64,000 bases of DNA, from positions 1 to 64,000 of the forward strand of contig PFGG01000070.1 of NCBI GenBank assembly GCA_002783405.1, written 5' to 3'. Shown in pieces: positions 1 to 64,000 of the stretch. Source of the DNA: a bacterium (Candidatus Blackallbacteria) CG13_big_fil_rev_8_21_14_2_50_49_14. Lineage in GTDB: Bacteria > Cyanobacteriota > Sericytochromatia > UBA7694. Position numbers and translations under genes: made by a program. How positions within the stretch are numbered: the first letter of the stretch is position 1; each line of letters begins with the position of its first letter. The notes below the pieces were generated by a model. That model was given only the letters and a program-made list of their open reading frames with translations, was not told the origin of the DNA and did not search any database.

Positions 1-44
1 CTGGCGGCAACAGTCATTTGAATCAGGTGCTTAGCATTTTTCAT
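1..44 (-). CDS. N-terminus of a truncated gene (window edge)
   Basis: Only the first 14 codons lie in the window. They read ATG then KNAKHLIQMTVAA, a basic start followed by a hydrophobic stretch, as in a signal peptide or membrane anchor. An AGGAG Shine-Dalgarno sequence sits about 10 nt upstream (56-60 on the complement), which supports the start. Function cannot be inferred. It is divergent from the next gene. Confidence 0.6.
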   Translation of the reverse strand, partial: MKNAKHLIQMTVAA

Positions 45-94
45 GATTATAGATTCTCCTCGTGATAATTGAATGAGTGATGGACTCTGTCCTT

Positions 95-124
95 ATTTAA
101 TAATTTTCTTGACAACTTGTCAAG
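95..124. promoter_or_regulatory. Palindromic -35 region shared by divergent genes
   Basis: Positions 108-124 form a perfect inverted repeat: CTTGACAA, one C, TTGTCAAG. Each arm contains TTGACA, so a consensus -35 faces each way. On the minus strand TTAAAT (100-95) follows at 17 nt, a reasonable -10 for the truncated gene at the window start. On the plus strand the -10 is poor. The palindrome could also be an operator; that is inference. Confidence 0.45.
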
Positions 125-190
125 CTAATTTTCAAAAATTTTTACTCCCTGCTGGGATCTGTTACTTTGATCACTCTTTGTCAGGTTAAC

Positions 191-2743
191 ATGATCAAAA
201 GTCAGAATCCAGATCGAAACCTTGATCTTGTACAGAAAAGCATGCAGAAAGAGTACAATGAGGGCATGCCTGAACTGACGATATTCCTTGTAATTTCTTC
301 GTGGCCCGGCCCTTATGCGGCCTTTTTTGAAGATCTTGAATGCCTACGCGCTCGCTATACAATTGAGCTGACTTTACTGGACAATGGCGTGGGACTTTCA
401 CCCGCCTGGATCAAAAAAATCGCCCCCACCCACCGCAAAAGCGTTCCCTTGCGCCTTTGGCCCGCACAAAGCCTAAATATCTTCCTTGAAAAACCCCTGA
501 ATGCACCGATCGGTCTTTGGTGGCCAGCAGAAACACGTCTACCGCTTGAGGCCCTTGAAAATTGGATTCCCGCCCTGGAAGACTGGACCGCCATCCACCC
601 CCGTTCCAGCAAATTCCCCCAGACACAGCAGGCAGAGGCTCAAGGCATCACAGAACTAGCGCCATCCCAAACCCAAGTTTTTCCTGACTGTCTGATGTTT
701 AAGTCTGAAAACAGAGAAATATTGAAGCTTTGGTGTGCCCCCGAAGCACAAATGCCCCTCATGTTGCTGGGCTGTGATATCAAAAACCCAAGCGAAAATT
801 CAGAGGTTTTTCCCCCCCTTTCTTTTGAACCCGCTTTAACAGCCAGCGAAGGATTGGAACGCTATGCACTTCTCAACAAAGAGAAGATCAGCCCGCTGCG
901 CCGTAAAACCTTGCTGGAATCTTTACAAAAAGCCTTTCCCAATGGCTTGCGACTGCTCAAAGAACTCTTGCCACTTTTACCGCTTTCAGAAGCCCTTCCG
1001 CTCCTGCATCAGGCCCTGCTTCAGAAAAATTTTCACCCCGATTTACTGGCCTGGAGTTCACAGGCCTTATTGGCAGCAGGCCAAACAGGCCCTGCGATTC
1101 AGACCAAAAATGGCCTGGATACGCTCTGCCCAGGATTTCGCCTGAGCCCCTCGCCCTGGGCTCAAACTGAAATTCAGACAGAACACGTCGGCATCCAGCC
1201 CGCTAAACTTGCAATTTTTATCAGCTGGACGGGCTCTCAGTCAGACTTAGACCGCAGCATGCAATCCCTTCAAACCCTTGCGGCTGAGTCTGTGCTGGTG
1301 CTCCCCCCTGAACCGCCCACAATGCCAGCCCAGGCAAAACAACCCCCTACTTACCAAAGCTTTTATCTGAGCGAAAATCCCCCTTCCCCAGAAAGCTTGC
1401 TCAAGCTTTTGAACACGACAGAGGCCGATTGGATTCTCTTGCTGGAAGCGGGTGAAGAACTTGAGCCTGAAGCCCTCAAAACCTTGAGGAAATGGCTTTG
1501 GCACCCTCCCGCAGGGGCAAATTGGGCACTGAAAGCCTGTATTCAGGAAGCTGATGCTCAAGGCAAACCCCAGGCCATACATCAGGCCTTGCGTCTCTTC
1601 CCCAGACATCAAGTCTCCCCTTTCAATCCCTGTTTTCCCTTCAATCTGAATCCGCTCAGCCTGCGTGTCTTCACCCAGGCCTTCCTCCCTTTGAAACGCT
1701 TAAGTACGCCCCGAGAAACCCCCTTGACCCAGGCCATGGAAGCAGTTGGAACAGAAGCCTGGCATACGGTCTTGAACCTTCTCAAACCGCATTTAAAAAA
1801 CTGTCCGGCCACGCTTTATCCGCAAGTTATGCTGCTCTGGGTGCATGCGCTGCTGAAAACCAATCAAAATGAACGGCTCTTGGAACTTTGGCCTGAACTC
1901 CACGAGAAATTACATGCTTACCCGGATTATTGGTATTTAAAAGGTGCCTGGCTTAGACGCCAGAACAAGCAGCAGGAAGCACATCTCGCTTTGGAACGCT
2001 GCCTGAACTTTCGTCCCCAGGAATTGCAGGCGCTGGAATGGTATTCTCCTGACAGTCTGAACCGCTGGCCCTTGAAAGAACTGCTGGCCCTGCATTGGAA
2101 CGCACTCTTTCAGGGGCCCGCTGAAATCGGCATTCGTCAGGGACATTTACGAGAGCTGCGGCGTATTTTGCATCAACTCTTCAGCTATTATCCAGAGGGA
2201 CAACTGTCCCCTGAACATTGGTCCTTGTTTGAATACCTGGCGCTGACAGCAATTTTAACCAGCCATTATCAACCGGGGCAAACAGCCCGGGATCTCTTCC
2301 TGCAAAACCTTCCCCAGGGCCACGAAAAGACCCTCAGTATTTATTATCTCGAAACAGCCCTGCTCTATCTTGAAGGCCAATTCCGCGTTTTGCCTGATCG
2401 CCTGCCACCGGGATACAGCACTTACGAAAGCATGCGTGATCTGCAGCAGAACCCCTCCTATTTACTGCCCTTCAGTGAAACGCTCTGGCAAGCCACTGAA
2501 ATGGATGGGCCTGAAATCGCTACCGCCTTTTTGCTCTGCAGCGCGCTCCATTTTCGTGATATCAGCTATCTGCTCTGGCTGGCCCGGCTGCAACAGGCAT
2601 CGGGGCAAAATGCCAAAGCCCTCTTCACCCTTCAGGCCTGCGCCACTGTTTTTCCGGGACATGCGCTGCTGCCGACTCATCCCGAACAGTTTTTAGACAG
2701 TTCCCAGGCTTCAGAATTGGCAGCCTTTCAAGCCCCGTGCTAA
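191..2743 (+). CDS. Degenerate glycosyltransferase-like protein with TPR segment
   Basis: About 850 residues. Two regions resemble GT-A (family 2) glycosyltransferase starts. One is near the N-terminus (LTIFLVISSWPG, later LLDNG). The other is central (KLAIFISWTG, then DWILLLEAGEELEPEAL), where DXD-type acidic residues would be expected. The later part (ALLKTNQNERLLELWPEL, then AHLALERCLNF) reads as TPR-like helical pairs. No signal peptide is evident, so a cytoplasmic role is likely. The start at 191 has AGG 6 nt upstream; TTG 167, ATG 239 and ATG 266 are alternatives. The assignment is to a fold, not a substrate, and activity may be lost because key motifs are weak. It could be a TPR scaffold. 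Confidence 0.7.
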   Translation: MIKSQNPDRNLDLVQKSMQKEYNEGMPELTIFLVISSWPGPYAAFFEDLECLRARYTIELTLLDNGVGLSPAWIKKIAPTHRKSVPLRLWPAQSLNIFLEKPLNAPIGLWWPAETRLPLEALENWIPALEDWTAIHPRSSKFPQTQQAEAQGITELAPSQTQVFPDCLMFKSENREILKLWCAPEAQMPLMLLGCDIKNPSENSEVFPPLSFEPALTASEGLERYALLNKEKISPLRRKTLLESLQKAFPNGLRLLKELLPLLPLSEALPLLHQALLQKNFHPDLLAWSSQALLAAGQTGPAIQTKNGLDTLCPGFRLSPSPWAQTEIQTEHVGIQPAKLAIFISWTGSQSDLDRSMQSLQTLAAESVLVLPPEPPTMPAQAKQPPTYQSFYLSENPPSPESLLKLLNTTEADWILLLEAGEELEPEALKTLRKWLWHPPAGANWALKACIQEADAQGKPQAIHQALRLFPRHQVSPFNPCFPFNLNPLSLRVFTQAFLPLKRLSTPRETPLTQAMEAVGTEAWHTVLNLLKPHLKNCPATLYPQVMLLWVHALLKTNQNERLLELWPELHEKLHAYPDYWYLKGAWLRRQNKQQEAHLALERCLNFRPQELQALEWYSPDSLNRWPLKELLALHWNALFQGPAEIGIRQGHLRELRRILHQLFSYYPEGQLSPEHWSLFEYLALTAILTSHYQPGQTARDLFLQNLPQGHEKTLSIYYLETALLYLEGQFRVLPDRLPPGYSTYESMRDLQQNPSYLLPFSETLWQATEMDGPEIATAFLLCSALHFRDISYLLWLARLQQASGQNAKALFTLQACATVFPGHALLPTHPEQFLDSSQASELAAFQAPC

Positions 2744-2776
2744 AATCCGAAAAAATAGAAAACATGAGGCGTTGAT

Positions 2777-3592
2777 ATGCTGGGACTGGTTTGCATAGAT
2801 GTAGATGGAACCCTGGTAGGCAACCAAAACCAAGTCCACCCCAAGGTTTGGGACAAAGCTCAAGAAGTTTTGGCCGCCGGTCTGCCCCTGGCGATCTGTA
2901 CTGGACGACCCGCCATGAGCAGTACACGGGCCTATGCAGAAAAACTCAATCCCCAGGGCTGGCATATTTTTCAAGGCGGAGCCAGCCTCTACCACGTGGG
3001 CTCAGGCCAAAGCCACTCGCATCCCCTCTCCCAAGCGGCCTTGGAACACTTACTCAAGCTCTACCAGACACATGGCTGGGTTTTGGAGCTTTATAGCGAT
3101 CAGGACTATGTCGTGGAAAGCTTTCCTGCCGGCAGCGAGGCCGATCACCTGGCTCGCAGCCATGCCCAATTGATTGAGGTTCCCTTTGCGCCCCGCAGCC
3201 TGGACTCCCTGCAAGGAACCCTGGTGCGCGCCCAATGGGTGGTTTCCGACCCACAACTCTCAGCGGCCATGGCCAGCAGTTTTGAGGGGGTCTTATACTC
3301 TTCTGCCACTTCGCCCTCGGTGCCTGGCTCTCACTTTATCAGCGTCACCAGTGCAGGGGTTGACAAATGCAGTGCGATCCGCGAATTGGCAAAATTATTG
3401 AATGTTTCACTGGAAAACACGATGATGATTGGCGACGGTCAAAATGATATCCGGGCCATGGAACTGGTTGGACATTCTGTCGCCATGGAAAACGCCGATC
3501 CCCGCTTGAAAGCCGTTTGCCGTTATCAGGTGGGTCATGTGGATCGCGGCGGAGTGGCCGAAGCCCTTGAACTGGCCCTCAATCTGAATTAA
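2777..3592 (+). CDS. Cof-type HAD hydrolase (HAD-IIB)
   Basis: 271 residues, the usual length for Cof/YbiV-like phosphatases that dephosphorylate small phosphorylated metabolites. Motif I is CIDVDGTLVG near the N-terminus, with the two catalytic aspartates. CTGRP and SVTSAGVDKCSAI match the HAD-IIB pattern, and motif IV is MIGDGQNDIRAM. The C2-type cap lies between. A GAGG sequence sits about 9 nt before the ATG. It follows the glycosyltransferase-like gene by 33 nt and may share its transcript. Family assignment is firm; the substrate cannot be read from sequence. Confidence 0.92.
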   Translation: MLGLVCIDVDGTLVGNQNQVHPKVWDKAQEVLAAGLPLAICTGRPAMSSTRAYAEKLNPQGWHIFQGGASLYHVGSGQSHSHPLSQAALEHLLKLYQTHGWVLELYSDQDYVVESFPAGSEADHLARSHAQLIEVPFAPRSLDSLQGTLVRAQWVVSDPQLSAAMASSFEGVLYSSATSPSVPGSHFISVTSAGVDKCSAIRELAKLLNVSLENTMMIGDGQNDIRAMELVGHSVAMENADPRLKAVCRYQVGHVDRGGVAEALELALNLN

Positions 3593-3595
3593 AGT

Positions 3596-4429
3596 TCACT
3601 CAAGTTCTAAATCCTGTCGCAACAGTGCCACATCTTGCTCGGAAGCATAGCCCAAACGCAACAAAACTTCGCTCAGGCTCAAACCCACATATTCAGGGTT
3701 ATTCCGCAATGAGCGGGCATAGGACAATTGCCAGTCTTCAATCATGCCCTGGCTGATCAGCGCTTGGGTCAAGGGGTCCTGATTAATCAGGGCTTGATAG
3801 GCCAAGCCCTCTTCGAGCTGTTCTGACGAAAGAAATCCCAGAGAAACTAAAATCTCTCCCAAAGGCTGATAGAGCGAGCGAGGCAAATGGTACTGATAAT
3901 TCAGTGCTTTTTGCAGTTGCTCTTCTTGAATAAAACCTTGATTCACCAAAATCTGCCCCAAAAGCCCCCTGAAAGAAGAGCGTTCAGACTGACTTGCCTC
4001 ATAGGGTTTGGGGGGAGGCGCTGCATCTTCATTCTTTTGGTAATACTGTTTCATCGCCGCTTGGATCATCTCCTGGGTTACAGCCCCAATTTCCAGAACG
4101 GCAGTCCCTTCCCGAATCGGGATATCACTGATTCGCTTGAGTTCAAGCGCCTTCTGCAAATCTTCTTTCTGCAAGTGATTCTCCTGCAGCAAAATCTGAA
4201 GCACAGGATCTTGAGCAAAATCTTCTCTCTGCTCAGGTGGAGAGGCCAATTCCTGAAGAATCGCCTGCTGGTCTGCCGTTTTTAAAAAGCCCAGTTCAAC
4301 CAGCGCAGAGAGCAGATCTCCCGGCATTTCAGGAGGTTGTTCTGCAAGGTGTCGCCAGGCAAAATCTATTTGTTGAGATGTTACCAGACCACGCGCTAAC
4401 AAAACCTGCTCCGGTGTGGGGGCAGACAT
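3596..4429 (-). CDS. Helical-repeat protein resembling MshEN domains
   Basis: About 277 residues from the ATG at 4429, which has AAGAAGAGG about 9 nt upstream; a longer in-frame start at 4495 lacks this support. The protein is built from repeats of the form LGxILVxxGFxxxEQLxxAL, for example LLGQILVNQGFIQEEQLQKAL and LGEILVSLGFLSSEQLEEGL, each about 45 residues. This pattern is known from the N-terminal MshEN domain of type II secretion/T4P ATPases, where it can bind c-di-GMP, but no ATPase domain follows. A stand-alone regulatory or scaffold role is inference. Its 5' end faces the divergent gene at 4615. Confidence 0.7.
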   Translation of the reverse strand: MSAPTPEQVLLARGLVTSQQIDFAWRHLAEQPPEMPGDLLSALVELGFLKTADQQAILQELASPPEQREDFAQDPVLQILLQENHLQKEDLQKALELKRISDIPIREGTAVLEIGAVTQEMIQAAMKQYYQKNEDAAPPPKPYEASQSERSSFRGLLGQILVNQGFIQEEQLQKALNYQYHLPRSLYQPLGEILVSLGFLSSEQLEEGLAYQALINQDPLTQALISQGMIEDWQLSYARSLRNNPEYVGLSLSEVLLRLGYASEQDVALLRQDLELE

Positions 4430-4614
4430 TTGGGAATACCTCTTCTTGGTCAGAATCCCTTCTATTCTATCAAATTCAGTCAAGATATACATCACCAGAG
4501 CAATCGCCCAGCCTGATTATCAGAGATTATTTAGAAAAAGCAGCGGGCACGGCTCTGGAAAAATCATGCTCCTCCCTGTACTATAAAGAGAGAGCATCCT
4601 GGGAGCATGGGCCT

Positions 4615-5046
4615 ATGTACGATACAGACAGCATCCGCCAACAGATTGAAGAAGTATGGGCAAACGCAATTCTTGAGCAGACCGTCAATCGGCAGGAACG
4701 GGCAAATGCCTATCAGGTCAAGAAAATTATGCTCAAGGCCCATGGGGTTCAATCCTATTTTCAGATTGAGTTTGATCCCGATTTACTGGCTTTCTCCCAC
4801 GAAATTGAAAAATTGTCTGAAGCCAATCCGCTGGGGCAAATCCTGATTGCCCCACTGATGATTGGCATTCTTGGTCATCTGGCCGAAGCACTGGGCCAAG
4901 CCTCTCCCCCCACTGAAACAGAAGCCAAAGTTGAAGCGCCCATGGATGAGGACATGTTCTTTGCACAACATTTTACCTCTTCACTCTCAGAGGCCCTGGG
5001 AAGTTTGCCTCCGGTCAATAAAAACCGTTTCGATTTCAACCGTTAA
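4615..5046 (+). CDS. Hypothetical protein, 143 residues
   Basis: Start chosen at ATG 4615 because GGGAGC lies 8 nt upstream; the frame stays open further 5' but that part overlaps the divergent gene. The protein begins MYDTDSIRQQIEEVWANAI, is mostly helical by composition, has a central hydrophobic stretch (QILIAPLMIGILGHLAEAL) and an acidic C-terminal third. I do not recognise a family. Its TAA is followed directly by the ATG of the methyltransferase at 5047, so the two are very likely translated from one mRNA and may act together. Confidence 0.7.
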   Translation: MYDTDSIRQQIEEVWANAILEQTVNRQERANAYQVKKIMLKAHGVQSYFQIEFDPDLLAFSHEIEKLSEANPLGQILIAPLMIGILGHLAEALGQASPPTETEAKVEAPMDEDMFFAQHFTSSLSEALGSLPPVNKNRFDFNR

Positions 5047-5715
5047 ATGGCACGGGCTTATTCACTCGCTCATCTCAAGCATATGTATATCACGCCGCTT
5101 CAAGAGGCCTGGCAAAACAGTCAGGTGATTCACTATTGCCCCAGCATGGAGCCTGTGGTCAAAGCCTATCGCAAATATTATGCCGATACAGGAGAAGCCG
5201 TCGTTGTTTCAATGGATGAGCGCGAAGAACGTTTTCTGGGCGACAGCACCCTGACCTACGGAGAAACACGCTGGACTTCTTTTATTAAAGTCTTGGAGCA
5301 TTTAAAGCTCACCCCAGAGGATCTGTTTATTGATTTGGGTTGTGGGGCGGGCTTTCTCTGCATGCTGGTCAACCAGGTCGTTGGTTGTAAGGTCGAAGGT
5401 TACGATATTATTCACCGCTTTATTGAAAACGGCAATCAAATCGTCAAAGCACTCGAACTGCAAGACATTGAATTTCTCAACCAGGATTTTCTGAACAGCG
5501 ATCTAAGTCGGGGAACCGCGTTTTATATTACCTGCACCTGTTTTCCCAAAGAATATATGCAGAAACTTTCAGGCAAACTCAAATATTCCCGCCCAGGCAC
5601 ACAATTTGTTACGATTACACGCCCCCTTGAAGGAGAGGCCTTTCAAATTCGTGAAAAGCTCAAACTGCGTTTTTCATGGGGCACAGATGACGCCTACCTG
5701 CAATTCAGACGCTGA
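5047..5715 (+). CDS. Class I SAM-dependent methyltransferase
   Basis: 222 residues. The SAM-binding motif I is FIDLGCGAGFLCML around residues 94-107, followed by an acidic motif II position (VEGYDII) and DIEFLNQDFLNSDL. The layout recalls DOT1/protein-methyltransferase-like Rossmann enzymes, with an N-terminal helical lead of about 90 residues. The target is unknown. It starts at the base after the stop of the 143-residue gene, and its last 11 bases overlap the 3' end of the convergent radical SAM gene. Confidence 0.85.
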   Translation: MARAYSLAHLKHMYITPLQEAWQNSQVIHYCPSMEPVVKAYRKYYADTGEAVVVSMDEREERFLGDSTLTYGETRWTSFIKVLEHLKLTPEDLFIDLGCGAGFLCMLVNQVVGCKVEGYDIIHRFIENGNQIVKALELQDIEFLNQDFLNSDLSRGTAFYITCTCFPKEYMQKLSGKLKYSRPGTQFVTITRPLEGEAFQIREKLKLRFSWGTDDAYLQFRR

Positions 5716-7612
5716 GCACTGGGCTTTCCAACCAATAGGCTCCGCCACCACGGGGCTGAAAAACACGTGAAGTCTCACGCAAAGCCAAAGTCTCGCCCTT
5801 TAACAGCCCCTGGTACACTTCTTCCAGATTCCAATTCAAGTGCTGCTCACGGGCTGGCAAATAATAACTGGCTTTAAAAGCTTCGCTACACAACCCAACA
5901 CTCTGCTGCAGTACTTCAGCAGAGACCCGCTGACCCGAGGAGTTCTTTCGCTCTGTTTCAAGCCAGCGTCCACACTCTTCAAAAAAGCGCTCGAGCAGAT
6001 GGTTCTCAATCAAACCACAGTAGATCAGATTAATCGCAGAAAGCCACCGCTGCTCTTTTTGCCCCGGAACCGCTGGCCCAGGGGAATACAAAGGCTCGCC
6101 CGCCTGAATCCCCAAAGCTCGCCTTTCAAAAAAGGCCCGAATTTCAGCACTCAGCGGGTAGGCTTCGGCAGAGAGCTGCATCCAGTTTTGCAAAAGTGTC
6201 GCCAGCGAAAGCTGCTCAAGCGCGATCAAGAATAAAAGCGGCATTTGCAAAGCCCGGTGATAAAAATAGAGCAAATCAATCAGCCAGGCCATGATGCGCA
6301 TCTCGCGCCAATCCTTGCGGGAATAGCTCTTGGAACCAATCACCAGTTCATAGCGCTCGTCGTCATTGCTCACCGCCACCACTTTGTCCCAGGGCACAAC
6401 GGCAGGAACCCAAACCGTCTCAAGTTGATGCTGGCTGCGGTATTCGGGCTGGGCCATGGGGGCATTGGGCAAGAGTGAAATTTCATAAAAACGAACCTGC
6501 TCATGTTGCCCACCGCGAATCACGGTTTCTAAACCCCGTAAAAAAGAAGCCACTGTTTCACCGGGAACGCCGATCAATAAATCCGTATACGTGGGTACTC
6601 CCACCTGCTTAAAACGTTGCTGCAGTTCACGGTAGCTCTCAAGCGAAATATTCTCGCGTTGAATATCCCGCAAAGCCTGCGCATCCAGCGACTGAAAAGA
6701 AAGGGTGGCTCCCCGGCTCAAACCATTTTCGGATAAGGTTTTCTGAATACGGAAAACGCGTTCGGTGGCATTCTTGGCACTTTGGGTGTGGATATCCTGT
6801 GGAAATCCTGTGCCTTGACGAACCTGAATCAATTCTTCAACCAGCTCTTCATCCCGTTTCAGCATGCCAAAATTGGCATCACAGCACATCAGAGAAGCAA
6901 TTTTACGTTCGCCAAACCAGTGAAGTTCAGCTTGCAGTTTTTCTAAAGGAAATTGCAGCACCTTGCTGCCTGTTGCCGATCCCCAGTCACAAAAAGCACA
7001 GGAAAAAGGGCAACCCCGGTTGGTTTCCCAGGGGGCCACCCAAGACTCCCCCGGATAGAGTGAGATCAGCGGATCCAGTGTTCCCTGCAGATAGGGCGAA
7101 GCCAAAGCCGCCAAATCCCGTTTCCAGGGAGCTTGGGCAAAGCTTTGAAACCGCCCCTGCTCATCCAGATAACTGGTGCCCGGAATAGCCTGCCAATCCT
7201 TTTCAGGAAAACGTTCAAGCAACTCCAAAAAGACAGCTTCTCCTGGGCCATGACAGCACAGATCCACCTGGGGATGCTCACGCAAAAAGGCTTCGGCCCG
7301 GTTGGGAACCTGCGGCCCCCCAAAAACAATCCGAACAGAGGGTTTGCGGGCTTTAAGCGCTTTGGCCAGCGCCAACGAATGCTGGAGATTCCAGACATAA
7401 ACACTGAAACCGACAATATCGGCGGCCATCAATTGGGGCAAAGCAGAGTCTGCCGACATGATTAAAAAAACAGGCAAAAGAAACAAATAACGTTCAGGCC
7501 GGGGGCTGTGGGCCTGGACCTGGGCCTGTAAAAGGGCCGTTGAATAGGGTAAAAAACTTTGTTCAAAAAAACGCTGGTTCATTTGTACCAGCCCTACCAC
7601 CACAGGTTTCAC
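5705..7612 (-). CDS. B12-binding-type radical SAM protein
   Basis: 635 residues from a GTG start with GAGGGG 8 nt upstream. The N-terminal ~170 residues form a Rossmann-like cobalamin-binding-type domain (ADIVGFSVYVWN, FGGPQVPNRAEAF). The radical SAM motif follows as CPFSCAFC near residue 205, the CxxxCxxC that holds the 4Fe-4S cluster. Downstream elements such as GVPGETVASF fit the partial TIM barrel seen in methylthiotransferase- and BchE-like enzymes. The C-terminal ~200 residues are helical and not assigned. The substrate is unknown and no pathway genes adjoin it. Confidence 0.88.
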   Translation of the reverse strand: MKPVVVGLVQMNQRFFEQSFLPYSTALLQAQVQAHSPRPERYLFLLPVFLIMSADSALPQLMAADIVGFSVYVWNLQHSLALAKALKARKPSVRIVFGGPQVPNRAEAFLREHPQVDLCCHGPGEAVFLELLERFPEKDWQAIPGTSYLDEQGRFQSFAQAPWKRDLAALASPYLQGTLDPLISLYPGESWVAPWETNRGCPFSCAFCDWGSATGSKVLQFPLEKLQAELHWFGERKIASLMCCDANFGMLKRDEELVEELIQVRQGTGFPQDIHTQSAKNATERVFRIQKTLSENGLSRGATLSFQSLDAQALRDIQRENISLESYRELQQRFKQVGVPTYTDLLIGVPGETVASFLRGLETVIRGGQHEQVRFYEISLLPNAPMAQPEYRSQHQLETVWVPAVVPWDKVVAVSNDDERYELVIGSKSYSRKDWREMRIMAWLIDLLYFYHRALQMPLLFLIALEQLSLATLLQNWMQLSAEAYPLSAEIRAFFERRALGIQAGEPLYSPGPAVPGQKEQRWLSAINLIYCGLIENHLLERFFEECGRWLETERKNSSGQRVSAEVLQQSVGLCSEAFKASYYLPAREQHLNWNLEEVYQGLLKGETLALRETSRVFQPRGGGAYWLESPVLSV

Positions 7613-7771
7613 AGTGCTATCCCCTCTGTACGCGTCTGCCTGCTATTCTAACACGCGTCAGAACTTTGCTTGAGCGGGCCTTGAGATCCCCCAAAAACAA
7701 TTTCTAATTCAGTTAAATATATTACCCATTAGTTATGTATAGATAAATTTGAAAAAAAATTTACATATTTC

Positions 7772-7801
7772 TTGACACAACAGAAGAATTTAGAATATAC
7801 T
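7772..7801 (+). promoter_or_regulatory. Sigma70-type promoter
   Basis: TTGACA at 7772-7777 and TATACT at 7796-7801 are separated by 18 nt. The promoter lies about 60 nt upstream of the lipoprotein start, in an AT-rich gap of about 250 bp. The same combination (TTGACA, 18 nt, TATACT) recurs at 56584 before another lipoprotein gene. Confidence 0.8.
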
Positions 7802-7863
7802 GATCTCATAAGGTTAAACAAAGATTAAGATAAGAATAAAAAAGGTTAAATACGGAATTGAAT

Positions 7864-8262
7864 ATGATGACTGCAATGATTAAAACCACCCTGACTCTGA
7901 CCCTGGCCACTGTCGCTTTAAGTCTGACCGCCTGTGGTCACAGCGCACTGCCTACGCAAATGAGCCAAGCTCCTGCGCTGGTACAAAGTGCCCAAGCCCC
8001 TCGCCAGTTGGTGGTTAAATTCAAACTGAATATGAGTACCGCAGCCGTACATGAATTCAATGCCAAATATGGTTTTCGCACCCTGCGCGTGATTCCTGAA
8101 ATCAATGCCCAAATCGTAGAAGTAGACAGCACCGTGGGTCTGAAACTGAATCAGATTATCCATTACCTTCAGGCTGATCCCAGCGTAGAATATGCTGAAA
8201 TCAACGGCAAAATGAGTGCCGCTCCCATGCCTGTGATGCAAGTCAAACCGATTCTAAATTAA
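7864..8262 (+). CDS. Lipoprotein resembling a free subtilase (S8) propeptide
   Basis: About 132 residues. Start ATG 7864 or 7867; a TTG at 7858 is also possible, and the SD is weak. A signal peptide ends in a lipobox (LSLTAC), so the mature protein should be lipid-anchored. The rest resembles the prodomain of fervidolysin-like subtilases: QLVVKFKLNM, YGFRTLRVIPEINAQIVEV, then QADPSVEYAEING, a classic propeptide ending. No catalytic domain follows; a terminator comes after. Known S8 propeptides are chaperones and tight inhibitors of their protease, so it may act in trans on a subtilase such as the one at 29487. That link is inference. Confidence 0.75.
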   Translation: MMTAMIKTTLTLTLATVALSLTACGHSALPTQMSQAPALVQSAQAPRQLVVKFKLNMSTAAVHEFNAKYGFRTLRVIPEINAQIVEVDSTVGLKLNQIIHYLQADPSVEYAEINGKMSAAPMPVMQVKPILN

Positions 8263-8295
8263 TTTAGCAACCTTTATGACCCCTGAATTATCCTT

Positions 8296-8320
8296 GGCCC
8301 CGATCTGGGGCCTTTTTTCT
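8296..8320 (+). terminator. Rho-independent terminator
   Basis: The stem GGCCCC / GGGGCC with a 5-nt loop (8296-8312) is followed by six T. It lies 34 nt after the stop of the propeptide-like lipoprotein gene. Confidence 0.9.
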
Positions 8321-8420
8321 TGAGCAAGGAAACCACTCTGAATCTCCAGCAGCCAAGCGCACTCTTGCTCTTCAGATCAGAATCTGGCAAGATCTCTTCA
8401 GTTCATTTGAAGGAGTCACC

Positions 8421-8630
8421 ATGATTTTTCAGCGAGCGCTCTTGATCTTCTTTGTTTTTTCTCTGTTCTTGGGCCTGCTGGGCTGTATTCGCAAAACTTT
8501 GCCAATAGACACGGCTTGCCCAGGTATTTATCAACCGGTCTGTGCTCCTGACGGAAAAACCTACAGCAACTCCTGCGAAGCCCGAAAAAAAGGCTTTACT
8601 CGCTATTCAGATGGAGAATGCCCGGCTTGA
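8421..8630 (+). CDS. Kazal-type protease-inhibitor lipoprotein
   Basis: 69 residues with a strong SD (GAAGGAG). The signal peptide ends in the lipobox LGLLGC, so a lipid-anchored envelope location is expected. The mature part contains the Kazal signature: CPGIYQPVCAPDGKTYSNSC, then GEC. Kazal domains block serine proteases by a substrate-like loop. Here only four cysteines remain in the domain, against six in classical Kazal domains, so one disulfide is probably absent. It sits after the free propeptide-like lipoprotein, and both may restrain serine proteases in the envelope. The next reading frame starts inside its last codons. Confidence 0.85.
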   Translation: MIFQRALLIFFVFSLFLGLLGCIRKTLPIDTACPGIYQPVCAPDGKTYSNSCEARKKGFTRYSDGECPA

Positions 8631-8800
8631 TCATAACAGATCCCCCTTCCCCCAAACTTCAGGCCACTTACGAAAAAACGGGGTTTAAATGGCGAAAAAC
8701 AGCCACACGGGGCTTGTTGGAATATAAAAAATCCAAATTTTTCATCGGCTTGCTGCTGACTTTGGTGGGCTGGGGCATCGTGGCCTTGTTTCCACTTTTA
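8618..8800 (+). pseudogene. 5' fragment of membrane-protein gene split by an IS
   Basis: The first 61 codons encode a soluble lead (PKLQATYEKTGFKWRKT) and a transmembrane helix (FFIGLLLTLVGWGIVALFP). After codon TTA (8798-8800) the reading frame runs into the end of the IS200/IS605-type element and becomes nonsense. The remainder of the gene is found on the far side of the element from about 10143. The start is uncertain: ATG 8618 overlaps the Kazal gene and its GGAG is only 1 nt away. Confidence 0.8.
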
Positions 8801-8900
8801 GTGACTACTCCGTCAGCTCAAGCAGACGGCTTCTGTGGACACGCACGGGCTAAAGCCCAACGTTACGTCCACAAGGCTCAGTCCGAGCCTCAAAATTTCT
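8801..8900 (-). ncRNA. Candidate omegaRNA region at the 3' end of tnpB
   Basis: The 3' end of tnpB overlaps a strong inverted repeat. TGTGGAC (8834-8840) pairs with GTCCACA (8867-8873) around an inner GGGC/GCCC hairpin, followed by the terminal hairpin at 8810-8829. In IS200/IS605 elements the tnpB 3' end and right end are known to yield the guide-bearing omegaRNA. The related short element keeps the same arrangement with different paired bases (TGTGCA/TGCACA). An expressed RNA is inference. Its guide would read from host sequence below position 8801. Confidence 0.45.
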
Positions 8901-9955
8901 ATTGCACTGTTGAGATCCCGTGAAACAGATAAACCACAAGAGGTGCAGGTATGCCAGCGGTCTTTAAGTTCTTTTCGCACTTCTGTACCACAGTTGCTAC
9001 AACGCTGCGAAGTTCCACGCGGATTGACAGGGATGAGCAGACGACCGGCGCTTTCAGCCTTGTAGGTCAGCTTGGAGAAAAAGCCGCTCCAACCGGCATC
9101 ATGCACAGATTTAGCCAGCATCCCGCCAGCCAAACCTTTGATATTCAAATCTTCAATTGCAATCAGGCCAAAGGATTGAACCAAGCGATGTGCGAGCTTG
9201 TGGTGAAAGTCTTGACGCTGGTTGCGAATGTGGGCATGAGCCACCTGAAGCTCTCGCACCGCTTTCTTTCGACGATGACTGCCTTTTTTGCGTCGAGCTA
9301 CCTTTCGTTGGGCTCTGCGAAGTCTCGCCTGAGCCTTACGATACTGTCTTGGATTGGCGATAACCGTTCCATCAGACAAGACAGCAAAGCTCTCCAAGCC
9401 TACGTCAATACCAACGGCAAAAAGGGAATCGTTCAAAGGCAGAGTTTCGACTTCGACACTGAAACAGGCATACCACTTACCTGCTTCCCGTTTGAGAGTG
9501 ACTGTCTTAATTTTGCCATCTACAGGCCGATGTAGCTTAACTTTCAGGATGCCTACACCCTGAACTCTAAGCTTGCCAGAAGGCAGCAAGCGAATGCCGT
9601 CACCATACGAAGGAAAAGTAATGCTGTCAAAACGCTGGTGAGGCTTAAAACGTGGAAACCCCGCTTTTTCTCCACGCTTGACTCTGCCAAAAAAGGATTT
9701 GTAGGTTTTATCCACCCGTCGCAAAATGTCCTGACAGCACGAAAAGTTAGCCAGTTCAATAAGTCCTTCGGTGCGAATTTCCTTGAGCTGATTGGCTTGG
9801 TCGTAGTAGTTGACAGACGTTCCTGTCTTTTTCCAAGCATCTCTGCGCTCTTGCAGGGCTGCATTGTAAAGTTTACAGCCTTCACGCAATTGTTGTCCCA
9901 TAGCCTGCTCTTGGGCTTTCGTCGGATAGAGACGGTAGCGGTAGGTTTTGCGCAT
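8813..9955 (-). CDS. tnpB: TnpB RNA-guided nuclease-type protein
   Basis: About 380 residues from ATG 9955 (RKTYRYRLYPTKAQ), typical of TnpB. RuvC-like catalytic positions look intact: GIDVGLESFAVLSDG carries the first Asp, IAIEDLNIKGL the Glu, and SVSRDLNSAIEI the last Asp. A four-cysteine zinc finger is present (CSNCG, then CTSCG). TnpB proteins are known programmable DNA nucleases that help their element persist. A 13-codon in-frame extension to 9994 is possible but starts without SD support. The last codons overlap the right-end hairpins. With no TnpA nearby, mobilisation would need one in trans. Confidence 0.95.
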   Translation of the reverse strand: MRKTYRYRLYPTKAQEQAMGQQLREGCKLYNAALQERRDAWKKTGTSVNYYDQANQLKEIRTEGLIELANFSCCQDILRRVDKTYKSFFGRVKRGEKAGFPRFKPHQRFDSITFPSYGDGIRLLPSGKLRVQGVGILKVKLHRPVDGKIKTVTLKREAGKWYACFSVEVETLPLNDSLFAVGIDVGLESFAVLSDGTVIANPRQYRKAQARLRRAQRKVARRKKGSHRRKKAVRELQVAHAHIRNQRQDFHHKLAHRLVQSFGLIAIEDLNIKGLAGGMLAKSVHDAGWSGFFSKLTYKAESAGRLLIPVNPRGTSQRCSNCGTEVRKELKDRWHTCTSCGLSVSRDLNSAIEILRLGLSLVDVTLGFSPCVSTEAVCLS

Positions 9956-10033
9956 CAGAACTTGCCTGAAAGAAATTAATTCAATAGGATACATCTATTA
10001 TACACAAAATATTCGAAAAGGTACATTTTTTTC

Positions 10034-10130
10034 AGCGGGCTCATGCCCGCTCGACGATGCCTCAGCTGTTGATGCCTTTGGCATCAACAGCTGAGGACAG
10101 CCATGCTCCTCTGCCAGCTAAAGCAGGCAG
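10034..10130. repeat. Hairpin cluster at the tnpB-upstream end of the IS
   Basis: Three inverted repeats in a row: AGCGGGC/GCCCGCT (10034-10051), a perfect 17-bp stem with a TTT loop (10060-10096), and CTGCC/GGCAG around AGCTAAAGCA (10111-10130). The last is the likely left-end hairpin recognised by a TnpA-type transposase. The short element at 15488 carries counterparts of the last two, in inverse orientation. Confidence 0.8.
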
Positions 10131-10142
10131 TCCCCTCGTCGT

Positions 10143-10880
10143 TATCTCATGGGAAACTCTGGTCTGCTGCGTATGCAGTGTCAACGAACAACGCCTCAAC
10201 AGGGCAACTGTCAGATTGAACATATTTACCTGCACCCCGCTTTGTTTTTTCTGAATCGCAAAGAGACCCTGCCGCTCAGCGAAATTCGAGGCGTAAATGT
10301 GATTGAAATTCCCGGCGATGAATCTGATTCCTATCGCCTGGAATTAGAGAAAACCACAGGCACCCAAACCCTCTTCAGTGCCATGTTAGAAAGCACCGCT
10401 GAAAACCGCGCCGATGATTTGCTCTATTTTTTGCACACCCCCCAAGAGGAAGGGGTGCGCATTCGTTATTTTGATGCTTTTTCATTTTGGTTTTTCTATC
10501 TCCCCCTTTATTTCATGCTCTTTCAATTCAGCATTGCCCTGTTTCTGAAACTCAGCGGCCAGCCTTTTCATTGCCATTGGGTTATTTTGGATAACCAAAC
10601 CCGCCAATTGGTGACCATTCACAATACCTGGCTGGGGTGGTCATTCACAAAAAAAATCGCCCTGGGACAGGTTAAAAATATTGAAATACAGGAAACAGAA
10701 GGCGAGAATCACGATTTTTTCAGATACGTGGCCCAGCTCAAAACAGGCAAAGCACTGCCCTTAACGCCCAATATCAAGATCGAAGACACCTTTGAATTTG
10801 AAGAGATGCAAGACGACCTGCTCGAAAAAATGCGTGAAACCCTTCACCAATACCAGGGAAAAAGCTTAGCAAACGGTTAA
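10143..10880 (+). pseudogene. 3' fragment of the IS-split membrane-protein gene
   Basis: The frame opens at the IS junction and runs to 10880; an ATG at 10149 exists but has no SD. It encodes GLLRMQCQRTTPQQGNC, a soluble beta-rich segment, a long hydrophobic region around FWFFYLPLYFMLFQFSIALF, then a C-terminal soluble part with TWLGWSFTKKIALGQVKNIE. Together with 8618-8800 this gives a protein of about 307 residues with at least two membrane segments. The family was not recognised; the soluble parts look PH-like, which is only an impression. The gene is presumably inactive. Confidence 0.75.
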
Positions 10881-10930
10881 GCTCCAAACTGATTCTAAAT
10901 TCACCGAAGCTGAAAGCCCCTGCTTTCTGT

Positions 10931-11758
10931 TTAAAGCTTCTGACAAACTTCTGTGGCTATTTTAGAAGAACTTAAATCCTCAGCTTTAAAACAATAAAGC
11001 CCGTGAGCAAGGGAAGAATTTACCATAAACGAATCACTAAAATTACCTTTTGAATCGGCCAATTTAATCGTCTCCAATTCCACACCTGGAGGACTGGAAT
11101 GTAAAAGATTTACTTTTCCTTGAAAAGAAAATCCACTGCCGTTCAAGATAAGCCAAGTATACCCCTCCTGAGAGGCTGGTTTTGTTTTTAACTCCAAAGA
11201 CGGGTTTACAGTTATTTCTGGATATTTGACATTAAAAATCACTGTATTTGAGTACTTTTTAGTTTCCTCATCCATAAAAACGGCTCTAAAATCACCTACA
11301 AAAACCTCTGGTGAAAGTTCTCCCTGATTTGAACTGCCAAAAGAAATTCCTCCTCTGTACAAATCTTCAGTGATAGGAACAACAACTTTTCCATTTTTAT
11401 CTGCCTTCATTGAAGCTGATTTTATGAGCCCCGATACTTTTGGCGACTTCGGAAACGCAAGAAAAAAGTTAACTTTGCTATACGGAGAAAAGCCAGACCC
11501 CGTTAAAGTCAGGCTTTCTCCGTAATTAATATGAAGCGTATCGGCTTCTAACACAAATTTTCCTTCAAGAGAACGCGTTTTGGATGCCGAAGCTTCTGAA
11601 AGTTCAGTTGGGGTAGAAGTTTTTGTTTGCACTCCTACTGTTTTGGAGACAGGGGTAATTTCTGAAGCATTCTGGCAGCCCCAAAATCCATTTCCTCCCC
11701 ATAGAATCACCAGACCAAATATCACCCGATGAACATGATTCCTGCAATTTAATTTCAT
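10931..11758 (-). CDS. Lipoprotein with two Ig-like (IPT-type) repeats
   Basis: 275 residues. The N-terminus has a signal peptide with lipobox FWGC near residue 28. After a Ser/Thr-rich linker, two similar segments occur: ESLTLTGSGFSPYSKVNFF and TWLILNGSGFSFQGKVNLL, each starting a beta-sandwich-like repeat of about 90 residues. This GSGFSP pattern is typical of IPT/TIG-like extracellular domains. It is more AT-rich than its neighbours. The function is unknown; a surface or periplasmic binding role is inferred only from fold and anchor. Confidence 0.7.
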   Translation of the reverse strand: MKLNCRNHVHRVIFGLVILWGGNGFWGCQNASEITPVSKTVGVQTKTSTPTELSEASASKTRSLEGKFVLEADTLHINYGESLTLTGSGFSPYSKVNFFLAFPKSPKVSGLIKSASMKADKNGKVVVPITEDLYRGGISFGSSNQGELSPEVFVGDFRAVFMDEETKKYSNTVIFNVKYPEITVNPSLELKTKPASQEGYTWLILNGSGFSFQGKVNLLHSSPPGVELETIKLADSKGNFSDSFMVNSSLAHGLYCFKAEDLSSSKIATEVCQKL

Positions 11759-12085
11759 AAATAGCTCCTTCTCTAAAATCTTAAACTCAGAGATTCAATC
11801 AGGACTTGAGAGAACTATTATTCTTACACAAAGAATAATGTAAAGCAAAAATACAAAACGGAATCTTCAATAAAGCCCACAGAATCATTTAAACACTGCG
11901 TCTTGAATACAGTTCAGAGACTCTTTCCCCGCATCCAAACAAAGCGATAAAGTGCTTCATGCTATAATTCAACATTCTGAATTCCCAGCCCCTGCACAAA
12001 GAAAGCAAAAAATGCGTTTTGGCTTGAAAAAATCACACTTGACCCGCTCTGGCACAGGCCCCCGCCTGAACCAGAAGATTCAGGC
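11759..12085 (+). promoter_or_regulatory. Intergenic region with an extended -10 promoter
   Basis: This 327-bp gap separates the divergent lipoprotein and ABC permease genes. It holds an extended -10 element, TGCTATAAT at 11960-11968, about 118 nt before the permease start; no good -35 is seen. A 25-codon reading frame (12012-12089) overlaps the permease ATG by ATGA and could be a leader peptide. Nothing else was recognised. Confidence 0.45.
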
Positions 12086-12961
12086 ATGAAAAACCGCTCT
12101 GAACTGCGTTGGGCCTTGCTGATGCTCTTGCCCAGTCTGCTCGGCGTGGGAATTTTTACGCTGATTCCCGTTTTGGCGTCCTTTGGCTTGAGCTTCGCCC
12201 AGTGGAACCTGCTCAGCCCCCCCAAATGGATTGGCCTTGCCAATTACAGCGCCCTGCTGGCCGAACCCCTGTTTTGGAAAGTACTCGGCAATACCTTTAT
12301 TTATGCCTTTTGCGTGGTGCTCTTCGAAGTGCCCTTGGCCCTGGCCCTGGCGATTGCCCTCAACCAACAGGGCTGGGTTGTAAAAATTTTCAGAACGATC
12401 TTCTTTTTGCCGGTCGTCACCTCGATGATCGCCATCGCCCTGGTCTGGAACTGGATCTACGATCCCCAATACGGGCTGCTCAATGCCGCTTTGCAAGTCT
12501 TTCAGATCAAGCCCGTGGCCTGGCTGTTTTCTACCCAGTGGGCCCTGCCCTCTTTGATCCTGATGGGCATTTGGAAAAATGTGGGCTATAGCATGGTGAT
12601 TTTTCTGGCCGGTCTGCAAAATATTTCAGATGATCTTTATGAAGCCGCATCTCTGGATGGCGCCAATCGCTGGCAGCAGTTTCTCAATGTGACCCTGCCC
12701 ATGATCAGCCCCACGCTCTTTTTCGTGATGACGATGTCGACGATTACCGCCTTTCAGATCTTCGACTCGGTTTATATGATGACCCAGGGCGGCCCTGAAA
12801 ACAGTACCAATGTGGCTGTTTACTGGCTTTACCAGAATGCCTTTGAATTCTTCCAGGTTGGGCGCGCCTCAGCCATGGCCTATGTCCTCTTTGCCGTAAT
12901 CTTGACCATGACACTGATTCAATGGAGTTTAAGGAAAAAATGGGTAGCCCACGAATCCTAG
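12086..12961 (+). CDS. Sugar-type ABC transporter permease (MalF/UgpA-like)
   Basis: 291 residues with six predicted membrane helices, the first beginning WALLMLLPSLLGVGIFTLI. The permease EAA loop that contacts the ATPase is YEAASLDGANRWQQFLNVTLP around residue 190. This is the carbohydrate uptake family 1 (CUT1) pattern. The SD is weak (AGG nearly touching the ATG), but the start is a good match to family N-termini. The gene pairs with the next permease to form the heterodimeric channel. No solute-binding protein or ATPase gene adjoins, so those parts must be encoded elsewhere. Confidence 0.92.
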   Translation: MKNRSELRWALLMLLPSLLGVGIFTLIPVLASFGLSFAQWNLLSPPKWIGLANYSALLAEPLFWKVLGNTFIYAFCVVLFEVPLALALAIALNQQGWVVKIFRTIFFLPVVTSMIAIALVWNWIYDPQYGLLNAALQVFQIKPVAWLFSTQWALPSLILMGIWKNVGYSMVIFLAGLQNISDDLYEAASLDGANRWQQFLNVTLPMISPTLFFVMTMSTITAFQIFDSVYMMTQGGPENSTNVAVYWLYQNAFEFFQVGRASAMAYVLFAVILTMTLIQWSLRKKWVAHES

Positions 12962-13761
12962 CCTATCTCTTTCTCGGTCTGGGCTCCATCTCCATGTTGG
13001 TGCCCTTTCTCTGGATGCTGATTACTTCGCTGATGACCCCCGATCAGATGTTCAGCCTGCCGCCCAAACTCCTGCCCAACCCAGTGGCAGTCGAAAACTA
13101 TGCCAAAGCCATGAATACAGTGCCTTTGGGTCGCTTTTTTCTCAACAGTTTATTCGTCGCAGGCATGACCACTGCAGGCCAGATGGTTACAGCCTCTATG
13201 GCAGCCTATGCCTTTGCCCGCCTGAAATTCCCGTTTAAGGATCCGCTCTTTTTTCTGTTTCTGGCCACCATGATGATCCCCCCCCAGGTCAATGTCGTGC
13301 CCCTGTTTATGTTGATGAGCAAATTGGGCTGGATTGACAGCTATTACGCCTTGATTGTGCCGGGCTTGTTTGGGGCCTTTGGAATTTTTCTGCTGCGGCA
13401 GTGGTTTTTGGGTTTTCCTGAAGAATTAGAACAAGCAGCCACCTTAGATGGCTGCAATATCTGGCAGATTTATTGGAAAATCGCACTGCCAACAGCTTTA
13501 CCGGCTTTGGCAACCCTGGGAATTTTTACCTTTATCACCACCTGGAACAGCTTTCTCTGGCCCCTGATCGTGACCAACAGTGAAAGCATGCGCACCCTTC
13601 CCGTGGGGTTGGCGGCATTCAAAGGCAGTTTCCGTGAAACCACCGACTGGGGACAACTGATGGCGGCGGGGGTGATCAGTGTGCTGCCGGCACTGGCCGT
13701 ATTCCTGCTGGGGCAAAAATACTTTATTCGCGGCCTGATGGCCGGCAGCGTCAAAAGTTAG
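12940..13761 (+). CDS. Sugar-type ABC transporter permease (MalG/UgpE-like)
   Basis: About 273 residues from ATG 12940, which has AAGGA 4 nt upstream and lies inside the previous gene; ATG 12922 gives a 279-residue form but lacks an SD. Six membrane helices are predicted. The EAA loop reads LEQAATLDGCNIWQIYWKIALP. It is the second half of the CUT1 permease pair and is translationally coupled to it. The substrate is likely a sugar or glycerol-phosphate-like compound by family, not by any residue visible here. Its stop overlaps the end of the convergent gene by 4 nt. Confidence 0.92.
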   Translation: MGSPRILAYLFLGLGSISMLVPFLWMLITSLMTPDQMFSLPPKLLPNPVAVENYAKAMNTVPLGRFFLNSLFVAGMTTAGQMVTASMAAYAFARLKFPFKDPLFFLFLATMMIPPQVNVVPLFMLMSKLGWIDSYYALIVPGLFGAFGIFLLRQWFLGFPEELEQAATLDGCNIWQIYWKIALPTALPALATLGIFTFITTWNSFLWPLIVTNSESMRTLPVGLAAFKGSFRETTDWGQLMAAGVISVLPALAVFLLGQKYFIRGLMAGSVKS

Positions 13762-14630
13762 TCTTTTTTCTCTTCTGACTCTGAAGACTCAGGTTTTTCA
13801 AGCTTCTTGCCAAAAATACCCATGGCCTGATTTAAAAGGCCACTTGCTTTTTCCGCCATGGCCTGACTAACTTCAGCAGCATTTTCAAGCGCTTCAACAG
13901 CTTTGACCTGCATTTGCTGAGCCGCATCGGCCACATTGTCACCGGCCTGATTCAAAAGTTCAGAGGCCTTGATTTCAACCTGCTTACGCATTTCTTGAGC
14001 CTGGGCCTGCATTTCTTGAGCCTGGGCCTGCATTTTCTGAGCAGCTTCCTGGGCTTGGTGCTGCAATTGTTGAGCCACTTCCTGAGCTTGGGCCTGCATT
14101 TTCTGGGTGGCTTCCTGGGCCTGGTGCTGGGCTTTTTCAGCAAAGCCACCACTGTTGGCGGCCACGGTCTTGCCCACGCCTTCAGCGGTTTCAGTCGCTT
14201 TGCCTAAAATCCCCTGAGCCGTCTGGGCCAGATTCTGACCAATATGCAAGGCAGTTTCCCCGGCTTTTTCAAGCACACTGGGGCAGGTCCAGGCAAAGAT
14301 CTCGGGGTTGGCAGGGATTTCAACGATCTGCTCAGGGCTGACCCCATGAATTTCCTGAACCTGGGTACTGAACCATTGACCATACTCATCTTCGGTCTGG
14401 GCCAAAGAAGCCACAAAATCAGCAAAGGACCCTTCCAGTTCCACCACCTGAATCAGCAGATCACCCGCTGGGGTGGCCTGGTGCCAGACCTTCTCGCTGC
14501 GCACCCCCGCTTTTTGACGGGCCAGCTCGTATTCACGGGCTCTGGTGGTTTTCAGGGCTTCAGCAAAGGCTTTCCACTGTTCCATTTTATCGGGCAAAAT
14601 CGGCAATGCCATGGCATAGGTTTTGGTCAT
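13758..14630 (-). CDS. DUF6176-like domain fused to Gln/Ala-rich coiled repeats
   Basis: 290 residues; SD GAAAGGGA lies 6 nt before ATG 14630. Residues 1-110 resemble small dimeric alpha/beta (antibiotic monooxygenase-like, DUF6176) proteins: MALPILPDKMEQWKAFAEAL, then EKVWHQATPAGDLLIQVVEL. From about residue 130 to 275 comes an amphipathic helical tract with tandem units of the type QAQEAAQKMQAQAQEM, similar in style to apolipoprotein or LEA 11-residue repeats. The C-terminus is acidic and charged. The repeat tract could bind membranes or lipid surfaces; that is inference. No signal peptide is present. Confidence 0.7.
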   Translation of the reverse strand: MTKTYAMALPILPDKMEQWKAFAEALKTTRAREYELARQKAGVRSEKVWHQATPAGDLLIQVVELEGSFADFVASLAQTEDEYGQWFSTQVQEIHGVSPEQIVEIPANPEIFAWTCPSVLEKAGETALHIGQNLAQTAQGILGKATETAEGVGKTVAANSGGFAEKAQHQAQEATQKMQAQAQEVAQQLQHQAQEAAQKMQAQAQEMQAQAQEMRKQVEIKASELLNQAGDNVADAAQQMQVKAVEALENAAEVSQAMAEKASGLLNQAMGIFGKKLEKPESSESEEKKD

Positions 14631-14695
14631 AAAAAATCCCTTTCGTGTGTCTAACTCAGGCTGTATTGTACTCCGCTCAAGCGCAGAAAAACAGA

Positions 14696-15481
14696 TCAGC
14701 AGCCTTTCCAGACCGCCGCACGCTTTTCAACAAAAGCCGTAATGCCTTCGGTTTTGTCTTCGCTGGCAAAGACCTTATGAAAATTCTGAACCTCCAGGCG
14801 CAGCCCCTGATGTAAAGGTTTGGTAAGGCCTTCGGCGACACTGCTGTGGATCAGGGCAGAAGCCACCGGCGCCTTTGAAGCCACCGTCTTGGCAAGCCCC
14901 ATGGCCTTGGGAAGCAACTCCTCGGCTGAAGTAACATGGTTGACCAAACCCCAGGCATACGCTGTTTGGGCATCAATCGGGTCACCACTGAGCAGCATTT
15001 CCAAAGCCCGTGCAGATCCAATGATCCGGGGCAGGCGCTGGGTGCCGCCAAAGCCAGGAATAATGCCCAAATTGATTTCAGGTTGTCCCATTTTGGCGTG
15101 ATCTGCACAGATGCGCAGATCACAGGCCATGGCCAGTTCTAAGCCGCCCCCCAAAGCCAGACCATTGATCGCACAGATCGTGAGCTTGGCCATGTCTTCT
15201 AGGCGGTTCAAAGCTCGTTGCCCTGTCTCTGCCAATTGCTCTGCCTGCTCAGGATTCATGCCTGCCATGGCTTTGATATCTGCGCCCGCCACAAAGATCT
15301 TGGGGCCAGCCCCTGTCAAAACAACAAAAAGCACCTGATCCTGGGTTTCGAGATAGCGCAGTACTTCGTCCAGTTCGTCTACCACAGCAGGGCTGAGTGA
15401 GTTGACTGGCGGGTGGGCCATGGTTACCAAGGCCACTTTTTCTTGAATTTCAAGTTTGACATAATTTTGTTTCAGTTCCAT
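14696..15481 (-). CDS. Enoyl-CoA hydratase/isomerase (crotonase family)
   Basis: 261 residues. The oxyanion-hole and catalytic regions are typical: AGADIKAM, then NGLALGGGLELAMACDLR with one catalytic Glu, and GQPEINLGIIPGFGGTQRLPR with the second. Both Glu are present, so hydratase activity is likely. It should hydrate 2-enoyl-CoA in fatty or branched acid breakdown. A 406-bp miniature transposable element ends 6 nt upstream of the ATG, so no SD directly precedes the start. The likely original SD is the AAGGAG now at the stop of the gene at 15896, some 410 nt away. Confidence 0.95.
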   Translation of the reverse strand: MELKQNYVKLEIQEKVALVTMAHPPVNSLSPAVVDELDEVLRYLETQDQVLFVVLTGAGPKIFVAGADIKAMAGMNPEQAEQLAETGQRALNRLEDMAKLTICAINGLALGGGLELAMACDLRICADHAKMGQPEINLGIIPGFGGTQRLPRIIGSARALEMLLSGDPIDAQTAYAWGLVNHVTSAEELLPKAMGLAKTVASKAPVASALIHSSVAEGLTKPLHQGLRLEVQNFHKVFASEDKTEGITAFVEKRAAVWKGC

Positions 15482-15487
15482 AAAATA

Positions 15488-15893
15488 ATGGCGAGGGGAC
15501 TGCCTACTTTAGCTGGCAGGGGAGCATGGCTGTCCTCATACGTAAGGCCGCAAAGCAGCCAACGTCTGAGGCATCGCTGTACCGGCGGAAGCCGGTCACA
15601 GAGCCCAAGCCCTCGCTCACACCTTTCTTTTTTGTTAAAATATTAATGGTGCAAGGCTTCAGTGCTGGCGCTGCTTGGGCTTTGCCTGAGCTTTGTTCCT
15701 TGACAATAGAATCGACATGAGGTTGTTGCGCTGAAATCCTGCGCAACGTAAAGTCGCTTGGGTGTCCTTGATATAGGAACACACCGAGAGCTTCGCTCTC
15801 ACGGCCCGGACGGGGCCGTGTGCAGCTAACGTAACGGGTTGCCGTATGCCTTTGCACAGAAGCCGCTGCTGCTTTAGCTGGCGGAGTCGTCAC
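15488..15893 (+). mobile_element. Non-autonomous relative (MITE-like) of the tnpB element
   Basis: About 406 bp without a transposase. In opposite orientation it matches both ends of the element at 8801-10142. One end shares CGAGGGGACTGCC, the loop CTTTAGCT, then GAGCATGGCTGTCCTCA. The other end shares ACTCCG.CAGCT.AAGCAG, GGCTTCTGTG and CGTTACGT. Subterminal hairpins at 15500-15519 and 15863-15884 mirror those of the larger element. Other strong hairpins are ACGGCCC/GGGCCGT (15801-15819) and GAGAGC/GCTCTC (15786-15800). The open frames inside have no SD and are not taken as genes. Confidence 0.85.
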
Positions 15894-15895
15894 TT

Positions 15896-17224
15896 TTAGC
15901 TCCTTACAAGCGTATTTACAGGGTTAATCGCAGTGGTATAGACCGGGTCATGGGCTTCGCCCCAGGCCAAGGCCCGTACCGCCAAAAGCTTCAACTCCTG
16001 GCGGGAAAACCAGCTGCCCTCGGCAGCCAAATCAAAGCCAATTTTCTCAGCCAGACTGAGCATTTCTTCAGCTCTGAAGAACTCGCACAAACTGGCAAAG
16101 ACATCCTCAATCTGAGGCACAATCTGTTTTTCAATCGCCAAAGACTGTCCCACGGGAGAATCCTGGGCACTGAGTACCTGGGGATAGGTCTCAAAGCCCC
16201 AGCCAAAGCGCTGGATCATTTCATGGGAAAGACTGTGCATCCAATTATTGCCAGAGGTGGCTTCATTCAAGAGCAAAATACGGCCTTTGCTGGCCTCAAT
16301 CAAGGGCTGCATATCTTCCCAAGGTGCGGGTTTCAGGGTGCGTAAATCCATAACAGCCAATTCCCGACCCGTCAAAAAGCTCAGGGTTTGAGCGGCTTTC
16401 CAAGCCATGGGAATCAGACGGCCATGAGAAAACACCACGCCATGATCACCGGCCCGCAGCAAACGGGCCTTGCCCAGACGGTCCTCAGGAATCACCAGAC
16501 CTTCGGGCCATTGCTGTATCCAGGAGCCATCGCGCTGATCCTGGGGAGAGGTCGTATAGGCCAGCCATTGGGTACGGGCATTGGGATTGCTGGCCAGGCT
16601 TGAAGGCTGTTCCATCAGCTCTTTTTCGCCGGGCAACAGGGCAAAACCTGGCAGTTCCAAATGCGCAAGGCCCTTGGTTGTGGCTGAATCGGTGGGAAAG
16701 CCAGCATGGGCTCGGGGATACATAAAATGTACAGGGTTGGGATCTTGGATGGCCGCCACCAAAAGGGTGGCCGCATCATAGGGATTGGAAACCGAGACCA
16801 CTTTCCAACCCGGCAGGCCGACCATTTCATTCTCTACGGTCTGGGAGTGGTACATCGCCCCTTTGCCGCTCAATGCGCCATAGGCGGTCATAATCACCAG
16901 GGGCATGGGCACACGCCCCCCGCTTGACCAGCAGGTTTCCCCAATAATTTTGAGAATATCATAGGTATTGTGCTGGTAATCTGCAAATTGCATGACCCCC
17001 ACAGCGGGTTGCTTGAGAAAAGCGGCAGCGTAGGGTATCCAGGCCGCAGAACGTTCATTGAGCATGGTATTGTGGGCAAAGGGCAAACCTTGCGTTTCCG
17101 CCAAAACCCCGCCCTTGGCACCGGGGCCAACGCCCTCGTTATCCTGCCCCCAAACCCCTGAGGTCAGCCAGCCCTGACGCTCGCAATGCAAAAGCGCCAA
17201 TCGGACCGCGTCTTTGATTTTCAT
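15896..17224 (-). CDS. 2-oxoacid dehydrogenase E1-beta-like / transketolase-type protein
   Basis: 442 residues with SD GGAGG before ATG 17224. The N-terminal half has the pyrimidine-binding transketolase fold: FAHNTMLNERSAAWIPYAAA, FADYQHNTYDIL, then MTAYGALSGKGAMYHSQTVE. The C-terminal half has the transketolase C-domain pattern (RAGDHGVVFSHGRLIPMA). E1-beta subunits are usually near 330 residues; this one is about 100 longer, mostly in the linker (PLPGEKELMEQP-like region) and C-terminus. No E1-alpha, E2 or E3 gene is nearby, so the partner and substrate are unknown. It was probably cotranscribed with the enoyl-CoA hydratase before the miniature element inserted at its stop codon. Confidence 0.85.
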   Translation of the reverse strand: MKIKDAVRLALLHCERQGWLTSGVWGQDNEGVGPGAKGGVLAETQGLPFAHNTMLNERSAAWIPYAAAFLKQPAVGVMQFADYQHNTYDILKIIGETCWSSGGRVPMPLVIMTAYGALSGKGAMYHSQTVENEMVGLPGWKVVSVSNPYDAATLLVAAIQDPNPVHFMYPRAHAGFPTDSATTKGLAHLELPGFALLPGEKELMEQPSSLASNPNARTQWLAYTTSPQDQRDGSWIQQWPEGLVIPEDRLGKARLLRAGDHGVVFSHGRLIPMAWKAAQTLSFLTGRELAVMDLRTLKPAPWEDMQPLIEASKGRILLLNEATSGNNWMHSLSHEMIQRFGWGFETYPQVLSAQDSPVGQSLAIEKQIVPQIEDVFASLCEFFRAEEMLSLAEKIGFDLAAEGSWFSRQELKLLAVRALAWGEAHDPVYTTAINPVNTLVRS

Positions 17225-17402
17225 GGTAAAAACCTCCGCTTAGAAGCCGGTAAAGCAAGAGAGAATCAGGCCATCCCAGCGTGCGTACAGTATAGCACGG
17301 AGGCCTGTTCTGGCAGGCGTGACAGGTGAACCACCCCTTGAAATCACGTTGAATTCATGGCATGATCCTTTTTTCTGACCTGATGCGCAAAGAGAGGCCC
17401 CC

Positions 17403-18560
17403 ATGAAATCAAAACACAAAGCAACCAGAATTCAGCTTTTGCTCAGCGCGCTCTTTTTAGGTATAAGCACCTTCTCAGCCAACTCTGCTCCCCGTGCCTA
17501 TTCAGATTTGCGCCAGCTCAATTTTACCAACCTCAAAGCCAATCAAAGCATCAGCCTGGAACTGAAACCCGGCGATCATTCCCTGCTATTTTACGCCCGC
17601 AGCCCCAAAAAAGACAAAACCCTCACCCTGCTTGAAATCAAAGGCCCCCAAGACAAATTGCTCTATCGCTATGATCCTGAAGACGAAACCATCGAAGGCG
17701 ATGTACTTCAGGAAGGGCTCTATAATGATGGCGAAATCAGCCTTTACTTGCCCATGGCACCCCAACACGCTCTGGAACCCGGAAAATATACGCTCAAACT
17801 TTTATCTGAAGCCCCTCTCCAGGAAGCCGGGGCGATTATTCGCTCGGGCTCTCTTCAAGCCAAACAGGCCATTGATATGACCTTTTGGGTTTTAACCAGC
17901 AAAAAATCCTTGCACAAACCGCAAAACTATCAAAAATATGTCCAGGAAATGCGCAATAAGATTGGCCCCATGCTCAAACCCCATGGCTTGGAATTGGGAA
18001 AAATGAATGTCAGGATCGGCACGCCGGACATGATCCGGGCCTACTCCACCCTGCAACCGGATGACGATGAAAAACTGCATTCAGATATTTGTCAGGCACT
18101 CGCCAATCAAACCGAAAACTACCGCCAGTTGAATGTCGCCATTTTAGATGAGATCAAGCGCAGTCCCAGTGGAATCAAAAAAGACGAAGGCGAGTATCTG
18201 GGTTTTTCACCCGGTCTGCCCGGCATGTTGCCGATGCGGAACGCACTCTGGTCATGCGTATTAATGGCCTATGATGAGTCTGACCCCTATCAGCCCGGCA
18301 CACTTTGGCATGAAGGCTCGCATTTTATGAGCCTGGCGCATACCAGCGAAGAAGATGGTGAAAGTTTTGATCAACTCAGCGATACCCCCGAATGCCCCGC
18401 CAAAAAATTTGATAAGGACAAAAATGGACTGGTCGATTCAGAGGAATGCGCCCAACAGGATGCCCAAAACTATATGTTTTGGGAGGGGGACGCCACCCAA
18501 ATGACCGCCCAACAGGCTTGGGTGCTCAAGCGGCATCCCCTGTTTTATCCCGCCAACTGA
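17403..18560 (+). CDS. Secreted zinc metalloprotease-like protein with EF-hand loop
   Basis: 385 residues with an N-terminal signal peptide ending near ANSAPRA. Near residue 302 the motif HEGSHFMSLAHTSE matches HExxHxxxLxH, the zinc-binding pattern of metzincin proteases, with catalytic Glu and a third His ligand. Residues around 338-350 read DKDKNGLVDSEE, a good calcium-binding EF-hand loop. The first 140 residues look like a beta-rich prepeptidase-type domain (SISLELKPGDHSLLFYARS). This suggests an exported protease, possibly calcium stabilised. It stands alone, with an RBS-like GAGAGG before the ATG. Confidence 0.75.
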   Translation: MKSKHKATRIQLLLSALFLGISTFSANSAPRAYSDLRQLNFTNLKANQSISLELKPGDHSLLFYARSPKKDKTLTLLEIKGPQDKLLYRYDPEDETIEGDVLQEGLYNDGEISLYLPMAPQHALEPGKYTLKLLSEAPLQEAGAIIRSGSLQAKQAIDMTFWVLTSKKSLHKPQNYQKYVQEMRNKIGPMLKPHGLELGKMNVRIGTPDMIRAYSTLQPDDDEKLHSDICQALANQTENYRQLNVAILDEIKRSPSGIKKDEGEYLGFSPGLPGMLPMRNALWSCVLMAYDESDPYQPGTLWHEGSHFMSLAHTSEEDGESFDQLSDTPECPAKKFDKDKNGLVDSEECAQQDAQNYMFWEGDATQMTAQQAWVLKRHPLFYPAN

Positions 18561-18573
18561 ACCTAAACGCCGC

Positions 18574-18864
18574 TCAGTTCTTTTCGGGGGTACTGTAATA
18601 GTTTTCAATCCGCTTGCGGTAACTGAAAACCCGGGACAAGCCAATTGCACCGATCACAATGCCGATCGTAGGCAGAAGAACGCTGAGTAAAATAAAGGTC
18701 ATTTCATCAGGAAAGAGCTTACCCAGGGTAATACCGGCCAAAATAGAAGCCAGGGAAGTCCGGGCATAGGCCAGGGCCGTGCGTTCATTGGCAAGATGGG
18801 TTCGATCCAGGGCCAAACAGTCTGTCAGACTGAGTTCCCCATATTCAGAAGGTTTTTTTGACAT
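18574..18864 (-). CDS. DUF202 membrane protein
   Basis: 96 residues. DRTHLANERTALAYARTSLA is the signature of the DUF202 (YidH-like) family, followed by two hydrophobic helices (ILAGITLGKLF and ILLSVLLPTIGIVIGAIGL). It is a small inner-membrane protein of unknown role. The ATG lies 4 nt after the stop of the methyltransferase gene, so it is the last gene of a four-gene minus-strand operon. Confidence 0.9.
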   Translation of the reverse strand: MSKKPSEYGELSLTDCLALDRTHLANERTALAYARTSLASILAGITLGKLFPDEMTFILLSVLLPTIGIVIGAIGLSRVFSYRKRIENYYSTPEKN

Positions 18865-18868
18865 ACAA

Positions 18869-19876
18869 TCAGGCTACTTTCATCAGGGCTATTTTCAGAG
18901 GGGGCTGTCCATCCCGCGAGGGGAAATCCGCCTCAGGCAGAAGCCATTCCAAAGACGCCAGTGGCCGGCCAGCCTTTTCAGCACAGCGCCACAAAACCGC
19001 TTCCCAGGCCTCACGCGAGACATCTGCCACATTGTTGGTACAGAGCAGCGTTCCCCCTGAACGGGTGGCCAACAGAGCGGGTTTAAACACACTGGGATAA
19101 TCTCTCACCAAATCCACGGTGCCAAAAGGACTTTTGGCCCAACGTGGCGGATCCAGGCAGACAAAATCAAACTGGCGGGGTTCAAAATGCAGATAAGATC
19201 GGGGTTTTTGCCCCTTCTGACGGCGAAAACTGACCGGCAGACCGGCCCATTGTTTCACGGCTGTAAAAAAATCACTCTGCACAAAATGCAGGTTTTCAGC
19301 AGGCAAATGATTGAGGCGCGCATTCTCGCGGCCCACCGCCAGATTGCGGGCGGCAAAATCCACATTCCAGACCTCACGGGCCCCCCCCATGGTAGCGCAT
19401 AAGCCCAAACCACAGGTATAGGCAAAGAGATTCAAAACCTCCAGGCCAGCTGCATATTCACGCACATAGCGTCGCCCCACGCGCAGATCGAGAAAGAGCA
19501 AAGGATCTTGGCCCGCATGCTTGCCCTGCACACGGTAACGTACGCCCATTTCCCGGCAGGTCAAGGGGTTTGTCTCAGCCACAGGATCCTGGCGGCGGGA
19601 ATGGGGAGCACTGCGATCGTTATAGACCACTTCCTGGACTTCAAAATGGGTGGCGCTGACCATTTCAATCGTGGCCAACTGTTCAGGGCTTAAGCCCTGG
19701 TGAAAAGTTTGAATCAGCAGTTGTGGCCCATAGCGATCCACCGTCAAACCCGGAGCCCCTTCATTGCTGCCTGAAAACAAGCGGTAACAGTCGGTCTGAT
19801 CTTTTTCAAGAAAAGCAAAAAGATCGCGGCGTTTCTGCAAAGCAATTTCTAAAGCGGACCGCAAATCAGAGGGCAT
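18869..19876 (-). CDS. RlmI-like class I SAM RNA methyltransferase
   Basis: 335 residues. GAPGLTVDRYGPQLLIQ is the hallmark of the RlmI/YccW rRNA cytosine-C5 methyltransferase group. VLNLFAYTCGLGLCATMGGA forms the SAM site and LDPPRWAKSPFG the catalytic PP motif. The N-terminal PUA domain of RlmI looks missing or strongly shortened, since the enzyme-specific region begins within the first 40 residues. The start ATG overlaps the stop of the ABC permease gene region (TAAATG). Target RNA is not certain. Confidence 0.85.
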   Translation of the reverse strand: MPSDLRSALEIALQKRRDLFAFLEKDQTDCYRLFSGSNEGAPGLTVDRYGPQLLIQTFHQGLSPEQLATIEMVSATHFEVQEVVYNDRSAPHSRRQDPVAETNPLTCREMGVRYRVQGKHAGQDPLLFLDLRVGRRYVREYAAGLEVLNLFAYTCGLGLCATMGGAREVWNVDFAARNLAVGRENARLNHLPAENLHFVQSDFFTAVKQWAGLPVSFRRQKGQKPRSYLHFEPRQFDFVCLDPPRWAKSPFGTVDLVRDYPSVFKPALLATRSGGTLLCTNNVADVSREAWEAVLWRCAEKAGRPLASLEWLLPEADFPSRDGQPPLKIALMKVA

Positions 19877-20650
19877 TTAAAGATCCCGCCAATGCAACCA
19901 GCCCCAGGAAGCCACGACCATCAGCACCATATAGCCCAAGGCAATCAGAATTGTCTGAAGTTCAACCGTTCGGGTCACGCCCAGACCCAGCAGCGCGGGC
20001 AGAGGATTGGGTATCAACTCGGAAATAATTTTCATGGGCAGATACTCTCCCCAGCCCTGGGGCAGAATCCGGTAGTGCAGCACAGGCTCGATCACCAGCG
20101 AATAAAACAGATAGACAATGATCGTCAGACCCTGTTTCTGCACCAAGAGACTCAAAAACAGCGCAAAGATCAAGGTGGCATAACACTGCAGAAAAAAGAG
20201 CGCGAGGTAGTTGATCTTATCAAAGGCTGTTGCAGGGTCAAAACCATTGCCATAGGCCAATCCACAGCCAAAAGCAACCACTGCCACCAGTAGGGTTGAA
20301 ACCAGGGTAAAGAGCAAGAGCAGCAAAAGCTTGCCAATCAGCACCTCACTCCGGCTCAGACCATCGATAATATTCTGGCGCAGGGTGCGAAACTGAAACT
20401 CATTGGTCACCAACAGAATCACAAAGAAATAGAGCAAAAGGTTGAACCAGCTCGCCATATAGGCGGCATGGTGCCAGACATCGGGAAAAAGATAAAAATT
20501 CAGCCCGATACTGGTTTTCGCCCCCACTTCAATCTTGAAATTGGCCATGCTGATAAACAGCAGGGGCATGAGCACCAAATAAGCCAGGGCCGAAATCCAA
20601 AAGGCCCGGTACCAGACAATCTTACGCAGTTCAATGCTGAGCAGGCGCAT
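19877..20650 (-). CDS. ABC-2 type transporter permease
   Basis: About 257 residues with six hydrophobic segments, starting MRLLSIELRKIVWYRAFWIS. The start at 20650 is preferred because GAGGAGG lies 6 nt upstream; ATG 20656 abuts that SD. The mid-protein stretch FRTLRQNIIDGLSRSEVLIGK is typical of ABC-2 permeases. The gene overlaps the 3' end of the ATPase gene, so the two form an exporter whose cargo is unknown. Confidence 0.9.
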   Translation of the reverse strand: MRLLSIELRKIVWYRAFWISALAYLVLMPLLFISMANFKIEVGAKTSIGLNFYLFPDVWHHAAYMASWFNLLLYFFVILLVTNEFQFRTLRQNIIDGLSRSEVLIGKLLLLLLFTLVSTLLVAVVAFGCGLAYGNGFDPATAFDKINYLALFFLQCYATLIFALFLSLLVQKQGLTIIVYLFYSLVIEPVLHYRILPQGWGEYLPMKIISELIPNPLPALLGLGVTRTVELQTILIALGYMVLMVVASWGWLHWRDL

Positions 20651-21548
20651 GGGCATCCTCCTCGCGGATCAGATTCAGAAAACCGCTTTCAAGGCTGGGT
20701 TTTTCGAGCGAAAGATGGCTAAGGGCCACCCCCTGCTCCATAAACCAACGGTTAATCTGAGCGGGTTCTTGCCCAGACTCCAGAATCAGCTCCAGCCGAC
20801 CGGCCTGTTGCGTAAGCTCCTGAACCCCAGGGCACTGACTCGCCAGGGTCTGCAAAGCGGCAAGATCATCACTGGCAATTTTCAAACGCGGAGCCGTACT
20901 GAGTACGCTTTCAAGCGGCCCTGCTGCCAAGCGGCGTCCCTGTTTCAGCACCGCCACATGAGAGCAGACCTTTTCAACCTCGTCGAGAATATGGCTGGCC
21001 ATGATAATGGTCTTGCCCGTCTGCGCGGTTTTTTTGATCACCTCACGCACATCGGCAATCCCTTGGGGATCGAGGCCATTGGTGGGTTCATCAAGAATCA
21101 GAACCTCAGGGTCTGAAAGCAGTGCCGAGGCCACCGCCAGGCGCTGACGCATGCCCAGCGAATAGCCACTGATCGGGTCTTTGGCACGTTTGGCCAACTC
21201 TACCAGATCGAGTACTTCGGCAATCCGCTCCTGCCCATGGCCTTTGATCGCCGCAACAATCTCAAGATTGCGCTGGGCCGAAAGATAGGTATAAAAATTG
21301 GGAGTTTCGAGCAGGGTGCCCACGCGGCGGCGGGCCTGGGCCGTGGGCTTTGTACCAAACCAAAGGTATTCACCGGTGGTCGGTTTGAGCACCCCCAGCA
21401 CAATGCCCAGGGTCGTGGTTTTGCCACTGCCATTGGGCCCGAGAATGCCCCAGGTGGTGCCGCTTTCAATTTGCAGGTTCAAATCCTGCAAAGCCTGCAA
21501 GCGGCCATAGCGTTTAGAGAGTGAAAAAATTTCTAGAATAGATGACAT
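20631..21548 (-). CDS. ABC transporter ATP-binding protein
   Basis: About 305 residues from ATG 21548 (SSILEIFSLSKRYG); a longer open frame to 21623 is unlikely coding. Walker A is GPNGSGKTTT, the signature region is SGYSLGMRQRLAVA, Walker B is VLILDEPTNGLD and the switch His is in MASHILDEVEKV. The C-terminal ~90 residues are the usual DrrA/NatA-type extension. It powers the ABC-2 permease encoded next. Order on the minus strand is ATPase, permease, RNA methyltransferase, DUF202. Confidence 0.94.
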   Translation of the reverse strand: MSSILEIFSLSKRYGRLQALQDLNLQIESGTTWGILGPNGSGKTTTLGIVLGVLKPTTGEYLWFGTKPTAQARRRVGTLLETPNFYTYLSAQRNLEIVAAIKGHGQERIAEVLDLVELAKRAKDPISGYSLGMRQRLAVASALLSDPEVLILDEPTNGLDPQGIADVREVIKKTAQTGKTIIMASHILDEVEKVCSHVAVLKQGRRLAAGPLESVLSTAPRLKIASDDLAALQTLASQCPGVQELTQQAGRLELILESGQEPAQINRWFMEQGVALSHLSLEKPSLESGFLNLIREEDAHAPAQH

Positions 21549-21649
21549 ACGAGGTATTGTAACCTGAGCACAAGAACGAAACCAAATAAAGCACAAACAC
21601 GCCTGCGCTCTGAACCCCATCAAAATTTAGCGTGTTCGCAAAAAACCGT

Positions 21650-22120
21650 TCACGCCAAGGCTGACAGACTGAAACTTTCCCACTCTTTGTTCTGGGGCAC
21701 CTCTTGAGGCACGGTATACAATTCCACGGGATTTCCAGCCGGATCGATCAGAGAAACACTCCAATAACCTTCTAAATGCCAGCTCGGTTTGCGCTCAAGC
21801 TTGACCACCTCGGTATGCTTGAGACGATAAAGCAAGCCCAAATACAGCGCTTCGGGCACAGGAATCGACCACAGACTGGGAATATCCAAATAATCGTGTT
21901 TGGCCGTTCCCTGAACCGTTGTGTTTTGGCTCTGACAGAACATAATCTCTGTCTGGCCCAATTGAAATACCACATAGGTTTTGTCTTTACTGATCTTTTC
22001 TTCAAGCCCCAGTAAATAACCATAAAAATAACGGATCGTATCAATACTGGTGCACAAAACCGTTGAAATATCCAAAACTTCTGTGGCATGAATGGGGTGC
22101 CGGGATTCGTGTTGAGACAT
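21650..22120 (-). CDS. Glyoxalase/VOC superfamily protein
   Basis: 156 residues, SD GAGGG before ATG 22120. Two paired beta-alpha-beta-beta-beta modules are suggested by VLDISTVLCTSIDTIRYFYG near the start and YWSVSLIDPAGNPVELY near the end, the usual VOC opening and closing motifs. The final Glu in PVELY is the usual metal ligand. The partner His is not obvious, so metal binding is uncertain. Substrate unknown. Confidence 0.8.
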   Translation of the reverse strand: MSQHESRHPIHATEVLDISTVLCTSIDTIRYFYGYLLGLEEKISKDKTYVVFQLGQTEIMFCQSQNTTVQGTAKHDYLDIPSLWSIPVPEALYLGLLYRLKHTEVVKLERKPSWHLEGYWSVSLIDPAGNPVELYTVPQEVPQNKEWESFSLSALA

Positions 22121-22341
22121 GATCAGCCCTCTTCAAAAAGATTACTCTGCTTGTCTTTTTATTCCCAGTTCTCAACACTTATTTGCGTATTTGTGAGCGA
22201 TTTTACAAAAGATTTAATACAGTTTTGATCTCCGGGCAATACACTTAATACAAAGTTTTCAATCCAGACGCAGCAGGCGATCTTGTCAGAAGCCGCCCAA
22301 ACCTGAAACAATACCCATAGTTCAGAGGAAAAAAAAAGACC

Positions 22342-23313
22342 ATGCAAGATTTGCCAAAAGCCGGTCAGGCTCAATGGAATGAAAAAATACTCACACAAGC
22401 CATTCAAATGTGGGGAGCTCAAGAAGCCACTCTAAGCCCCCTCTCTGATCCCAGCCATTTTCTCTATTTGGTGGAAACACCGGCACAAAAATGGGTGCTG
22501 CGCTTCAGCCATCAAAGCCAAACCAGCCCGACCTGGCTTCAGGCAGAAAATGCCTGGCTTCAAGCCCTTCGACAGGAGCAACTGGAGGTTCCTCTGCCCC
22601 AGCCTTCTTCTGCAGGACATGGGTTTGAAAAAATTGAGGAATTCTTTGTTTCAGCCTTTGTCTGGGCAGAGGGTGAACAGCACCCCTTTTATCAGGAAGA
22701 AGCCTGGGGCATTCAGCAGCTCTTTGAGCTTGGCCGCCTATTGGCCCGTCTGCACAATCAGGCAGACGGGTTTCGGCCCCCTGAAGCAGAAAAACGACCC
22801 GAATGGTTTGAGAATCATCCGATTCTCGAGCGCAGCGATTGGGCCCCGCCCGAACAGAATTTGTGCGCAACCTTTGAAAACCTGCACCAGGAATGCCTGA
22901 ACTGGTCTCAAGAACCTGCTGTTTGGGGGCTAATTCACGCCAATATTGGCCCCATGAATCTGGCGATTCGTGAAAATGGCAGTTTTACCCTGCTGAATTT
23001 TGATCAGTCTGCTTACCACTGGTACAGCGGCGATCTTGCCGCCCTGCTCTTTCACTATCTGCTGGTGAAATCGGCACGAAACCGGCGGATTTTTAGCACC
23101 AAGTTTTTGCAATGCCTGCTGGCAGGCTACCGCCAAGAGCGTCCCTTTGACCTGCTCTGGGAAAAAAGAATTCCCCTGCTCTTGAAACTTCACAGTCTTT
23201 GGTTTTATCTCTCCAATGCTGCCCGTTTACAGGCCAACTATGGCCCGCTTACAGAAGAGGTGCGTCAAGCCATGCAAGCCCATTTTCTGGTTTACCAGGG
23301 CCTAACAGACTAA
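22342..23313 (+). CDS. Aminoglycoside-phosphotransferase-fold protein, pseudokinase-like
   Basis: 323 residues; GAGG lies upstream of the ATG. The order of elements follows the APH/choline-kinase fold: a small N-lobe (HFLYLVETPAQKWVLRFSH), a hinge, then GLIHANIGPMNL in place of the Brenner motif HGDxxxxN, and LLNFDQSAYHW in place of the metal-binding DFD. Both aspartates needed for phosphotransfer are changed to Asn (about residues 200 and 219). It may therefore bind a nucleotide or metabolite without catalysis, or be a decayed enzyme. It is a single gene with its own upstream gap. Confidence 0.75.
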   Translation: MQDLPKAGQAQWNEKILTQAIQMWGAQEATLSPLSDPSHFLYLVETPAQKWVLRFSHQSQTSPTWLQAENAWLQALRQEQLEVPLPQPSSAGHGFEKIEEFFVSAFVWAEGEQHPFYQEEAWGIQQLFELGRLLARLHNQADGFRPPEAEKRPEWFENHPILERSDWAPPEQNLCATFENLHQECLNWSQEPAVWGLIHANIGPMNLAIRENGSFTLLNFDQSAYHWYSGDLAALLFHYLLVKSARNRRIFSTKFLQCLLAGYRQERPFDLLWEKRIPLLLKLHSLWFYLSNAARLQANYGPLTEEVRQAMQAHFLVYQGLTD

Positions 23314-23340
23314 AAAAGCGGCTGGAGATTCCAGCCGCTT
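23312..23340 (-). terminator. Rho-independent terminator for the SOD gene
   Basis: A perfect 11-bp stem (23316-23326 with 23330-23340, loop GAT) is followed on the minus strand by six U. It lies 17 nt after the SOD stop and abuts the stop of the convergent pseudokinase gene. Confidence 0.9.
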
Positions 23341-23357
23341 CAATCAGAAAGTAAAAA

Positions 23358-23969
23358 TTAGCCTTGGGCTTGTGCGAAGCGCTCGGCCACTTTTTGCCAA
23401 TTGATCACGTTCCAAAAAGCTTTGACCCATTCAGGACGGGCATTGCGATATTTCAGGTAATAGGCATGCTCCCAGACATCCACTGTCAGCAGGGGAACCT
23501 GGCCCAGAGAGACAGGACAAATCTGATCATGGGTATCGGTGATTGCAAGTTTGCCATCGGCGGTTTGCACCAACCAGGCCCAACCAGAGCCGAAATGACC
23601 AACCGCTTTATTGCTGAAAGCTTCTTTAAAAGCATCAAAGGAGCCAAACTGGGCATCCAATGCAGCCGCTAAATCACCCGTGGGCTGTCCGCCTCCATTG
23701 GGCCCCATCGATTCCCAGAAAAAGGTGTGGTTGTAATAGCCCCCACCATGGTTGATCACGGGATTGCGTTTGTCGGCAGGAATACTGTCCAGACTGCTGA
23801 GAATTTCCAAAACGGATTTGCCTTCGAGGCCCGCATTTTGTACAGCTTCATTGAACTTGGTGGTATAGGTCTGGTGGTGCTTGCTGTGGTGAATTTCGAG
23901 GGTTTCACGATCATAATAGGGCTCAAGCGCATCATAGGCATAGGGCAGAGCAGGTAATTCAAAAGCCAT
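23358..23969 (-). CDS. sod: Iron/manganese superoxide dismutase
   Basis: 203 residues, full length for the family. It converts superoxide to hydrogen peroxide and oxygen in the cytoplasm. Metal ligands are visible: His27 in EIHHSKHH, a His in YYNHTFFWESMGP, and the Asp and His of LTVDVWEHAYYL. GPNGGG and SGWAWLV are further signatures. Mn or Fe preference is not certain from motifs. It lies just downstream of the peroxiredoxin gene, on the same strand but behind a terminator, so the two neighbours cover successive steps of oxidant removal. Confidence 0.97.
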   Translation of the reverse strand: MAFELPALPYAYDALEPYYDRETLEIHHSKHHQTYTTKFNEAVQNAGLEGKSVLEILSSLDSIPADKRNPVINHGGGYYNHTFFWESMGPNGGGQPTGDLAAALDAQFGSFDAFKEAFSNKAVGHFGSGWAWLVQTADGKLAITDTHDQICPVSLGQVPLLTVDVWEHAYYLKYRNARPEWVKAFWNVINWQKVAERFAQAQG

Positions 23970-24002
23970 TCTATTTTCTCCTTGAGATAGTTGCTAGAAA
24001 TA

Positions 24003-24045
24003 TTAAAAACTGCGGCAAGCTATCAGAATAGCTCAGCCGCAGTTT
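24003..24045 (-). terminator. Rho-independent terminator for the peroxiredoxin gene
   Basis: The stem AAACTGCGGC (24007-24016) pairs with GCCGCAGTTT (24036-24045), with an inner AGCTAT/ATAGCT stem. On the minus strand a U-run follows. It separates peroxiredoxin from SOD transcription. Confidence 0.85.
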
Positions 24046-24054
24046 ATGCAGGAA

Positions 24055-24639
24055 TTAGTTGCCGCCGAAGTAGGTTTTCAGACCATCTTGGGTAGCTTTC
24101 ATGGCCTTTTCGCCTTCATGCCAGTTGGCAGGGCAAACTTCACCATGTTTTTCGGTATACTGCAGGGCTTCAACCATGCGCAGGGCTTCATCGATATTCC
24201 GGCCCAAGGGCAGGTTATTGACCACAGAGTGCTGAACCACACCCTTCTGATCAATCAGGAAAAGACCACGCAGGGCCACACCAGCATCTTCAACCAAAAC
24301 ATCATAATCACGGGCAATGGTTTTGTTGAAGTCTGCAACCAGGGGATATTCTACACCCTGAATACCACCCACAGCTTTGGGGGTATTGAGCCAAGCCAGG
24401 TGAGAGAAGTGAGAATCGGTGGAAACACCCACAACTTCTGTATTGCGTTCAGCAAAAGCACTCAGCTTGTCCTGAAAGGCATGAATTTCAGTAGGGCAAA
24501 CGAAGGTGAAATCGAGGGGATAGAAAAACAGAACAACATATTTGCCCTGCAAACTTGAAAGTTTGAATTCATTGACGATTTCGCCTTTTACAACAGCTTT
24601 AGCGCTAAAATCAGGCGCTTTCTTACCAACTAAAGACAT
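24055..24639 (-). CDS. 2-Cys peroxiredoxin (AhpC/TSA family)
   Basis: About 194 residues from ATG 24639 (SLVGKKAPDFSAKAV), with GGAGG 8 nt upstream. A longer open frame to 24690 is not supported by an SD. The peroxidatic Cys is in FYPLDFTFVCPTE and the resolving Cys in GEVCPANWHEGEKAM, the typical 2-Cys Prx pair. It reduces hydrogen peroxide and organic peroxides in the cytoplasm using a thioredoxin-type donor. It is followed by its own terminator and then by SOD. Confidence 0.96.
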   Translation of the reverse strand: MSLVGKKAPDFSAKAVVKGEIVNEFKLSSLQGKYVVLFFYPLDFTFVCPTEIHAFQDKLSAFAERNTEVVGVSTDSHFSHLAWLNTPKAVGGIQGVEYPLVADFNKTIARDYDVLVEDAGVALRGLFLIDQKGVVQHSVVNNLPLGRNIDEALRMVEALQYTEKHGEVCPANWHEGEKAMKATQDGLKTYFGGN

Positions 24640-24812
24640 AGGATGAACCTCCAACTGATTCCGATAATTTTCTTGGAATTTTGAGATCAAGTCTTAATTC
24701 CGACATCGTACTCCGAATTATAGCATATCCCCAGGGGAGTGCCTATGCGAGCAAGGCGGGATTTGAGCCTCTGGTAATACAAAGATCCGATAACAGTCAT
24801 TGGTAAAACTTA

Positions 24813-27620
24813 TCAGAAACCAGGGCGACGTTTCTTGGCTTTCAAATCATCCTTGTTATGACTGGAAATGGTTTCACCTGTACTGATCGAAGCATCTGGG
24901 TCAAAACGGTTCCGCTTCAGAATATCCTCAACCAATTTATTATAATCCTGATCATTGGTAGGATCGGGTGCTTTGCCAGCCCCAGAGGCTTTAGCCGCTG
25001 AAGCAGATTTTGCAGCAGGGGGAGACTGGGCCCCAGGCTGCTGGCTGCTGGTCAGAATATGGTCGAGAATATCATCATAATTTTCAGGCCGATGCGGCTG
25101 CGGCGTCAGCTCCAGCCAACGCTCACGTTTGCCCTTGGGCGGAGAGACCGCAGAAGGCGCAGCAGGCTCCTCTACCGAAGCCCCCCTGGAGCGATAAAAC
25201 GGTAAGGCCGGAGGCTCAGCGGCAGGAGGTTCAGCCGCCGCAGCTCCACGGGAACGGTAAAAGGGAGGGTCCTCCCCGACCGGGGCCAACGCAGCAGGTA
25301 ATCCCGGCGGGCGAGGAGCGGGCGGGGAAGCAGGGGGAGAGGCATTGCTCCCTGCTGTATTCTGACCAGCATAGGTCGCCCCCATCAGTTTATAAAAATC
25401 ATCTTCCTCAGGCGGGAGTATTTGTCCGCCCCCCATCGGTCGACGTGTAGGCGCCGAGTAAATTTCCAATTTGCCACTGGAAGCAGGTGGAATCAAGCGG
25501 CGGCGGCTGGGTTCAGAGAAGCCCGACAAACGGCCAGGGCCAGCATGGGTCTTGCGGGAAAGCGGCATGCCATACTCGTCATCATGCTCATCTTCGGCAT
25601 CAGGAATCGAGGGCCCTTCGTCATAGGCACCCACTGTTTCTTTCTGCGAAACAGGAACCAATGCACGCGAAGAACTTCCTCGCCGACCGGCAGGCAAGGC
25701 CTTTTTTTCTGGGGGAGCTTCAAGGTGAAGCAAAGAAAAGCCCTCTGCTTCTGCTGCACTTTCTGTTCCCACAGGTGGGCTGCCATATTCATCCAGCGCC
25801 TCAGCATAGGAATAGTCAAACAGGCTCAAGGGATTGGCCAACTGATTGTATTGTCCGCTGCCTGCAAACAGACAATACTGGGTCAGGCAATTCCAAGCGG
25901 AATCCATGGTATTGCGAAAATGCTCTTCAAAAGAAGCATGGGAGTCGCTTAAGCGTGAACTTAACATCATGAAAGCGTGCGCCAGATTAAACAGACTGTT
26001 CCAATCATAAATCAACTGGTGGTTTTTCAAATCCACCAAGAGCTTGATTTGTTCGCTTTGCGCCAGAAAAGCCAAAATATAGCCCGCCCGTTCATAAGCG
26101 GACATGCCCGAGGGAGGTAGATTTTCAGGAACCCCCAAACCCTTCAGGTAAAGTTCCAAGTGGCGCACCAAAAAATCAGTCGTTTCATCGGGCTGTGCCA
26201 AGGCCAAGCTCCAAAGTTCGACAAGAATTTCCTGAAAAAGAGAGAAACAGGTCTCTTTGCGCAATTGCTCACCAAAAAGCAAACGCATATTCAATTTGAC
26301 CGTGCCCTTGGACTGATGCAGACCACTGAGAATATTGCGAGCCTTTTCAAAAGCGCGCTGCGCAATCAGTTTTTCATAGTCATTCTCAAAAAACATATTG
26401 CCAAAAAAGTTTTCCTGCTGCGCCGCCAAAGTGGCTTCCGGCCACTTTAAATACTTGATCACTACAGGCTTGTGCTCTCGTTTTGCACGGTGAATATAAC
26501 GCAGACAGGTTTCAATTTTCTTTAAGAAAACGGGTTTTAATTTACTGCCTGGAGAGGGAGTCTTAAATTTCTCAACCGTTTCAAGACGCTTGTGAAAAAC
26601 CTGGGTAATTTCTCCCATATGACGGGCATAGAGTTCATTTACCTCTTTAAACTGTTTCTGCAGATTTTCCCATTCTGCATAACTTTCCAATTCGGCAATC
26701 TGTTTGCCTGTTTGACGGGCTTGGGCCTGAAGAAAATGCTGAGTCTGTTGATTGCGGGTATGCAAAGTCTGCAATTCATCATAAAGTGGCCGTAAAAGCC
26801 CGGCTTCAAGCTGATAAAGTGTTTTGGAGCGGCTTTGAATTCCCTGTTCCAGCGCATTGAGAAAAGATTCACGCACAAAAACAGCTTCCGTCATATAGCC
26901 ACAGATACTTTGAACATAGCCCAAAAGTTGAATCAAAAGCTGACGATGTTCGGGCTCAAACAGAGAGGCCTTTTCATAAAAGAGATCCATGCTGAGCAAG
27001 CTCAAGCACAGTAACTGATCCATTTCAGCGCTAGCTGCAGTGGCTTTTTCTCGCAAAAACTGGCGGTATTCCTGGTGACGCAAATGTTCGGGGCGTTCTT
27101 GCAGCCAGTTCAGAAAGAAATCAGATTGCAGCAAATCGCGCACAAAGTCTTCAAGCGCATGCACAGAAAACTCAGGCCCTTCTTGTTCCTGCAAAAGACA
27201 AAGAACGGCTTTGCGCTGTTCCTGAAACAATTCAGGCAGTTTGATTCTGAAAAAATTAAACAGGTGAAAGCCTTCCTCATCGCTCAGCTGCGTGGAAGTC
27301 GATTTCAAAAGACGTTTTATGTCTTCAAACTGACTGTTGAGCATGCGATCAAAAAGCAGACGTTGCTCTTGTGAGGCCAAACTTCTGACAAAGAGACGAT
27401 CTGCCTTTTTCTGCGGCAACATGGATTGAAAGGCTGCGGCATGCTTGAAAACAAAATGCTTGTCAACAATCTGGCGAACCAAATCCAAATGCTGAAGAAA
27501 GGTCCAAAGAATGAATTCTGTTTCAAGATCTTGGTGCAAGTGCTGAAACTGGTTGAGCGTTTCCAACATCAGCAAACGGCAATAACGCTCCTCAAAAAAA
27601 CGACGCCGGGTGGCCAGCAT
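24813..27620 (-). CDS. Large helical protein with C-terminal short-motif repeats
   Basis: At least 935 residues from ATG 27620, but the frame is open upstream to the A10 tract at 27718-27727 with protein-like sequence (NEARIKNQVSEYLKSLISL). It may therefore be the second half of the polypeptide begun at 28476. Residues 1-600 are rich in Leu, Gln and Glu and probably all helical. Residues 640-880 are Pro/Ala-rich and disordered, with a repeated PPFYRSRGA/LPFYRSRGA. The end carries NYDDILDHIL and DYNKLVEDILKRNRF, the same short motif repeated in the upstream frame. No known family recognised and no membrane segment. Confidence 0.75.
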   Translation of the reverse strand: MLATRRRFFEERYCRLLMLETLNQFQHLHQDLETEFILWTFLQHLDLVRQIVDKHFVFKHAAAFQSMLPQKKADRLFVRSLASQEQRLLFDRMLNSQFEDIKRLLKSTSTQLSDEEGFHLFNFFRIKLPELFQEQRKAVLCLLQEQEGPEFSVHALEDFVRDLLQSDFFLNWLQERPEHLRHQEYRQFLREKATAASAEMDQLLCLSLLSMDLFYEKASLFEPEHRQLLIQLLGYVQSICGYMTEAVFVRESFLNALEQGIQSRSKTLYQLEAGLLRPLYDELQTLHTRNQQTQHFLQAQARQTGKQIAELESYAEWENLQKQFKEVNELYARHMGEITQVFHKRLETVEKFKTPSPGSKLKPVFLKKIETCLRYIHRAKREHKPVVIKYLKWPEATLAAQQENFFGNMFFENDYEKLIAQRAFEKARNILSGLHQSKGTVKLNMRLLFGEQLRKETCFSLFQEILVELWSLALAQPDETTDFLVRHLELYLKGLGVPENLPPSGMSAYERAGYILAFLAQSEQIKLLVDLKNHQLIYDWNSLFNLAHAFMMLSSRLSDSHASFEEHFRNTMDSAWNCLTQYCLFAGSGQYNQLANPLSLFDYSYAEALDEYGSPPVGTESAAEAEGFSLLHLEAPPEKKALPAGRRGSSSRALVPVSQKETVGAYDEGPSIPDAEDEHDDEYGMPLSRKTHAGPGRLSGFSEPSRRRLIPPASSGKLEIYSAPTRRPMGGGQILPPEEDDFYKLMGATYAGQNTAGSNASPPASPPAPRPPGLPAALAPVGEDPPFYRSRGAAAAEPPAAEPPALPFYRSRGASVEEPAAPSAVSPPKGKRERWLELTPQPHRPENYDDILDHILTSSQQPGAQSPPAAKSASAAKASGAGKAPDPTNDQDYNKLVEDILKRNRFDPDASISTGETISSHNKDDLKAKKRRPGF

Positions 27621-27702
27621 ACCGTGCTCATCCAGCGAAATCAGGCTTTTAAGATATTCAGAAACCTGATTTTTGATCCGGGCTTCATTGACCGGGGGGG
27701 TC

Positions 27703-28476
27703 TCAATCCCAGTCTGATTTTTTTTTTGCCTCTGAGGGCCAGAGGATTTCGTCGAGTTGTTGGTTATAAACCGTTTGGGTCAGCAGGTCGTTTTCGGCCT
27801 TGCTTTTGCCCTTGCCCCCAAGCGGTGGCTTTCCTTTGGCCGGACGCTCTTCTTCAAAATCCAGCACAGAATCCAAAGCTGCAGCAAAGGTCTGGCTGAT
27901 CATGGGTTGCTGAGAACGGGGAGGGTTCACGGGCTGATTTTTTTTACCCGTTGAATCTAAGGCTTTACCAGTACGGTTGGCAAGTGTCTTATGCAAAATA
28001 GACTGATAATCAGGGGCCACAGGCTCTTTGCTGGGCTTTTCAGCGACTGTTTTCTGCAGGTCAGGGGGAGAATCTTCGCTCTGATCCTCGGGCCAGAGAA
28101 TTGAATCCAGAATATCTGAATAGGTTTCACTGATCTCCGTCGGGCGTTGATCCAGAGAAAGTTCAGAAGAAAGAGGTGCAGAATCTTGAGCAGGAGCTTG
28201 CTTTGCTGGCAGATTCTCACGTTTTTTGAGAATATTATCAAAAATTAGATTGGCGGCATCTTCTTTGCTCAAACGTTCTGGAGCTTGGGGAACAGGTGCT
28301 TGCCCCAGATTGCGCTTAAAATTACGTCCTGTGCGTTCCAAGAGCGTTTCATGTAAGATTTTATCGTAGGCGGATTTTTTATCCTCAGAATCCGACATCG
28401 TTGAGCTGAACCATCCTGAATATTCAGTAATACCTAATCTAAATTCTAGAATTTCTTTGAAAATCAGATCCTCCAT
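27703..28476 (-). CDS. Disordered protein with repeated YxxILDxIL motifs
   Basis: Up to 257 residues; starts at 28476 or 28398 are both possible and neither has a good SD. A short motif recurs along a charged, disordered chain: LIFKEILEF, YDKILHETLLERTG, LIFDNILKKR, YSDILDSILWPED, YQSILHKTLANRTG, FAAALDSVLDF and YNQQLDEILWPSE. Two pairs are near duplicates (ILHxTLxxRTG and LDxILWPxx). The last codons lie in an A10 run, after which this frame stops while the +1 frame continues into the 935-residue protein with the same motif. Function unknown; the motif suggests repeated docking sites. Confidence 0.7.
   Translation of the reverse strand: MEDLIFKEILEFRLGITEYSGWFSSTMSDSEDKKSAYDKILHETLLERTGRNFKRNLGQAPVPQAPERLSKEDAANLIFDNILKKRENLPAKQAPAQDSAPLSSELSLDQRPTEISETYSDILDSILWPEDQSEDSPPDLQKTVAEKPSKEPVAPDYQSILHKTLANRTGKALDSTGKKNQPVNPPRSQQPMISQTFAAALDSVLDFEEERPAKGKPPLGGKGKSKAENDLLTQTVYNQQLDEILWPSEAKKKSDWD
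27718..27727 (-). promoter_or_regulatory. A10 slippery tract between two reading frames
   Basis: On the minus strand GGC is followed by ten A and TCAG. In frame, the upstream gene reads GCA AAA AAA AAA TCA and stops four codons later. Loss of one A (or gain of two) fuses it to the large downstream frame. Long A runs are known sites of transcriptional slippage, and also of sequencing error. Confidence 0.55.
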
Positions 28477-28575
28477 TGCAGCAGGAAAAGACCCATTCTA
28501 GCAAAGCGACTTAGATGCTATCTTAGCACAGGCGTCAAAGAAAATAAAACAGCCCAGGCCAGCAAAAAAAACAGA

Positions 28576-28869
28576 TCAAAGCGCAATAATGCCTTCAATC
28601 TCGCTGACCTTTTCATAGACATAGACCACTTCATCACTGGATGCCATTTTCATGCGGGCGCTGATACTGGCATAGCGGTTATTGCGCGAAAGCCGCACTT
28701 CAATCCGTGCAGTGGTATTGAGCAAGCCCTGAAGGGCATCTACCTGGGCAACAGGAACAATAAATTTAAAATGAAAATCCGCAGGCCAGACATACTCTTC
28801 CTCAAGCAAAGCCTTAAATTTTGCATGCGCAGGAGGCGAATTCTCTGAAGAAGGATCTGTCTCTGACAT
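28576..28869 (-). CDS. DUF493 (YbeD-like) protein
   Basis: 97 residues. FHFKFIVPVAQVDALQGLL, SRNNRYASISARMKMASSDEVVYVYEKV and the ending EGIIAL follow the DUF493 pattern, a small ferredoxin-like alpha/beta fold related to the regulatory (ACT-like) YbeD domain. The segment from residue 1 to 25 is acidic and probably disordered. It lies 3 nt after the stop of the upstream 130-residue gene, so the two are co-translated. Role unknown. Confidence 0.85.
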   Translation of the reverse strand: MSETDPSSENSPPAHAKFKALLEEEYVWPADFHFKFIVPVAQVDALQGLLNTTARIEVRLSRNNRYASISARMKMASSDEVVYVYEKVSEIEGIIAL

Positions 28870-28872
28870 GGC

Positions 28873-29265
28873 TTAAATTTCCTGTTCTGAGGAAGAGCGC
28901 CCCTGCAAAAATTGCGCTTGTGTTTGCAAGACCAAAGGTGAATCTGGGCTGCTGTCGGAATCTGTCTGTTGTTGGGTGAAAAATTTACTTAAAAAAGTCT
29001 GAAAACGGGGGCTATAACTCAGACTTTCAGGAATGCCCAGTTTTTTTGAAGACTCAAATCCTTGGCGCAAGGTCTGATGATCCCCAGCCAAATCCAAAGG
29101 AGCGTCTTTGAGTTTTAAACGCGATTGAAATTCACTTGCTGAAAGTTTCTGTTGAGATGCAGCGGTCTCTGTCAGAGGCTTTACAGCTGTCGGTTCAGAA
29201 CTTTTTTTGATTTGTTCAGCCGTATGCAGTGCTTGAGCAGCAAGGCCCATTCCTTCAATTGGCAT
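28873..29265 (-). CDS. Hypothetical protein, 130 residues
   Basis: The start at 29265 has a clear SD (AAGGAG, about 8 nt away). The protein is Gln/Ser-rich and mostly polar, with no membrane segment or recognised domain. It starts MPIEGMGLAAQALHTAEQIK and ends in a Ser/Glu-rich tail. It is the first gene of a two-gene unit with the DUF493 gene. Confidence 0.65.
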   Translation of the reverse strand: MPIEGMGLAAQALHTAEQIKKSSEPTAVKPLTETAASQQKLSASEFQSRLKLKDAPLDLAGDHQTLRQGFESSKKLGIPESLSYSPRFQTFLSKFFTQQQTDSDSSPDSPLVLQTQAQFLQGRSSSEQEI

Positions 29266-29486
29266 CGGACAGCTCCTTTTTCAATTGCATTCAATACAAG
29301 CATTATAGGTGATCAATAAAAAAAATACCAGAACATTGAAAAGCTTATCCCAGGGATTGGTTCTTCACCCTAAATTCTTACCCAAAATTAATCTAAAAAA
29401 AATATTGCATTAACCTTTATAAAGCAGATTTTCAGAGAACCCCCCTACAATAAAAACATCACGGAATGAGCGTAGGAAATTTTAAG

Positions 29487-31007
29487 ATGCAAAAACGTAC
29501 GGGAATGCTTTCACTGCTGAGCTGGTTGATCTTAACAGGTTGCGGCTCAAGCCCTGTGTTCCAGGCTGCGCTGCAACCCGCTCCGGCCACACGTCAAGCT
29601 CTTCAGACCAACACCTCAGCAGCTGCTCCCCTAACGCGTGCCAGCGCTCCCGTAACCGTCAATTCCAAGCCCCCAGTCTCCACTGCGCGTGCTCCCCGTG
29701 CCAGCAGCGTTCAGGCCACCGCCGGTAAAGCAACGACAGCCAGCGTCCAAGCCACCCAAACACCTGCCGTACATATCGCAAAGAACTACAATACCCAAAC
29801 CCTTTTGGTTGGCCTGCACAAGGATGCTGATCTTCCTCAGGCCAAAGCACTGGCTGCCCAGCTCAATCTGCAGGTAGAGCGTTATATCAAAGGCATTCAC
29901 GCCCTGGTTCTCAAAACCAGCGGCCAAGAAGTCAAAGGCCTGGTAAAACAACTCTCTCAACACAGCCTGTTCGCCTTTGTAGAAACCGACCATATCTCTA
30001 CCCAAAAACCTGAAGCCGAAAAAGAAGTTAACGATTCTTTCAAGCTCTTTTCAGCTGACCTGGTCAATGATAAATATTTCAAAGATCAATATGGTTTAAC
30101 AGCCTTGCAGGTTCCCGAAGCCTGGTCCTATAGCAAAGGCGCTGGCGTGACCATCGCCGTGATAGATACCGGCGTCGCCCTCTCCCATGCCGATCTGAAA
30201 GGGCGTGTGATTCCTGGTTATGATGCGCTCTCTCTGCATGAGGGCGGTGAGTCTGGCGATGTCAGCAGCCTGAACTATCTGTTCTCCAGCTATAAACACG
30301 GCTCCCACGTAGCTGGGATTATTGCCGCTGAAACCAACAATGGCCATGGCATTGCGGGTGTGGCTCCTGAAGCCAAAATTATGCCAATCAAAATTTATCC
30401 CGATGTACCCGATATCATCAGTTCGATTCTCGCTCCCGATCCCGACAGCAACCAAACCATGATTTCTGTCATTGCCGATGGAATCGTCTGGGCCGCAGAT
30501 CACGGCGCCAATGTGATCAACCTGAGCCTGGCCGTGACCGAATACAGCGCCACCCTCGAACGCGCAGTGAAATATGCCCTGGATAAGAATGTCAGCGTGG
30601 TCGTGGCAGCGGGCAACGAACGCCAGAGCACCAACGCCCGCAACTATCTTGCGGCGATTGAAGGCGTGATTGGGGTTGGAGCCACAGATATCAATAACAA
30701 TATTACAATTTTCTCAAATTCAGGCGATTATGTTTCTGTGGCTGCCCCTGGCAACAATATTATTTCATCTGTGCCCTCCTTTCTGCGCATGCGCCCCTAT
30801 GTTGAAATGAGCGGAACCTCGATGGCCGCCCCCCACGTAGCAGGAGTAGCCGCACTGCTGCGGAGCAAATATGGCGCAAGCGCCACCCCCGCCTGGATCA
30901 AACAGCGACTGGAAGCCACAGCCACTGACAGAGGCGCTGCTGGCCGCGACGATCTCTTCGGACACGGTCTGGTCAATGCCCTGAAAGCACTCACAGATCC
31001 TGTCTAA
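29487..31007 (+). CDS. Subtilisin-like serine protease (S8), lipoprotein
   Basis: About 506 residues from ATG 29487 (AGGA about 10 nt upstream). A signal peptide ends in the lipobox LILTGC, followed by an Ala/Thr/Pro-rich linker of about 80 residues. Residues ~100-170 form a propeptide (TQTLLVGLHKDADLPQAKAL). The catalytic domain has Asp227 (AVIDTGV), His271 (HGSHVAGIIA) and Ser445 (SGTSMAAPHVAG), with the oxyanion Asn in AAGNERQS. All triad residues are intact. The protease should be anchored at the envelope. The stand-alone propeptide-like lipoprotein at 7864 and the Kazal lipoprotein at 8421 are possible regulators, which is inference. Confidence 0.93.
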   Translation: MQKRTGMLSLLSWLILTGCGSSPVFQAALQPAPATRQALQTNTSAAAPLTRASAPVTVNSKPPVSTARAPRASSVQATAGKATTASVQATQTPAVHIAKNYNTQTLLVGLHKDADLPQAKALAAQLNLQVERYIKGIHALVLKTSGQEVKGLVKQLSQHSLFAFVETDHISTQKPEAEKEVNDSFKLFSADLVNDKYFKDQYGLTALQVPEAWSYSKGAGVTIAVIDTGVALSHADLKGRVIPGYDALSLHEGGESGDVSSLNYLFSSYKHGSHVAGIIAAETNNGHGIAGVAPEAKIMPIKIYPDVPDIISSILAPDPDSNQTMISVIADGIVWAADHGANVINLSLAVTEYSATLERAVKYALDKNVSVVVAAGNERQSTNARNYLAAIEGVIGVGATDINNNITIFSNSGDYVSVAAPGNNIISSVPSFLRMRPYVEMSGTSMAAPHVAGVAALLRSKYGASATPAWIKQRLEATATDRGAAGRDDLFGHGLVNALKALTDPV

Positions 31008-31100
31008 GTGCTTAGGCGCTTGTGAGCAAGACAGTAGCACCGGCTTGGATCCTCAGCTATAATTGTAAAGTTTCTGACTCAAAAGCAAGGATGTCGCCGC

Positions 31101-31508
31101 GTGGGAAAATACCGGCCGGTACCCCGGACCCTTTCCGAAATTCTCCGTAAAGTCAGCCAGTCCTCCAATTCTTCGGAGCCCGTGGAGTTAATCAGCCCTG
31201 AGCAATTGGTGGAAGCGGGCAAAGCCCCGCTGCATGACCCACAGGAATTATTTAATGGGGTCACCATTTTGCCCACCCCTCCTGAAGCCTTAGACCCAGA
31301 GATCAGAACCCCTGATCAACTCTTTGGCAAACAGGCTTTCGCAGCCCCAGGCAAAGCGATGAAATCTTTGCAGGAAATGCTGCCCCCGCGCAAACCGACC
31401 AGCCCTTTGTCCCCTCGTCCGCCGAAACCAGACCCTACAGAACAAAGTAAAAAATCAGGGCCCCTGCCTGAAGTCAAAGACAGTAAAACGGATCCCGGAA
31501 CTTTCTAG
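31101..31508 (+). CDS. Hypothetical Pro-rich protein
   Basis: 135 residues from a GTG start with AAGG 10 nt upstream. The N-terminal half is moderately structured (RTLSEILRKVSQ, ISPEQLVEAGKAPLHDPQEL); the C-terminal half is Pro/Lys/Ser-rich and probably disordered (LPPRKPTSPLSPRPPKPDP). No family recognised. It ends 2 nt before the deacetylase gene, so it probably opens a three-gene unit with that gene and pfkA. Confidence 0.6.
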   Translation: MGKYRPVPRTLSEILRKVSQSSNSSEPVELISPEQLVEAGKAPLHDPQELFNGVTILPTPPEALDPEIRTPDQLFGKQAFAAPGKAMKSLQEMLPPRKPTSPLSPRPPKPDPTEQSKKSGPLPEVKDSKTDPGTF

Positions 31509-31510
31509 TC

Positions 31511-32590
31511 ATGTCGAAACCATTGCTTTTTTATTCTGAAGCCTGTCTCAAGCATCAAAATCTCAGCCATTCAGACACCCACCCAGAATCGCCCCTGCGC
31601 CTGCAAACCATTTTAAAGCGTCTGTATGAATCAAAAGTCTGGCAAAACCTGCCCAAGCGAGCCCCCCAGCCAGTCAACAAAGAACTGCTCTTCAGTTTGC
31701 ATGACCCCAGCTATGTGCAAATGCTTGAGCGCTTTTGCCACAGTGCGGGCCCCGGTAAAAGGATCGATGAGAACACCCTGGTTTCAGAGGGCTCCTATGA
31801 AGCCGCCCTACAAGCCGCTGGTGCAGCCACTGAAATGGTTGAAGCCCTGCTTTCAGGCGAAAGCCAAACGGCTTATTCCTTGATCCGCCCCCCCGGACAC
31901 CATGCCATGCCAGCCCATACCATGGGTTTTTGCCTGTTTAACAATATCGCGTTGGCAGCACGCCATGCACTCAACCAAGGCCTTAAACGCATTCTGATTC
32001 TGGATTGGGATGCCCACCACGGCAATGGCACTGAACACCTGTTTTATCAAGATCCACGCGTGCTATTTGTCTCCTGGCACCAATTTCCCAATTGGCCGGG
32101 TACAGGGGCCCTGGAGGATCTGGGACAAGGCGCGGGTTACGGCACCAACGTCAATATCCCCATGCCGCTCAAATACGGAGATACCGAATATCTGCGCAGT
32201 TTTCAGGAATTGGTAGTGCCCTTGGCTGAGGCCTATCGCCCGGAACTTATTCTGGTTTCAGCCGGTTATGACGCGCACCTCGCGGATTTACTCACGGATA
32301 TGAACCTGACCGCTGCCGGCTTTTCGCAGCTCACGGAAGAGGTCATGAAACTTGCGCACCGTTTCTGCCAAGGAAAAGCAGGTTTTATCTTGGAAGGAGG
32401 GTACAATGTAACAGCACTGGCCGCCTCTGTGGACGGCACCCTGCAAACCCTAATTCAAGAGCAGAACGTGAAACCCGAAGAGCCCTTTCAGGCCCTGAAT
32501 TGTACACATGATCCAGCGGAACTCAACCGCCTGATTGAAAAAGTTAGAATGATTCAACCCTTATTAAACGGAAAACTAAAGCTGTCATGA
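31511..32590 (+). CDS. Histone-deacetylase-family (class II) amidohydrolase
   Basis: 359 residues. The HDAC/AcuC/polyamine-amidohydrolase fold is clear: RPPGHHAMPAHTMGFCLFNN contains the catalytic His pair, DWDAHHGNGTEHLFY the zinc Asp and His, SAGYDAH the second zinc Asp, and GYN in LEGGYN the transition-state Tyr region. Bacterial members remove acetyl groups from polyamines, lysine or other substrates; which one is not visible. It overlaps the pfkA start by 4 nt (ATGA), implying translational coupling. Confidence 0.95.
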   Translation: MSKPLLFYSEACLKHQNLSHSDTHPESPLRLQTILKRLYESKVWQNLPKRAPQPVNKELLFSLHDPSYVQMLERFCHSAGPGKRIDENTLVSEGSYEAALQAAGAATEMVEALLSGESQTAYSLIRPPGHHAMPAHTMGFCLFNNIALAARHALNQGLKRILILDWDAHHGNGTEHLFYQDPRVLFVSWHQFPNWPGTGALEDLGQGAGYGTNVNIPMPLKYGDTEYLRSFQELVVPLAEAYRPELILVSAGYDAHLADLLTDMNLTAAGFSQLTEEVMKLAHRFCQGKAGFILEGGYNVTALAASVDGTLQTLIQEQNVKPEEPFQALNCTHDPAELNRLIEKVRMIQPLLNGKLKLS

Positions 32591-33609
32591 AAAAAATACT
32601 TGTTCTTACCAGTGGGGGAGACGCCCCCGGCATGAATACCGCTCTGCGTGGGATTATCCGTGAAGCCAGCTTCAACGATATCCATGTCTATGCCGCCTAT
32701 GATGGCTATAAAGGACTGGTCGAAGGCAATATTTTGCCCCTCACCAACCAGGATATTGCCGGAACCCTGCAATTGGGCGGCACGATCCTCGGAACGGCCC
32801 GATTCCCCCGTTTTAAAGAAAAACCCTATCTGATGAAAGCCTATCAGAATCTGCAACACCGGGATATCGAGGGCATGATCGTGATCGGCGGCAATGGTTC
32901 TCTGGCAGGAGCCCATGCCCTGCATGAAGAAACCGGTATTCCGGTGGTGGGCATTCCGGGCTCCATCGACAATGATCTGCATGGCACAGATATGTGTCTG
33001 GGGGTGGATACCGCTCTGAACACCATCGTGTATAACGTGGATAAAATCCGCGATACAGCCTCTTCACATGGCCGTCTCTTCGTGATTGAGGTCATGGGAC
33101 GCGACTGTGGCTATCTGGCCTTGGTCAGTGGTATCTCATGCGGTGCCGTCACAGCCCTAATTCCTGAAAACCAGGATACCTTCGATAAAACCGCCTTCTG
33201 TAACCTGATTTACAAAGCCTTCCGTCGCTCCAAAAAACACGCAATCGTGATCAAGGCTGAAGGGTTTACCCCTTTCAGCGACGAGGAACTGGGCCAGGAA
33301 CTTTCAGAATATTTGGGCGAGAGAGGCTACGAACACCTCGATATTCGCTTTACCAAACTGGGCCATATTCAAAGAGGAGGATCTCCTTCGGCCTTTGATC
33401 GGGTACTGGGCAGCAAACTCGGCATTCACGCCGTGCGCCAACTCATGGCTGGCGCAAAAGACGTCATGGTCGGGTTGGTGCGCAATGAAATTACCACTTG
33501 TCCCTTGGCAGATGTGGGCAAAGGCAAACGCGAACGGATTCTCAGTCTTTATCAGGAATACATGGCCCAGGAATTCCTAATGGCAAAAAAACTGACACCG
33601 GGCAGTTAA
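32587..33609 (+). CDS. pfkA: 6-phosphofructokinase
   Basis: 340 residues. It phosphorylates fructose-6-phosphate to fructose-1,6-bisphosphate in glycolysis. GGDAPGMNTALRG is the ATP site, PGSIDNDLHGT holds the catalytic Asp, VMGRDCGYLALVSG binds substrate and HIQRGGSPSAFDR is the family signature. The Gly in PGSIDND fits an ATP-dependent enzyme rather than a PPi type. An oddity is GGNGS near residue 103, where classical PfkA has GGDGS; that Asp helps bind Mg-ATP. It is coupled to the deacetylase gene upstream. Confidence 0.95.
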   Translation: MKKILVLTSGGDAPGMNTALRGIIREASFNDIHVYAAYDGYKGLVEGNILPLTNQDIAGTLQLGGTILGTARFPRFKEKPYLMKAYQNLQHRDIEGMIVIGGNGSLAGAHALHEETGIPVVGIPGSIDNDLHGTDMCLGVDTALNTIVYNVDKIRDTASSHGRLFVIEVMGRDCGYLALVSGISCGAVTALIPENQDTFDKTAFCNLIYKAFRRSKKHAIVIKAEGFTPFSDEELGQELSEYLGERGYEHLDIRFTKLGHIQRGGSPSAFDRVLGSKLGIHAVRQLMAGAKDVMVGLVRNEITTCPLADVGKGKRERILSLYQEYMAQEFLMAKKLTPGS

Positions 33610-33618
33610 GTCTCAAAT

Positions 33619-34503
33619 CTAAAAATAAGTAGCCAGGCGTTCTTTGGACATGGCAAATAAATTGCTTTTAACTGAGATAATATCTGGATCTTGGGTAGGT
33701 TTTCCCTGTGTATCCAAACTAAAAATCACCCAACCCAAAGCCCCAAAGAATTCGCTAAAACCTATTAAAGGAACTGTTGACCAACGCTCAAATTCAACCA
33801 GATAAACCTGCCCTGAACGCAAGGTCTGTTCAGCGCCTTTCAGCCCATCAAGATCAAACCCCTCTAAATCAAACTTTATAAAACGGCAGGGGGACTCATT
33901 CAAGCTTGCCAATTCCAGATCCACAGTGGTCAAGGGAACTTCTCTTGAAGCAAGAGCTTCAGTCGGTGAAACAATATGGTTCGAGCAATGGGTACCCCCC
34001 ATATCTGAAAAATAGAGCGAGCCTTTTTCTGCTCCTACGGCTGAGGCCAGGGGATAGTAATGCGTCATGTCGATCTGATTCAAACTGAAATTCTCACGCA
34101 AGCGCTCCAAACAGATCGGGTTAGCGTCAAAGAGCAGGGCCCCCCCTATCAGATCTGCAAGTATCAATGTTCGGTTGCCCACATTGCAGCCCGCATCAAC
34201 AATAAAATCACCGGGTTTGAGCAGGGAACGAATAAATTGGGTTTCATAATAATCTACATTGCGGGTAAAAATATTGCTCACGCCAGAATCTGAATCTGGA
34301 TAAACCTTAGATTTCATACCATTTTCAAGCAAAATCAAAGTGGGTATCTGCCGTGGTTTTGCCCATAAATACCACCACAGAAAACGTCGGCAAAACTCAA
34401 ACCGCCGTCCCCGATTCAGCGGTTCCATCAGGACAATTTTAAAAAGACGGTAGAGAAAAAGCGCCCAGCTAAATTTTTTCAAAAACTGACGAAGGGTTTG
34501 CAT
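33619..34503 (-). CDS. FkbM-family methyltransferase
   Basis: About 294 residues from ATG 34503; an in-frame start further upstream would fall in a terminator hairpin, so it is unlikely. FIVDAGCNVGNRTLILAD is the SAM-binding motif, and FIKFDLEGFDLDGLKGAEQ is the FkbM-specific post-motif. The N-terminal ~60 residues contain aromatic and basic residues that may contact the membrane. FkbM enzymes O-methylate small molecules or sugars; the substrate is unknown. No glycan cluster is adjacent. Confidence 0.88.
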   Translation of the reverse strand: MQTLRQFLKKFSWALFLYRLFKIVLMEPLNRGRRFEFCRRFLWWYLWAKPRQIPTLILLENGMKSKVYPDSDSGVSNIFTRNVDYYETQFIRSLLKPGDFIVDAGCNVGNRTLILADLIGGALLFDANPICLERLRENFSLNQIDMTHYYPLASAVGAEKGSLYFSDMGGTHCSNHIVSPTEALASREVPLTTVDLELASLNESPCRFIKFDLEGFDLDGLKGAEQTLRSGQVYLVEFERWSTVPLIGFSEFFGALGWVIFSLDTQGKPTQDPDIISVKSNLFAMSKERLATYF

Positions 34504-34539
34504 GCAGTACAGAATAACACAATTTGATTTGCCAAAAGC

Positions 34540-34567
34540 AAAGCCCCCGGACAATACCGGGGGCTTT
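34540..34567 (-). terminator. Rho-independent terminator
   Basis: A perfect 11-bp stem (34540-34550 with 34557-34567, AAAGCCCCCGG and its complement) with a 6-nt loop. Short U-runs occur on both sides. It lies 19 nt after the stop of the glycine-rich gene on the minus strand, just upstream of the FkbM gene. Confidence 0.85.
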
Positions 34568-34585
34568 TAACAAATAAGCTGAAGC

Positions 34586-35164
34586 TTATTTGTTCATGAT
34601 TTTGTCTTTGAGGAAGGAGGCACCCACACCACCTGCGGCACCCAGGCCTACGGTGATAATGGTCAGAGGCAGACCGCCTACGCCCATGGAGCTAAGGGCC
34701 AGATTGCCAAGCCCCCCCAAGGTAACGGCACCCAAACCACCTACAGCAGAGGTGATGGTATCGCCAACGACATTGCTAACAGCCTGGCTGGAGTCTACTT
34801 TACCAGTGGCAACACCTACACCGTTGGCAACTGCGGATACACCCGCACCGACAAGAGCAGAGAGACCTGCGCCTTTAAAACCAGTAATTGCTACATTTTT
34901 AACGCCGGTGAAAAAGCCACCGCCTTGACCGCCAGAGAAAATACCTTTGATATTCTGGCCCATTTGAGCACCCATTTTATAAGCGGCAAAACCACCCCCC
35001 GCACCAGCGGCAAGTTTAGAGGAAATAGAGGTAAAGTCGGTGCTGAAACCTGTACCTGTGCCTGTATCAGTGGAAGGAGCCACGGGGGAGTAGGGAGAGA
35101 AGTTGGACGTACCGGTAGAAGCAACCTGAAAAGGGTTGTTGTAAGAGCTGATTGCAAGCGTCAT
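34586..35164 (-). CDS. Glycine-rich hydrophobic protein
   Basis: 192 residues with SD CAGGAG before ATG 35164. The first 45 residues are Ser/Thr/Pro-rich (PFQVASTGTSNF, APSTDTGTGTG). The rest alternates Gly/Ala-rich helices with glycine-zipper spacing (LAAGAGGGFAAYKMGAQMGQ, ALVGAGVSAVANGVGVATG, VGLGAAGGVGASFL). There is no cleavable signal peptide. Such composition is seen in pore-forming peptides and outer-membrane glycine-zipper proteins; here function is unknown. It is a single gene bounded by a terminator and a large upstream gap. Confidence 0.7.
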   Translation of the reverse strand: MTLAISSYNNPFQVASTGTSNFSPYSPVAPSTDTGTGTGFSTDFTSISSKLAAGAGGGFAAYKMGAQMGQNIKGIFSGGQGGGFFTGVKNVAITGFKGAGLSALVGAGVSAVANGVGVATGKVDSSQAVSNVVGDTITSAVGGLGAVTLGGLGNLALSSMGVGGLPLTIITVGLGAAGGVGASFLKDKIMNK

Positions 35165-35511
35165 ATGGAACTGTCTCCTGTCACTTAATTAGTGTTTAAT
35201 GATTTCTTAATTTGATTATAGGCGCCAGGATAAAAAACTTGGTAAAGGGAAGGTTCTTTTTTTATTAAGAAATGGTTAAGCTTAAAGAACCCTTAATAAT
35301 ACTAAAAAGATCTCCAGGCTTGCTTTTGCGTCATTCCCCTCCCATGAGATAAACGTCACGTTAAAGACGCATTTAAGCTTATTGGCTCTCTGTTCTAGTA
35401 AAATACTCCCCAATTGAGCTTAATCTGACTTAAAACCTATTTAATCAAAACCCGTGGGAACTTAACCCCTCAGACTTGCGTCATTCAGAAACCCCAAGGA
35501 GAATACACATC
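35165..35511. other. AT-rich intergenic region between divergent genes
   Basis: This 347-bp gap contains no convincing gene. It is AT-rich with several A/T runs and should hold promoters for the glycine-rich gene and the MFS gene, but no high-scoring -35/-10 pair was found. The MFS SD (AAGGAG at about 35496) is the only clear signal. Confidence 0.5.
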
Positions 35512-36702
35512 ATGGCTACGCAGATCCGGCGTGAGTTGCGCAAACTCAACGCCTTTGGTTTTTTCTGGATGTTCTTGCCCGTGATTCCCATTCTGGTGCC
35601 TTACCAGCTCAGTTTGGGTTTAAACATGCAGCAGGTCTTTTTCGTGCAGGTCTTTTTTGGACTGGTTTGCGCAGCCTTTGAAGTTCCCTCGGGATATCTC
35701 TCTGATCTCTGGGGGCGCAAAGGCACGCTTTTGGCCGGCACCCTGCTCTGGGGCCTGGGCTTTGGCTATCTTTATTTTGTTAAAGACTTTACAGGCATGC
35801 TGATCTACGAAGGCATTCTGGGGCTGGCCGTCAGCCTGGTTTCAGGCACCGATGTGTCGATGCTCTATGACTGGCTCAAGCAGGAAAGCCAGGAACGTGA
35901 AGTGGCTACCAAAACCCTTGCCAATTACCAAATGTCACAGGTTTTGTCTGAAGCCCTGGCAGGGGTGCTCTGTGGTCTGCTGGTACTGCTCTCCTACCGC
36001 CATGTGCTGGCTGCCCAGGCCCTGGTCGCCCTTTTGCCGATAGGCATGGTCTGCTTTTTAAAGGAGCCTTCCTATGAAAAACTCAGCCGCGAAAACCACT
36101 GGCAGAATCTGCACACGGTCTGGCGCCATGTTTTTCATGAGGATCGCCTTTTGCGCCTGATCTTTCTCAATCAAATCGTCTGGAGTCTGGCGACCTTTGT
36201 CATGGTTTGGCTCAATCAAAAGCTCTGGCAGGCAGAAGGGATCCCCCTGGGCCTTTTTGGCCTGCTCTGGACCCTGATCAACCTGGTGGTAGGTTTTACT
36301 GGCCGCCAGGTCAGTTCCTGGGAAAAACGCCTGGGCTCTGGCGCACTGCTGCTGGCATTGAGCAGTTTGCCGATTCTGGGCTATGCCCTGCTGGCCCTCA
36401 GCTCGGGGGGGTGGGTGGTCTTGATTGGTTTGTTTTTTCCGCTCAGCCGGGGCATTACCCAAATTCTGCTCAAAGATGCGATCAATTGGCGCACGCCCAG
36501 CGCCATCCGGGCCACGGTGCTTTCACTCAACAGCCTGCTTTTTCGTCTGGGTTTTGCCCTGCTCGGCCCACTGACCGGCTGGGTCACCGATACAGCAGGC
36601 CTGCGGCCGACCCTGTGGATGCTGGCCTTGCTTTTTGGTTTGGCAGCCCTGTGGGTATTGCGCCCGCTGCTGAAACTGGTCAAAGAATTGCCTGCGCCTT
36701 AG
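35512..36702 (+). CDS. MFS transporter
   Basis: About 396 residues from ATG 35512, 10 nt after AAGGAG; an in-frame ATG at 35476 is less likely. Twelve hydrophobic segments can be traced. The MFS motif A between helices 2 and 3 is GYLSDLWGRKG. The sequence GTDVSMLYDWLKQ after helix 4 is typical of a group of uncharacterised drug/metabolite exporters. Transported compound unknown. Confidence 0.9.
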   Translation: MATQIRRELRKLNAFGFFWMFLPVIPILVPYQLSLGLNMQQVFFVQVFFGLVCAAFEVPSGYLSDLWGRKGTLLAGTLLWGLGFGYLYFVKDFTGMLIYEGILGLAVSLVSGTDVSMLYDWLKQESQEREVATKTLANYQMSQVLSEALAGVLCGLLVLLSYRHVLAAQALVALLPIGMVCFLKEPSYEKLSRENHWQNLHTVWRHVFHEDRLLRLIFLNQIVWSLATFVMVWLNQKLWQAEGIPLGLFGLLWTLINLVVGFTGRQVSSWEKRLGSGALLLALSSLPILGYALLALSSGGWVVLIGLFFPLSRGITQILLKDAINWRTPSAIRATVLSLNSLLFRLGFALLGPLTGWVTDTAGLRPTLWMLALLFGLAALWVLRPLLKLVKELPAP

Positions 36703-36705
36703 GGT

Positions 36706-38868
36706 TCAGCTTTCCTGAAGCAGGTATAAGCCTGTTTCAGTTCCGGCCAGTATCCGATAAGGGGGACGCGGACTCATCACCAGACTGAGTACTTGGGCAT
36801 TGAAATTGGCAAGTTCTTGCCAGTGCCATCCACCGTCTGAACTCATGACCACACTTTTGCCATTGCCAGCATAGAGCCTATTGGGATCGCGAGGGTCCAA
36901 TAAAAGGGTCTGGCAGAGAAACTTGTCGCTAAAAGAAATGTCTTTCGAAGGGTCTTCACATCCAGGCACCACGCCGACTTTTTTCCAAGTTTCAGGACGA
37001 ACCGTTCCTTGAAAAAGCTGACCGTTTTGAGTCAACGCCCATGTTTTCTGAGAACCTGGAAGTACCACACGAAGTCTTAAATCTGCCTGAGCATTGCACC
37101 ATCTATAAAAGTTTTGAATGCCAGCCAAGTTCATTTTGAATGATCTCAGATCAAAATACTGCATAGGAAGCTCTTTAAAATAAACATTGTATATCATATC
37201 TACAGGATGTTCAGGAGATGAACGGAACCGTAAATTTGGATAGCAATTTTCCTGACTGATCAAAAGCAAGGGGGTTTGCTGCTCATCCTGCCAGGACCAG
37301 AGACCGTAAACAAAAAACTCATTGCTTGTCCAAATACGCTGATCAGGCTTATCCGTATTCCCGATATAGCCTGTCAGCCCCCAGTTCTGACCGTTTGAAT
37401 CCCCCAAGATTAAATCGCCGGGCGTATATTGAGAGAGAACAGGGGGGCCGCCTCCAGAAAGATACCCTCCAGAAAGAGCAGCGAGCAGCTGATTGTCTGA
37501 AAACGTAAGAAACGTCAGTGCCGTCAGATTTCGACTATCGGGCAAGGGTGTCACCGACGTATCGAGGCGATACTGAAAATCTCTAAGCGGGTGAAGCTTC
37601 TGGGTGGCCCATAAGCCCGATGAAGTGCCCACATAAAGCGTATAAGGCGCATCAGGAGAGAACTTCAAAACTTGAGCGGATCCCAAATTTGAATCATGAA
37701 GCACCAATTTCTGCGTATTAAGATCCACAGAAAACAATTGTGAGTAATTCAGAACCCCCACCACCTGCTGCTCAACATCAGGATAAAAAGCCAGGAATTG
37801 AAAGCCTTCACGATAAATAAAGCCATTGCGGTCTTCCCAGACTTCTCCATTCCAGAAAAAGACGCCTTGATCTGTTCCCACAAAAAAGCCACCAGCGGGT
37901 TCTTTGACAAACTGAGGCGATGTCATCACTTTTCCCGGCAGATTCTGCCAGGCTTTAAAAGTTTTGCCCTGATCCTGACTTTCATAAATAAGCCCACCGG
38001 CATTGACCAGAATATGCTCAGCATTCAGGGGATCAAAAACCCAGGGATCGTGTGGTTTGGGGGCTGGCCCCAATTGCTGATTCCAAAGCTCCCAATTTGC
38101 TCCCTGATCTGAACTGAGAAAAATCCCCTGATCTGTTTGTAAATACAGGCTATCCGGCTTGAAAGGATCCAGCCAAAAAGCGATGATACGTCGCTCCGAT
38201 GTGCCTGCTTGAACCTCTTGCCAAGTTTTACCTGCATTCTGGCTTTTCCAAAGTTTCCCGTTCTGGCTGCTGTTTGCAGCCTGAATCCCATACCAAATTT
38301 GAGGATCGCCATGAGACGCAAGAATCTGCTCAATGGGCAGTTCCGAAACAAATGAACTCCAGCGCACAGGCAAAAGCAAGGGGGAGATCTCTGTTTTCTG
38401 AGTCTCTTCCTGCGGTAAAAGCCCCCAATCACTCCCGCCTTGCTTGGATTCATCCAGTTCTGTATCTCCAACCCAAAAAACATGCTCAGGATTTTCAGGA
38501 GAAAAGAAAAAAGCCTCATGGCTTTGTTTTGAAGGATGATACCACTGCACACTCTTTTGCCAATGCAGCCCACCATCCCGGCTGACAAAACAGTTTTGAG
38601 CTGTGGAAAATAGTATATGGCGTGGATTCTTTGGATTAACGGCTAACGCCCGCACCTCATCCCGCAAGACAGTTTTCAGTTCTTGAACCTGCCAGCTCGA
38701 AACAAGCGGCGAAGCGACCGTTACAGGAACGCGAGGGGGAGTCTGACTGGGCTGAGAAACCCGGATTGGCTGTTCACTACTTTCTTTTGCGACAGGCAAA
38801 GGCTGGCAGGCCCCTACCACAAATAACAAAATCCCAAAGAAAAGAAAATCCGCTCTGAACCCAGACAT
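36706..38868 (-). CDS. Asp-box (BNR/sortilin-like) beta-propeller lipoprotein
   Basis: About 720 residues from ATG 38868 (SD GAGGGAG, 6 nt away). The lipobox is VVGAC. Multiple Asp-box turns of the form SxDxGxxW are present: VSRDGGLHWQ, KSQNAGKTWQ, LSSDQGANWE, ESQDQGKTF and MSSDGGWHWQ. These mark the blades of a sialidase/Vps10-type propeller, probably ten-bladed from length. No sialidase active-site Arg triad was recognised, so a binding role is more likely than hydrolysis. It is convergent with the MFS gene, with stops 4 nt apart. Confidence 0.8.
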   Translation of the reverse strand: MSGFRADFLFFGILLFVVGACQPLPVAKESSEQPIRVSQPSQTPPRVPVTVASPLVSSWQVQELKTVLRDEVRALAVNPKNPRHILFSTAQNCFVSRDGGLHWQKSVQWYHPSKQSHEAFFFSPENPEHVFWVGDTELDESKQGGSDWGLLPQEETQKTEISPLLLPVRWSSFVSELPIEQILASHGDPQIWYGIQAANSSQNGKLWKSQNAGKTWQEVQAGTSERRIIAFWLDPFKPDSLYLQTDQGIFLSSDQGANWELWNQQLGPAPKPHDPWVFDPLNAEHILVNAGGLIYESQDQGKTFKAWQNLPGKVMTSPQFVKEPAGGFFVGTDQGVFFWNGEVWEDRNGFIYREGFQFLAFYPDVEQQVVGVLNYSQLFSVDLNTQKLVLHDSNLGSAQVLKFSPDAPYTLYVGTSSGLWATQKLHPLRDFQYRLDTSVTPLPDSRNLTALTFLTFSDNQLLAALSGGYLSGGGPPVLSQYTPGDLILGDSNGQNWGLTGYIGNTDKPDQRIWTSNEFFVYGLWSWQDEQQTPLLLISQENCYPNLRFRSSPEHPVDMIYNVYFKELPMQYFDLRSFKMNLAGIQNFYRWCNAQADLRLRVVLPGSQKTWALTQNGQLFQGTVRPETWKKVGVVPGCEDPSKDISFSDKFLCQTLLLDPRDPNRLYAGNGKSVVMSSDGGWHWQELANFNAQVLSLVMSPRPPYRILAGTETGLYLLQES

Positions 38869-38916
38869 CTGTATCTCCCTCTCACTTACTGGTTTAAACC
38901 AGCCCAACAGTTTGCC

Positions 38917-40290
38917 TTAGCCCCGCCAATGCCAGGCCTTGGGTTGGGTAAAACTGAGAATTCCGGCCCGTGAAAGGGTGGAACCCAGGCCCGAATGCCC
39001 CCGCCCCGTCCAGGGCAGATGGGGGCTGACCCGGTCACAGCAGTTCCAGTAAACCGTTCCGGTATGCATGCGGCTGAGAATTTTACGTGCCCGCTCTTGA
39101 TCCGGCGTATACACGCTGGCGGTCAGACCATAGAGCGTATCGTTCATCAAGGTCACAGCCTCTTCATCCTGGTAGACGGGCTGAATGCCAATGATTGGGC
39201 CAAAGGATTCTTCGAGCATGATTTCCATGCTGTGATTGGTATCAGCCAGTACTGTCGGCGCAAAGAAAGCGCCTTCACGCTCCAGGGCCTGGCCACCACA
39301 GAGCAGACGCGCCCCCTTATGCAAAGCATCTTCCACCTGGGCTTCTAGGGTCATCAGCGCAGAAGGCCCTCGGGTCAAAGCCCCAATATACGTCTCTTCA
39401 GAAAGCGGATCCCCCACCACAAACGCTTTCACCACGGCTGTAAAGGCCTCTAAAAAGGCCGGGTAGATATGGTGATGCACATAGATGCGCTCGACAGCAC
39501 AGCAGCTCTGACCATTGTTATAAAAAGCGCCATCGGCAGCAGCAGCCGCCACCGCCGCAATATCTACGTCATCGCAGACATAGAGCGGATCTTTGCCGCC
39601 CAATTCCATACCCAGGCGCACCATCCGGCCTGCCATTCTTTCGGCAATCGCTGCTCCCGTGGCATGGGAACCCGTAAAGAAAACCCCATTCAGATCTTCC
39701 TGCAAAAGCGCAGCCCCCGTCTCACGCCCGCCAATCACGGGAATAAACACATCCTCAGGAAAACCGGCTTCCTGAAAAAGCCGAGCTATGGCCAGCCCTG
39801 TCAGGCTTGAAAACTCAGAGGGTTTATACAAAACCGTATTGCCTGTCAGCAGGGCAGGGATAAAGACATTGCAGCCCACCAACCAGGGATAGTTCCAAGC
39901 TGAAATATTGGCAATCACCCCCAGAGGTTCCTGGGTAAGGGTCTCGCGCAGGCCATCCTCGCGGTAGACCTCTTCTTCAGCCAGCACTTCAGCCACCTGA
40001 TTCTGAAAATAATCAAAACGGGCTAAAAAACCATGAAGCTCATTGCGGGCCTGGCGAATCGGTTTGCCCACTTCCTGGGAGAGCAGACGGGCCAGGCTCT
40101 CGTGCTCGGCCATCAGCCTTTCCCTGAATTTCTGCATCAAGGCCAGACGCTGTGACAGGGGAGTCGCCGCCCAAGCAGGCTGAGCGGCACGGGCACGGCT
40201 GTATTTGACACTGACAGTCTCTTCTTTATCGATCGGTAGACTGGCAATAATCTCACCCGTTGCAGGATTCGTTACATGAAGTTCACTCAT
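38917..40290 (-). CDS. Aldehyde dehydrogenase
   Basis: 457 residues, usual ALDH length. The general base Glu is in GMELGGKDPLYV and the nucleophilic Cys in FYNNGQSCCAVERIYV. NISAWNYPWLVGCNV and LYKPSEFSSLTG form the NAD(P) site. It oxidises an aldehyde to the acid. It is the last gene of a four-gene minus-strand operon, 0 nt after the Fe-alcohol dehydrogenase stop. In this context a gamma-glutamyl aminoaldehyde-type substrate is plausible; that is inference from the neighbours. Confidence 0.95.
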   Translation of the reverse strand: MSELHVTNPATGEIIASLPIDKEETVSVKYSRARAAQPAWAATPLSQRLALMQKFRERLMAEHESLARLLSQEVGKPIRQARNELHGFLARFDYFQNQVAEVLAEEEVYREDGLRETLTQEPLGVIANISAWNYPWLVGCNVFIPALLTGNTVLYKPSEFSSLTGLAIARLFQEAGFPEDVFIPVIGGRETGAALLQEDLNGVFFTGSHATGAAIAERMAGRMVRLGMELGGKDPLYVCDDVDIAAVAAAAADGAFYNNGQSCCAVERIYVHHHIYPAFLEAFTAVVKAFVVGDPLSEETYIGALTRGPSALMTLEAQVEDALHKGARLLCGGQALEREGAFFAPTVLADTNHSMEIMLEESFGPIIGIQPVYQDEEAVTLMNDTLYGLTASVYTPDQERARKILSRMHTGTVYWNCCDRVSPHLPWTGRGHSGLGSTLSRAGILSFTQPKAWHWRG

Positions 40291-41427
40291 TTAAAAGGCC
40301 CCTTGAAAGATATTTACAAAATCCTCACGACTGCAAGGCCGTGGATTGGAAGCATGACAAGCATCCGCCAGAGCCACCTCTACCAAAGCCTGCAAATGTT
40401 CTGGGCCCACTTTAACATCGCCCAGACGGTGGGGCATGCCAATTTCAGCGCGCAGTGCATTCAACCAGTGGAACCAGGCTTCAACCGAAGGAGCCAGGCC
40501 CAGATTCGCGGCCATGCGCTCAAAACGCTCAGGCTCTGTTTCGGCATTAAAAGGCAGGGCATGGCTGATCATAATGCCATTGGCCAGCCCATGGTGCAGA
40601 TCGGCCACCGTCGACAGGGCATGGGCGCAGGAATGCACAACCCCCAAGCCTTTTTGAAAGGCAATAGCGCCCATCATCGATGCCAGCAGCATGTCTGCAC
40701 GGGCCTGCAAATTGCCTGGCTCCTGAACAGCACGCACCAAACTGGCCTGAACCAGGCGCATGCCCTCCAGTGCAATCCCATCGCAGATCGGGTGGTAGCC
40801 TTGGGCCAGAAAGGCTTCCACCAAATGGGTCAGCGCGTCCATTCCTGTAGCGGCTGTCAAGTGGGGCGGCAAACCCAAGGTCAGTTCAGGATCTGCAAAA
40901 ACCTGACGGGCCAGCAGACTGGGTGCAAAAATAATTTTTTTATGGTGGGTGGTATCATCTGAAATCACCGCACTGCGCCCAACTTCACTGCCAGTTCCGG
41001 CCGTGGTGGGCAAAGCCACCCAATAGGGAATGGGCTGATCAATCACCAAAGCGCCAGGCCGATCTTCATAGGCAAAGAGATCTTCGCGGTGGTGGATACA
41101 CACGCCAATCGCCTTGGCCACATCCAGGGCCGCACCGCCACCGATGCCGATCATGCAATCGGCTTCAGCCGCCCGAAAAGCCTCAGCCCCAGCCAAAACC
41201 TGTGATTTAACCGGATTGCCAAAAATTCCATCAAAGACTGCGGGCTCAAGCCCCTGTGCTTTTAATTCCGCAATAAAATCTGTAAAAAAAGCCTGTTGTG
41301 AAACCCCCTTGTCTGTGACCACCAAAGGGCGGCTCAGCCCCTGAGCCACAAGATGAGGAGCGACCTCTTTCCGTGCACCGGGGCCAAACCGAATCGGGGT
41401 AGGAAAATTAAATCCATAAATAGCCAT
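40291..41427 (-). CDS. Iron-containing alcohol dehydrogenase
   Basis: About 378 residues from ATG 41427 (AAGGAC 10 nt upstream). GIGGGAALDVAKAIG is the NAD-binding GGG motif. The metal site is in the family motifs MDALTHLVEAFLAQGYHP and VVHSCAHAL, followed by HHGLANG. It should oxidise an alcohol to the aldehyde used by the next enzyme. It is third in the operon after the permease and glutamine-synthetase-like genes, consistent with oxidation of the hydroxyl of gamma-glutamyl-ethanolamide. Confidence 0.94.
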   Translation of the reverse strand: MAIYGFNFPTPIRFGPGARKEVAPHLVAQGLSRPLVVTDKGVSQQAFFTDFIAELKAQGLEPAVFDGIFGNPVKSQVLAGAEAFRAAEADCMIGIGGGAALDVAKAIGVCIHHREDLFAYEDRPGALVIDQPIPYWVALPTTAGTGSEVGRSAVISDDTTHHKKIIFAPSLLARQVFADPELTLGLPPHLTAATGMDALTHLVEAFLAQGYHPICDGIALEGMRLVQASLVRAVQEPGNLQARADMLLASMMGAIAFQKGLGVVHSCAHALSTVADLHHGLANGIMISHALPFNAETEPERFERMAANLGLAPSVEAWFHWLNALRAEIGMPHRLGDVKVGPEHLQALVEVALADACHASNPRPCSREDFVNIFQGAF

Positions 41428-41533
41428 TGCGAGACTGTCCTTTCCGCGAAACCTGAATACAGGCATTTAAGCACTCTTCAGTGCGCTTGTCACCTACCTT
41501 TCAGAAGGATTTTTCAAGCCCACAGCCCAGGGC

Positions 41534-42883
41534 TTAAATAATCTCGAAATAGCGCTTGAGTTCCCAATCGGTCACGGTATTGTGAAACTGTTTCCACTCC
41601 CAAAAACGAGTCGCAGTAAAATGGCGAACAAAACGCTCGCCCAAGAGTTCAAGCGCCAGTTCAGACTCCGCCATGCGGCTGCTGGATTCATACAGATTGC
41701 GTGGCAGAAGCGGCACATGGGTAGCGGCATAGGCATTGCCTTCAATCGCAGGAGTGTCCAAGGCCAATTTTTTTTCAATGCCGTACAAGCCACTGGCGAT
41801 CGAAGCCGCCATGGCCAGATAGGGGTTCACATCAGCTCCCGGAATGCGGACTTCCAGACGGGTTGACTTGGAGCTGCCAGGAATCACCCGAAAGGCAGTG
41901 GTACGGTTATCCACTCCCCAAGTGGGGCGGGTGGGCGCCCAATAGCCTTCCACCAAACGCTTGTAACTGTTGATGGTGGGGGCATACATCGGCAGCACCT
42001 CTGGCAAGGCCAGCATTTGCCCCGCCAGATAATGGCGGAAGGTCTCGCTCATGCGGTGTTTGTCGTTGGCATCATAAAAGGTATTGCCATGTTCATCCCA
42101 CAAACTCTGGTGAATATGCCCGCTGCACCCCGGCAAAGACATACTGGGTTTGGCCATAAAGCTCGGCATAATGCCAAAACGCAGCCCGATTTCTTTGGCC
42201 GCACTCTTGAAGAGAATCGCCCGGTCGGCAGACTCAAGGGCTTCATCAACAGTAATGGCAGCCTCAAACACACCCGGCCCTGTTTCTGTGTGCAGGCCTT
42301 CAATCGGAATGCCAAAGGAAAGACATTCATCCATCAGGGCATTGAAAAACTCCTGGTTCAGCGTGGTGCGCAGAATCGAATAGCCAAACATGCCGGGGGT
42401 CAAAGGTTCGGCGCCTACGTAATTTTTCTCGGCCAGACTGTGAGGGGTTTCCTGAAAATTGAACCATTCAAACTCCATGCCCACCTTGACCGCAAAGCCC
42501 ATACGCTCAGCTTTTGCCAAAACTTTCTTTAAAAGTTGTCGCGGACACAAATCCAGGGGGCCGCCATCGCGGTCGAGAAATTCTGCCAGAAAAAAGGCCA
42601 CGTGGTTATCCCAAGGCACACGGCGGTAGGTTTTCAGATCCACACGGGCAGGGGTATCGGGAAAGCCGGTATGCAAACCGGTATAGTCAACATAATCATA
42701 ACAGGCATCTGAAGAGTCCCAGCCCAAAACCACATTACAAAAGCCAAAACTGTCTTCTGCCGCAGATAAAAACTTGTTTTTGTGCATGTATTTGCCGCGC
42801 AGAATGCCATCGAGATCAGACAGGGCAACTTTGACCTTTTGACGGGGGTCCTGCAAAATTTCATTGAGAATTTCCTGAGACAT
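41534..42883 (-). CDS. Glutamine-synthetase-family gamma-glutamylamide ligase
   Basis: 449 residues, close to GS-I length. VGMEFEWFNF carries the metal-binding Glu, AKPSMSLPGCSGHIHQSLW the ATP/glutamate site and SSKSTRLEVRIPGADVNPYLA the substrate site. The divergent N-terminus (SDLDGILRGKYMHKNKFL) resembles PuuA/FluG/GlnA4-type ligases that glutamylate amines rather than true GlnA. With an ethanolamine-type permease upstream and an ADH and ALDH downstream, gamma-glutamyl-ethanolamide (or polyamine) synthesis is the likely reaction. This is pathway inference. Confidence 0.9.
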   Translation of the reverse strand: MSQEILNEILQDPRQKVKVALSDLDGILRGKYMHKNKFLSAAEDSFGFCNVVLGWDSSDACYDYVDYTGLHTGFPDTPARVDLKTYRRVPWDNHVAFFLAEFLDRDGGPLDLCPRQLLKKVLAKAERMGFAVKVGMEFEWFNFQETPHSLAEKNYVGAEPLTPGMFGYSILRTTLNQEFFNALMDECLSFGIPIEGLHTETGPGVFEAAITVDEALESADRAILFKSAAKEIGLRFGIMPSFMAKPSMSLPGCSGHIHQSLWDEHGNTFYDANDKHRMSETFRHYLAGQMLALPEVLPMYAPTINSYKRLVEGYWAPTRPTWGVDNRTTAFRVIPGSSKSTRLEVRIPGADVNPYLAMAASIASGLYGIEKKLALDTPAIEGNAYAATHVPLLPRNLYESSSRMAESELALELLGERFVRHFTATRFWEWKQFHNTVTDWELKRYFEII

Positions 42884-42907
42884 GGGAGACTCCTTCCAGA
42901 ATTGAAA

Positions 42908-44356
42908 TTAGGGATTATCTAAAAGCGCTGGCAATTCGCCAGTCTGGTGCAAATGTTCGAAATCGTCCACGCTGTAGAGTTCCTCCTCTGACTCCACTTC
43001 GCGGCGGACCAGCAGAAAATAGAGGCTGCCCAAGGCAAAAAGCCCCAAGAGAATCAAATAGAGCAGGGCATTGAACCAAGCCATGGTCACCAGGGCGAGC
43101 ACTGAAAGTGTCAGGGCCACCGCTGGAAAAAACGGATAAAAAGGCGCAATAAAAGGGCGGTGCATCTCGGGATCTTCAACCCGCAGCACAAAGAGCGAAA
43201 TCATCGAAACGATATACAGCACCAGGCCGCCCATGGCCGAGATCGTAATGATCTGATCGGTAAAACCTGTCAGACAGGCGGCCATGCCAAAGATCCCCGG
43301 CAGAATCAGCGCCCAGTGAGGCACTTGGGTACGGGGATGAATATGCGCCATCAGATGCGGCAGATAATGGGCACGGGCCAAGGCAAAGGCCTGGCGGGAA
43401 TAGCCAATAATGATCCCATTAAAACTGGCAATCAGACCAAAGACCCCCAAAACGGCTATCATTTTAATCAACCAATGCCCCGCAGGCAGCACACGGGCAG
43501 CGGCATCGGGCAGGGGATACTGCACTTCTGCCAAAGTACTCAAGGGCGTGACCCCCAAAGTGCAGACAGTCACCGCCAGGGTTAAAAAAACCAGGGTACC
43601 AATCCCGGCAATATAACCCAAAGGCACGTCTTTGCGGGGGTTGGCGGTTTCTTCAGCAGACATGGCCACGCCCTCAATGCAGAGGTAAAACCAAATCGCA
43701 AAGGGCAAGGCCGAAAAGACGCCGCCCCAGCCCTTTTCAAAGAGGGGTGGCTGAAGCAGTTGCGTGAATTTTAAATGGGGCAGGGTAATCGCATAAAACA
43801 CCAGGAGCACAAAAATCGCCAGCAGGGTGACCACCAGCTCAAGCGTGACTGCTTCTTTGATCCCACGCAGATTGATGCCAATAAACAGGGCAAAAGCCAA
43901 AAGGGCAATCCAGACACGGGGTTCCATACTGAGCAAGGGGGGCAGGGCCAAGCCAAAGGTGGTGGCGATAAACTCAAGATAGGCCCCGATCCCCAAGGCG
44001 ATCGCCGGGGGGGCAAAGACAAATTCAATCAAGGTGGCAAAACCGGCAATAAAGCCGGCAAAAGGCCCCATTGCACGGCGGGCATAGGCATAGGGCCCGC
44101 CCGAGTTCGGAATCGCAGTGGTGAGTTCGGTATAGCTGAAAACAAAGGTGATATACAGCAGGGTGACCAAGCCAATGGCAGTCACAAAACCGACGGGGTC
44201 AGAGTTTTTTAGGCCAAAATTCCAGCCAAAAAAATCGCCTGAAATAACCATTCCCACGGCAATGGCCCAGAGGTGAATGGGTTTCAGAACCGGTTTCAGT
44301 GCGAATTCTTCGAGGTGATGGGTGCCTAATTTGGCCTTGAGATCTGCATTTTCCAC
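42908..44356 (-). CDS. eat: APC-family permease, ethanolamine-permease type
   Basis: 482 residues with about twelve membrane helices. VISGDFFGWNFGLKNSDPVG and SYTELTTAIPNSGGPYAYARR match the ethanolamine permease (Eat) branch of the APC superfamily. It would import ethanolamine by secondary transport. It is the first gene of an operon that continues with the glutamine-synthetase-like ligase 24 nt downstream, then ADH and ALDH. Other amines remain possible substrates. Confidence 0.85.
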   Translation of the reverse strand: MENADLKAKLGTHHLEEFALKPVLKPIHLWAIAVGMVISGDFFGWNFGLKNSDPVGFVTAIGLVTLLYITFVFSYTELTTAIPNSGGPYAYARRAMGPFAGFIAGFATLIEFVFAPPAIALGIGAYLEFIATTFGLALPPLLSMEPRVWIALLAFALFIGINLRGIKEAVTLELVVTLLAIFVLLVFYAITLPHLKFTQLLQPPLFEKGWGGVFSALPFAIWFYLCIEGVAMSAEETANPRKDVPLGYIAGIGTLVFLTLAVTVCTLGVTPLSTLAEVQYPLPDAAARVLPAGHWLIKMIAVLGVFGLIASFNGIIIGYSRQAFALARAHYLPHLMAHIHPRTQVPHWALILPGIFGMAACLTGFTDQIITISAMGGLVLYIVSMISLFVLRVEDPEMHRPFIAPFYPFFPAVALTLSVLALVTMAWFNALLYLILLGLFALGSLYFLLVRREVESEEELYSVDDFEHLHQTGELPALLDNP

Positions 44357-44457
44357 GTTTAGCCCCCGGAAATCCCTTTTTTTAAGGGTAGCTCAATTTG
44401 CAGGGATAATCCAGAGGGGGGGATTTAATAATCCATGCCAAGAAAATAAGATGAGAC

Positions 44458-44802
44458 CTATCTGGCCACCTGTTCCTGCATTAAACGCTTTAATGCCTCT
44501 TGAGCCAAGGTATTGAGACTTTTGCCCGTAGCTTGTGAAAAAATCGTCAATTGTTCATGCAGATCGGGTGAAATACGCAGGTTGAAATTGCCAGAATAGT
44601 GGCGGCGCGGTTCAATACCTTTTTCACGACAAACCGCTAAAAAAACCGTTAAAGAGTTGTGAAATTCCTTACGCAGTTCTTCAGGATTGGAGCCATAAAA
44701 ATCTGCGCCCCCATTCAAGCCCAAAATTTCACCTCGAAACAGATCCAAATCAGGGTCATATTCAATTTTTGCCTGATATCCATTCAATTTCATAATATTC
44801 AT
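44458..44802 (-). CDS. hicB: HicB-family antitoxin
   Basis: 114 residues. The N-terminal RNase H-like HicB domain is YQAKIEYDPDLDLFRGEILG with the following ELRKEFHNSLTVFLAVC. The C-terminal part FNLRISPDLHEQLTIFSQATG is the ribbon-helix-helix DNA-binding domain that represses the operon. Its ATG overlaps the hicA stop by ATGA, the normal toxin-first hicAB order. The antitoxin appears intact while the toxin is not. Confidence 0.92.
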   Translation of the reverse strand: MNIMKLNGYQAKIEYDPDLDLFRGEILGLNGGADFYGSNPEELRKEFHNSLTVFLAVCREKGIEPRRHYSGNFNLRISPDLHEQLTIFSQATGKSLNTLAQEALKRLMQEQVAR

Positions 44803-44921
44803 GGTTTGACTCCGTGTTGTTTGAGCCAGTTTCTAACACTGGCCACTGCACCTTTGTCTGTATTGGCGCTGACGGGATGAGCAAAAATAGCGACAAGTGT
44901 TTTACTGTGTTTTTTCTTCAC
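44799..44921 (-). pseudogene. hicA: HicA toxin with an in-frame internal deletion
   Basis: 40 codons from GTG 44921. The product starts KKKHSKTLVAIFAHPVSAN, like the N-terminus of this HicA subfamily, and ends TDKGAVASVRNWLKQHGVKP, like its C-terminus. Family members are about 80-85 residues, so about 40 middle residues are missing, including the region with the conserved GSR and FHRPHP motifs. The reading frame is kept and still ends in the ATGA overlap with hicB. The mRNA interferase should be inactive. Confidence 0.85.
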
Positions 44922-44927
44922 ATTTTT

Positions 44928-44950
44928 ATGGTACCGTAAATTAGTACCAT
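44928..44950. promoter_or_regulatory. Probable HicB operator
   Basis: ATGGTAC (44928-44934) and GTACCAT (44944-44950) form a perfect inverted repeat with a 9-bp spacer, starting 6 bp upstream of the hicA GTG. The position and symmetry suit the ribbon-helix-helix domain of HicB. Operator role is inferred. Confidence 0.6.
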
Positions 44951-44965
44951 TTTCAAGCGTTATAT

Positions 44966-45617
44966 TGCTCCCCAGAAACCGGACAGTGAAAGCGTGAATT
45001 TAAGTTCCTGATCTGAGAGATTAAGACTCAGAGAGGAAAATTATGAAAAACAGAAGAAGACACTCAGCAGAAACTAAGACCAAAGCCGTTTTAGAGGCAT
45101 TAAAAGAAGACCAGACCCTAGCAGAAGTGGCAGCAAAATATGAGGTTCACCCCAAATTGCTGGCCCAATGGAAACAAGAATTCCTGGAAAAACCCTCAGT
45201 CGCAGGCGACAACGGAGCCGTGCGAAAGAGGAGAGCATTGATGCCATCACAGTGTTCAACCGCAAGAAAAAAGAGAAAGACATTGAGGCCGATTTAAAGG
45301 AAAAAGATAAGGTTATCGAAGAGCTTTACAAAGAGGTTGGCCAGCTCACCCTTGAAAGAAATTGGATCATTAGACAATATTTTCATTGAACGCTGGTTTC
45401 GCAGTCTCAAACACGAAGACCTATATCTCAAAGACTACCAAAATGTATTGGAATTGCAGGTTGGAATCAAGCACTATGTCCAGTTTTACAACCAGAGGAG
45501 GTATCACCAAGCTTTAAACTATAAAACACCCAATCAGGTTTTTTATGCAGACTGTAACACGTTTTCAGGACAGGGAGTTAATGTTGCGTGATTTACTGTC
45601 TTGACGAAGGGGAGCAC
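44966..45617 (+). mobile_element. Decayed IS3-family insertion sequence
   Basis: About 650 bp bounded by TGCTCCCC (44966) and GGGGAGCA (45609-45616), imperfect terminal inverted repeats that also share GACAGT and AA further in. It contains a frameshifted orfA and only the end of orfB. Flanking TAT on both sides may be a remnant 3-bp target duplication, with 1 nt of uncertainty. It lies 16 bp from the hicAB operator. Confidence 0.85.
45043..45591 (+). pseudogene. IS3-family transposase remnant (orfA/orfB)
   Basis: OrfA starts KNRRRHSAETKTKAVLEAL with the expected helix-turn-helix, then shifts frame near 45223 (continuing AKEESIDAITVFNRKKKEKD in another frame). After LTLERNW the middle of orfB is deleted. 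The last 80 codons encode the orfB C-terminus (DNIFIERWFRSLKHEDLYL, then YNQRRYHQALNYKTPNQVF). The first two catalytic acids of the DDE domain are gone, so it cannot move itself. Confidence 0.9.
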
Positions 45618-45796
45618 TATAGATAATTGCAGCAAAGTATATAAGTAATTATCAACAATGTCCAGGTAAGATTCAGACAACATTTTTCATAGCATAGAAA
45701 ATTATCTACACCTTCGTTTCAATAAGATTTGCAGCCTATTTTAATTAGGTATTATTGACGCCAGCAGAGCCCCCAAAACGACGTCAAAAAAGCACG

Positions 45797-45834
45797 AAAA
45801 AACCGGTGGAATCAAGCTTGGCTGATTCCACCGG
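45797..45834 (-). terminator. Rho-independent terminator
   Basis: A 12-bp perfect stem (45803-45814 with 45823-45834) with an 8-nt loop is followed on the minus strand by six U. It lies 19 nt after the stop of the lipoprotein gene. Confidence 0.9.
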
Positions 45835-45853
45835 CATGAGAAAGACCGACTAT

Positions 45854-46756
45854 TTAAAAGCTGTTGATGCGCCCAAAAGCGACTCTGCGTTGGCTGGGCA
45901 AACAGGTTGAAGAACTGCCGGTACTCCATTTATAGCCCAGCACAGTACCGGTCTGGGGATCCGCGTAAAAGCGCATGGTGCCCCGCCCCAAGCCCTGATC
46001 GGCCACAAAGGGAGCCTGAGACTCGGGATAGAGCACGCGTGTATCCTGAGAGCCATGGTAACTGCTGCTGGAATCCAGCACCACCAGATCAAAGCGCAGA
46101 CTGGCCACCCCTGTGCCGGGCATCGTCTCTGCAACAGGCTCGGAGATCGCCTCCAAGACCGCCATATGGCCATTGGCTGAACTGGAACTGCTGGTCTGAT
46201 CTGGATTTTTGTCGAGCGCACAGCCATTTTCAGCATCCATATAATCCATGGCAATCAGATCGCCGGCCTGCAGCGAAAAAAGACTGAAAATCTGTTGAAA
46301 CTGCCAGTGGGTCTGGGTTTGGCTGTCATAGCCCACAGGCGCGTTCTGAAAAGCCTGATAATACTGCGAAGGATAGGGACTGCTGCTGCCCCCTGTCATG
46401 CCTTTAAATGCGGTTGAACTCAGGCCCTGACTGGCATAACTGTGTTTGAGGGCCAAACTGACCAAAGGCGCACAAACTGTGGCATTTGAAGTCAGCCCCT
46501 CTCCCGGCCAGACCATGGTTTTGGCTGAAGAATAGTCGTTGCGGGCAGGAGACAGGCGATTCGCGGGCTGATCGCCATCCAAAAGCAGTTGCAGCGCGCT
46601 TAAATGCGCAGGGGCATTCAGATTTTGAATTGAAAAGGAAGCGCCAGGGGCCTGAAGAGCTGTACTCTGCATGCCAGCGCTTAGATTTTGCGTTCCACAG
46701 GCTGACAAAAGCAAAACAAGACCCAGGGAAAATTTTGTATAGATTTGTTTGAACAC
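45854..46756 (-). CDS. Lipoprotein with possible papain-like (NlpC/P60-type) fold
   Basis: 300 residues with lipobox LLSAC. After a Ser/Ala-rich lead, the segment SNATVCAPLVSLALKHSY could hold a nucleophilic Cys at a helix start. LQAGDLIAMDY and later NGHMAVLEAI resemble the GDL and GHxx(I/V) elements of NlpC/P60 or CHAP peptidases. If so it would cut peptidoglycan peptides or be a related amidase. The similarity is by motif order only and could be misleading. It has its own terminator; the structured RNA at 47020 is divergent from it. Confidence 0.6.
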   Translation of the reverse strand: MFKQIYTKFSLGLVLLLSACGTQNLSAGMQSTALQAPGASFSIQNLNAPAHLSALQLLLDGDQPANRLSPARNDYSSAKTMVWPGEGLTSNATVCAPLVSLALKHSYASQGLSSTAFKGMTGGSSSPYPSQYYQAFQNAPVGYDSQTQTHWQFQQIFSLFSLQAGDLIAMDYMDAENGCALDKNPDQTSSSSSANGHMAVLEAISEPVAETMPGTGVASLRFDLVVLDSSSSYHGSQDTRVLYPESQAPFVADQGLGRGTMRFYADPQTGTVLGYKWSTGSSSTCLPSQRRVAFGRINSF

Positions 46757-46982
46757 TCTAGCTTCTGATCCTCATTGAATTTATAGATTTATTTTTAAGG
46801 GGCTGGCCAGCCTGTTGAGACTATACCCAAAGAAAATAAATTGTAAACAAATATGAAGAAATATTTATTTATACTTTTTTCATTTAAACAGATTTTCGCA
46901 TCAAACCCAGGGCCAGCCTTGTTTTTTTTAAAAAACAAAATCAAAAATATTAATTTAATCATAATTTTTTCACAACCAAACC

Positions 46983-47012
46983 TTGACATTCATAACCAAA
47001 TCTTAGTATCTT
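46983..47012 (+). promoter_or_regulatory. Promoter of the large structured RNA
   Basis: TTGACA (46983-46988) and TATCTT (47007-47012) are 18 nt apart. Transcription would begin about 47019-47021, exactly where the closing stem of the RNA starts. The -35 is consensus; the -10 matches 4 of 6. Confidence 0.65.
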
Positions 47013-47019
47013 GATATCA

Positions 47020-47746
47020 CGAACTTCGGTGAAGCGAAGAAACGTAACAAACGGTCCGGGTGAAACGCCCGGAGAAAAACCCAGGAGGGGTGGCGGTTCA
47101 CGCAAGTGAGCAGATGCCGGTCTCGACCCGGGGAGCAAAACCTGAGAGCCGTCAAAACGGAAAGCAGGGAACCGGCTGGAAGCAGCGGGAAGCTCCGGGC
47201 AGAAAGAACTCCCTGAAGGGTGAACGCCCAAGAGGGTCAAGGTTTTTCCTTGCGGAAAAACACACGAACTGTTCGGAACACTGTCCCGTGTGGACAAGAA
47301 CCGCTGAAGTCTCGGCTCAGGTGCGCAAGTGCTTGAGGAAAAAGGCAGGAGCGGCCGGCACTGGCAACAGCAGCCAACGAACAGGGAGTGCAAAACCCTG
47401 AAGGGGCTAAGGACGAGAGGGAATCGGGCGCGCAAGCGCAACGGATCCGCATTAAGGGAAAAGCCCTGCAGTCGTAAAAACGGCAAGAGGGAAACGATTG
47501 GAAGAAGCTGCAAGGTTTGTTCCGGTGCACTTAAAGCGGGGGAAAATCCCTGAGGGTCCGGCAAGAAGCCTGAAGAGGGATCTCTGCAAAGAGATAACTA
47601 CTTCCAGAAAAGACGTCAGGAGCGTAACCAAACGCTGGAGATGTCAGGGTCCTGAAAATGGAGTCACCCGGCTGGAAGTCGTGAAGACCTCAGGAGGTCG
47701 CAGGACGTGGTAATTCGCTTCAAAACCGGAGTTTGTACTATTTTTT
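47020..47746 (+). ncRNA. Large ornate structured RNA, family not recognised
   Basis: About 720 nt, GC-rich and purine-rich in an AT-rich gap, with no credible protein. The ends pair: CGAACUUCGGU (47020-47030) with ACCGGAGUUUG (47725-47735), then GAAGCGAA (47031-47038) with UUCGCUUC (47714-47721), leaving a 3-nt AAA bulge; 19 pairs in all. U6 follows at 47741-47746. Internal hairpins include 47055-47073, 47096-47111 (GCAA loop), 47242-47261 (8 bp), 47261-47292, 47316-47337 (9 bp, GCAA), 47428-47439 (GCAA), 47580-47595 (GCAA) and 47631-47646. Modules of GGG, A-rich linker, CCCUGA recur. No RNase P, tmRNA, group I or group II hallmark was recognised. Strand is set by promoter and U-tract. Confidence 0.85.
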
Positions 47747-47775
47747 GGACTTTTAAATCCAGCAGCCCTCTCGCG

Positions 47776-49533
47776 CTAGATAATCAAGCGCACACCACCT
47801 AAATCCGAGAGCCGGTAGGGAAAATGATCTCCGGGGGAGCCAATGAACATAAAGTTCTTGGGAATATCCCATTGCTCAGACAATTGACTCACCAGATCTG
47901 GGGTAAACTGGCCCTGCAATACCAAAAATTCAATATCTATCTCTGGATAGGCACGATCCAAAACCTTAATCTCTTCAGGCAGGGCATCTGGCACCACCGT
48001 ATGCCCATCTTCAACAGTCACAATCTTGATTTTGCGCGTATTTTCATTTTGCCGCACATAGAGCATGACCTGATTGAGCGAGGCAATATTGTCCCCACGT
48101 GTAAAAAAGACAAACTGCTGGGCGTGAATTTCTTCCAGCATGGTTTCAACCAGGTGGTTGCCCTTGCCCACCCAGGTTTCTACCTGTTCTGCAAAATAAT
48201 GCAGAATACTCAAAATTCCTTTGAGGATCGCAGAACGGAACAGGGTAATAAAAACGACCACCATCGTGGGAATAAAATACTCAATAAAGACCAAAAGATA
48301 GGGGGGATTCAAAAGCGCATTCCCCACCAAGGCAATCACCACCGCTGCAATCGCGATCAGCAACCCCAAGATTGAGGATTTTTCGGGGCGGGGCAGACGT
48401 GAACGCCTGATTTTCAAGAGAATATTGCCCACCCCAAACAGCACCATCACAGAGAGAAATGAAATCGTGTAAACCCCTGCCAAAGCCCCCAGATTGCCTT
48501 TGGTGATCAGCAGAATCGAAACACAGAGAATAAAAAAGGTGATCATAATGCGGTGGGTCGTGCCCCGCGGATTGGATTTCAGCAGAAACTGAGGCAGACA
48601 GCGATCCAGGGTCATGCGGTGAATCAAACCATTGACCCCCACATAGGAGGTCAACACCGCGCCACTCAAGACCAAAGCGGCATCAATCGAGATCAGCCAG
48701 GAAAGCCAAGAGCCTCCGGCCAATTCCCCCATATGCGCCAAAAGTGCTTCCTGGTGCTCTGCCACCTGGGCCAAAGGCACCAGTGCCAAGGCGAAAAAAG
48801 CAGTGAGCGGATTGAAAATACTGACCACAATCCACATATTGCGCAAGGTTTTTGGAAAAACACCCGTATCCTGTTCCTCGACAAAATTTGCTGAGCTTTC
48901 AAAGCCCGAAATGCCCAACATAGCTGCAGAAAAACCAAAAAAGAGCGCCAGGGCGATATTGCCTTTGACGGGCGCATGGTGATTGGCCCAGAAAATATCC
49001 AAGCCATGCACTGAAACAAAGTAAATACAGCTCCCCACCAAAAGCGTGAGGGTGGTTAAATGGGTAAGGAAAATAAAAACAGCAACCTTTGAAGACTCCC
49101 CAATACCCCAAATCGTCAGGGCCATAAACAGCAAGAGCAGCAAAATCGTCGCCCCAAAAACGGGAAAGCCCTGCCAGAGATTCTGAACATAATGCATCGC
49201 TTCACTGGCTGAGATCACCGCTGTCGCCATATACGAAAGCAGAGTCAGACAAGCCGCCAAAGAGGCCATCAGCTTGCTGGTGGTGTTCAGCAGGGCATTG
49301 TATGCACCGCCATTGAGAGGCAGGGCCCCCACCACTTCACCGTAAATCTTACGAAACAGGAACAAAACACCCGCCACCATTAAAAGGGCAATCCAGGCAT
49401 ATTGCCCGGAATATATAATTGCCAAAGCAGCAACATAGAGACAGGAAGAGCTGATATCATTGCCACAAATGGCCGTAGCTGGTAATTCTGAGAGTTTATG
49501 AACAGGATGTTGAGATTCTTGAGTAGCTTCCAT
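47776..49533 (-). CDS. APC-family amino-acid permease with C-terminal cytosolic domain
   Basis: 585 residues with about twelve membrane helices. LPLNGGAYNALLNTTSKLMA matches the APC helix 2-3 region, and FFGFSAAMLGISGFESSANFVEE the helix 6 region. After the membrane part, the last ~130 residues form a soluble alpha/beta domain (QFVFFTRGDNIASLNQVMLYV, then KIKIVTVEDG) similar in style to universal-stress-type regulatory tails. Substrate probably an amino acid or amine. It is convergent with the structured RNA, whose U-tract ends 30 nt from its stop. Confidence 0.88.
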   Translation of the reverse strand: MEATQESQHPVHKLSELPATAICGNDISSSCLYVAALAIIYSGQYAWIALLMVAGVLFLFRKIYGEVVGALPLNGGAYNALLNTTSKLMASLAACLTLLSYMATAVISASEAMHYVQNLWQGFPVFGATILLLLLFMALTIWGIGESSKVAVFIFLTHLTTLTLLVGSCIYFVSVHGLDIFWANHHAPVKGNIALALFFGFSAAMLGISGFESSANFVEEQDTGVFPKTLRNMWIVVSIFNPLTAFFALALVPLAQVAEHQEALLAHMGELAGGSWLSWLISIDAALVLSGAVLTSYVGVNGLIHRMTLDRCLPQFLLKSNPRGTTHRIMITFFILCVSILLITKGNLGALAGVYTISFLSVMVLFGVGNILLKIRRSRLPRPEKSSILGLLIAIAAVVIALVGNALLNPPYLLVFIEYFIPTMVVVFITLFRSAILKGILSILHYFAEQVETWVGKGNHLVETMLEEIHAQQFVFFTRGDNIASLNQVMLYVRQNENTRKIKIVTVEDGHTVVPDALPEEIKVLDRAYPEIDIEFLVLQGQFTPDLVSQLSEQWDIPKNFMFIGSPGDHFPYRLSDLGGVRLII

Positions 49534-49638
49534 TATTTACATTTTAAGAATTGATTGGTCTTATCATAACGCAGGCCTGGGCTAAAATTCAAAATTTTTG
49601 CCTGGATCTCCCCTGCTCAAAACTGCTAAACTGAGCCC

Positions 49639-50853
49639 ATGAAAACGACAGAAGCTGTTCAAAATCAATACGCGGCTTGCCCCTACCCCCCTCTGGAGAC
49701 GGGCGCTCGGCCAGAGATTTTACCCCCCGCCAGTTCCTGGGCCTTTGCCCATTATTATTGTCACCACCGCCAAAGCCAGAATGAAAAGCCTCTGATTCTG
49801 GATGCAGGCTGTGGCACAGGGTTTTCAACCCTGAAACTGGCCCAGGCCAATCCACAGGCCCAAATTGTCGCTGTGGATATCAGCGGGCCCTCTTTGGCCT
49901 TGGCCCAGCAAAGATTTGTGCAGGCAGGCCTCGATCCAGCCCAAATTCACTGGCACCAAGCCGATTTACAGAACCTGAACCTCAACCAAAGCTTTGATTT
50001 TATTTATTGCACAGGGGTGCTTCACCACCTGCCCGATCCTGCGGCTGCCCTTCAGCATTTGCGCGTCCAGCTCAAAACAGAAGGTCTGGCGGCGATTATG
50101 CTCTATAACCCCCATGCCCGCACCGAAATTCGCGCCATTCAACAGGTTTTACACAGGCTCTGGCAAACCCCTGACGATTTACAGGAAGGGCTGATGCTCT
50201 GTCGTACTTTTTTTCAAGGTTTGCCCAGCGAAAACCCGCTGAAACAGCAATACCTGCGCGACCGCAAGCTCATTCAGCAGGAACTGGGCCTAGCTTTTGC
50301 AGATTCAGAGGCCTTCCTGGTCGATACCTACCTTCAGGTATGTGAACAGGAATGGGAATTGGCGCACTGGTGGCAGATCTTTGAAGATCAAGACTGGAAA
50401 ATTCTGCGTTTTTTAGACGAAGAAAGCTGGAAAGCCTCAGTTTATCTGCCCGGATTGCCCGACTACTGGCTCAATCTGGGTGAAAAAGAGCGCTTTTGCC
50501 TGATCGATCTACTACGCAGGCAAAATAACTATCTTTTTTTCGCTGGGGCCGCAAACACTGCCTCTGCACGTCAGCCTCTGGCACTGAAAACAAACGATAT
50601 TCCCCGCCCATCCCCTCTGGTTCAGGCCATCGCCACGGAGACAGACACACTGCGTCTGGAAAATCGTCTGGGGCAGGCCCTGGAATTGGCCCCAGCAGCA
50701 CAGCTCCTGTGGACTGAAATGGATGGAAAAAAATCCTGGGGAACCCTGTTTCAAGCCTGTCTCGCCCAGAACCCAGCAGAACCACAGTCCGGACTGCGTG
50801 GCTTGGAACACTGCGCAGAACAGATTTTAGCCAGCTATTTTGCCTGGATCTGA
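49639..50853 (+). CDS. Class I SAM methyltransferase with C-terminal extension
   Basis: 404 residues. The opening VQNQYAACPYPPLETG is a known lead of a cyanobacterial-type methyltransferase group. LILDAGCGTGFSTLKLAQ is motif I, IVAVDISGPSLALAQQR motif II and FIYCTGVLHHLPDPAAALQHL motif IV-V. The C-terminal ~180 residues (NLGEKERFCLIDLLRRQNN, later ELAPAAQLLWTEMDG) are unassigned and may bind the substrate. Methyl acceptor unknown. Confidence 0.87.
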   Translation: MKTTEAVQNQYAACPYPPLETGARPEILPPASSWAFAHYYCHHRQSQNEKPLILDAGCGTGFSTLKLAQANPQAQIVAVDISGPSLALAQQRFVQAGLDPAQIHWHQADLQNLNLNQSFDFIYCTGVLHHLPDPAAALQHLRVQLKTEGLAAIMLYNPHARTEIRAIQQVLHRLWQTPDDLQEGLMLCRTFFQGLPSENPLKQQYLRDRKLIQQELGLAFADSEAFLVDTYLQVCEQEWELAHWWQIFEDQDWKILRFLDEESWKASVYLPGLPDYWLNLGEKERFCLIDLLRRQNNYLFFAGAANTASARQPLALKTNDIPRPSPLVQAIATETDTLRLENRLGQALELAPAAQLLWTEMDGKKSWGTLFQACLAQNPAEPQSGLRGLEHCAEQILASYFAWI

Positions 50854-50943
50854 GTGAATTAACCCCTTTCAGATCAAGTTGGCGGTACAATGAATAAACC
50901 GCCGAATTTCCGGCCTGATTTCACAAAGGACTATTTTTTTTCC

Positions 50944-51873
50944 ATGACCGACACTTTACAACTTGAACAGAACACCCTTGAACTGCAGATTGCACTTGAA
51001 AATCTGGAGAGTCTCGTAGGGGGTCCTGGCTTTTCACGCGAATTACAGAACGTGGAAGGACTGATGAAACATATGCGCCTGCCTGCCGAGCAGTCAGCCC
51101 CTCTCCAAGCCCGTCTGGACGCCCTGCGCAGCCAGCAACAGGCCCAGCGCAATGAAGCCTCTCAGATCCTGCGTACCGAAATTGAAGAACGTTTGAATAA
51201 CGTCGTGGTTCCCAGCAATGAAGAAGTAATGGCTGCAACCGATTTTAAAGCCCTGCAGAGTATTCTGCAAAAAGCCTGGCAAGCCCTCGAAGACAGCCGT
51301 CTCTGGCTGGAAATGGAAGGCCGTCGCCTGAGCCGTATGGATCGTGATGCCTGCTGGCAAACACTCAAAACCCTGCGTTCACAACAGTATGAAGCCCGCC
51401 AAAGCCTTCAGGGCCGTCTGCTCGAACGGGCCAATATCCTGGTCAGCGAAGCGGCTGAAGTGATTGAAAACACCTCCCTGCGTGAAGCCCGCGAAGGCTT
51501 TAAAGCGATTCAGCAAGAACTGGGCGGAATGCCTTTAAAGCCTGTAGATCGTCAACGTTTCCGGGGTGAATTTGATAAACTTTGGAACCGCCTGCAAGAG
51601 CGCAGCAAAGCCCATCGTGAAGAGCGCCAGCAACGTCAGGAAGAAGGCATTCAACGCCTTGAAGAAGCCCTGAGAAAAGTTGAAGCCTTTATTGAGCGCA
51701 AAGAACCCGAAGTTCAAGCCCAGCAAGAGCGTCTGGAACAGACCGACTGGCATGAACAAGACCAGATCGAGCGCCGCATGGGCCAAGACAAAGAAGCCCT
51801 CGAAGATGCCCGCCGTCGCCAAGGAGAACTTCAAGCCAAGCTGGAAGACGCCCGCAACCGTCTCAACCGCTGA
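50944..51873 (+). CDS. Coiled-coil protein with DUF349-like repeats
   Basis: About 309 residues from ATG 50944 (AAAGGAC upstream at a rather long spacing); ATG 50890 is an alternative. The chain is almost wholly helical and highly charged. AREGFKAIQQELGGMPLKP and RFRGEFDKLWNRLQERSKAH follow the DUF349 layout (Trp/Leu spaced helices with an LW(N)R(F/L) motif). The last 90 residues are a regular coiled coil rich in Glu, Gln and Arg. DUF349 proteins are linked to RNA/ribosome or replication roles in other bacteria; here the role is unknown. A strong terminator follows. Confidence 0.75.
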   Translation: MTDTLQLEQNTLELQIALENLESLVGGPGFSRELQNVEGLMKHMRLPAEQSAPLQARLDALRSQQQAQRNEASQILRTEIEERLNNVVVPSNEEVMAATDFKALQSILQKAWQALEDSRLWLEMEGRRLSRMDRDACWQTLKTLRSQQYEARQSLQGRLLERANILVSEAAEVIENTSLREAREGFKAIQQELGGMPLKPVDRQRFRGEFDKLWNRLQERSKAHREERQQRQEEGIQRLEEALRKVEAFIERKEPEVQAQQERLEQTDWHEQDQIERRMGQDKEALEDARRRQGELQAKLEDARNRLNR

Positions 51874-51890
51874 TTCAGCTTTTAAGTTAA

Positions 51891-51923
51891 ATCCCGGAGA
51901 AAGATTTCTCCGGGATTTTTTTT
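51891..51923 (+). terminator. Rho-independent terminator
   Basis: A perfect 12-bp stem (51891-51902 with 51905-51916) and a run of T to 51923 lie 17 nt after the stop of the DUF349-like gene. Confidence 0.95.
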
Positions 51924-51986
51924 GCACGCAAAGATCAAGGGCTGGGGCTCCCACTCTGTTTTGATCAAGCGCCCCAAACCTCAATT

Positions 51987-54557
51987 TCAGGAATTGCTCA
52001 AAACAAAGACCGAACCTCTGTCCTGAATCAATTCTCCCTTTTGATCCACGCCATAAATCCAGTATTTGGTTGGATTTTCACCGGGATCTACCTGATAGAG
52101 CACCATGCCAGCAAAGTCAGGAGAGGGAGTATAGTCTTTGTAATCCATCAAAGCGCCGCGTTGGCCCATGCCTACTTTTCCCGTAAAAGGATTCGTCAAC
52201 TCTTTCCAATAAGGGCTATAGCCCCCCGTTTTCTTCGCTTCTTCCTCCAAAACAGCCAGATGGGGAGGGTAAGTGCCCGCAAAATCCACCCCATAGGTTT
52301 CAACCATGGTCTGGAGCGTGTGCATATTGGCTTTCACCGAGCTGAGATTGGCCCGGTCATTCGGAGAATCCGGCATATTCACAAGCTCAGAAAAAACAGA
52401 GGCCAGTTTCTCAAAATCGAGTTTATCCATTTCAATGGCCAGCTCAATCTGGCCACTGGCCCCCTGCTGCTCTTGGTTCATATGCACCAAAAGCCCCCGA
52501 AAGGCGCTGAAAAAAGCATCTGTCTCGCTTTTTTCGCGGGCATCGGCCATGAGATGGCTGACCCCTTTCTCAAGTTCACTGGCATTGAGATAGAGCATAA
52601 CATCAGCCTCTGAATGCTGCATTTTTCCCTGCAGCGCCTGATAAGCCGCATTCTGCCCCAGGCCGGGTTTGCCTGCTTGATCAATCGCCCGCTTAACCAC
52701 CTTCAGATTGGAGCCCAAAACCCAGAGATCTCCCACCTGGGCAAAAGCCGGGTGAAAATCCAGAGTGGGGTCATTGTCCTCTGCTGGCCATTTCAGACTG
52801 TAAATTGAATGGCCAGCATAGAGAACGGGCTTCGTCTCAAATTTCAAAGCTGGATCGTGTTCTTTCGCTCCAGAAGCAGGCAGTTTCTCTGCAATTTTTT
52901 CCATATCCAGATCGGCCCCCATTTGATACAGCTCACCGCTGGGGGTATAGCCATAGATCCGATAGCCAGGATACCGTTTGCATTTACAGTTTTTATCATA
53001 AACGCCTTGGCCTTGAGGGGCATAAAAAACCATGCCTGAAAAACTGGCATGGGGTTGATAATTTTTATAGGTTTTATAATCCAAAAGTGCTTTTTTCAAA
53101 CCCATTCCCTTGGCCTGATTGACGGGGTTGACCACGTCTTTCCAATAGGGATTGGCATTGTTTTGCGCTTCCTGGGCCAATTGCTGAATGGTTTCAGGAT
53201 AAAGCCCTCCCCAATCCACGCCAAAGGTTTCAACCATGGTTTGAATTGTATGCATATTGGCTTTCACCGATGAGCTTTTGGCACGATTTTGCGCCTCTGC
53301 AAAAGGACTGCCCGAAAAATCCAAACTGAATTTATCACGGATCAGCTCAGAAAAACGGGTTTGTTCTTCAGGTTGAATGCCCAAATACAAAGCTCCCTGG
53401 GGCTGGTTTTTCTCGCTCTGGTCAAAAATAACGGCATAGCGACCATCCAGTTTGGTCAGGATTTCTTTTTCAAAATCCAGCCCTGTTCCCTTGGGGAAGA
53501 CTTCTTTGCTCATTTCGCCCAAGGTCTGGTAAATCTTCTTGATTTCCTGGGTGGCTTTCGAATTGCCTTCGGGCGTGAGCTGAGAAATCCAATTGAGCTT
53601 TTGCCCTCCCATGATCAGAATGGAATCAGCGGGCAATTGGTTCAGAAGCGGCTGAAGCGGCAGTTTTGCAGGTTCGGCCCAACGCTGGTAAAAACGTTTC
53701 CATTCTTCAGGCAAATCGGGTGCAAATACCGTATGGTAAGTAAATCGCAGCCCCTGCGAACTGGGGGTCAGACTGAAGGCTGTTCCAGCTGTTAATTTGT
53801 CCAATTCTTTGGAAGACAAACCCAAAGAATCGGTGTCTTCCTTGCCCAAAATACTGGCATTGATCTGACTTGAGAAGGCTTGATTGGCCCAGAACCAGAG
53901 TGGGGTTTCTTTGACCTGAAGAAAGGCCTTGTGAAAAGGGGCCTCTGCCAGCATGTTTCCCGAGCGGCTGCCCTGTGCCATCAGGGCCCGCTTGAGCAAA
54001 GTGCTGCCTTCTCCCAAACTCAACAGGAGGTTCTTACCACTGACCACCGCTGAGATCGTCAGCGGGCTTTTCAGGCCTTCCAATTCGGGTACGCGCAGGC
54101 TGTGAATCTGAAGGGCATGCACGGTTTCGGTCTGGCTCAGGCCTTCCGTATCCATTTGATGCAGTTTTTTCAGCAGGGTTTTTCCTTTTTCTTCTGAGGC
54201 CAAATCAAAGGAAAGCAGAAACTCTAAATTTTTCAATTCTTTTGCTTCGGGTGTGCCATATACCGCAATCGCCACATGAGAACCCAAAGCGGGCAGCAGA
54301 TCTTTTTCAGGCTCGAATCCCCGTTTTTTGAGTTCGCTCAGAATTTCAGTAACGGTTTCCTGCTTCATTAACTCAGAAAAGGGTTTGCGTGAGGCAAAAT
54401 ACGCCCAGGGCTGGGCTTCGGTCTGCACAGCAGTGACCAGATTGGCCCCCTTGGGCACAGCATCCAGGGCATTTTCAATTGTGGCCTGGGCAGGAGCCAG
54501 GAACAGCGTTGAAGCCAAGGTCAACCCAGAAAGCAAAACATATATTCTCGGCAACAT
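51987..54557 (-). CDS. DUF3352-type secreted protein with two pseudopilin-like modules
   Basis: 856 residues with a signal peptide (SGLTLASTLFLAPAQA). The body resembles DUF3352 proteins (ENALDAVPKGANLVTAVQ, later PADSILIMGGQKLNW). Two related segments interrupt or extend it: residues ~427-565 begin SSVKANMHTIQTMVETFGVD and residues ~737-856 begin SSVKANMHTLQTMVETYGVD. Each continues with YP, NPYWK or SPYWK, NP and a YGxxxxGEL/I ending. This is the pattern of the globular head of type II secretion pseudopilins/type IV pilins, but without the N-terminal methylated helix. Role unknown; it may interact with pilus or secretion parts. Confidence 0.75.
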   Translation of the reverse strand: MLPRIYVLLSGLTLASTLFLAPAQATIENALDAVPKGANLVTAVQTEAQPWAYFASRKPFSELMKQETVTEILSELKKRGFEPEKDLLPALGSHVAIAVYGTPEAKELKNLEFLLSFDLASEEKGKTLLKKLHQMDTEGLSQTETVHALQIHSLRVPELEGLKSPLTISAVVSGKNLLLSLGEGSTLLKRALMAQGSRSGNMLAEAPFHKAFLQVKETPLWFWANQAFSSQINASILGKEDTDSLGLSSKELDKLTAGTAFSLTPSSQGLRFTYHTVFAPDLPEEWKRFYQRWAEPAKLPLQPLLNQLPADSILIMGGQKLNWISQLTPEGNSKATQEIKKIYQTLGEMSKEVFPKGTGLDFEKEILTKLDGRYAVIFDQSEKNQPQGALYLGIQPEEQTRFSELIRDKFSLDFSGSPFAEAQNRAKSSSVKANMHTIQTMVETFGVDWGGLYPETIQQLAQEAQNNANPYWKDVVNPVNQAKGMGLKKALLDYKTYKNYQPHASFSGMVFYAPQGQGVYDKNCKCKRYPGYRIYGYTPSGELYQMGADLDMEKIAEKLPASGAKEHDPALKFETKPVLYAGHSIYSLKWPAEDNDPTLDFHPAFAQVGDLWVLGSNLKVVKRAIDQAGKPGLGQNAAYQALQGKMQHSEADVMLYLNASELEKGVSHLMADAREKSETDAFFSAFRGLLVHMNQEQQGASGQIELAIEMDKLDFEKLASVFSELVNMPDSPNDRANLSSVKANMHTLQTMVETYGVDFAGTYPPHLAVLEEEAKKTGGYSPYWKELTNPFTGKVGMGQRGALMDYKDYTPSPDFAGMVLYQVDPGENPTKYWIYGVDQKGELIQDRGSVFVLSNS

Positions 54558-54715
54558 CTTAAAAATCCTCTTGCTTGAAATTAAAATTCAGTTTAACACA
54601 GCGCATTAAATAAGTTAAATATCAACAATAAACATAAAAATTGAAGTTTTTAGGCAAAAAAAGAAGTTTTTCAGACAAAAATTCAGGCCCCAAAAGTTCT
54701 TGCCAAAGGAAAGTT

Positions 54716-55375
54716 TCAGCGCGGAGAGGCGTCCACCATTCCCGGCATCGCCTCCAGCTTTTTCAGCATCTGCTGCACCTGGTTCTGAACGGGTGGCATT
54801 GCTTCCAGAGGTTTTTCAAGGGTTTGGCTCAAATACGGCATCATGCGTTGCTTGACCTCAGCAACCATGGGCTGGACATCTGGCATCATGAAACGCTCAG
54901 GGGCTAAATTCATGAGTGGACTGCTCATGCTGCGGGCATAGTCAAGCACAGCGACCACTGCCGTACTCTCCAGGCTGACCTGGGTTTGCATAGAACCTGA
55001 CGCCCCAGGAGGCTTGAACAGCGCTTTCAAGACCAGTTGTGGATTCGCCATGGCACGGGCTTCGATTCGCAGCCGTTCGCCCATTTCTGCCACAGGTAGA
55101 TTTTCAAGCTGAAAATGTCCCTGGGCATCACTCATCGCGCTCTGGGCTAGATCGCGCCCCGACACTTTGATTTCAAAGCTCAGCGCCGTGGGAACTGCCA
55201 TCTCTGATGGCCAGAGCACAACGCCGGTCAAAGTACTGCCCTTGGTACGGGGTGTAATCGACAGTGACAACATCTGGTCGGCTGTCAAAGCCACAGGCGC
55301 AGCAGGCAGCCCCACCTGACAACTGCTCAGCAGCATCAGCCCTGCCAGGCCTCCCATCAAGCCCTTTACTCGCAT
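54716..55375 (-). CDS. Lipoprotein, 219 residues
   Basis: The lipobox is LLSSC. Residues ~45-110 (GSTLTGVVLWPSEMAVPTAL, then SDAQGHFQLENLPV) look like a carboxypeptidase-regulatory-type beta-sandwich. The C-terminal third is helical and Met/Gln-rich (PPVQNQVQQMLKKLEAMP). No function recognised. The start overlaps the end of the XRE-TPR regulator gene by 10 nt, so the two are co-translated and the regulator may act on, or with, this envelope protein. Confidence 0.7.
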   Translation of the reverse strand: MRVKGLMGGLAGLMLLSSCQVGLPAAPVALTADQMLSLSITPRTKGSTLTGVVLWPSEMAVPTALSFEIKVSGRDLAQSAMSDAQGHFQLENLPVAEMGERLRIEARAMANPQLVLKALFKPPGASGSMQTQVSLESTAVVAVLDYARSMSSPLMNLAPERFMMPDVQPMVAEVKQRMMPYLSQTLEKPLEAMPPVQNQVQQMLKKLEAMPGMVDASPR

Positions 55376-56523
55376 TGCGCTACCTCCTCAAATTCCTGGG
55401 AACACACTTCAGCCAGCACTGCCAGATCCTTGTGCTGATCCTGACGGGCTTGCGCACGGGCAGCCGGGTTCAGCGCAATCGCCTGACGCAAACAGGCCAA
55501 AGCCCGTTGCAAATGCCCCCCCTCCGGATCCTGCCGATGATACAGGCTATGGTAACAGGCCTGAACATACCGCAACAACCAATCCGGCTCGGGCACCAGA
55601 CTCAAACTGTCCAGCAAAAGACCCGCAGCCACAAACGATTCAACTTTACAAAAAGCCAAGGCCAGAAAGGCCGCGCTTTCGCGCAGGATTTCAAGACTGA
55701 GCTGCTGTTTATCAGGGTGAGCCAGAACAGCTCGGAAACAGGCAATGGCCGACCGCCAATGCTCTTGCGCACTTTCTGCAGCCGAAAGATCGGCCAGATT
55801 GAAATGCACGCGCCCGGCCTCGTCAAGCAAATAAAGATGGGCAGGAGCTTTGCGCAGCCCCTTTTCAAACTCATGCAAAGCTTTCAAATAACGCTGTGAC
55901 GCCAGATCGAGCTGAGGTTCAGCGGCAAACAAAGCCTGATCGCCCCATAAAAAAAACATCACCCCCAAATTCAGAATGAGATCAATCTCACTGAGACCGG
56001 GTTCCTGCTCTTGGGGAGCCAACTGGGCATGCTGTAGCGCTGTCTGTTGGAGCAGAATGGCCTGTTCAAAGCGGGATTGCGCCAATTCCAGATGGGCCAG
56101 CAGGGTTTGCATTTGCGCAGGTTTATGAAAACGCTGAAACCCCTGTTCAATGGTCTGACGCGCCAAATCATAGGCTCCTTGCCGAATCAGTTGCAGGCTG
56201 TATTGTAAAAAGCTGTGAAAATCCTTGCGCCCCGGCGTAGATTTTAAAGGTTTCTGTCTGAGTTCGGCAGGGTCTTCGGGGGTAAAACCTGCAAGAATCA
56301 AAAGTTCATCTTTGAGGCCCAAAAGCGCCTCAGGATCTAAAACCTCAGCCACACGCAGGACCACCTCACGAGAGGGATGCCGCACACCTGTTTCCAGAAA
56401 CGAGACATAAGACTTGGAGAGTTGACTGAGCTGGCTCAAGTCAATCTGAGTCATGCCCCGCTCTTTGCGCAGGAATTGAAGTTTTTCGCCAAAGGCCGAG
56501 TGAGAATCAGAGGGTGAACGCAT
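55366..56523 (-). CDS. XRE-type regulator with TPR-like C-terminal domain
   Basis: About 385 residues from ATG 56523 (RSPSDSHSAFGEKLQ); ATG 56538 is 5 codons earlier. The N-terminal helix-turn-helix is KLQFLRKERGMTQIDLSQLS, then SKSYVSFLETGVRHPS. The remaining ~280 residues are TPR-like helical pairs (YDLARQTIEQGFQRFHKPAQ, HEFEKGLRKAPAHLYLLDEA). The domain order recalls Rgg/PlcR-like sensors that bind a peptide or protein in the TPR part. The target may be its own operon with the lipoprotein, or the divergent spondin gene 120 bp away; that is inference. Confidence 0.8.
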   Translation of the reverse strand: MRSPSDSHSAFGEKLQFLRKERGMTQIDLSQLSQLSKSYVSFLETGVRHPSREVVLRVAEVLDPEALLGLKDELLILAGFTPEDPAELRQKPLKSTPGRKDFHSFLQYSLQLIRQGAYDLARQTIEQGFQRFHKPAQMQTLLAHLELAQSRFEQAILLQQTALQHAQLAPQEQEPGLSEIDLILNLGVMFFLWGDQALFAAEPQLDLASQRYLKALHEFEKGLRKAPAHLYLLDEAGRVHFNLADLSAAESAQEHWRSAIACFRAVLAHPDKQQLSLEILRESAAFLALAFCKVESFVAAGLLLDSLSLVPEPDWLLRYVQACYHSLYHRQDPEGGHLQRALACLRQAIALNPAARAQARQDQHKDLAVLAEVCSQEFEEVAQCE

Positions 56524-56583
56524 ACAAAAATTATACAATAAGTAAACCTAAAAATACAATCTTACTTTTTGAATGATTTTATG

Positions 56584-56613
56584 TTGACAAATTGTGAGAA
56601 TATTTTCTATACT
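56584..56613 (+). promoter_or_regulatory. Sigma70-type promoter
   Basis: TTGACA (56584-56589) and TATACT (56608-56613) with an 18-nt spacer, 31 nt before the spondin-domain gene. It has the same spacing and hexamers as the promoter at 7772. Confidence 0.85.
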
Positions 56614-56644
56614 GTAACCATCAACTCCAAGGAGATTTCACTCA

Positions 56645-57391
56645 ATGAAATTCGCTCTGATTGCTCTTTCTGCTGTTATGATTCTGGCTGCCTGCGATAA
56701 AGTACCCAACTCACCCGTTGGCGGAACAGGCAAGCCCCAACCCTCTGCTGCTACCGGCGCTGAGACAAATGTTTATTCCCCCACGCCCTCTACAACCGCG
56801 CCTGCTGCCATGAAAACCTTTACAGTCACCCTTGAAACCCCCGCTGATGCAGCCAGCCCCCTTTCTCCCGGAATCTTTATCGTGCACCGGGGGGGCATGC
56901 CGATCTTCAGCATGGGCCAGAAAGATCGTGGCCAGGGCCTTGAAGCTCAGGCCGAAGATGGCAATCCAGCGACACTGGCAGCAGCCATTCCTGGCGCAAA
57001 GGTCTTCGATACCCCCGTCGGTGACAGCAAACCTGGCCCCGCCACTCCAGGTAAAAAATTCCAATTCAGCTTCAGCGCCCAGCCCGGTGACTATCTTTCT
57101 TTTACCACCATGTTTGGTCAAAGCAATGATGCCTTTTACGCTCCTGCAGATATGGGGATTCCGCTCTTCAATGGCAATTCACCGATCGTTGGCGATATGA
57201 CCAGCAAAGTCATACTCTGGGATGCAGGCACCGAAATGAATCAAGAACCCGGCAAGGGTGCTGATCAAGCTCCCCGCCAGGCCGGAACCAATATGGGAGC
57301 CGCTGAAAGCGAAGCGATTGTACCGATTGCTGAACGCAAAGACGGCTTCAGCTATGGTCAATCCCTGCGCCTGATGATCGAAGCCAAATAA
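56645..57391 (+). CDS. Spondin-domain lipoprotein
   Basis: 248 residues with SD AAGGAG and lipobox LAAC. After a Thr/Pro linker, residues ~58-245 match the spondin N-type domain: FTVTLETPADAASPLSPGIF, IVHRGGMPIFSMGQ, QAEDGNPATLA, SFTTMFGQSNDAFYAP and the end VILWDAGTEMNQEPGKG. Bacterial members are exported proteins of unknown role, probably adhesive or ligand binding. It has its own strong promoter and terminator. Confidence 0.9.
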   Translation: MKFALIALSAVMILAACDKVPNSPVGGTGKPQPSAATGAETNVYSPTPSTTAPAAMKTFTVTLETPADAASPLSPGIFIVHRGGMPIFSMGQKDRGQGLEAQAEDGNPATLAAAIPGAKVFDTPVGDSKPGPATPGKKFQFSFSAQPGDYLSFTTMFGQSNDAFYAPADMGIPLFNGNSPIVGDMTSKVILWDAGTEMNQEPGKGADQAPRQAGTNMGAAESEAIVPIAERKDGFSYGQSLRLMIEAK

Positions 57392-57417
57392 AGCTTTCGT
57401 TTTTCCATTCGCTCACA

Positions 57418-57447
57418 GGCCCGGAGATTGTCTCCGGGCCTTTTTTT
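57418..57447 (+). terminator. Rho-independent terminator
   Basis: The perfect 10-bp stem GGCCCGGAGA/TCTCCGGGCC (57418-57427, 57431-57440) with a TTG loop and seven T follows the spondin gene. Confidence 0.95.
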
Positions 57448-57451
57448 AGGC

Positions 57452-59020
57452 TTATTTCCAGAGGATTTTGCGAATCCGCTGGTTGCCTCGATCTGCAACA
57501 AAGAGATTGCCCTGGGCATCCAAGGCCAAACCCCAGGGCTGGTTCAAACTGGCCACAGCCGCATTGCCATCCGCAAAAGCGGCTTGGCCATTCCCGGCCA
57601 CCGTAATCACCTCACCTGAAGGCAAAAGCTTACGAATACGGTGATTGCCCGTATCGGCAAGATACAGAGCCCCCTGAGCATCCAAGGCCAAACCATGCGG
57701 TAAACGGAAACGGGCCTGGGGAGCAGGCCCATCCACAAACCCTTCTTGCCCATTCCCCGCCACAGTCAATACTTCCCCCGAGGGCAAAAGTTGGCGAAGA
57801 CTGTGATTGAAGGTATCTGAAATCCACAAACGGCCCTGGGGATCCAAAAGCAAGGACTGGGGATAACGAAAACGGGCCTGAAAGCCCTTTCCATCCAAAA
57901 AACCCTCTTGGCGGCTGCCGGCCACAGTGCTCACCTGACCTTGGGGCGTGACCTTGCGAATGCAGTGATTGTCTGTATCGGCCACATAAACGATGCCCTG
58001 GGCATCCACGGCAATCCCCTGAGGTCGGCGGAACTGGGCCACTGCGGGATTGCCATCGTTATAGCCCGCCACCCCGGTTCCCACCAAGGTACTGACCTCT
58101 CCCTGCGGAGAAATCATGCGGATACGGTGGTTATCTGTATCGGCAAGATACAGCGTACCGGAAGGATGCAAGGCCATGGCCATTGGGGAATTGAAACGGG
58201 CCTGATCTCTCAGACCATCGGCAAAACTGGGGCCGATCAGATCGCTAAGTTCATTGCGCCCTGCAAACGAGGAAAGATAACCCGCGCTTGAAAGCTGACG
58301 GATACGGTGATTCTTAGAGTCTGCGATCAAAAGATTGCCCTGACGATCCAAGCTCAAATCCGTGGGCTCGTTGAAATTCGCCTCTGCGGCAGGGCCATCC
58401 AGACTCCCTCCCCAGCCGTTGCCAGCCCAGGTTTCCAATCTGACCCCCGCTACTGGCGGCAAGGGGCTTGGCTTCTGTGGGCTGAGACTCGCTCCGCCTG
58501 CAGAAACACCCAAAAGACGCAGCGCAATCACAGGTGCAATATCTGTCAAAACCTGCTTCAGTGGGCATTCGCAATCCTGAAAGACCTCACGCACAATCAC
58601 GCCGCGTTCAATATCCAACACACGGGCACTCAGGGTATAAACCGTATCCAAGCGGCTGACACTGCCTGTAATCAGTCCTTTGACCCCCAAGAGTTTGCCA
58701 ATTCTGACAGAACAGGCGGTATCATCGCAAAAAGCGGATTGCTGAAAGCCCTGTTCCTTGAGAATGGCCTCCATTTTCGTGCGTTCGAGCACCAGAATCC
58801 GGCCCGATTGTATAAACTGGGCCCGCAGCCGATCGGTAATAATACTGGCTTCATCGCGGGTGACGCCGCCCTTGGCATCGAGTTCCAGAATCGCCAGTGA
58901 CAGCTGCGGAGCAGCCTGGGCTTCAAATTTAAACACAAAACTGAGCAGGAGCAAAAAGCCAAGTAGAAAATGAAGTCTCAGGGTGTGAGATAAAGTGTGC
59001 ATCGTTGAGAGAGTTTCCAT
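57452..59020 (-). CDS. CsgG/LpoB-like domain fused to six NHL repeats
   Basis: 522 residues; the start at 59020 or ATG 59002 gives a signal peptide (FLLGFLLLLSFVFKFEAQA). Residues ~38-165 follow the CsgG/FlgT-type periplasmic fold: LAILELDAKGGVTRDEASII, then RILVLERTKMEAILKEQGF and GKLLGVKGLITGSVSRL. From ~190 to the end six NHL beta-propeller blades are present, each with an ADTxNHRIR-type turn (IADSKNHRIR, LADTDNHRIR, VADTDNHCIR, ISDTFNHSLR, LADTGNHRIR, VADRGNQRIR). NHL propellers bind proteins or ligands. The fusion suggests an envelope-associated sensor or scaffold, which is inference. Confidence 0.85.
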   Translation of the reverse strand: METLSTMHTLSHTLRLHFLLGFLLLLSFVFKFEAQAAPQLSLAILELDAKGGVTRDEASIITDRLRAQFIQSGRILVLERTKMEAILKEQGFQQSAFCDDTACSVRIGKLLGVKGLITGSVSRLDTVYTLSARVLDIERGVIVREVFQDCECPLKQVLTDIAPVIALRLLGVSAGGASLSPQKPSPLPPVAGVRLETWAGNGWGGSLDGPAAEANFNEPTDLSLDRQGNLLIADSKNHRIRQLSSAGYLSSFAGRNELSDLIGPSFADGLRDQARFNSPMAMALHPSGTLYLADTDNHRIRMISPQGEVSTLVGTGVAGYNDGNPAVAQFRRPQGIAVDAQGIVYVADTDNHCIRKVTPQGQVSTVAGSRQEGFLDGKGFQARFRYPQSLLLDPQGRLWISDTFNHSLRQLLPSGEVLTVAGNGQEGFVDGPAPQARFRLPHGLALDAQGALYLADTGNHRIRKLLPSGEVITVAGNGQAAFADGNAAVASLNQPWGLALDAQGNLFVADRGNQRIRKILWK

Positions 59021-59043
59021 ATTTTTTATCGTATCAAGGCCGC

Positions 59044-59610
59044 TTAGGGAAGATAGACCAGGGCCTGCAAGACCTTGATGAGTTCAGCACGGGCAGGCGG
59101 AGCGAACTCATCCGACAGATTGCCTGTGGTGATTATAGAGAAATAAAGCGGCCCCTTGCCCACCCAATCGCTAAGATAATAACCCTGTTTGAGCTCGGGC
59201 ATGCTGGCTCCCCCCGGTTTAAAATATTCAAGGCCGACCGGCCCCAAAACTGGGTTTTTAACCAGCAGGCGCTCATCTCCCGCCGGGCCACCAAAGCCGC
59301 CTGTGGCTCCGCGCAGAATGATCACCGAGGAAGTGTCTTCGCCGATATGGAGATAGCGCAATTCATAGCCCGGCCCCCCGCCCACACCGGCACAGGTCTG
59401 CTGGGCATAAACCCCTTCCAGGGTATAGCCTGCGGGCATATAGCCCGGAACAACTACAGGGGTTCCCAAGGCTTTGAGCAGACGCAGCTGGGAAGCATTG
59501 AGTTGATGCCTGCTTAGATGCTGGCTTTTAGCCAGTGCCGCCCTTGACTGGCCTGTGGTGACCAGGGCTGAACTACCCAATACAGCGCACAGGCAAAAAA
59601 TACGCAGCAT
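59044..59610 (-). CDS. Secreted protein of unknown function
   Basis: About 188 residues from ATG 59610, with GAGGAG 7 nt upstream. A signal peptide is present (MLRIFCLCAVLGSSALVTTG). The mature part begins with a short helical region, then TPVVVPGYMPAGYTLEGVYA, typical of DUF4367-like sigma-regulator C-terminal domains, and Gly-rich loops (RGATGGFGGPAGDERLL). A role in the envelope is likely; no enzyme motif recognised. Confidence 0.65.
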   Translation of the reverse strand: MLRIFCLCAVLGSSALVTTGQSRAALAKSQHLSRHQLNASQLRLLKALGTPVVVPGYMPAGYTLEGVYAQQTCAGVGGGPGYELRYLHIGEDTSSVIILRGATGGFGGPAGDERLLVKNPVLGPVGLEYFKPGGASMPELKQGYYLSDWVGKGPLYFSIITTGNLSDEFAPPARAELIKVLQALVYLP

Positions 59611-59708
59611 AAGGACACTCCTCGTTCGGTGATTTTTCTCAAGACGCACCCCAGCGCAAATCTGTTCCCTGGGCCCATGCTTGTCTTTTTTTTGCTAAGA
59701 TACCCCCT

Positions 59709-60407
59709 ATGTCCTCTGCAGAAAGCCGCTATACCCAAGGCCAATACCTGAATGCGCATCCCACCTGGCATGCAGAAGATTCCCCCTGGAAAGCCGCCCA
59801 GATTCTCAAAATGCTGCAAAAGCACCACCTTCACCCCGCCAGTCTCTGTGAGGTGGGCTGCGGGGCCGGTGAGGTTCTGGCCCAACTGCAAGGCGCTTTT
59901 CCAGAAAGTCAGCTCAAGGGCTGGGATATTTCCCCCCAGGCAATTGAGTTGGCTCAATCCCGTGCCAATGCCCAATTGAGCTTCACTTGTGGTGATTTTC
60001 TCAAGCATTCAGAGGCAAGGTATGAGCTGCTTTTGGCCTTGGATGTTTTTGAGCACGTGGAAGACTATTTCGCTTTTTTAAGGGGCTTGCGCGGCAAAGC
60101 AGACTATACTCTTTTTCATATCCCCCTCGATCTCTCGGCCCAGGCAGTTTTACGCGATCTGCTCACGCGCTGGCGGGATGAGGTCGGACATTTGCATTAT
60201 TTTACGCGTGAACTGGCCTTGCGGGCCTTACAGGAAACGGGATATGAGGTGCTCGATGCAGCCTATACTACCTATGCCATCGACCGACCTGCCCCCAGCC
60301 TGAAAGCCCGTTTAGGCCGCTGGCCCCGCCGTTTGGCCTTTGCCCTCAACCCCGATTGGGCCGCCAAAACCCTGGGAGGCTTTTGCCTGCTCGTACTGGC
60401 CCGCTAG
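59709..60407 (+). CDS. Class I SAM methyltransferase
   Basis: 232 residues. LCEVGCGAGEVLAQLQGAFP is motif I, KGWDISPQAIELAQSR motif II, LLALDVFEHVEDYFAFLRGL motif IV. HYFTRELALRALQETGYEV resembles the substrate side of UbiG/Methyltransf_23-type enzymes acting on small molecules or sugars. The basic C-terminus (KARLGRWPRRLAFALNPDW) may touch the membrane. Substrate unknown; it ends 5 nt from the stop of the convergent gene. Confidence 0.87.
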   Translation: MSSAESRYTQGQYLNAHPTWHAEDSPWKAAQILKMLQKHHLHPASLCEVGCGAGEVLAQLQGAFPESQLKGWDISPQAIELAQSRANAQLSFTCGDFLKHSEARYELLLALDVFEHVEDYFAFLRGLRGKADYTLFHIPLDLSAQAVLRDLLTRWRDEVGHLHYFTRELALRALQETGYEVLDAAYTTYAIDRPAPSLKARLGRWPRRLAFALNPDWAAKTLGGFCLLVLAR

Positions 60408-60411
60408 GCCT

Positions 60412-61128
60412 TTAAAACACCCCGGCTTGCTCCATTTCGTGAAACCCCTGCGCCAAAGCGGCAATCAAGCTTTTTCTGGCGGCAGGCTCCTGCCGCACCC
60501 AACGCGGAATTTCAAGCGCCAGAACAGGGCGCATTTCAGCAAAAACACCAAATTTACGTGCGCTGCCATGGGTAAAATAGATCTTTTCAAGCCCCTGAAC
60601 CGCCACCCGCAAACGCGGACTGAGGCCCTGCTGCTGCAGGGCACGGCTGAAAATTTCAGCCACCTGTTGTTTTTGCAACAGACTCAAGCCGGGGGTGGCA
60701 ATTTCAATTTGATGCTGACTTTCAGAGCGGGCATTGCCATGCAATTCCACATAAAGGCGAAAATGACTGGTTTTTAGCTGATGCAAGGTTTCACGGTAGC
60801 AGGCATAGACCTGACGGGCTCTCTGGGTATGCTGCTCCTGATCACTGGAAAGATGAACCCCCTCGGTCGGACGGTTGACATTGATCGGGTGACGGGCACG
60901 GCGTTGCCCACGGGCAATCAGACAATTCCAGCCCAATTGCTGGCACAGCGCCCCGGCGATTTGATCGGTATATTTATCAAAAAGGCCATGGGGGGCGGCT
61001 AAGATATAGCCACTGGCTGCCTTTCGCGCTTCAATCTGCCCATATTGCACGGCCAGACCGCAATCGGCTCCAGCAGGCCAAGCCCAAAGCAGACCCAAAA
61101 GCAAAAAAAGAAACACACGCTGCTGCAT
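60412..61128 (-). CDS. Secreted N-formylglutamate-amidohydrolase-like protein
   Basis: About 238 residues from ATG 61128, which begins a signal peptide (QQRVFLFLLLGLLWAWPAGA); the frame is open further upstream without support. SGYILAAPHGLFDKYTD, RHPINVNRPTEG and LYVELHGNARSES match the metal-binding layout of the N-formylglutamate amidohydrolase (FGase) fold, whose zinc ligands are His/Glu/His in such positions. As an exported protein its true substrate may be a peptidoglycan fragment or an N-acyl amino acid; that is open. Confidence 0.65.
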   Translation of the reverse strand: MQQRVFLFLLLGLLWAWPAGADCGLAVQYGQIEARKAASGYILAAPHGLFDKYTDQIAGALCQQLGWNCLIARGQRRARHPINVNRPTEGVHLSSDQEQHTQRARQVYACYRETLHQLKTSHFRLYVELHGNARSESQHQIEIATPGLSLLQKQQVAEIFSRALQQQGLSPRLRVAVQGLEKIYFTHGSARKFGVFAEMRPVLALEIPRWVRQEPAARKSLIAALAQGFHEMEQAGVF

Positions 61129-61246
61129 AGCATTGATCTTAACAAAATTGGCAGCAAAGACCAAATCATGGGCAGGCTGAAACATCAATCTGGCCAAAGC
61201 CCCCTCCAGAGAGGCTATCATAGAGAAAAAAAGAGCGGGGTAAAAT

Positions 61247-61831
61247 GTGTCGCTTCTCTACCTGATCGCCTATAAACCCTTTAACGTGCTCACCCAGTTC
61301 AGCGGCGAAAATCCCGCTGAAACGCTGCAATGCCTGGATTATGATTTTCCCCGAGATGTTTACCCCGTGGGCCGTCTCGACAAGGACAGCGAAGGCCTGC
61401 TCCTGCTCAGCAATGACAAAGGCCTGAATCACCGCCTGCTCGACCCCCAATTCAAACACGCCCGCGAATACTGGGCCCAGGTTGAAAAAATACCCACGCC
61501 CGAAGCCCTTGAAAAACTCAGCCAGGGCCTGCGTCTCAAAGATGGCTTCACCCTGCCGGCCCAGGCCCGGCTCTTAGAAAGCGAACCCGATTTGCCCCCC
61601 CGCACCCCGCCGATTCGCTACCGGGCGCAGATTCCCACCGCCTGGCTCTCTCTGACCCTGATCGAAGGGCGCAACCGACAAGTCAGACGCATGACCGCTG
61701 CCGTGGGTTTTCCCACCCTGCGGCTGGTGCGTGTGCGCATGGAAAACCTGCTGCTGGGCGCACTGAAACCTGGACAAGTCCGGGAATTGACACGTGAAGA
61801 GCGCCAGGGTTTACTGAACAAGTTGAGATAA
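61247..61831 (+). CDS. Pseudouridine synthase, RluE/RsuA-type
   Basis: 194 residues from a GTG start with GGGG 6 nt upstream. The catalytic Asp is in the family signature VGRLDKDSEGLLLLSND. NRQVRRMTAAVGFPTLRLVRV is the C-terminal motif. The absence of an N-terminal S4 domain and the short length fit RluE, which modifies 23S rRNA U2457, but the target is not certain. Confidence 0.92.
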   Translation: MSLLYLIAYKPFNVLTQFSGENPAETLQCLDYDFPRDVYPVGRLDKDSEGLLLLSNDKGLNHRLLDPQFKHAREYWAQVEKIPTPEALEKLSQGLRLKDGFTLPAQARLLESEPDLPPRTPPIRYRAQIPTAWLSLTLIEGRNRQVRRMTAAVGFPTLRLVRVRMENLLLGALKPGQVRELTREERQGLLNKLR

Positions 61832-61891
61832 AAAAACCTTGTCATTCTCCTGCTTTCGGGCGCACAATACCCCCTGTGAGGTCAACCAGCT

Positions 61892-63076
61892 ATGAAACAA
61901 ACCCCTAAACTTTTCTGGGCCATCCTTTTGCTCACCACGCTCGGCCTGATTTTCTCAGTTCGCCTCCTGATGCTCGATTACAGCGTCTTGAGTGGCGGGG
62001 GAGCCAATGCCGAATGCAATATCAACGCGGCGTTTAACTGCTCTGCCGTGGCCCGCAGTGCCTATGCTTTTTTGCTGGGCATTCCGGTGGCGGCTTGGGG
62101 CCTGCTGGGCTATGCCCTGGTTTTGCTCTGGTTGGCCCTGAACCGGGACAAAGATCTGCGCCGCCCCCTGCTGCTGGCCTATGGCCTGTTTTCTTTGGTC
62201 AGTCTCTATTATTTTGGCATTACCAAGCTCAAACTCGACGTGATTTGCCTCTATTGCCTCTTCACCTACCTGATCAACTGGCTTACCACTGCGGTCTTGG
62301 CAGTGGCCAATTTTCAGAAACCCAGCCCCAGCCTGCAGGGAAATTGGGGGCTGCAACCCGCCCTGTGGGTCGGTGGCGTGATCTTGGGTCTGGGGATCTT
62401 GATTCCCAGCTATCAGTTTTTTCCGCATTCTTCGGCACAAACCCCCAGCACAGCCGAGACGCCGGGATCCAGCAAACCTAAACATGGCGGCCCGACCTAT
62501 CCCCTGGGGCGTTTTGACAAGGCCCTTCTGCAGGCCAGCGCAGGCTCAGAAAAAGAAGCAGTCACACTTGAGGTCTTCTCAGATTACCAATGCCCCTTCT
62601 GCGCCCAATTTGAAACCACCCTGCAAACCGCCATGCAGGAATTCAGCAATCTTCACCTGATTCGCAAGGAATTTCCGCTGGATAAAAATTGCAACCGTTT
62701 GCTGGGCAATAACCAGATGCACGCCAATGCCTGTCAGGCAGCCTATTTCGCCAAATGTGCAGGGCTCCAGGATAAATTCTGGGAAGCGGCAGAAAGCCTG
62801 CATGCCCGCCATGCCGAAATGACCAATACCCTGATGGCCAATACCCTTTGGGCCAGTCTGATCAGCGAACTCAAACTCGATGGCCCCCAAATCGAAGCCT
62901 GTATGCAAAAGCCTGAGATTCACAATTCTGTGCTCAATGACGTGCAGGAAGGGCTGTACAAGGGAGTCAACAGCACGCCCAGCTATTGGATCAATGGTCA
63001 AAAACAGGCAGGCATTATGCCCTACCCACAATTCAAAGAACTGCTGCTCAAGGCCGGGGGCAAACTGAAGAACTAG
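61892..63076 (+). CDS. VKOR-DsbA fusion for disulfide formation
   Basis: 394 residues. The first ~150 residues are a four-helix vitamin K epoxide reductase domain with the loop cysteines ECNINAAFNCSAVARS and the active-site pair VICLYCLFTY. Residues ~205-390 are a DsbA-like thioredoxin domain with SDYQCPFCAQFETTLQTAMQ (CxxC) and the cis-Pro loop STPSYWINGQ. The VKOR part would reoxidise the DsbA part and pass electrons to quinone, so one polypeptide forms disulfides in exported proteins. This suits the many cysteine-containing secreted proteins of the window (for example the Kazal domain). The stop overlaps the helicase gene by 4 nt, tail to tail. Confidence 0.94.
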   Translation: MKQTPKLFWAILLLTTLGLIFSVRLLMLDYSVLSGGGANAECNINAAFNCSAVARSAYAFLLGIPVAAWGLLGYALVLLWLALNRDKDLRRPLLLAYGLFSLVSLYYFGITKLKLDVICLYCLFTYLINWLTTAVLAVANFQKPSPSLQGNWGLQPALWVGGVILGLGILIPSYQFFPHSSAQTPSTAETPGSSKPKHGGPTYPLGRFDKALLQASAGSEKEAVTLEVFSDYQCPFCAQFETTLQTAMQEFSNLHLIRKEFPLDKNCNRLLGNNQMHANACQAAYFAKCAGLQDKFWEAAESLHARHAEMTNTLMANTLWASLISELKLDGPQIEACMQKPEIHNSVLNDVQEGLYKGVNSTPSYWINGQKQAGIMPYPQFKELLLKAGGKLKN

Positions 63077-64000
63077 CCCAGTTTTTGCAGGGGAGCCACA
63101 CTCAGATCCAGGGTGCGGGTCTGCCCCCCGAAGCTGATACTGGCCAAGGTGCGAATCACCTTCTGTACCTTGCCAATTCCCCATTGCGGGTGCATGACCC
63201 GGTCTCCGGCCTGCAAAGCCAGGGGTTCAGCCCGCTCTGCTGCAGGGCGCGGCAGACTGGCCGGGGGCTTGGGTGCAGGGGTCGCGCGTACCAGACCCGG
63301 TACAGCAGCGGGGGCTTGGGGACGTGGGGCCGAAGCGGCTGGGGCACGGCCCATCGGCGCACCCGAAAAACTGGTGCCGCTGATCTTGAGTGGATTTTCA
63401 TCCGGCAGATCGGCAAAGCCCTTGTTGTTCATTTTTTTCACACGCTGCTCGTATTCATGCTGGCGCACAGCCACCATCAAAGTACCTGGAATTTTCAGGT
63501 GGTCATGAATTTCAACCATAAAGCGTGAAAGCCGGTTCGAGATCGAAGCCCGCTTGTTGCGACGGGCTGCGCAGTGAATCAAAAAGAGGTGGTTGCGGGC
63601 ACGGGTCAGGGCCACATACATCAGGCGGCGCTCTTCTTCAATTGCGGTTTCGCCCTCATAGACCGAGCGCACATGGGGAAAAATCCCCTCTTCCACGCCC
63701 GGAATAAAGACCACAGGAAACTCCAGCCCCTTGGCGCTGTGCACCGTCATCAGCATGATAGATTTCCCCTCCTGGCGGCTGTCTGAATCCGAAAAAAGGG
63801 CGACTTCTTCAAGAAAGCCCAGCAGATTCGTGGGGTCTTTGCTTTTGTCTTCATAATCTATCGCGGCCTGAATCAAAGCCTGCACGTTCTCATGGCGGTT
63901 CTGACGGATTTTCTCATCGGTCTCGGCCTCAATTTCAGCCTTGTAACCGCTTTCCACATAGACCCGCTCCAAAAGTTCTCCCACAGGCAAAACCAATTGG
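63073..64000 (-). CDS. pcrA: PcrA/UvrD-type DNA helicase, C-terminal part
   Basis: The gene runs off the window, so only the last ~309 codons are present. Motif V (IMLMTVHSAKGLEFPVVFIP) and motif VI (ERRLMYVALTRARNHLFL) of superfamily 1 helicases are clear. A Pro/Ala-rich linker follows, then a PcrA-type C-terminal RNA-polymerase-binding Tudor module (GDRVMHPQWGIGKVQKVI). It unwinds DNA in repair and at transcription conflicts. The start lies outside the window. Confidence 0.95.
   Translation of the reverse strand, partial: QLVLPVGELLERVYVESGYKAEIEAETDEKIRQNRHENVQALIQAAIDYEDKSKDPTNLLGFLEEVALFSDSDSRQEGKSIMLMTVHSAKGLEFPVVFIPGVEEGIFPHVRSVYEGETAIEEERRLMYVALTRARNHLFLIHCAARRNKRASISNRLSRFMVEIHDHLKIPGTLMVAVRQHEYEQRVKKMNNKGFADLPDENPLKISGTSFSGAPMGRAPAASAPRPQAPAAVPGLVRATPAPKPPASLPRPAAERAEPLALQAGDRVMHPQWGIGKVQKVIRTLASISFGGQTRTLDLSVAPLQKLG

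Follow-up and report, generated by a model that had tools for sequence, protein, structure and literature searches.

To our knowledge, few giant bacterial RNAs have been described, and none has a settled function. OLE RNA has the protein partners OapA, OapC, and bS21, whereas ROOL is carried by phages and prophages, frequently close to tRNA islands, and GOLLD is phage-associated. All three assemble from RNA alone into dimers or cages, held together by A-minor contacts and kissing loops; OLE dimerizes in vitro through A-minor contacts, ROOL forms an octameric nanocage, and GOLLD a 14-mer cage (PMC12286853). The RNA described here shares some traits with each of them. OLE (~600 nt) is likewise highly structured and chromosomally encoded, but it is served by the dedicated proteins OapA and OapC, while the present RNA occurs in multiple copies, consists of tandem modules, has no recurrent neighbor, and shows no Rfam similarity. 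ROOL (~660 nt) is similarly ornate and has no known protein partner, yet it is encoded by phages or prophages, and the present RNA has neither a match to the ROOL model nor kissing-loop covariation. Many GOLLD members exceed 800 nt and fold into many helices, although they are phage-associated and differ in sequence and structure from the present RNA, which has no Rfam match. Sponge RNAs of the CsrB/RsmZ type also carry many repeated hairpins on one molecule; in contrast, the present RNA is far more complex and conserves internal purine loops and GNRA loops rather than single-stranded GGA loops.

The window analyzed is a 64,000-nt stretch of contig PFGG01000070.1 from a Candidatus Blackallbacteria genome (GCA_002783405.1). 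Photosystem-I-bearing cyanobacteria are present in the phylum and none in the window's own class, which makes the host a non-photosynthetic member of the cyanobacterial phylum, probably one of the Sericytochromatia. Positions 47019–47746 on the + strand are, with near certainty as to class, a stand-alone gene specifying a large (~720 nt), structured noncoding RNA that belongs to a new class. In the features listed below, R1 denotes a covariance model built from module M1 alone and R3 a model built from M1–M3 of nine copies.

46983–47012, + strand: putative promoter (TTGACA, 18 nt, TATCTT), 10/12 consensus, conserved in other copies despite unrelated flanks
47019–47746, + strand: RNA gene, from the predicted start A47019 to the U6 tract, with end-to-end homologous copies in five genomes and a consensus structure
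47019–47038, + strand: closing stem P1, 5' arm (helices 1–2)
47042–47046, + strand: inner helix P2, 5' arm (helix 3), pairing with 47704–47708 across a GAA / NNNAA loop
47053–47074, + strand: hairpin h4, before module 1 (helix 4)
47079–47221, + strand: module M1 (helices 5–13); R1 159 bits, R3 89.8 bits
47227–47405, + strand: module M2 (helices 14–21); R3 64 bits, E 2.3e-13, this module not having been used to build R3
47406–47562, + strand: module M3 (helices 22–29); R1 match at 47396–47573, 40.9 bits, E 1.4e-8
47568–47698, + strand: module M4, diverged in sequence (helices 30–37); R3 13.5 bits at 47615–47643, the next-best match after M1–M3
47704–47708, + strand: inner helix P2, 3' arm (helix 3)
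47714–47736, + strand: closing stem P1, 3' arm, with an AAA bulge at 47723–47725 (helices 1–2)
47741–47746, + strand: U-tract (U6), presumed transcript end, 4 nt after the stem, recurring in nearly all copies

A first-pass annotation of this DNA had proposed a structured RNA with paired ends, a promoter, and a U-tract of its own, and inspection of the ends agrees with that description. TTGACA (46983–46988) and TATCTT (47007–47012) precede A47019, which lies 7 nt downstream of TATCTT, and the AT-rich stretch upstream of the promoter (~46940–46982) is also conserved in close copies. Other copies show TTGAC and then a −10 element ~6–7 nt before an ACGAAC-type start, while their upstream flanks differ; every full copy that was checkable has its own TTGAC promoter at a constant distance from that start. 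The stem joining both ends, with its AAA bulge, proved one pair longer than first described (47019–47029 with 47726–47736 and 47030–47038 with 47714–47722), and the U6 claimed to follow it is in place. The rise in GC content over the flanks was likewise confirmed, at ~0.57 within the gene vs. 0.29 immediately upstream and ~0.46 downstream. Fold energy against shuffles gave z = −6.5 on the + strand and −3.1 on the − strand. The longest + strand ORF of the window copy encodes 113 aa, and the copies differ by numerous indels and pair-preserving changes; the RNA is therefore considered noncoding, consistent with the earlier view that it holds no credible reading frame.

DNA searches revealed additional copies in the same genome, and each of the four other sequenced members of the family also proved to carry the RNA. 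With R2, a covariance model built on the central domain, at least 6 sites were located in this genome, 10 in that of a congener, and 7, 1, and 1 in genomes of three other genera. R2 gave no match in 13 further genomes of the class, and the RNA did not appear elsewhere in a sample of 292 genomes from the phylum, so that the host range, confined to one family, represents few independent lineages. Contigs end inside copies of the RNA at G000:C10:1 and G000:C7:126771 in this genome and at the ends of G001:C29 and G001:C31 in the congener. Assemblies thus seem to break at the RNA repeat, and the true copy numbers are probably higher. Both the multi-copy state and the internal duplication described below had escaped the first-pass annotation.

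Rfam 15, searched over the window at gathering thresholds, returned no match for the RNA; the models include OLE, ROOL, GOLLD, HEARO, raiA, group I and II introns, RNase P, tmRNA, and 6S. Relaxing the search to E 10 for the window copy gave nothing relevant, only two irrelevant sub-threshold matches, and a further dozen copies searched up to E 0.5–1 gave no match. The same cmscan material did yield a tRNA. The setting of ROOL and GOLLD is absent, with no phage genes among the neighbors examined and no match in phage records, and so is that of HEARO, OMEGA, and retron RNAs, with no adjacent reverse transcriptase and no nuclease of the IscB/IsrB/TnpB type among the flanking genes scanned. A group II intron is not indicated either, given the lack of an Rfam intron match and of a reverse transcriptase among those same genes. 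At several hundred nucleotides, with many covarying helices, no coding capacity, and a predicted transcription unit of its own, the RNA belongs with the large ornate noncoding RNAs. The suggestion that it might be a new class is supported by the lack of an Rfam match, the homologues in five genomes, and the strong covariation, and there was no sign of a degraded intron or a coding gene.

An RNAalifold consensus of 22 copies contains 189 pairs in 37 helices with 13 apical loops, exceeding the nine hairpins initially noted as a minimum. Covariation in the homologues, which had been named as a check, is overwhelming: 134 of the 189 pairs show two-sided changes, and the covariation score reaches 0.465, compared with 0.196±0.005 for shuffled alignments and 0.06–0.12 when partners are slid, a sliding control that is biased towards the structure because the structure itself came from the alignment being scored. 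Paired cells amount to 92.8% vs. 77.5% after shuffling and 35–47% with partners slid, although such cell counts are inflated by the close paralogues that make up part of the alignment, and the number of covarying pairs is the sturdier figure. An earlier fold, based on 17 copies and lacking the terminal stem, led to a matching result. Each of the 22 copies with a located 5' start is predicted to form the closing stem, despite extensive compensatory change, and the stem persists even where its inner part is of wholly different sequence. An equivalent stem could be read by eye in a further diverged copy (L063, 6.7–7.3 kb). A mutual-information search outside the nested structure disclosed no pseudoknots or kissing loops; its only signals came from isolated pairs of columns or prolonged known helices.

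Within the closing stem lie a single hairpin and four modules in tandem, all four sharing one topology. Each module begins with a closing helix bearing a GAA/ARG-type 3x3 loop, followed by hairpin a, which is variable and often GCAA-capped, and a helix b that holds hairpins c and d; hairpin c carries a similar GAA/ARG-type purine loop. Purine loops of this 3x3 type occupy eight equivalent positions in the RNA. Hand matching of the GAA/ARG loop to kink-turn and loop-E motifs gave no fit, and the loop was left unnamed.

The relationship among the modules emerged when R1 unexpectedly also matched the middle of the same RNAs, scoring 40.9 bits in the window copy and reaching 58.6 bits in diverged ones, the latter being the highest score of this M1-only model against M2 and M3. 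R3 recovered three modules in every copy searched, including ~16 copies left out of the model, and M1–M3 are by covariance model judged homologous. M4 was the next-best R3 match in L233 (25.4 bits, E 1e-4), L230, L063, L075, and the window copy, with a weaker match in L079, L076, and L078; its homology to M1–M3 rests mainly on the shared topology. A 25-bit match on contig 14 of this genome was rejected as apparent coding sequence.

The apical loop of hairpin d is a GNRA tetraloop in at least 20 of 22 copies in M2 (GUAA, GUGA, GCAA, GAAA, GCGA) and in 19 of 22 in M3 (GAAA, GCAA, GUAA), whereas in M1 it is GAAG in 21 of 22. Changes of letters within the GNRA class are a usual sign of tertiary docking. 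The reading we prefer, to which we give about an even chance, is that of a free-standing ornate RNA of a new class, abundant, and acting as an RNA-based structural or scaffolding particle by a mechanism like that of OLE, ROOL, or GOLLD, though it belongs to none of these three families. The RNA would be transcribed from its own strong promoter, and several gene copies would probably make it abundant. It may then fold through loop–receptor contacts and perhaps self-assemble into a particle as those RNAs do. Self-association is put forward as a hypothesis, since no loop–loop covariation was detected, and the function need not be shared with the cage formers, as ROOL and GOLLD are phage-linked and the present RNA is not. 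The fuller proposal, in which a terminal stem draws four homologous tandem modules into a ring and the RNA, carried as a multi-copy gene family, forms an RNA-only particle with neither protein partner nor phage link, would be a new RNA architecture, and we advance it tentatively.

If borne out, this would add a new and independent class to the few known giant bacterial RNAs, three of which were recently recognized as RNA-only assemblers (PMC12286853). With one to ten copies per host genome, dosage, redundancy, and paralogue divergence become directly readable. The tandem build offers a case of how a very large RNA fold arises via internal duplication, as in repeat proteins, and its four naturally repeated units make a clean structural target.

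The main rival is a multivalent scaffold or sponge, in which a single host protein would be bound in several copies by the repeated hairpins of the modules and so sequestered or organized; we consider this unlikely, though a serious candidate. RNAs of the CsrB type act in this way on CsrA, and OLE RNA binds partner proteins. Such a role would suit an RNA in which three to four hairpins c resemble one another, share a GAA/ARG-type loop, and are often capped by a CAAA-type loop; the strong promoter and several gene copies would likewise fit a titrating RNA, and at three loci a TPR/coiled-coil protein family is encoded close to the RNA. However, in many copies M2 and M4 have variable extensions in place of the apical loop of hairpin c, the conserved parts are GNRA loops and internal loops typical of tertiary contacts, and no partner gene recurs beside most copies.

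The genomic context also bears on the preferred reading of a free-standing RNA. Copies sit between unrelated genes, with neighbors and orientation varying from copy to copy, and no recurrent neighbor gene was found at the loci examined. Some placements are shared between species: the window copy and G001:C56 both lie between the same transporter and methyltransferase genes, and flanks are common to G000:C65 and G001:C8 and likewise to G004:C637 and G002:C122. The class is thus a small gene family with some members at orthologous sites. Within one genome, copies at unrelated sites are 88–98% identical, with identity stopping at the AT-rich promoter region and the U-tract, and internally deleted relics (L066:10704–10884, termed L066b, and L071:8750–8805) have kept both the promoter and the gene's 3' end. 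These copies and relics indicate that the family also duplicates actively, and they are what a non-autonomous mobile-element RNA, or a ribozyme aiding its own spread, could leave behind. That origin is nevertheless improbable, as inspection of the flanks revealed no target-site duplications or inverted ends, no adjacent reverse transcriptase was found, nuclease genes do not recur, none of the group I or II intron models matches, and several copies have stayed at orthologous sites as vertically kept genes do.

A long untranslated region, 5' or 3', that regulates a neighboring gene would fit the intergenic position, but it is highly improbable, since the gene downstream of the window copy lies on the opposite strand, neighbors and orientation change from copy to copy, and the promoter and U-tract are both part of the RNA. 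Chance structure, a decayed gene, or an assembly artefact, for which the open but unconserved frames on both strands might speak, is of negligible probability and is refuted by the copies in five genomes and the consensus covariation, with the kept closing stem also speaking against it.

Several observations concern the surroundings of individual copies. Transposase fragments (HTH_Tnp_1 and rve domains in a broken frame) lie near the RNA at 45043–45591 of the window, and transposase ORFs are absent from the orthologous locus in G001 (L067). At L068:1814–5166, two 98%-identical copies stand in tandem around an AAA-ATPase-like/PDDEXK_9 gene. The TPR/coiled-coil proteins mentioned above are weakly similar to one another (L061:8397–9002, L069:14173–15078, and L076:2419–3411) and form a possible partner family of the RNA. 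A padloc run over ten genes of the window returned nothing beyond a methyltransferase-domain match and a single weak match, and a role in a defence island was set aside as no defence system surrounds the gene. The neighboring amino-acid permease has relatives in other phyla by contig scan, with nothing bearing on the RNA.

A possible relative was found outside the family, at L269:2281–2643 (IMGVR_UViG_3300038164_000012). This contig encodes an RNA-phage replicase up to ~2.2 kb, after which an abruptly GC-rich tail resembles module 1 (R1 33.5 bits, R3 38.3 bits) and contains an exact 19-base stretch of the RNA family; Rfam gave nothing on the tail. These scores belong to a contig preselected by a 15-base pattern, and the chance level of R3 reaches 34 bits in ~600 genomes of other phyla. 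R3 matches of 34.2 and 28.8 bits in sampled genomes of two other phyla were rejected as chance, lying in apparent protein-coding regions, and 120 matches to a permissive 17-base viral pattern were also judged chance. The contig is probably a chimeric metatranscriptome assembly joining a distant relative from a high-GC organism. An RNA-phage genome can be sequenced from RNA only, so the tail, if chimeric, is probably RNA-derived too, which would indirectly indicate that the relative is transcribed in another organism.

A 45-nt insert, CGCCTCAGTCGTTGGTGACGCAAGGAACCTTACGAATGAGGACAG, is identical at different loops of two paralogues (L069:10881–10925 and L068:2520–2564), and related forms occur in the relic at L071:8721–8743 and in G004 (L077, ~2500–2910). 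A pattern scan of the five genomes that carry the RNA located the insert only inside copies of the RNA, as if loop extensions were swapped between sites.
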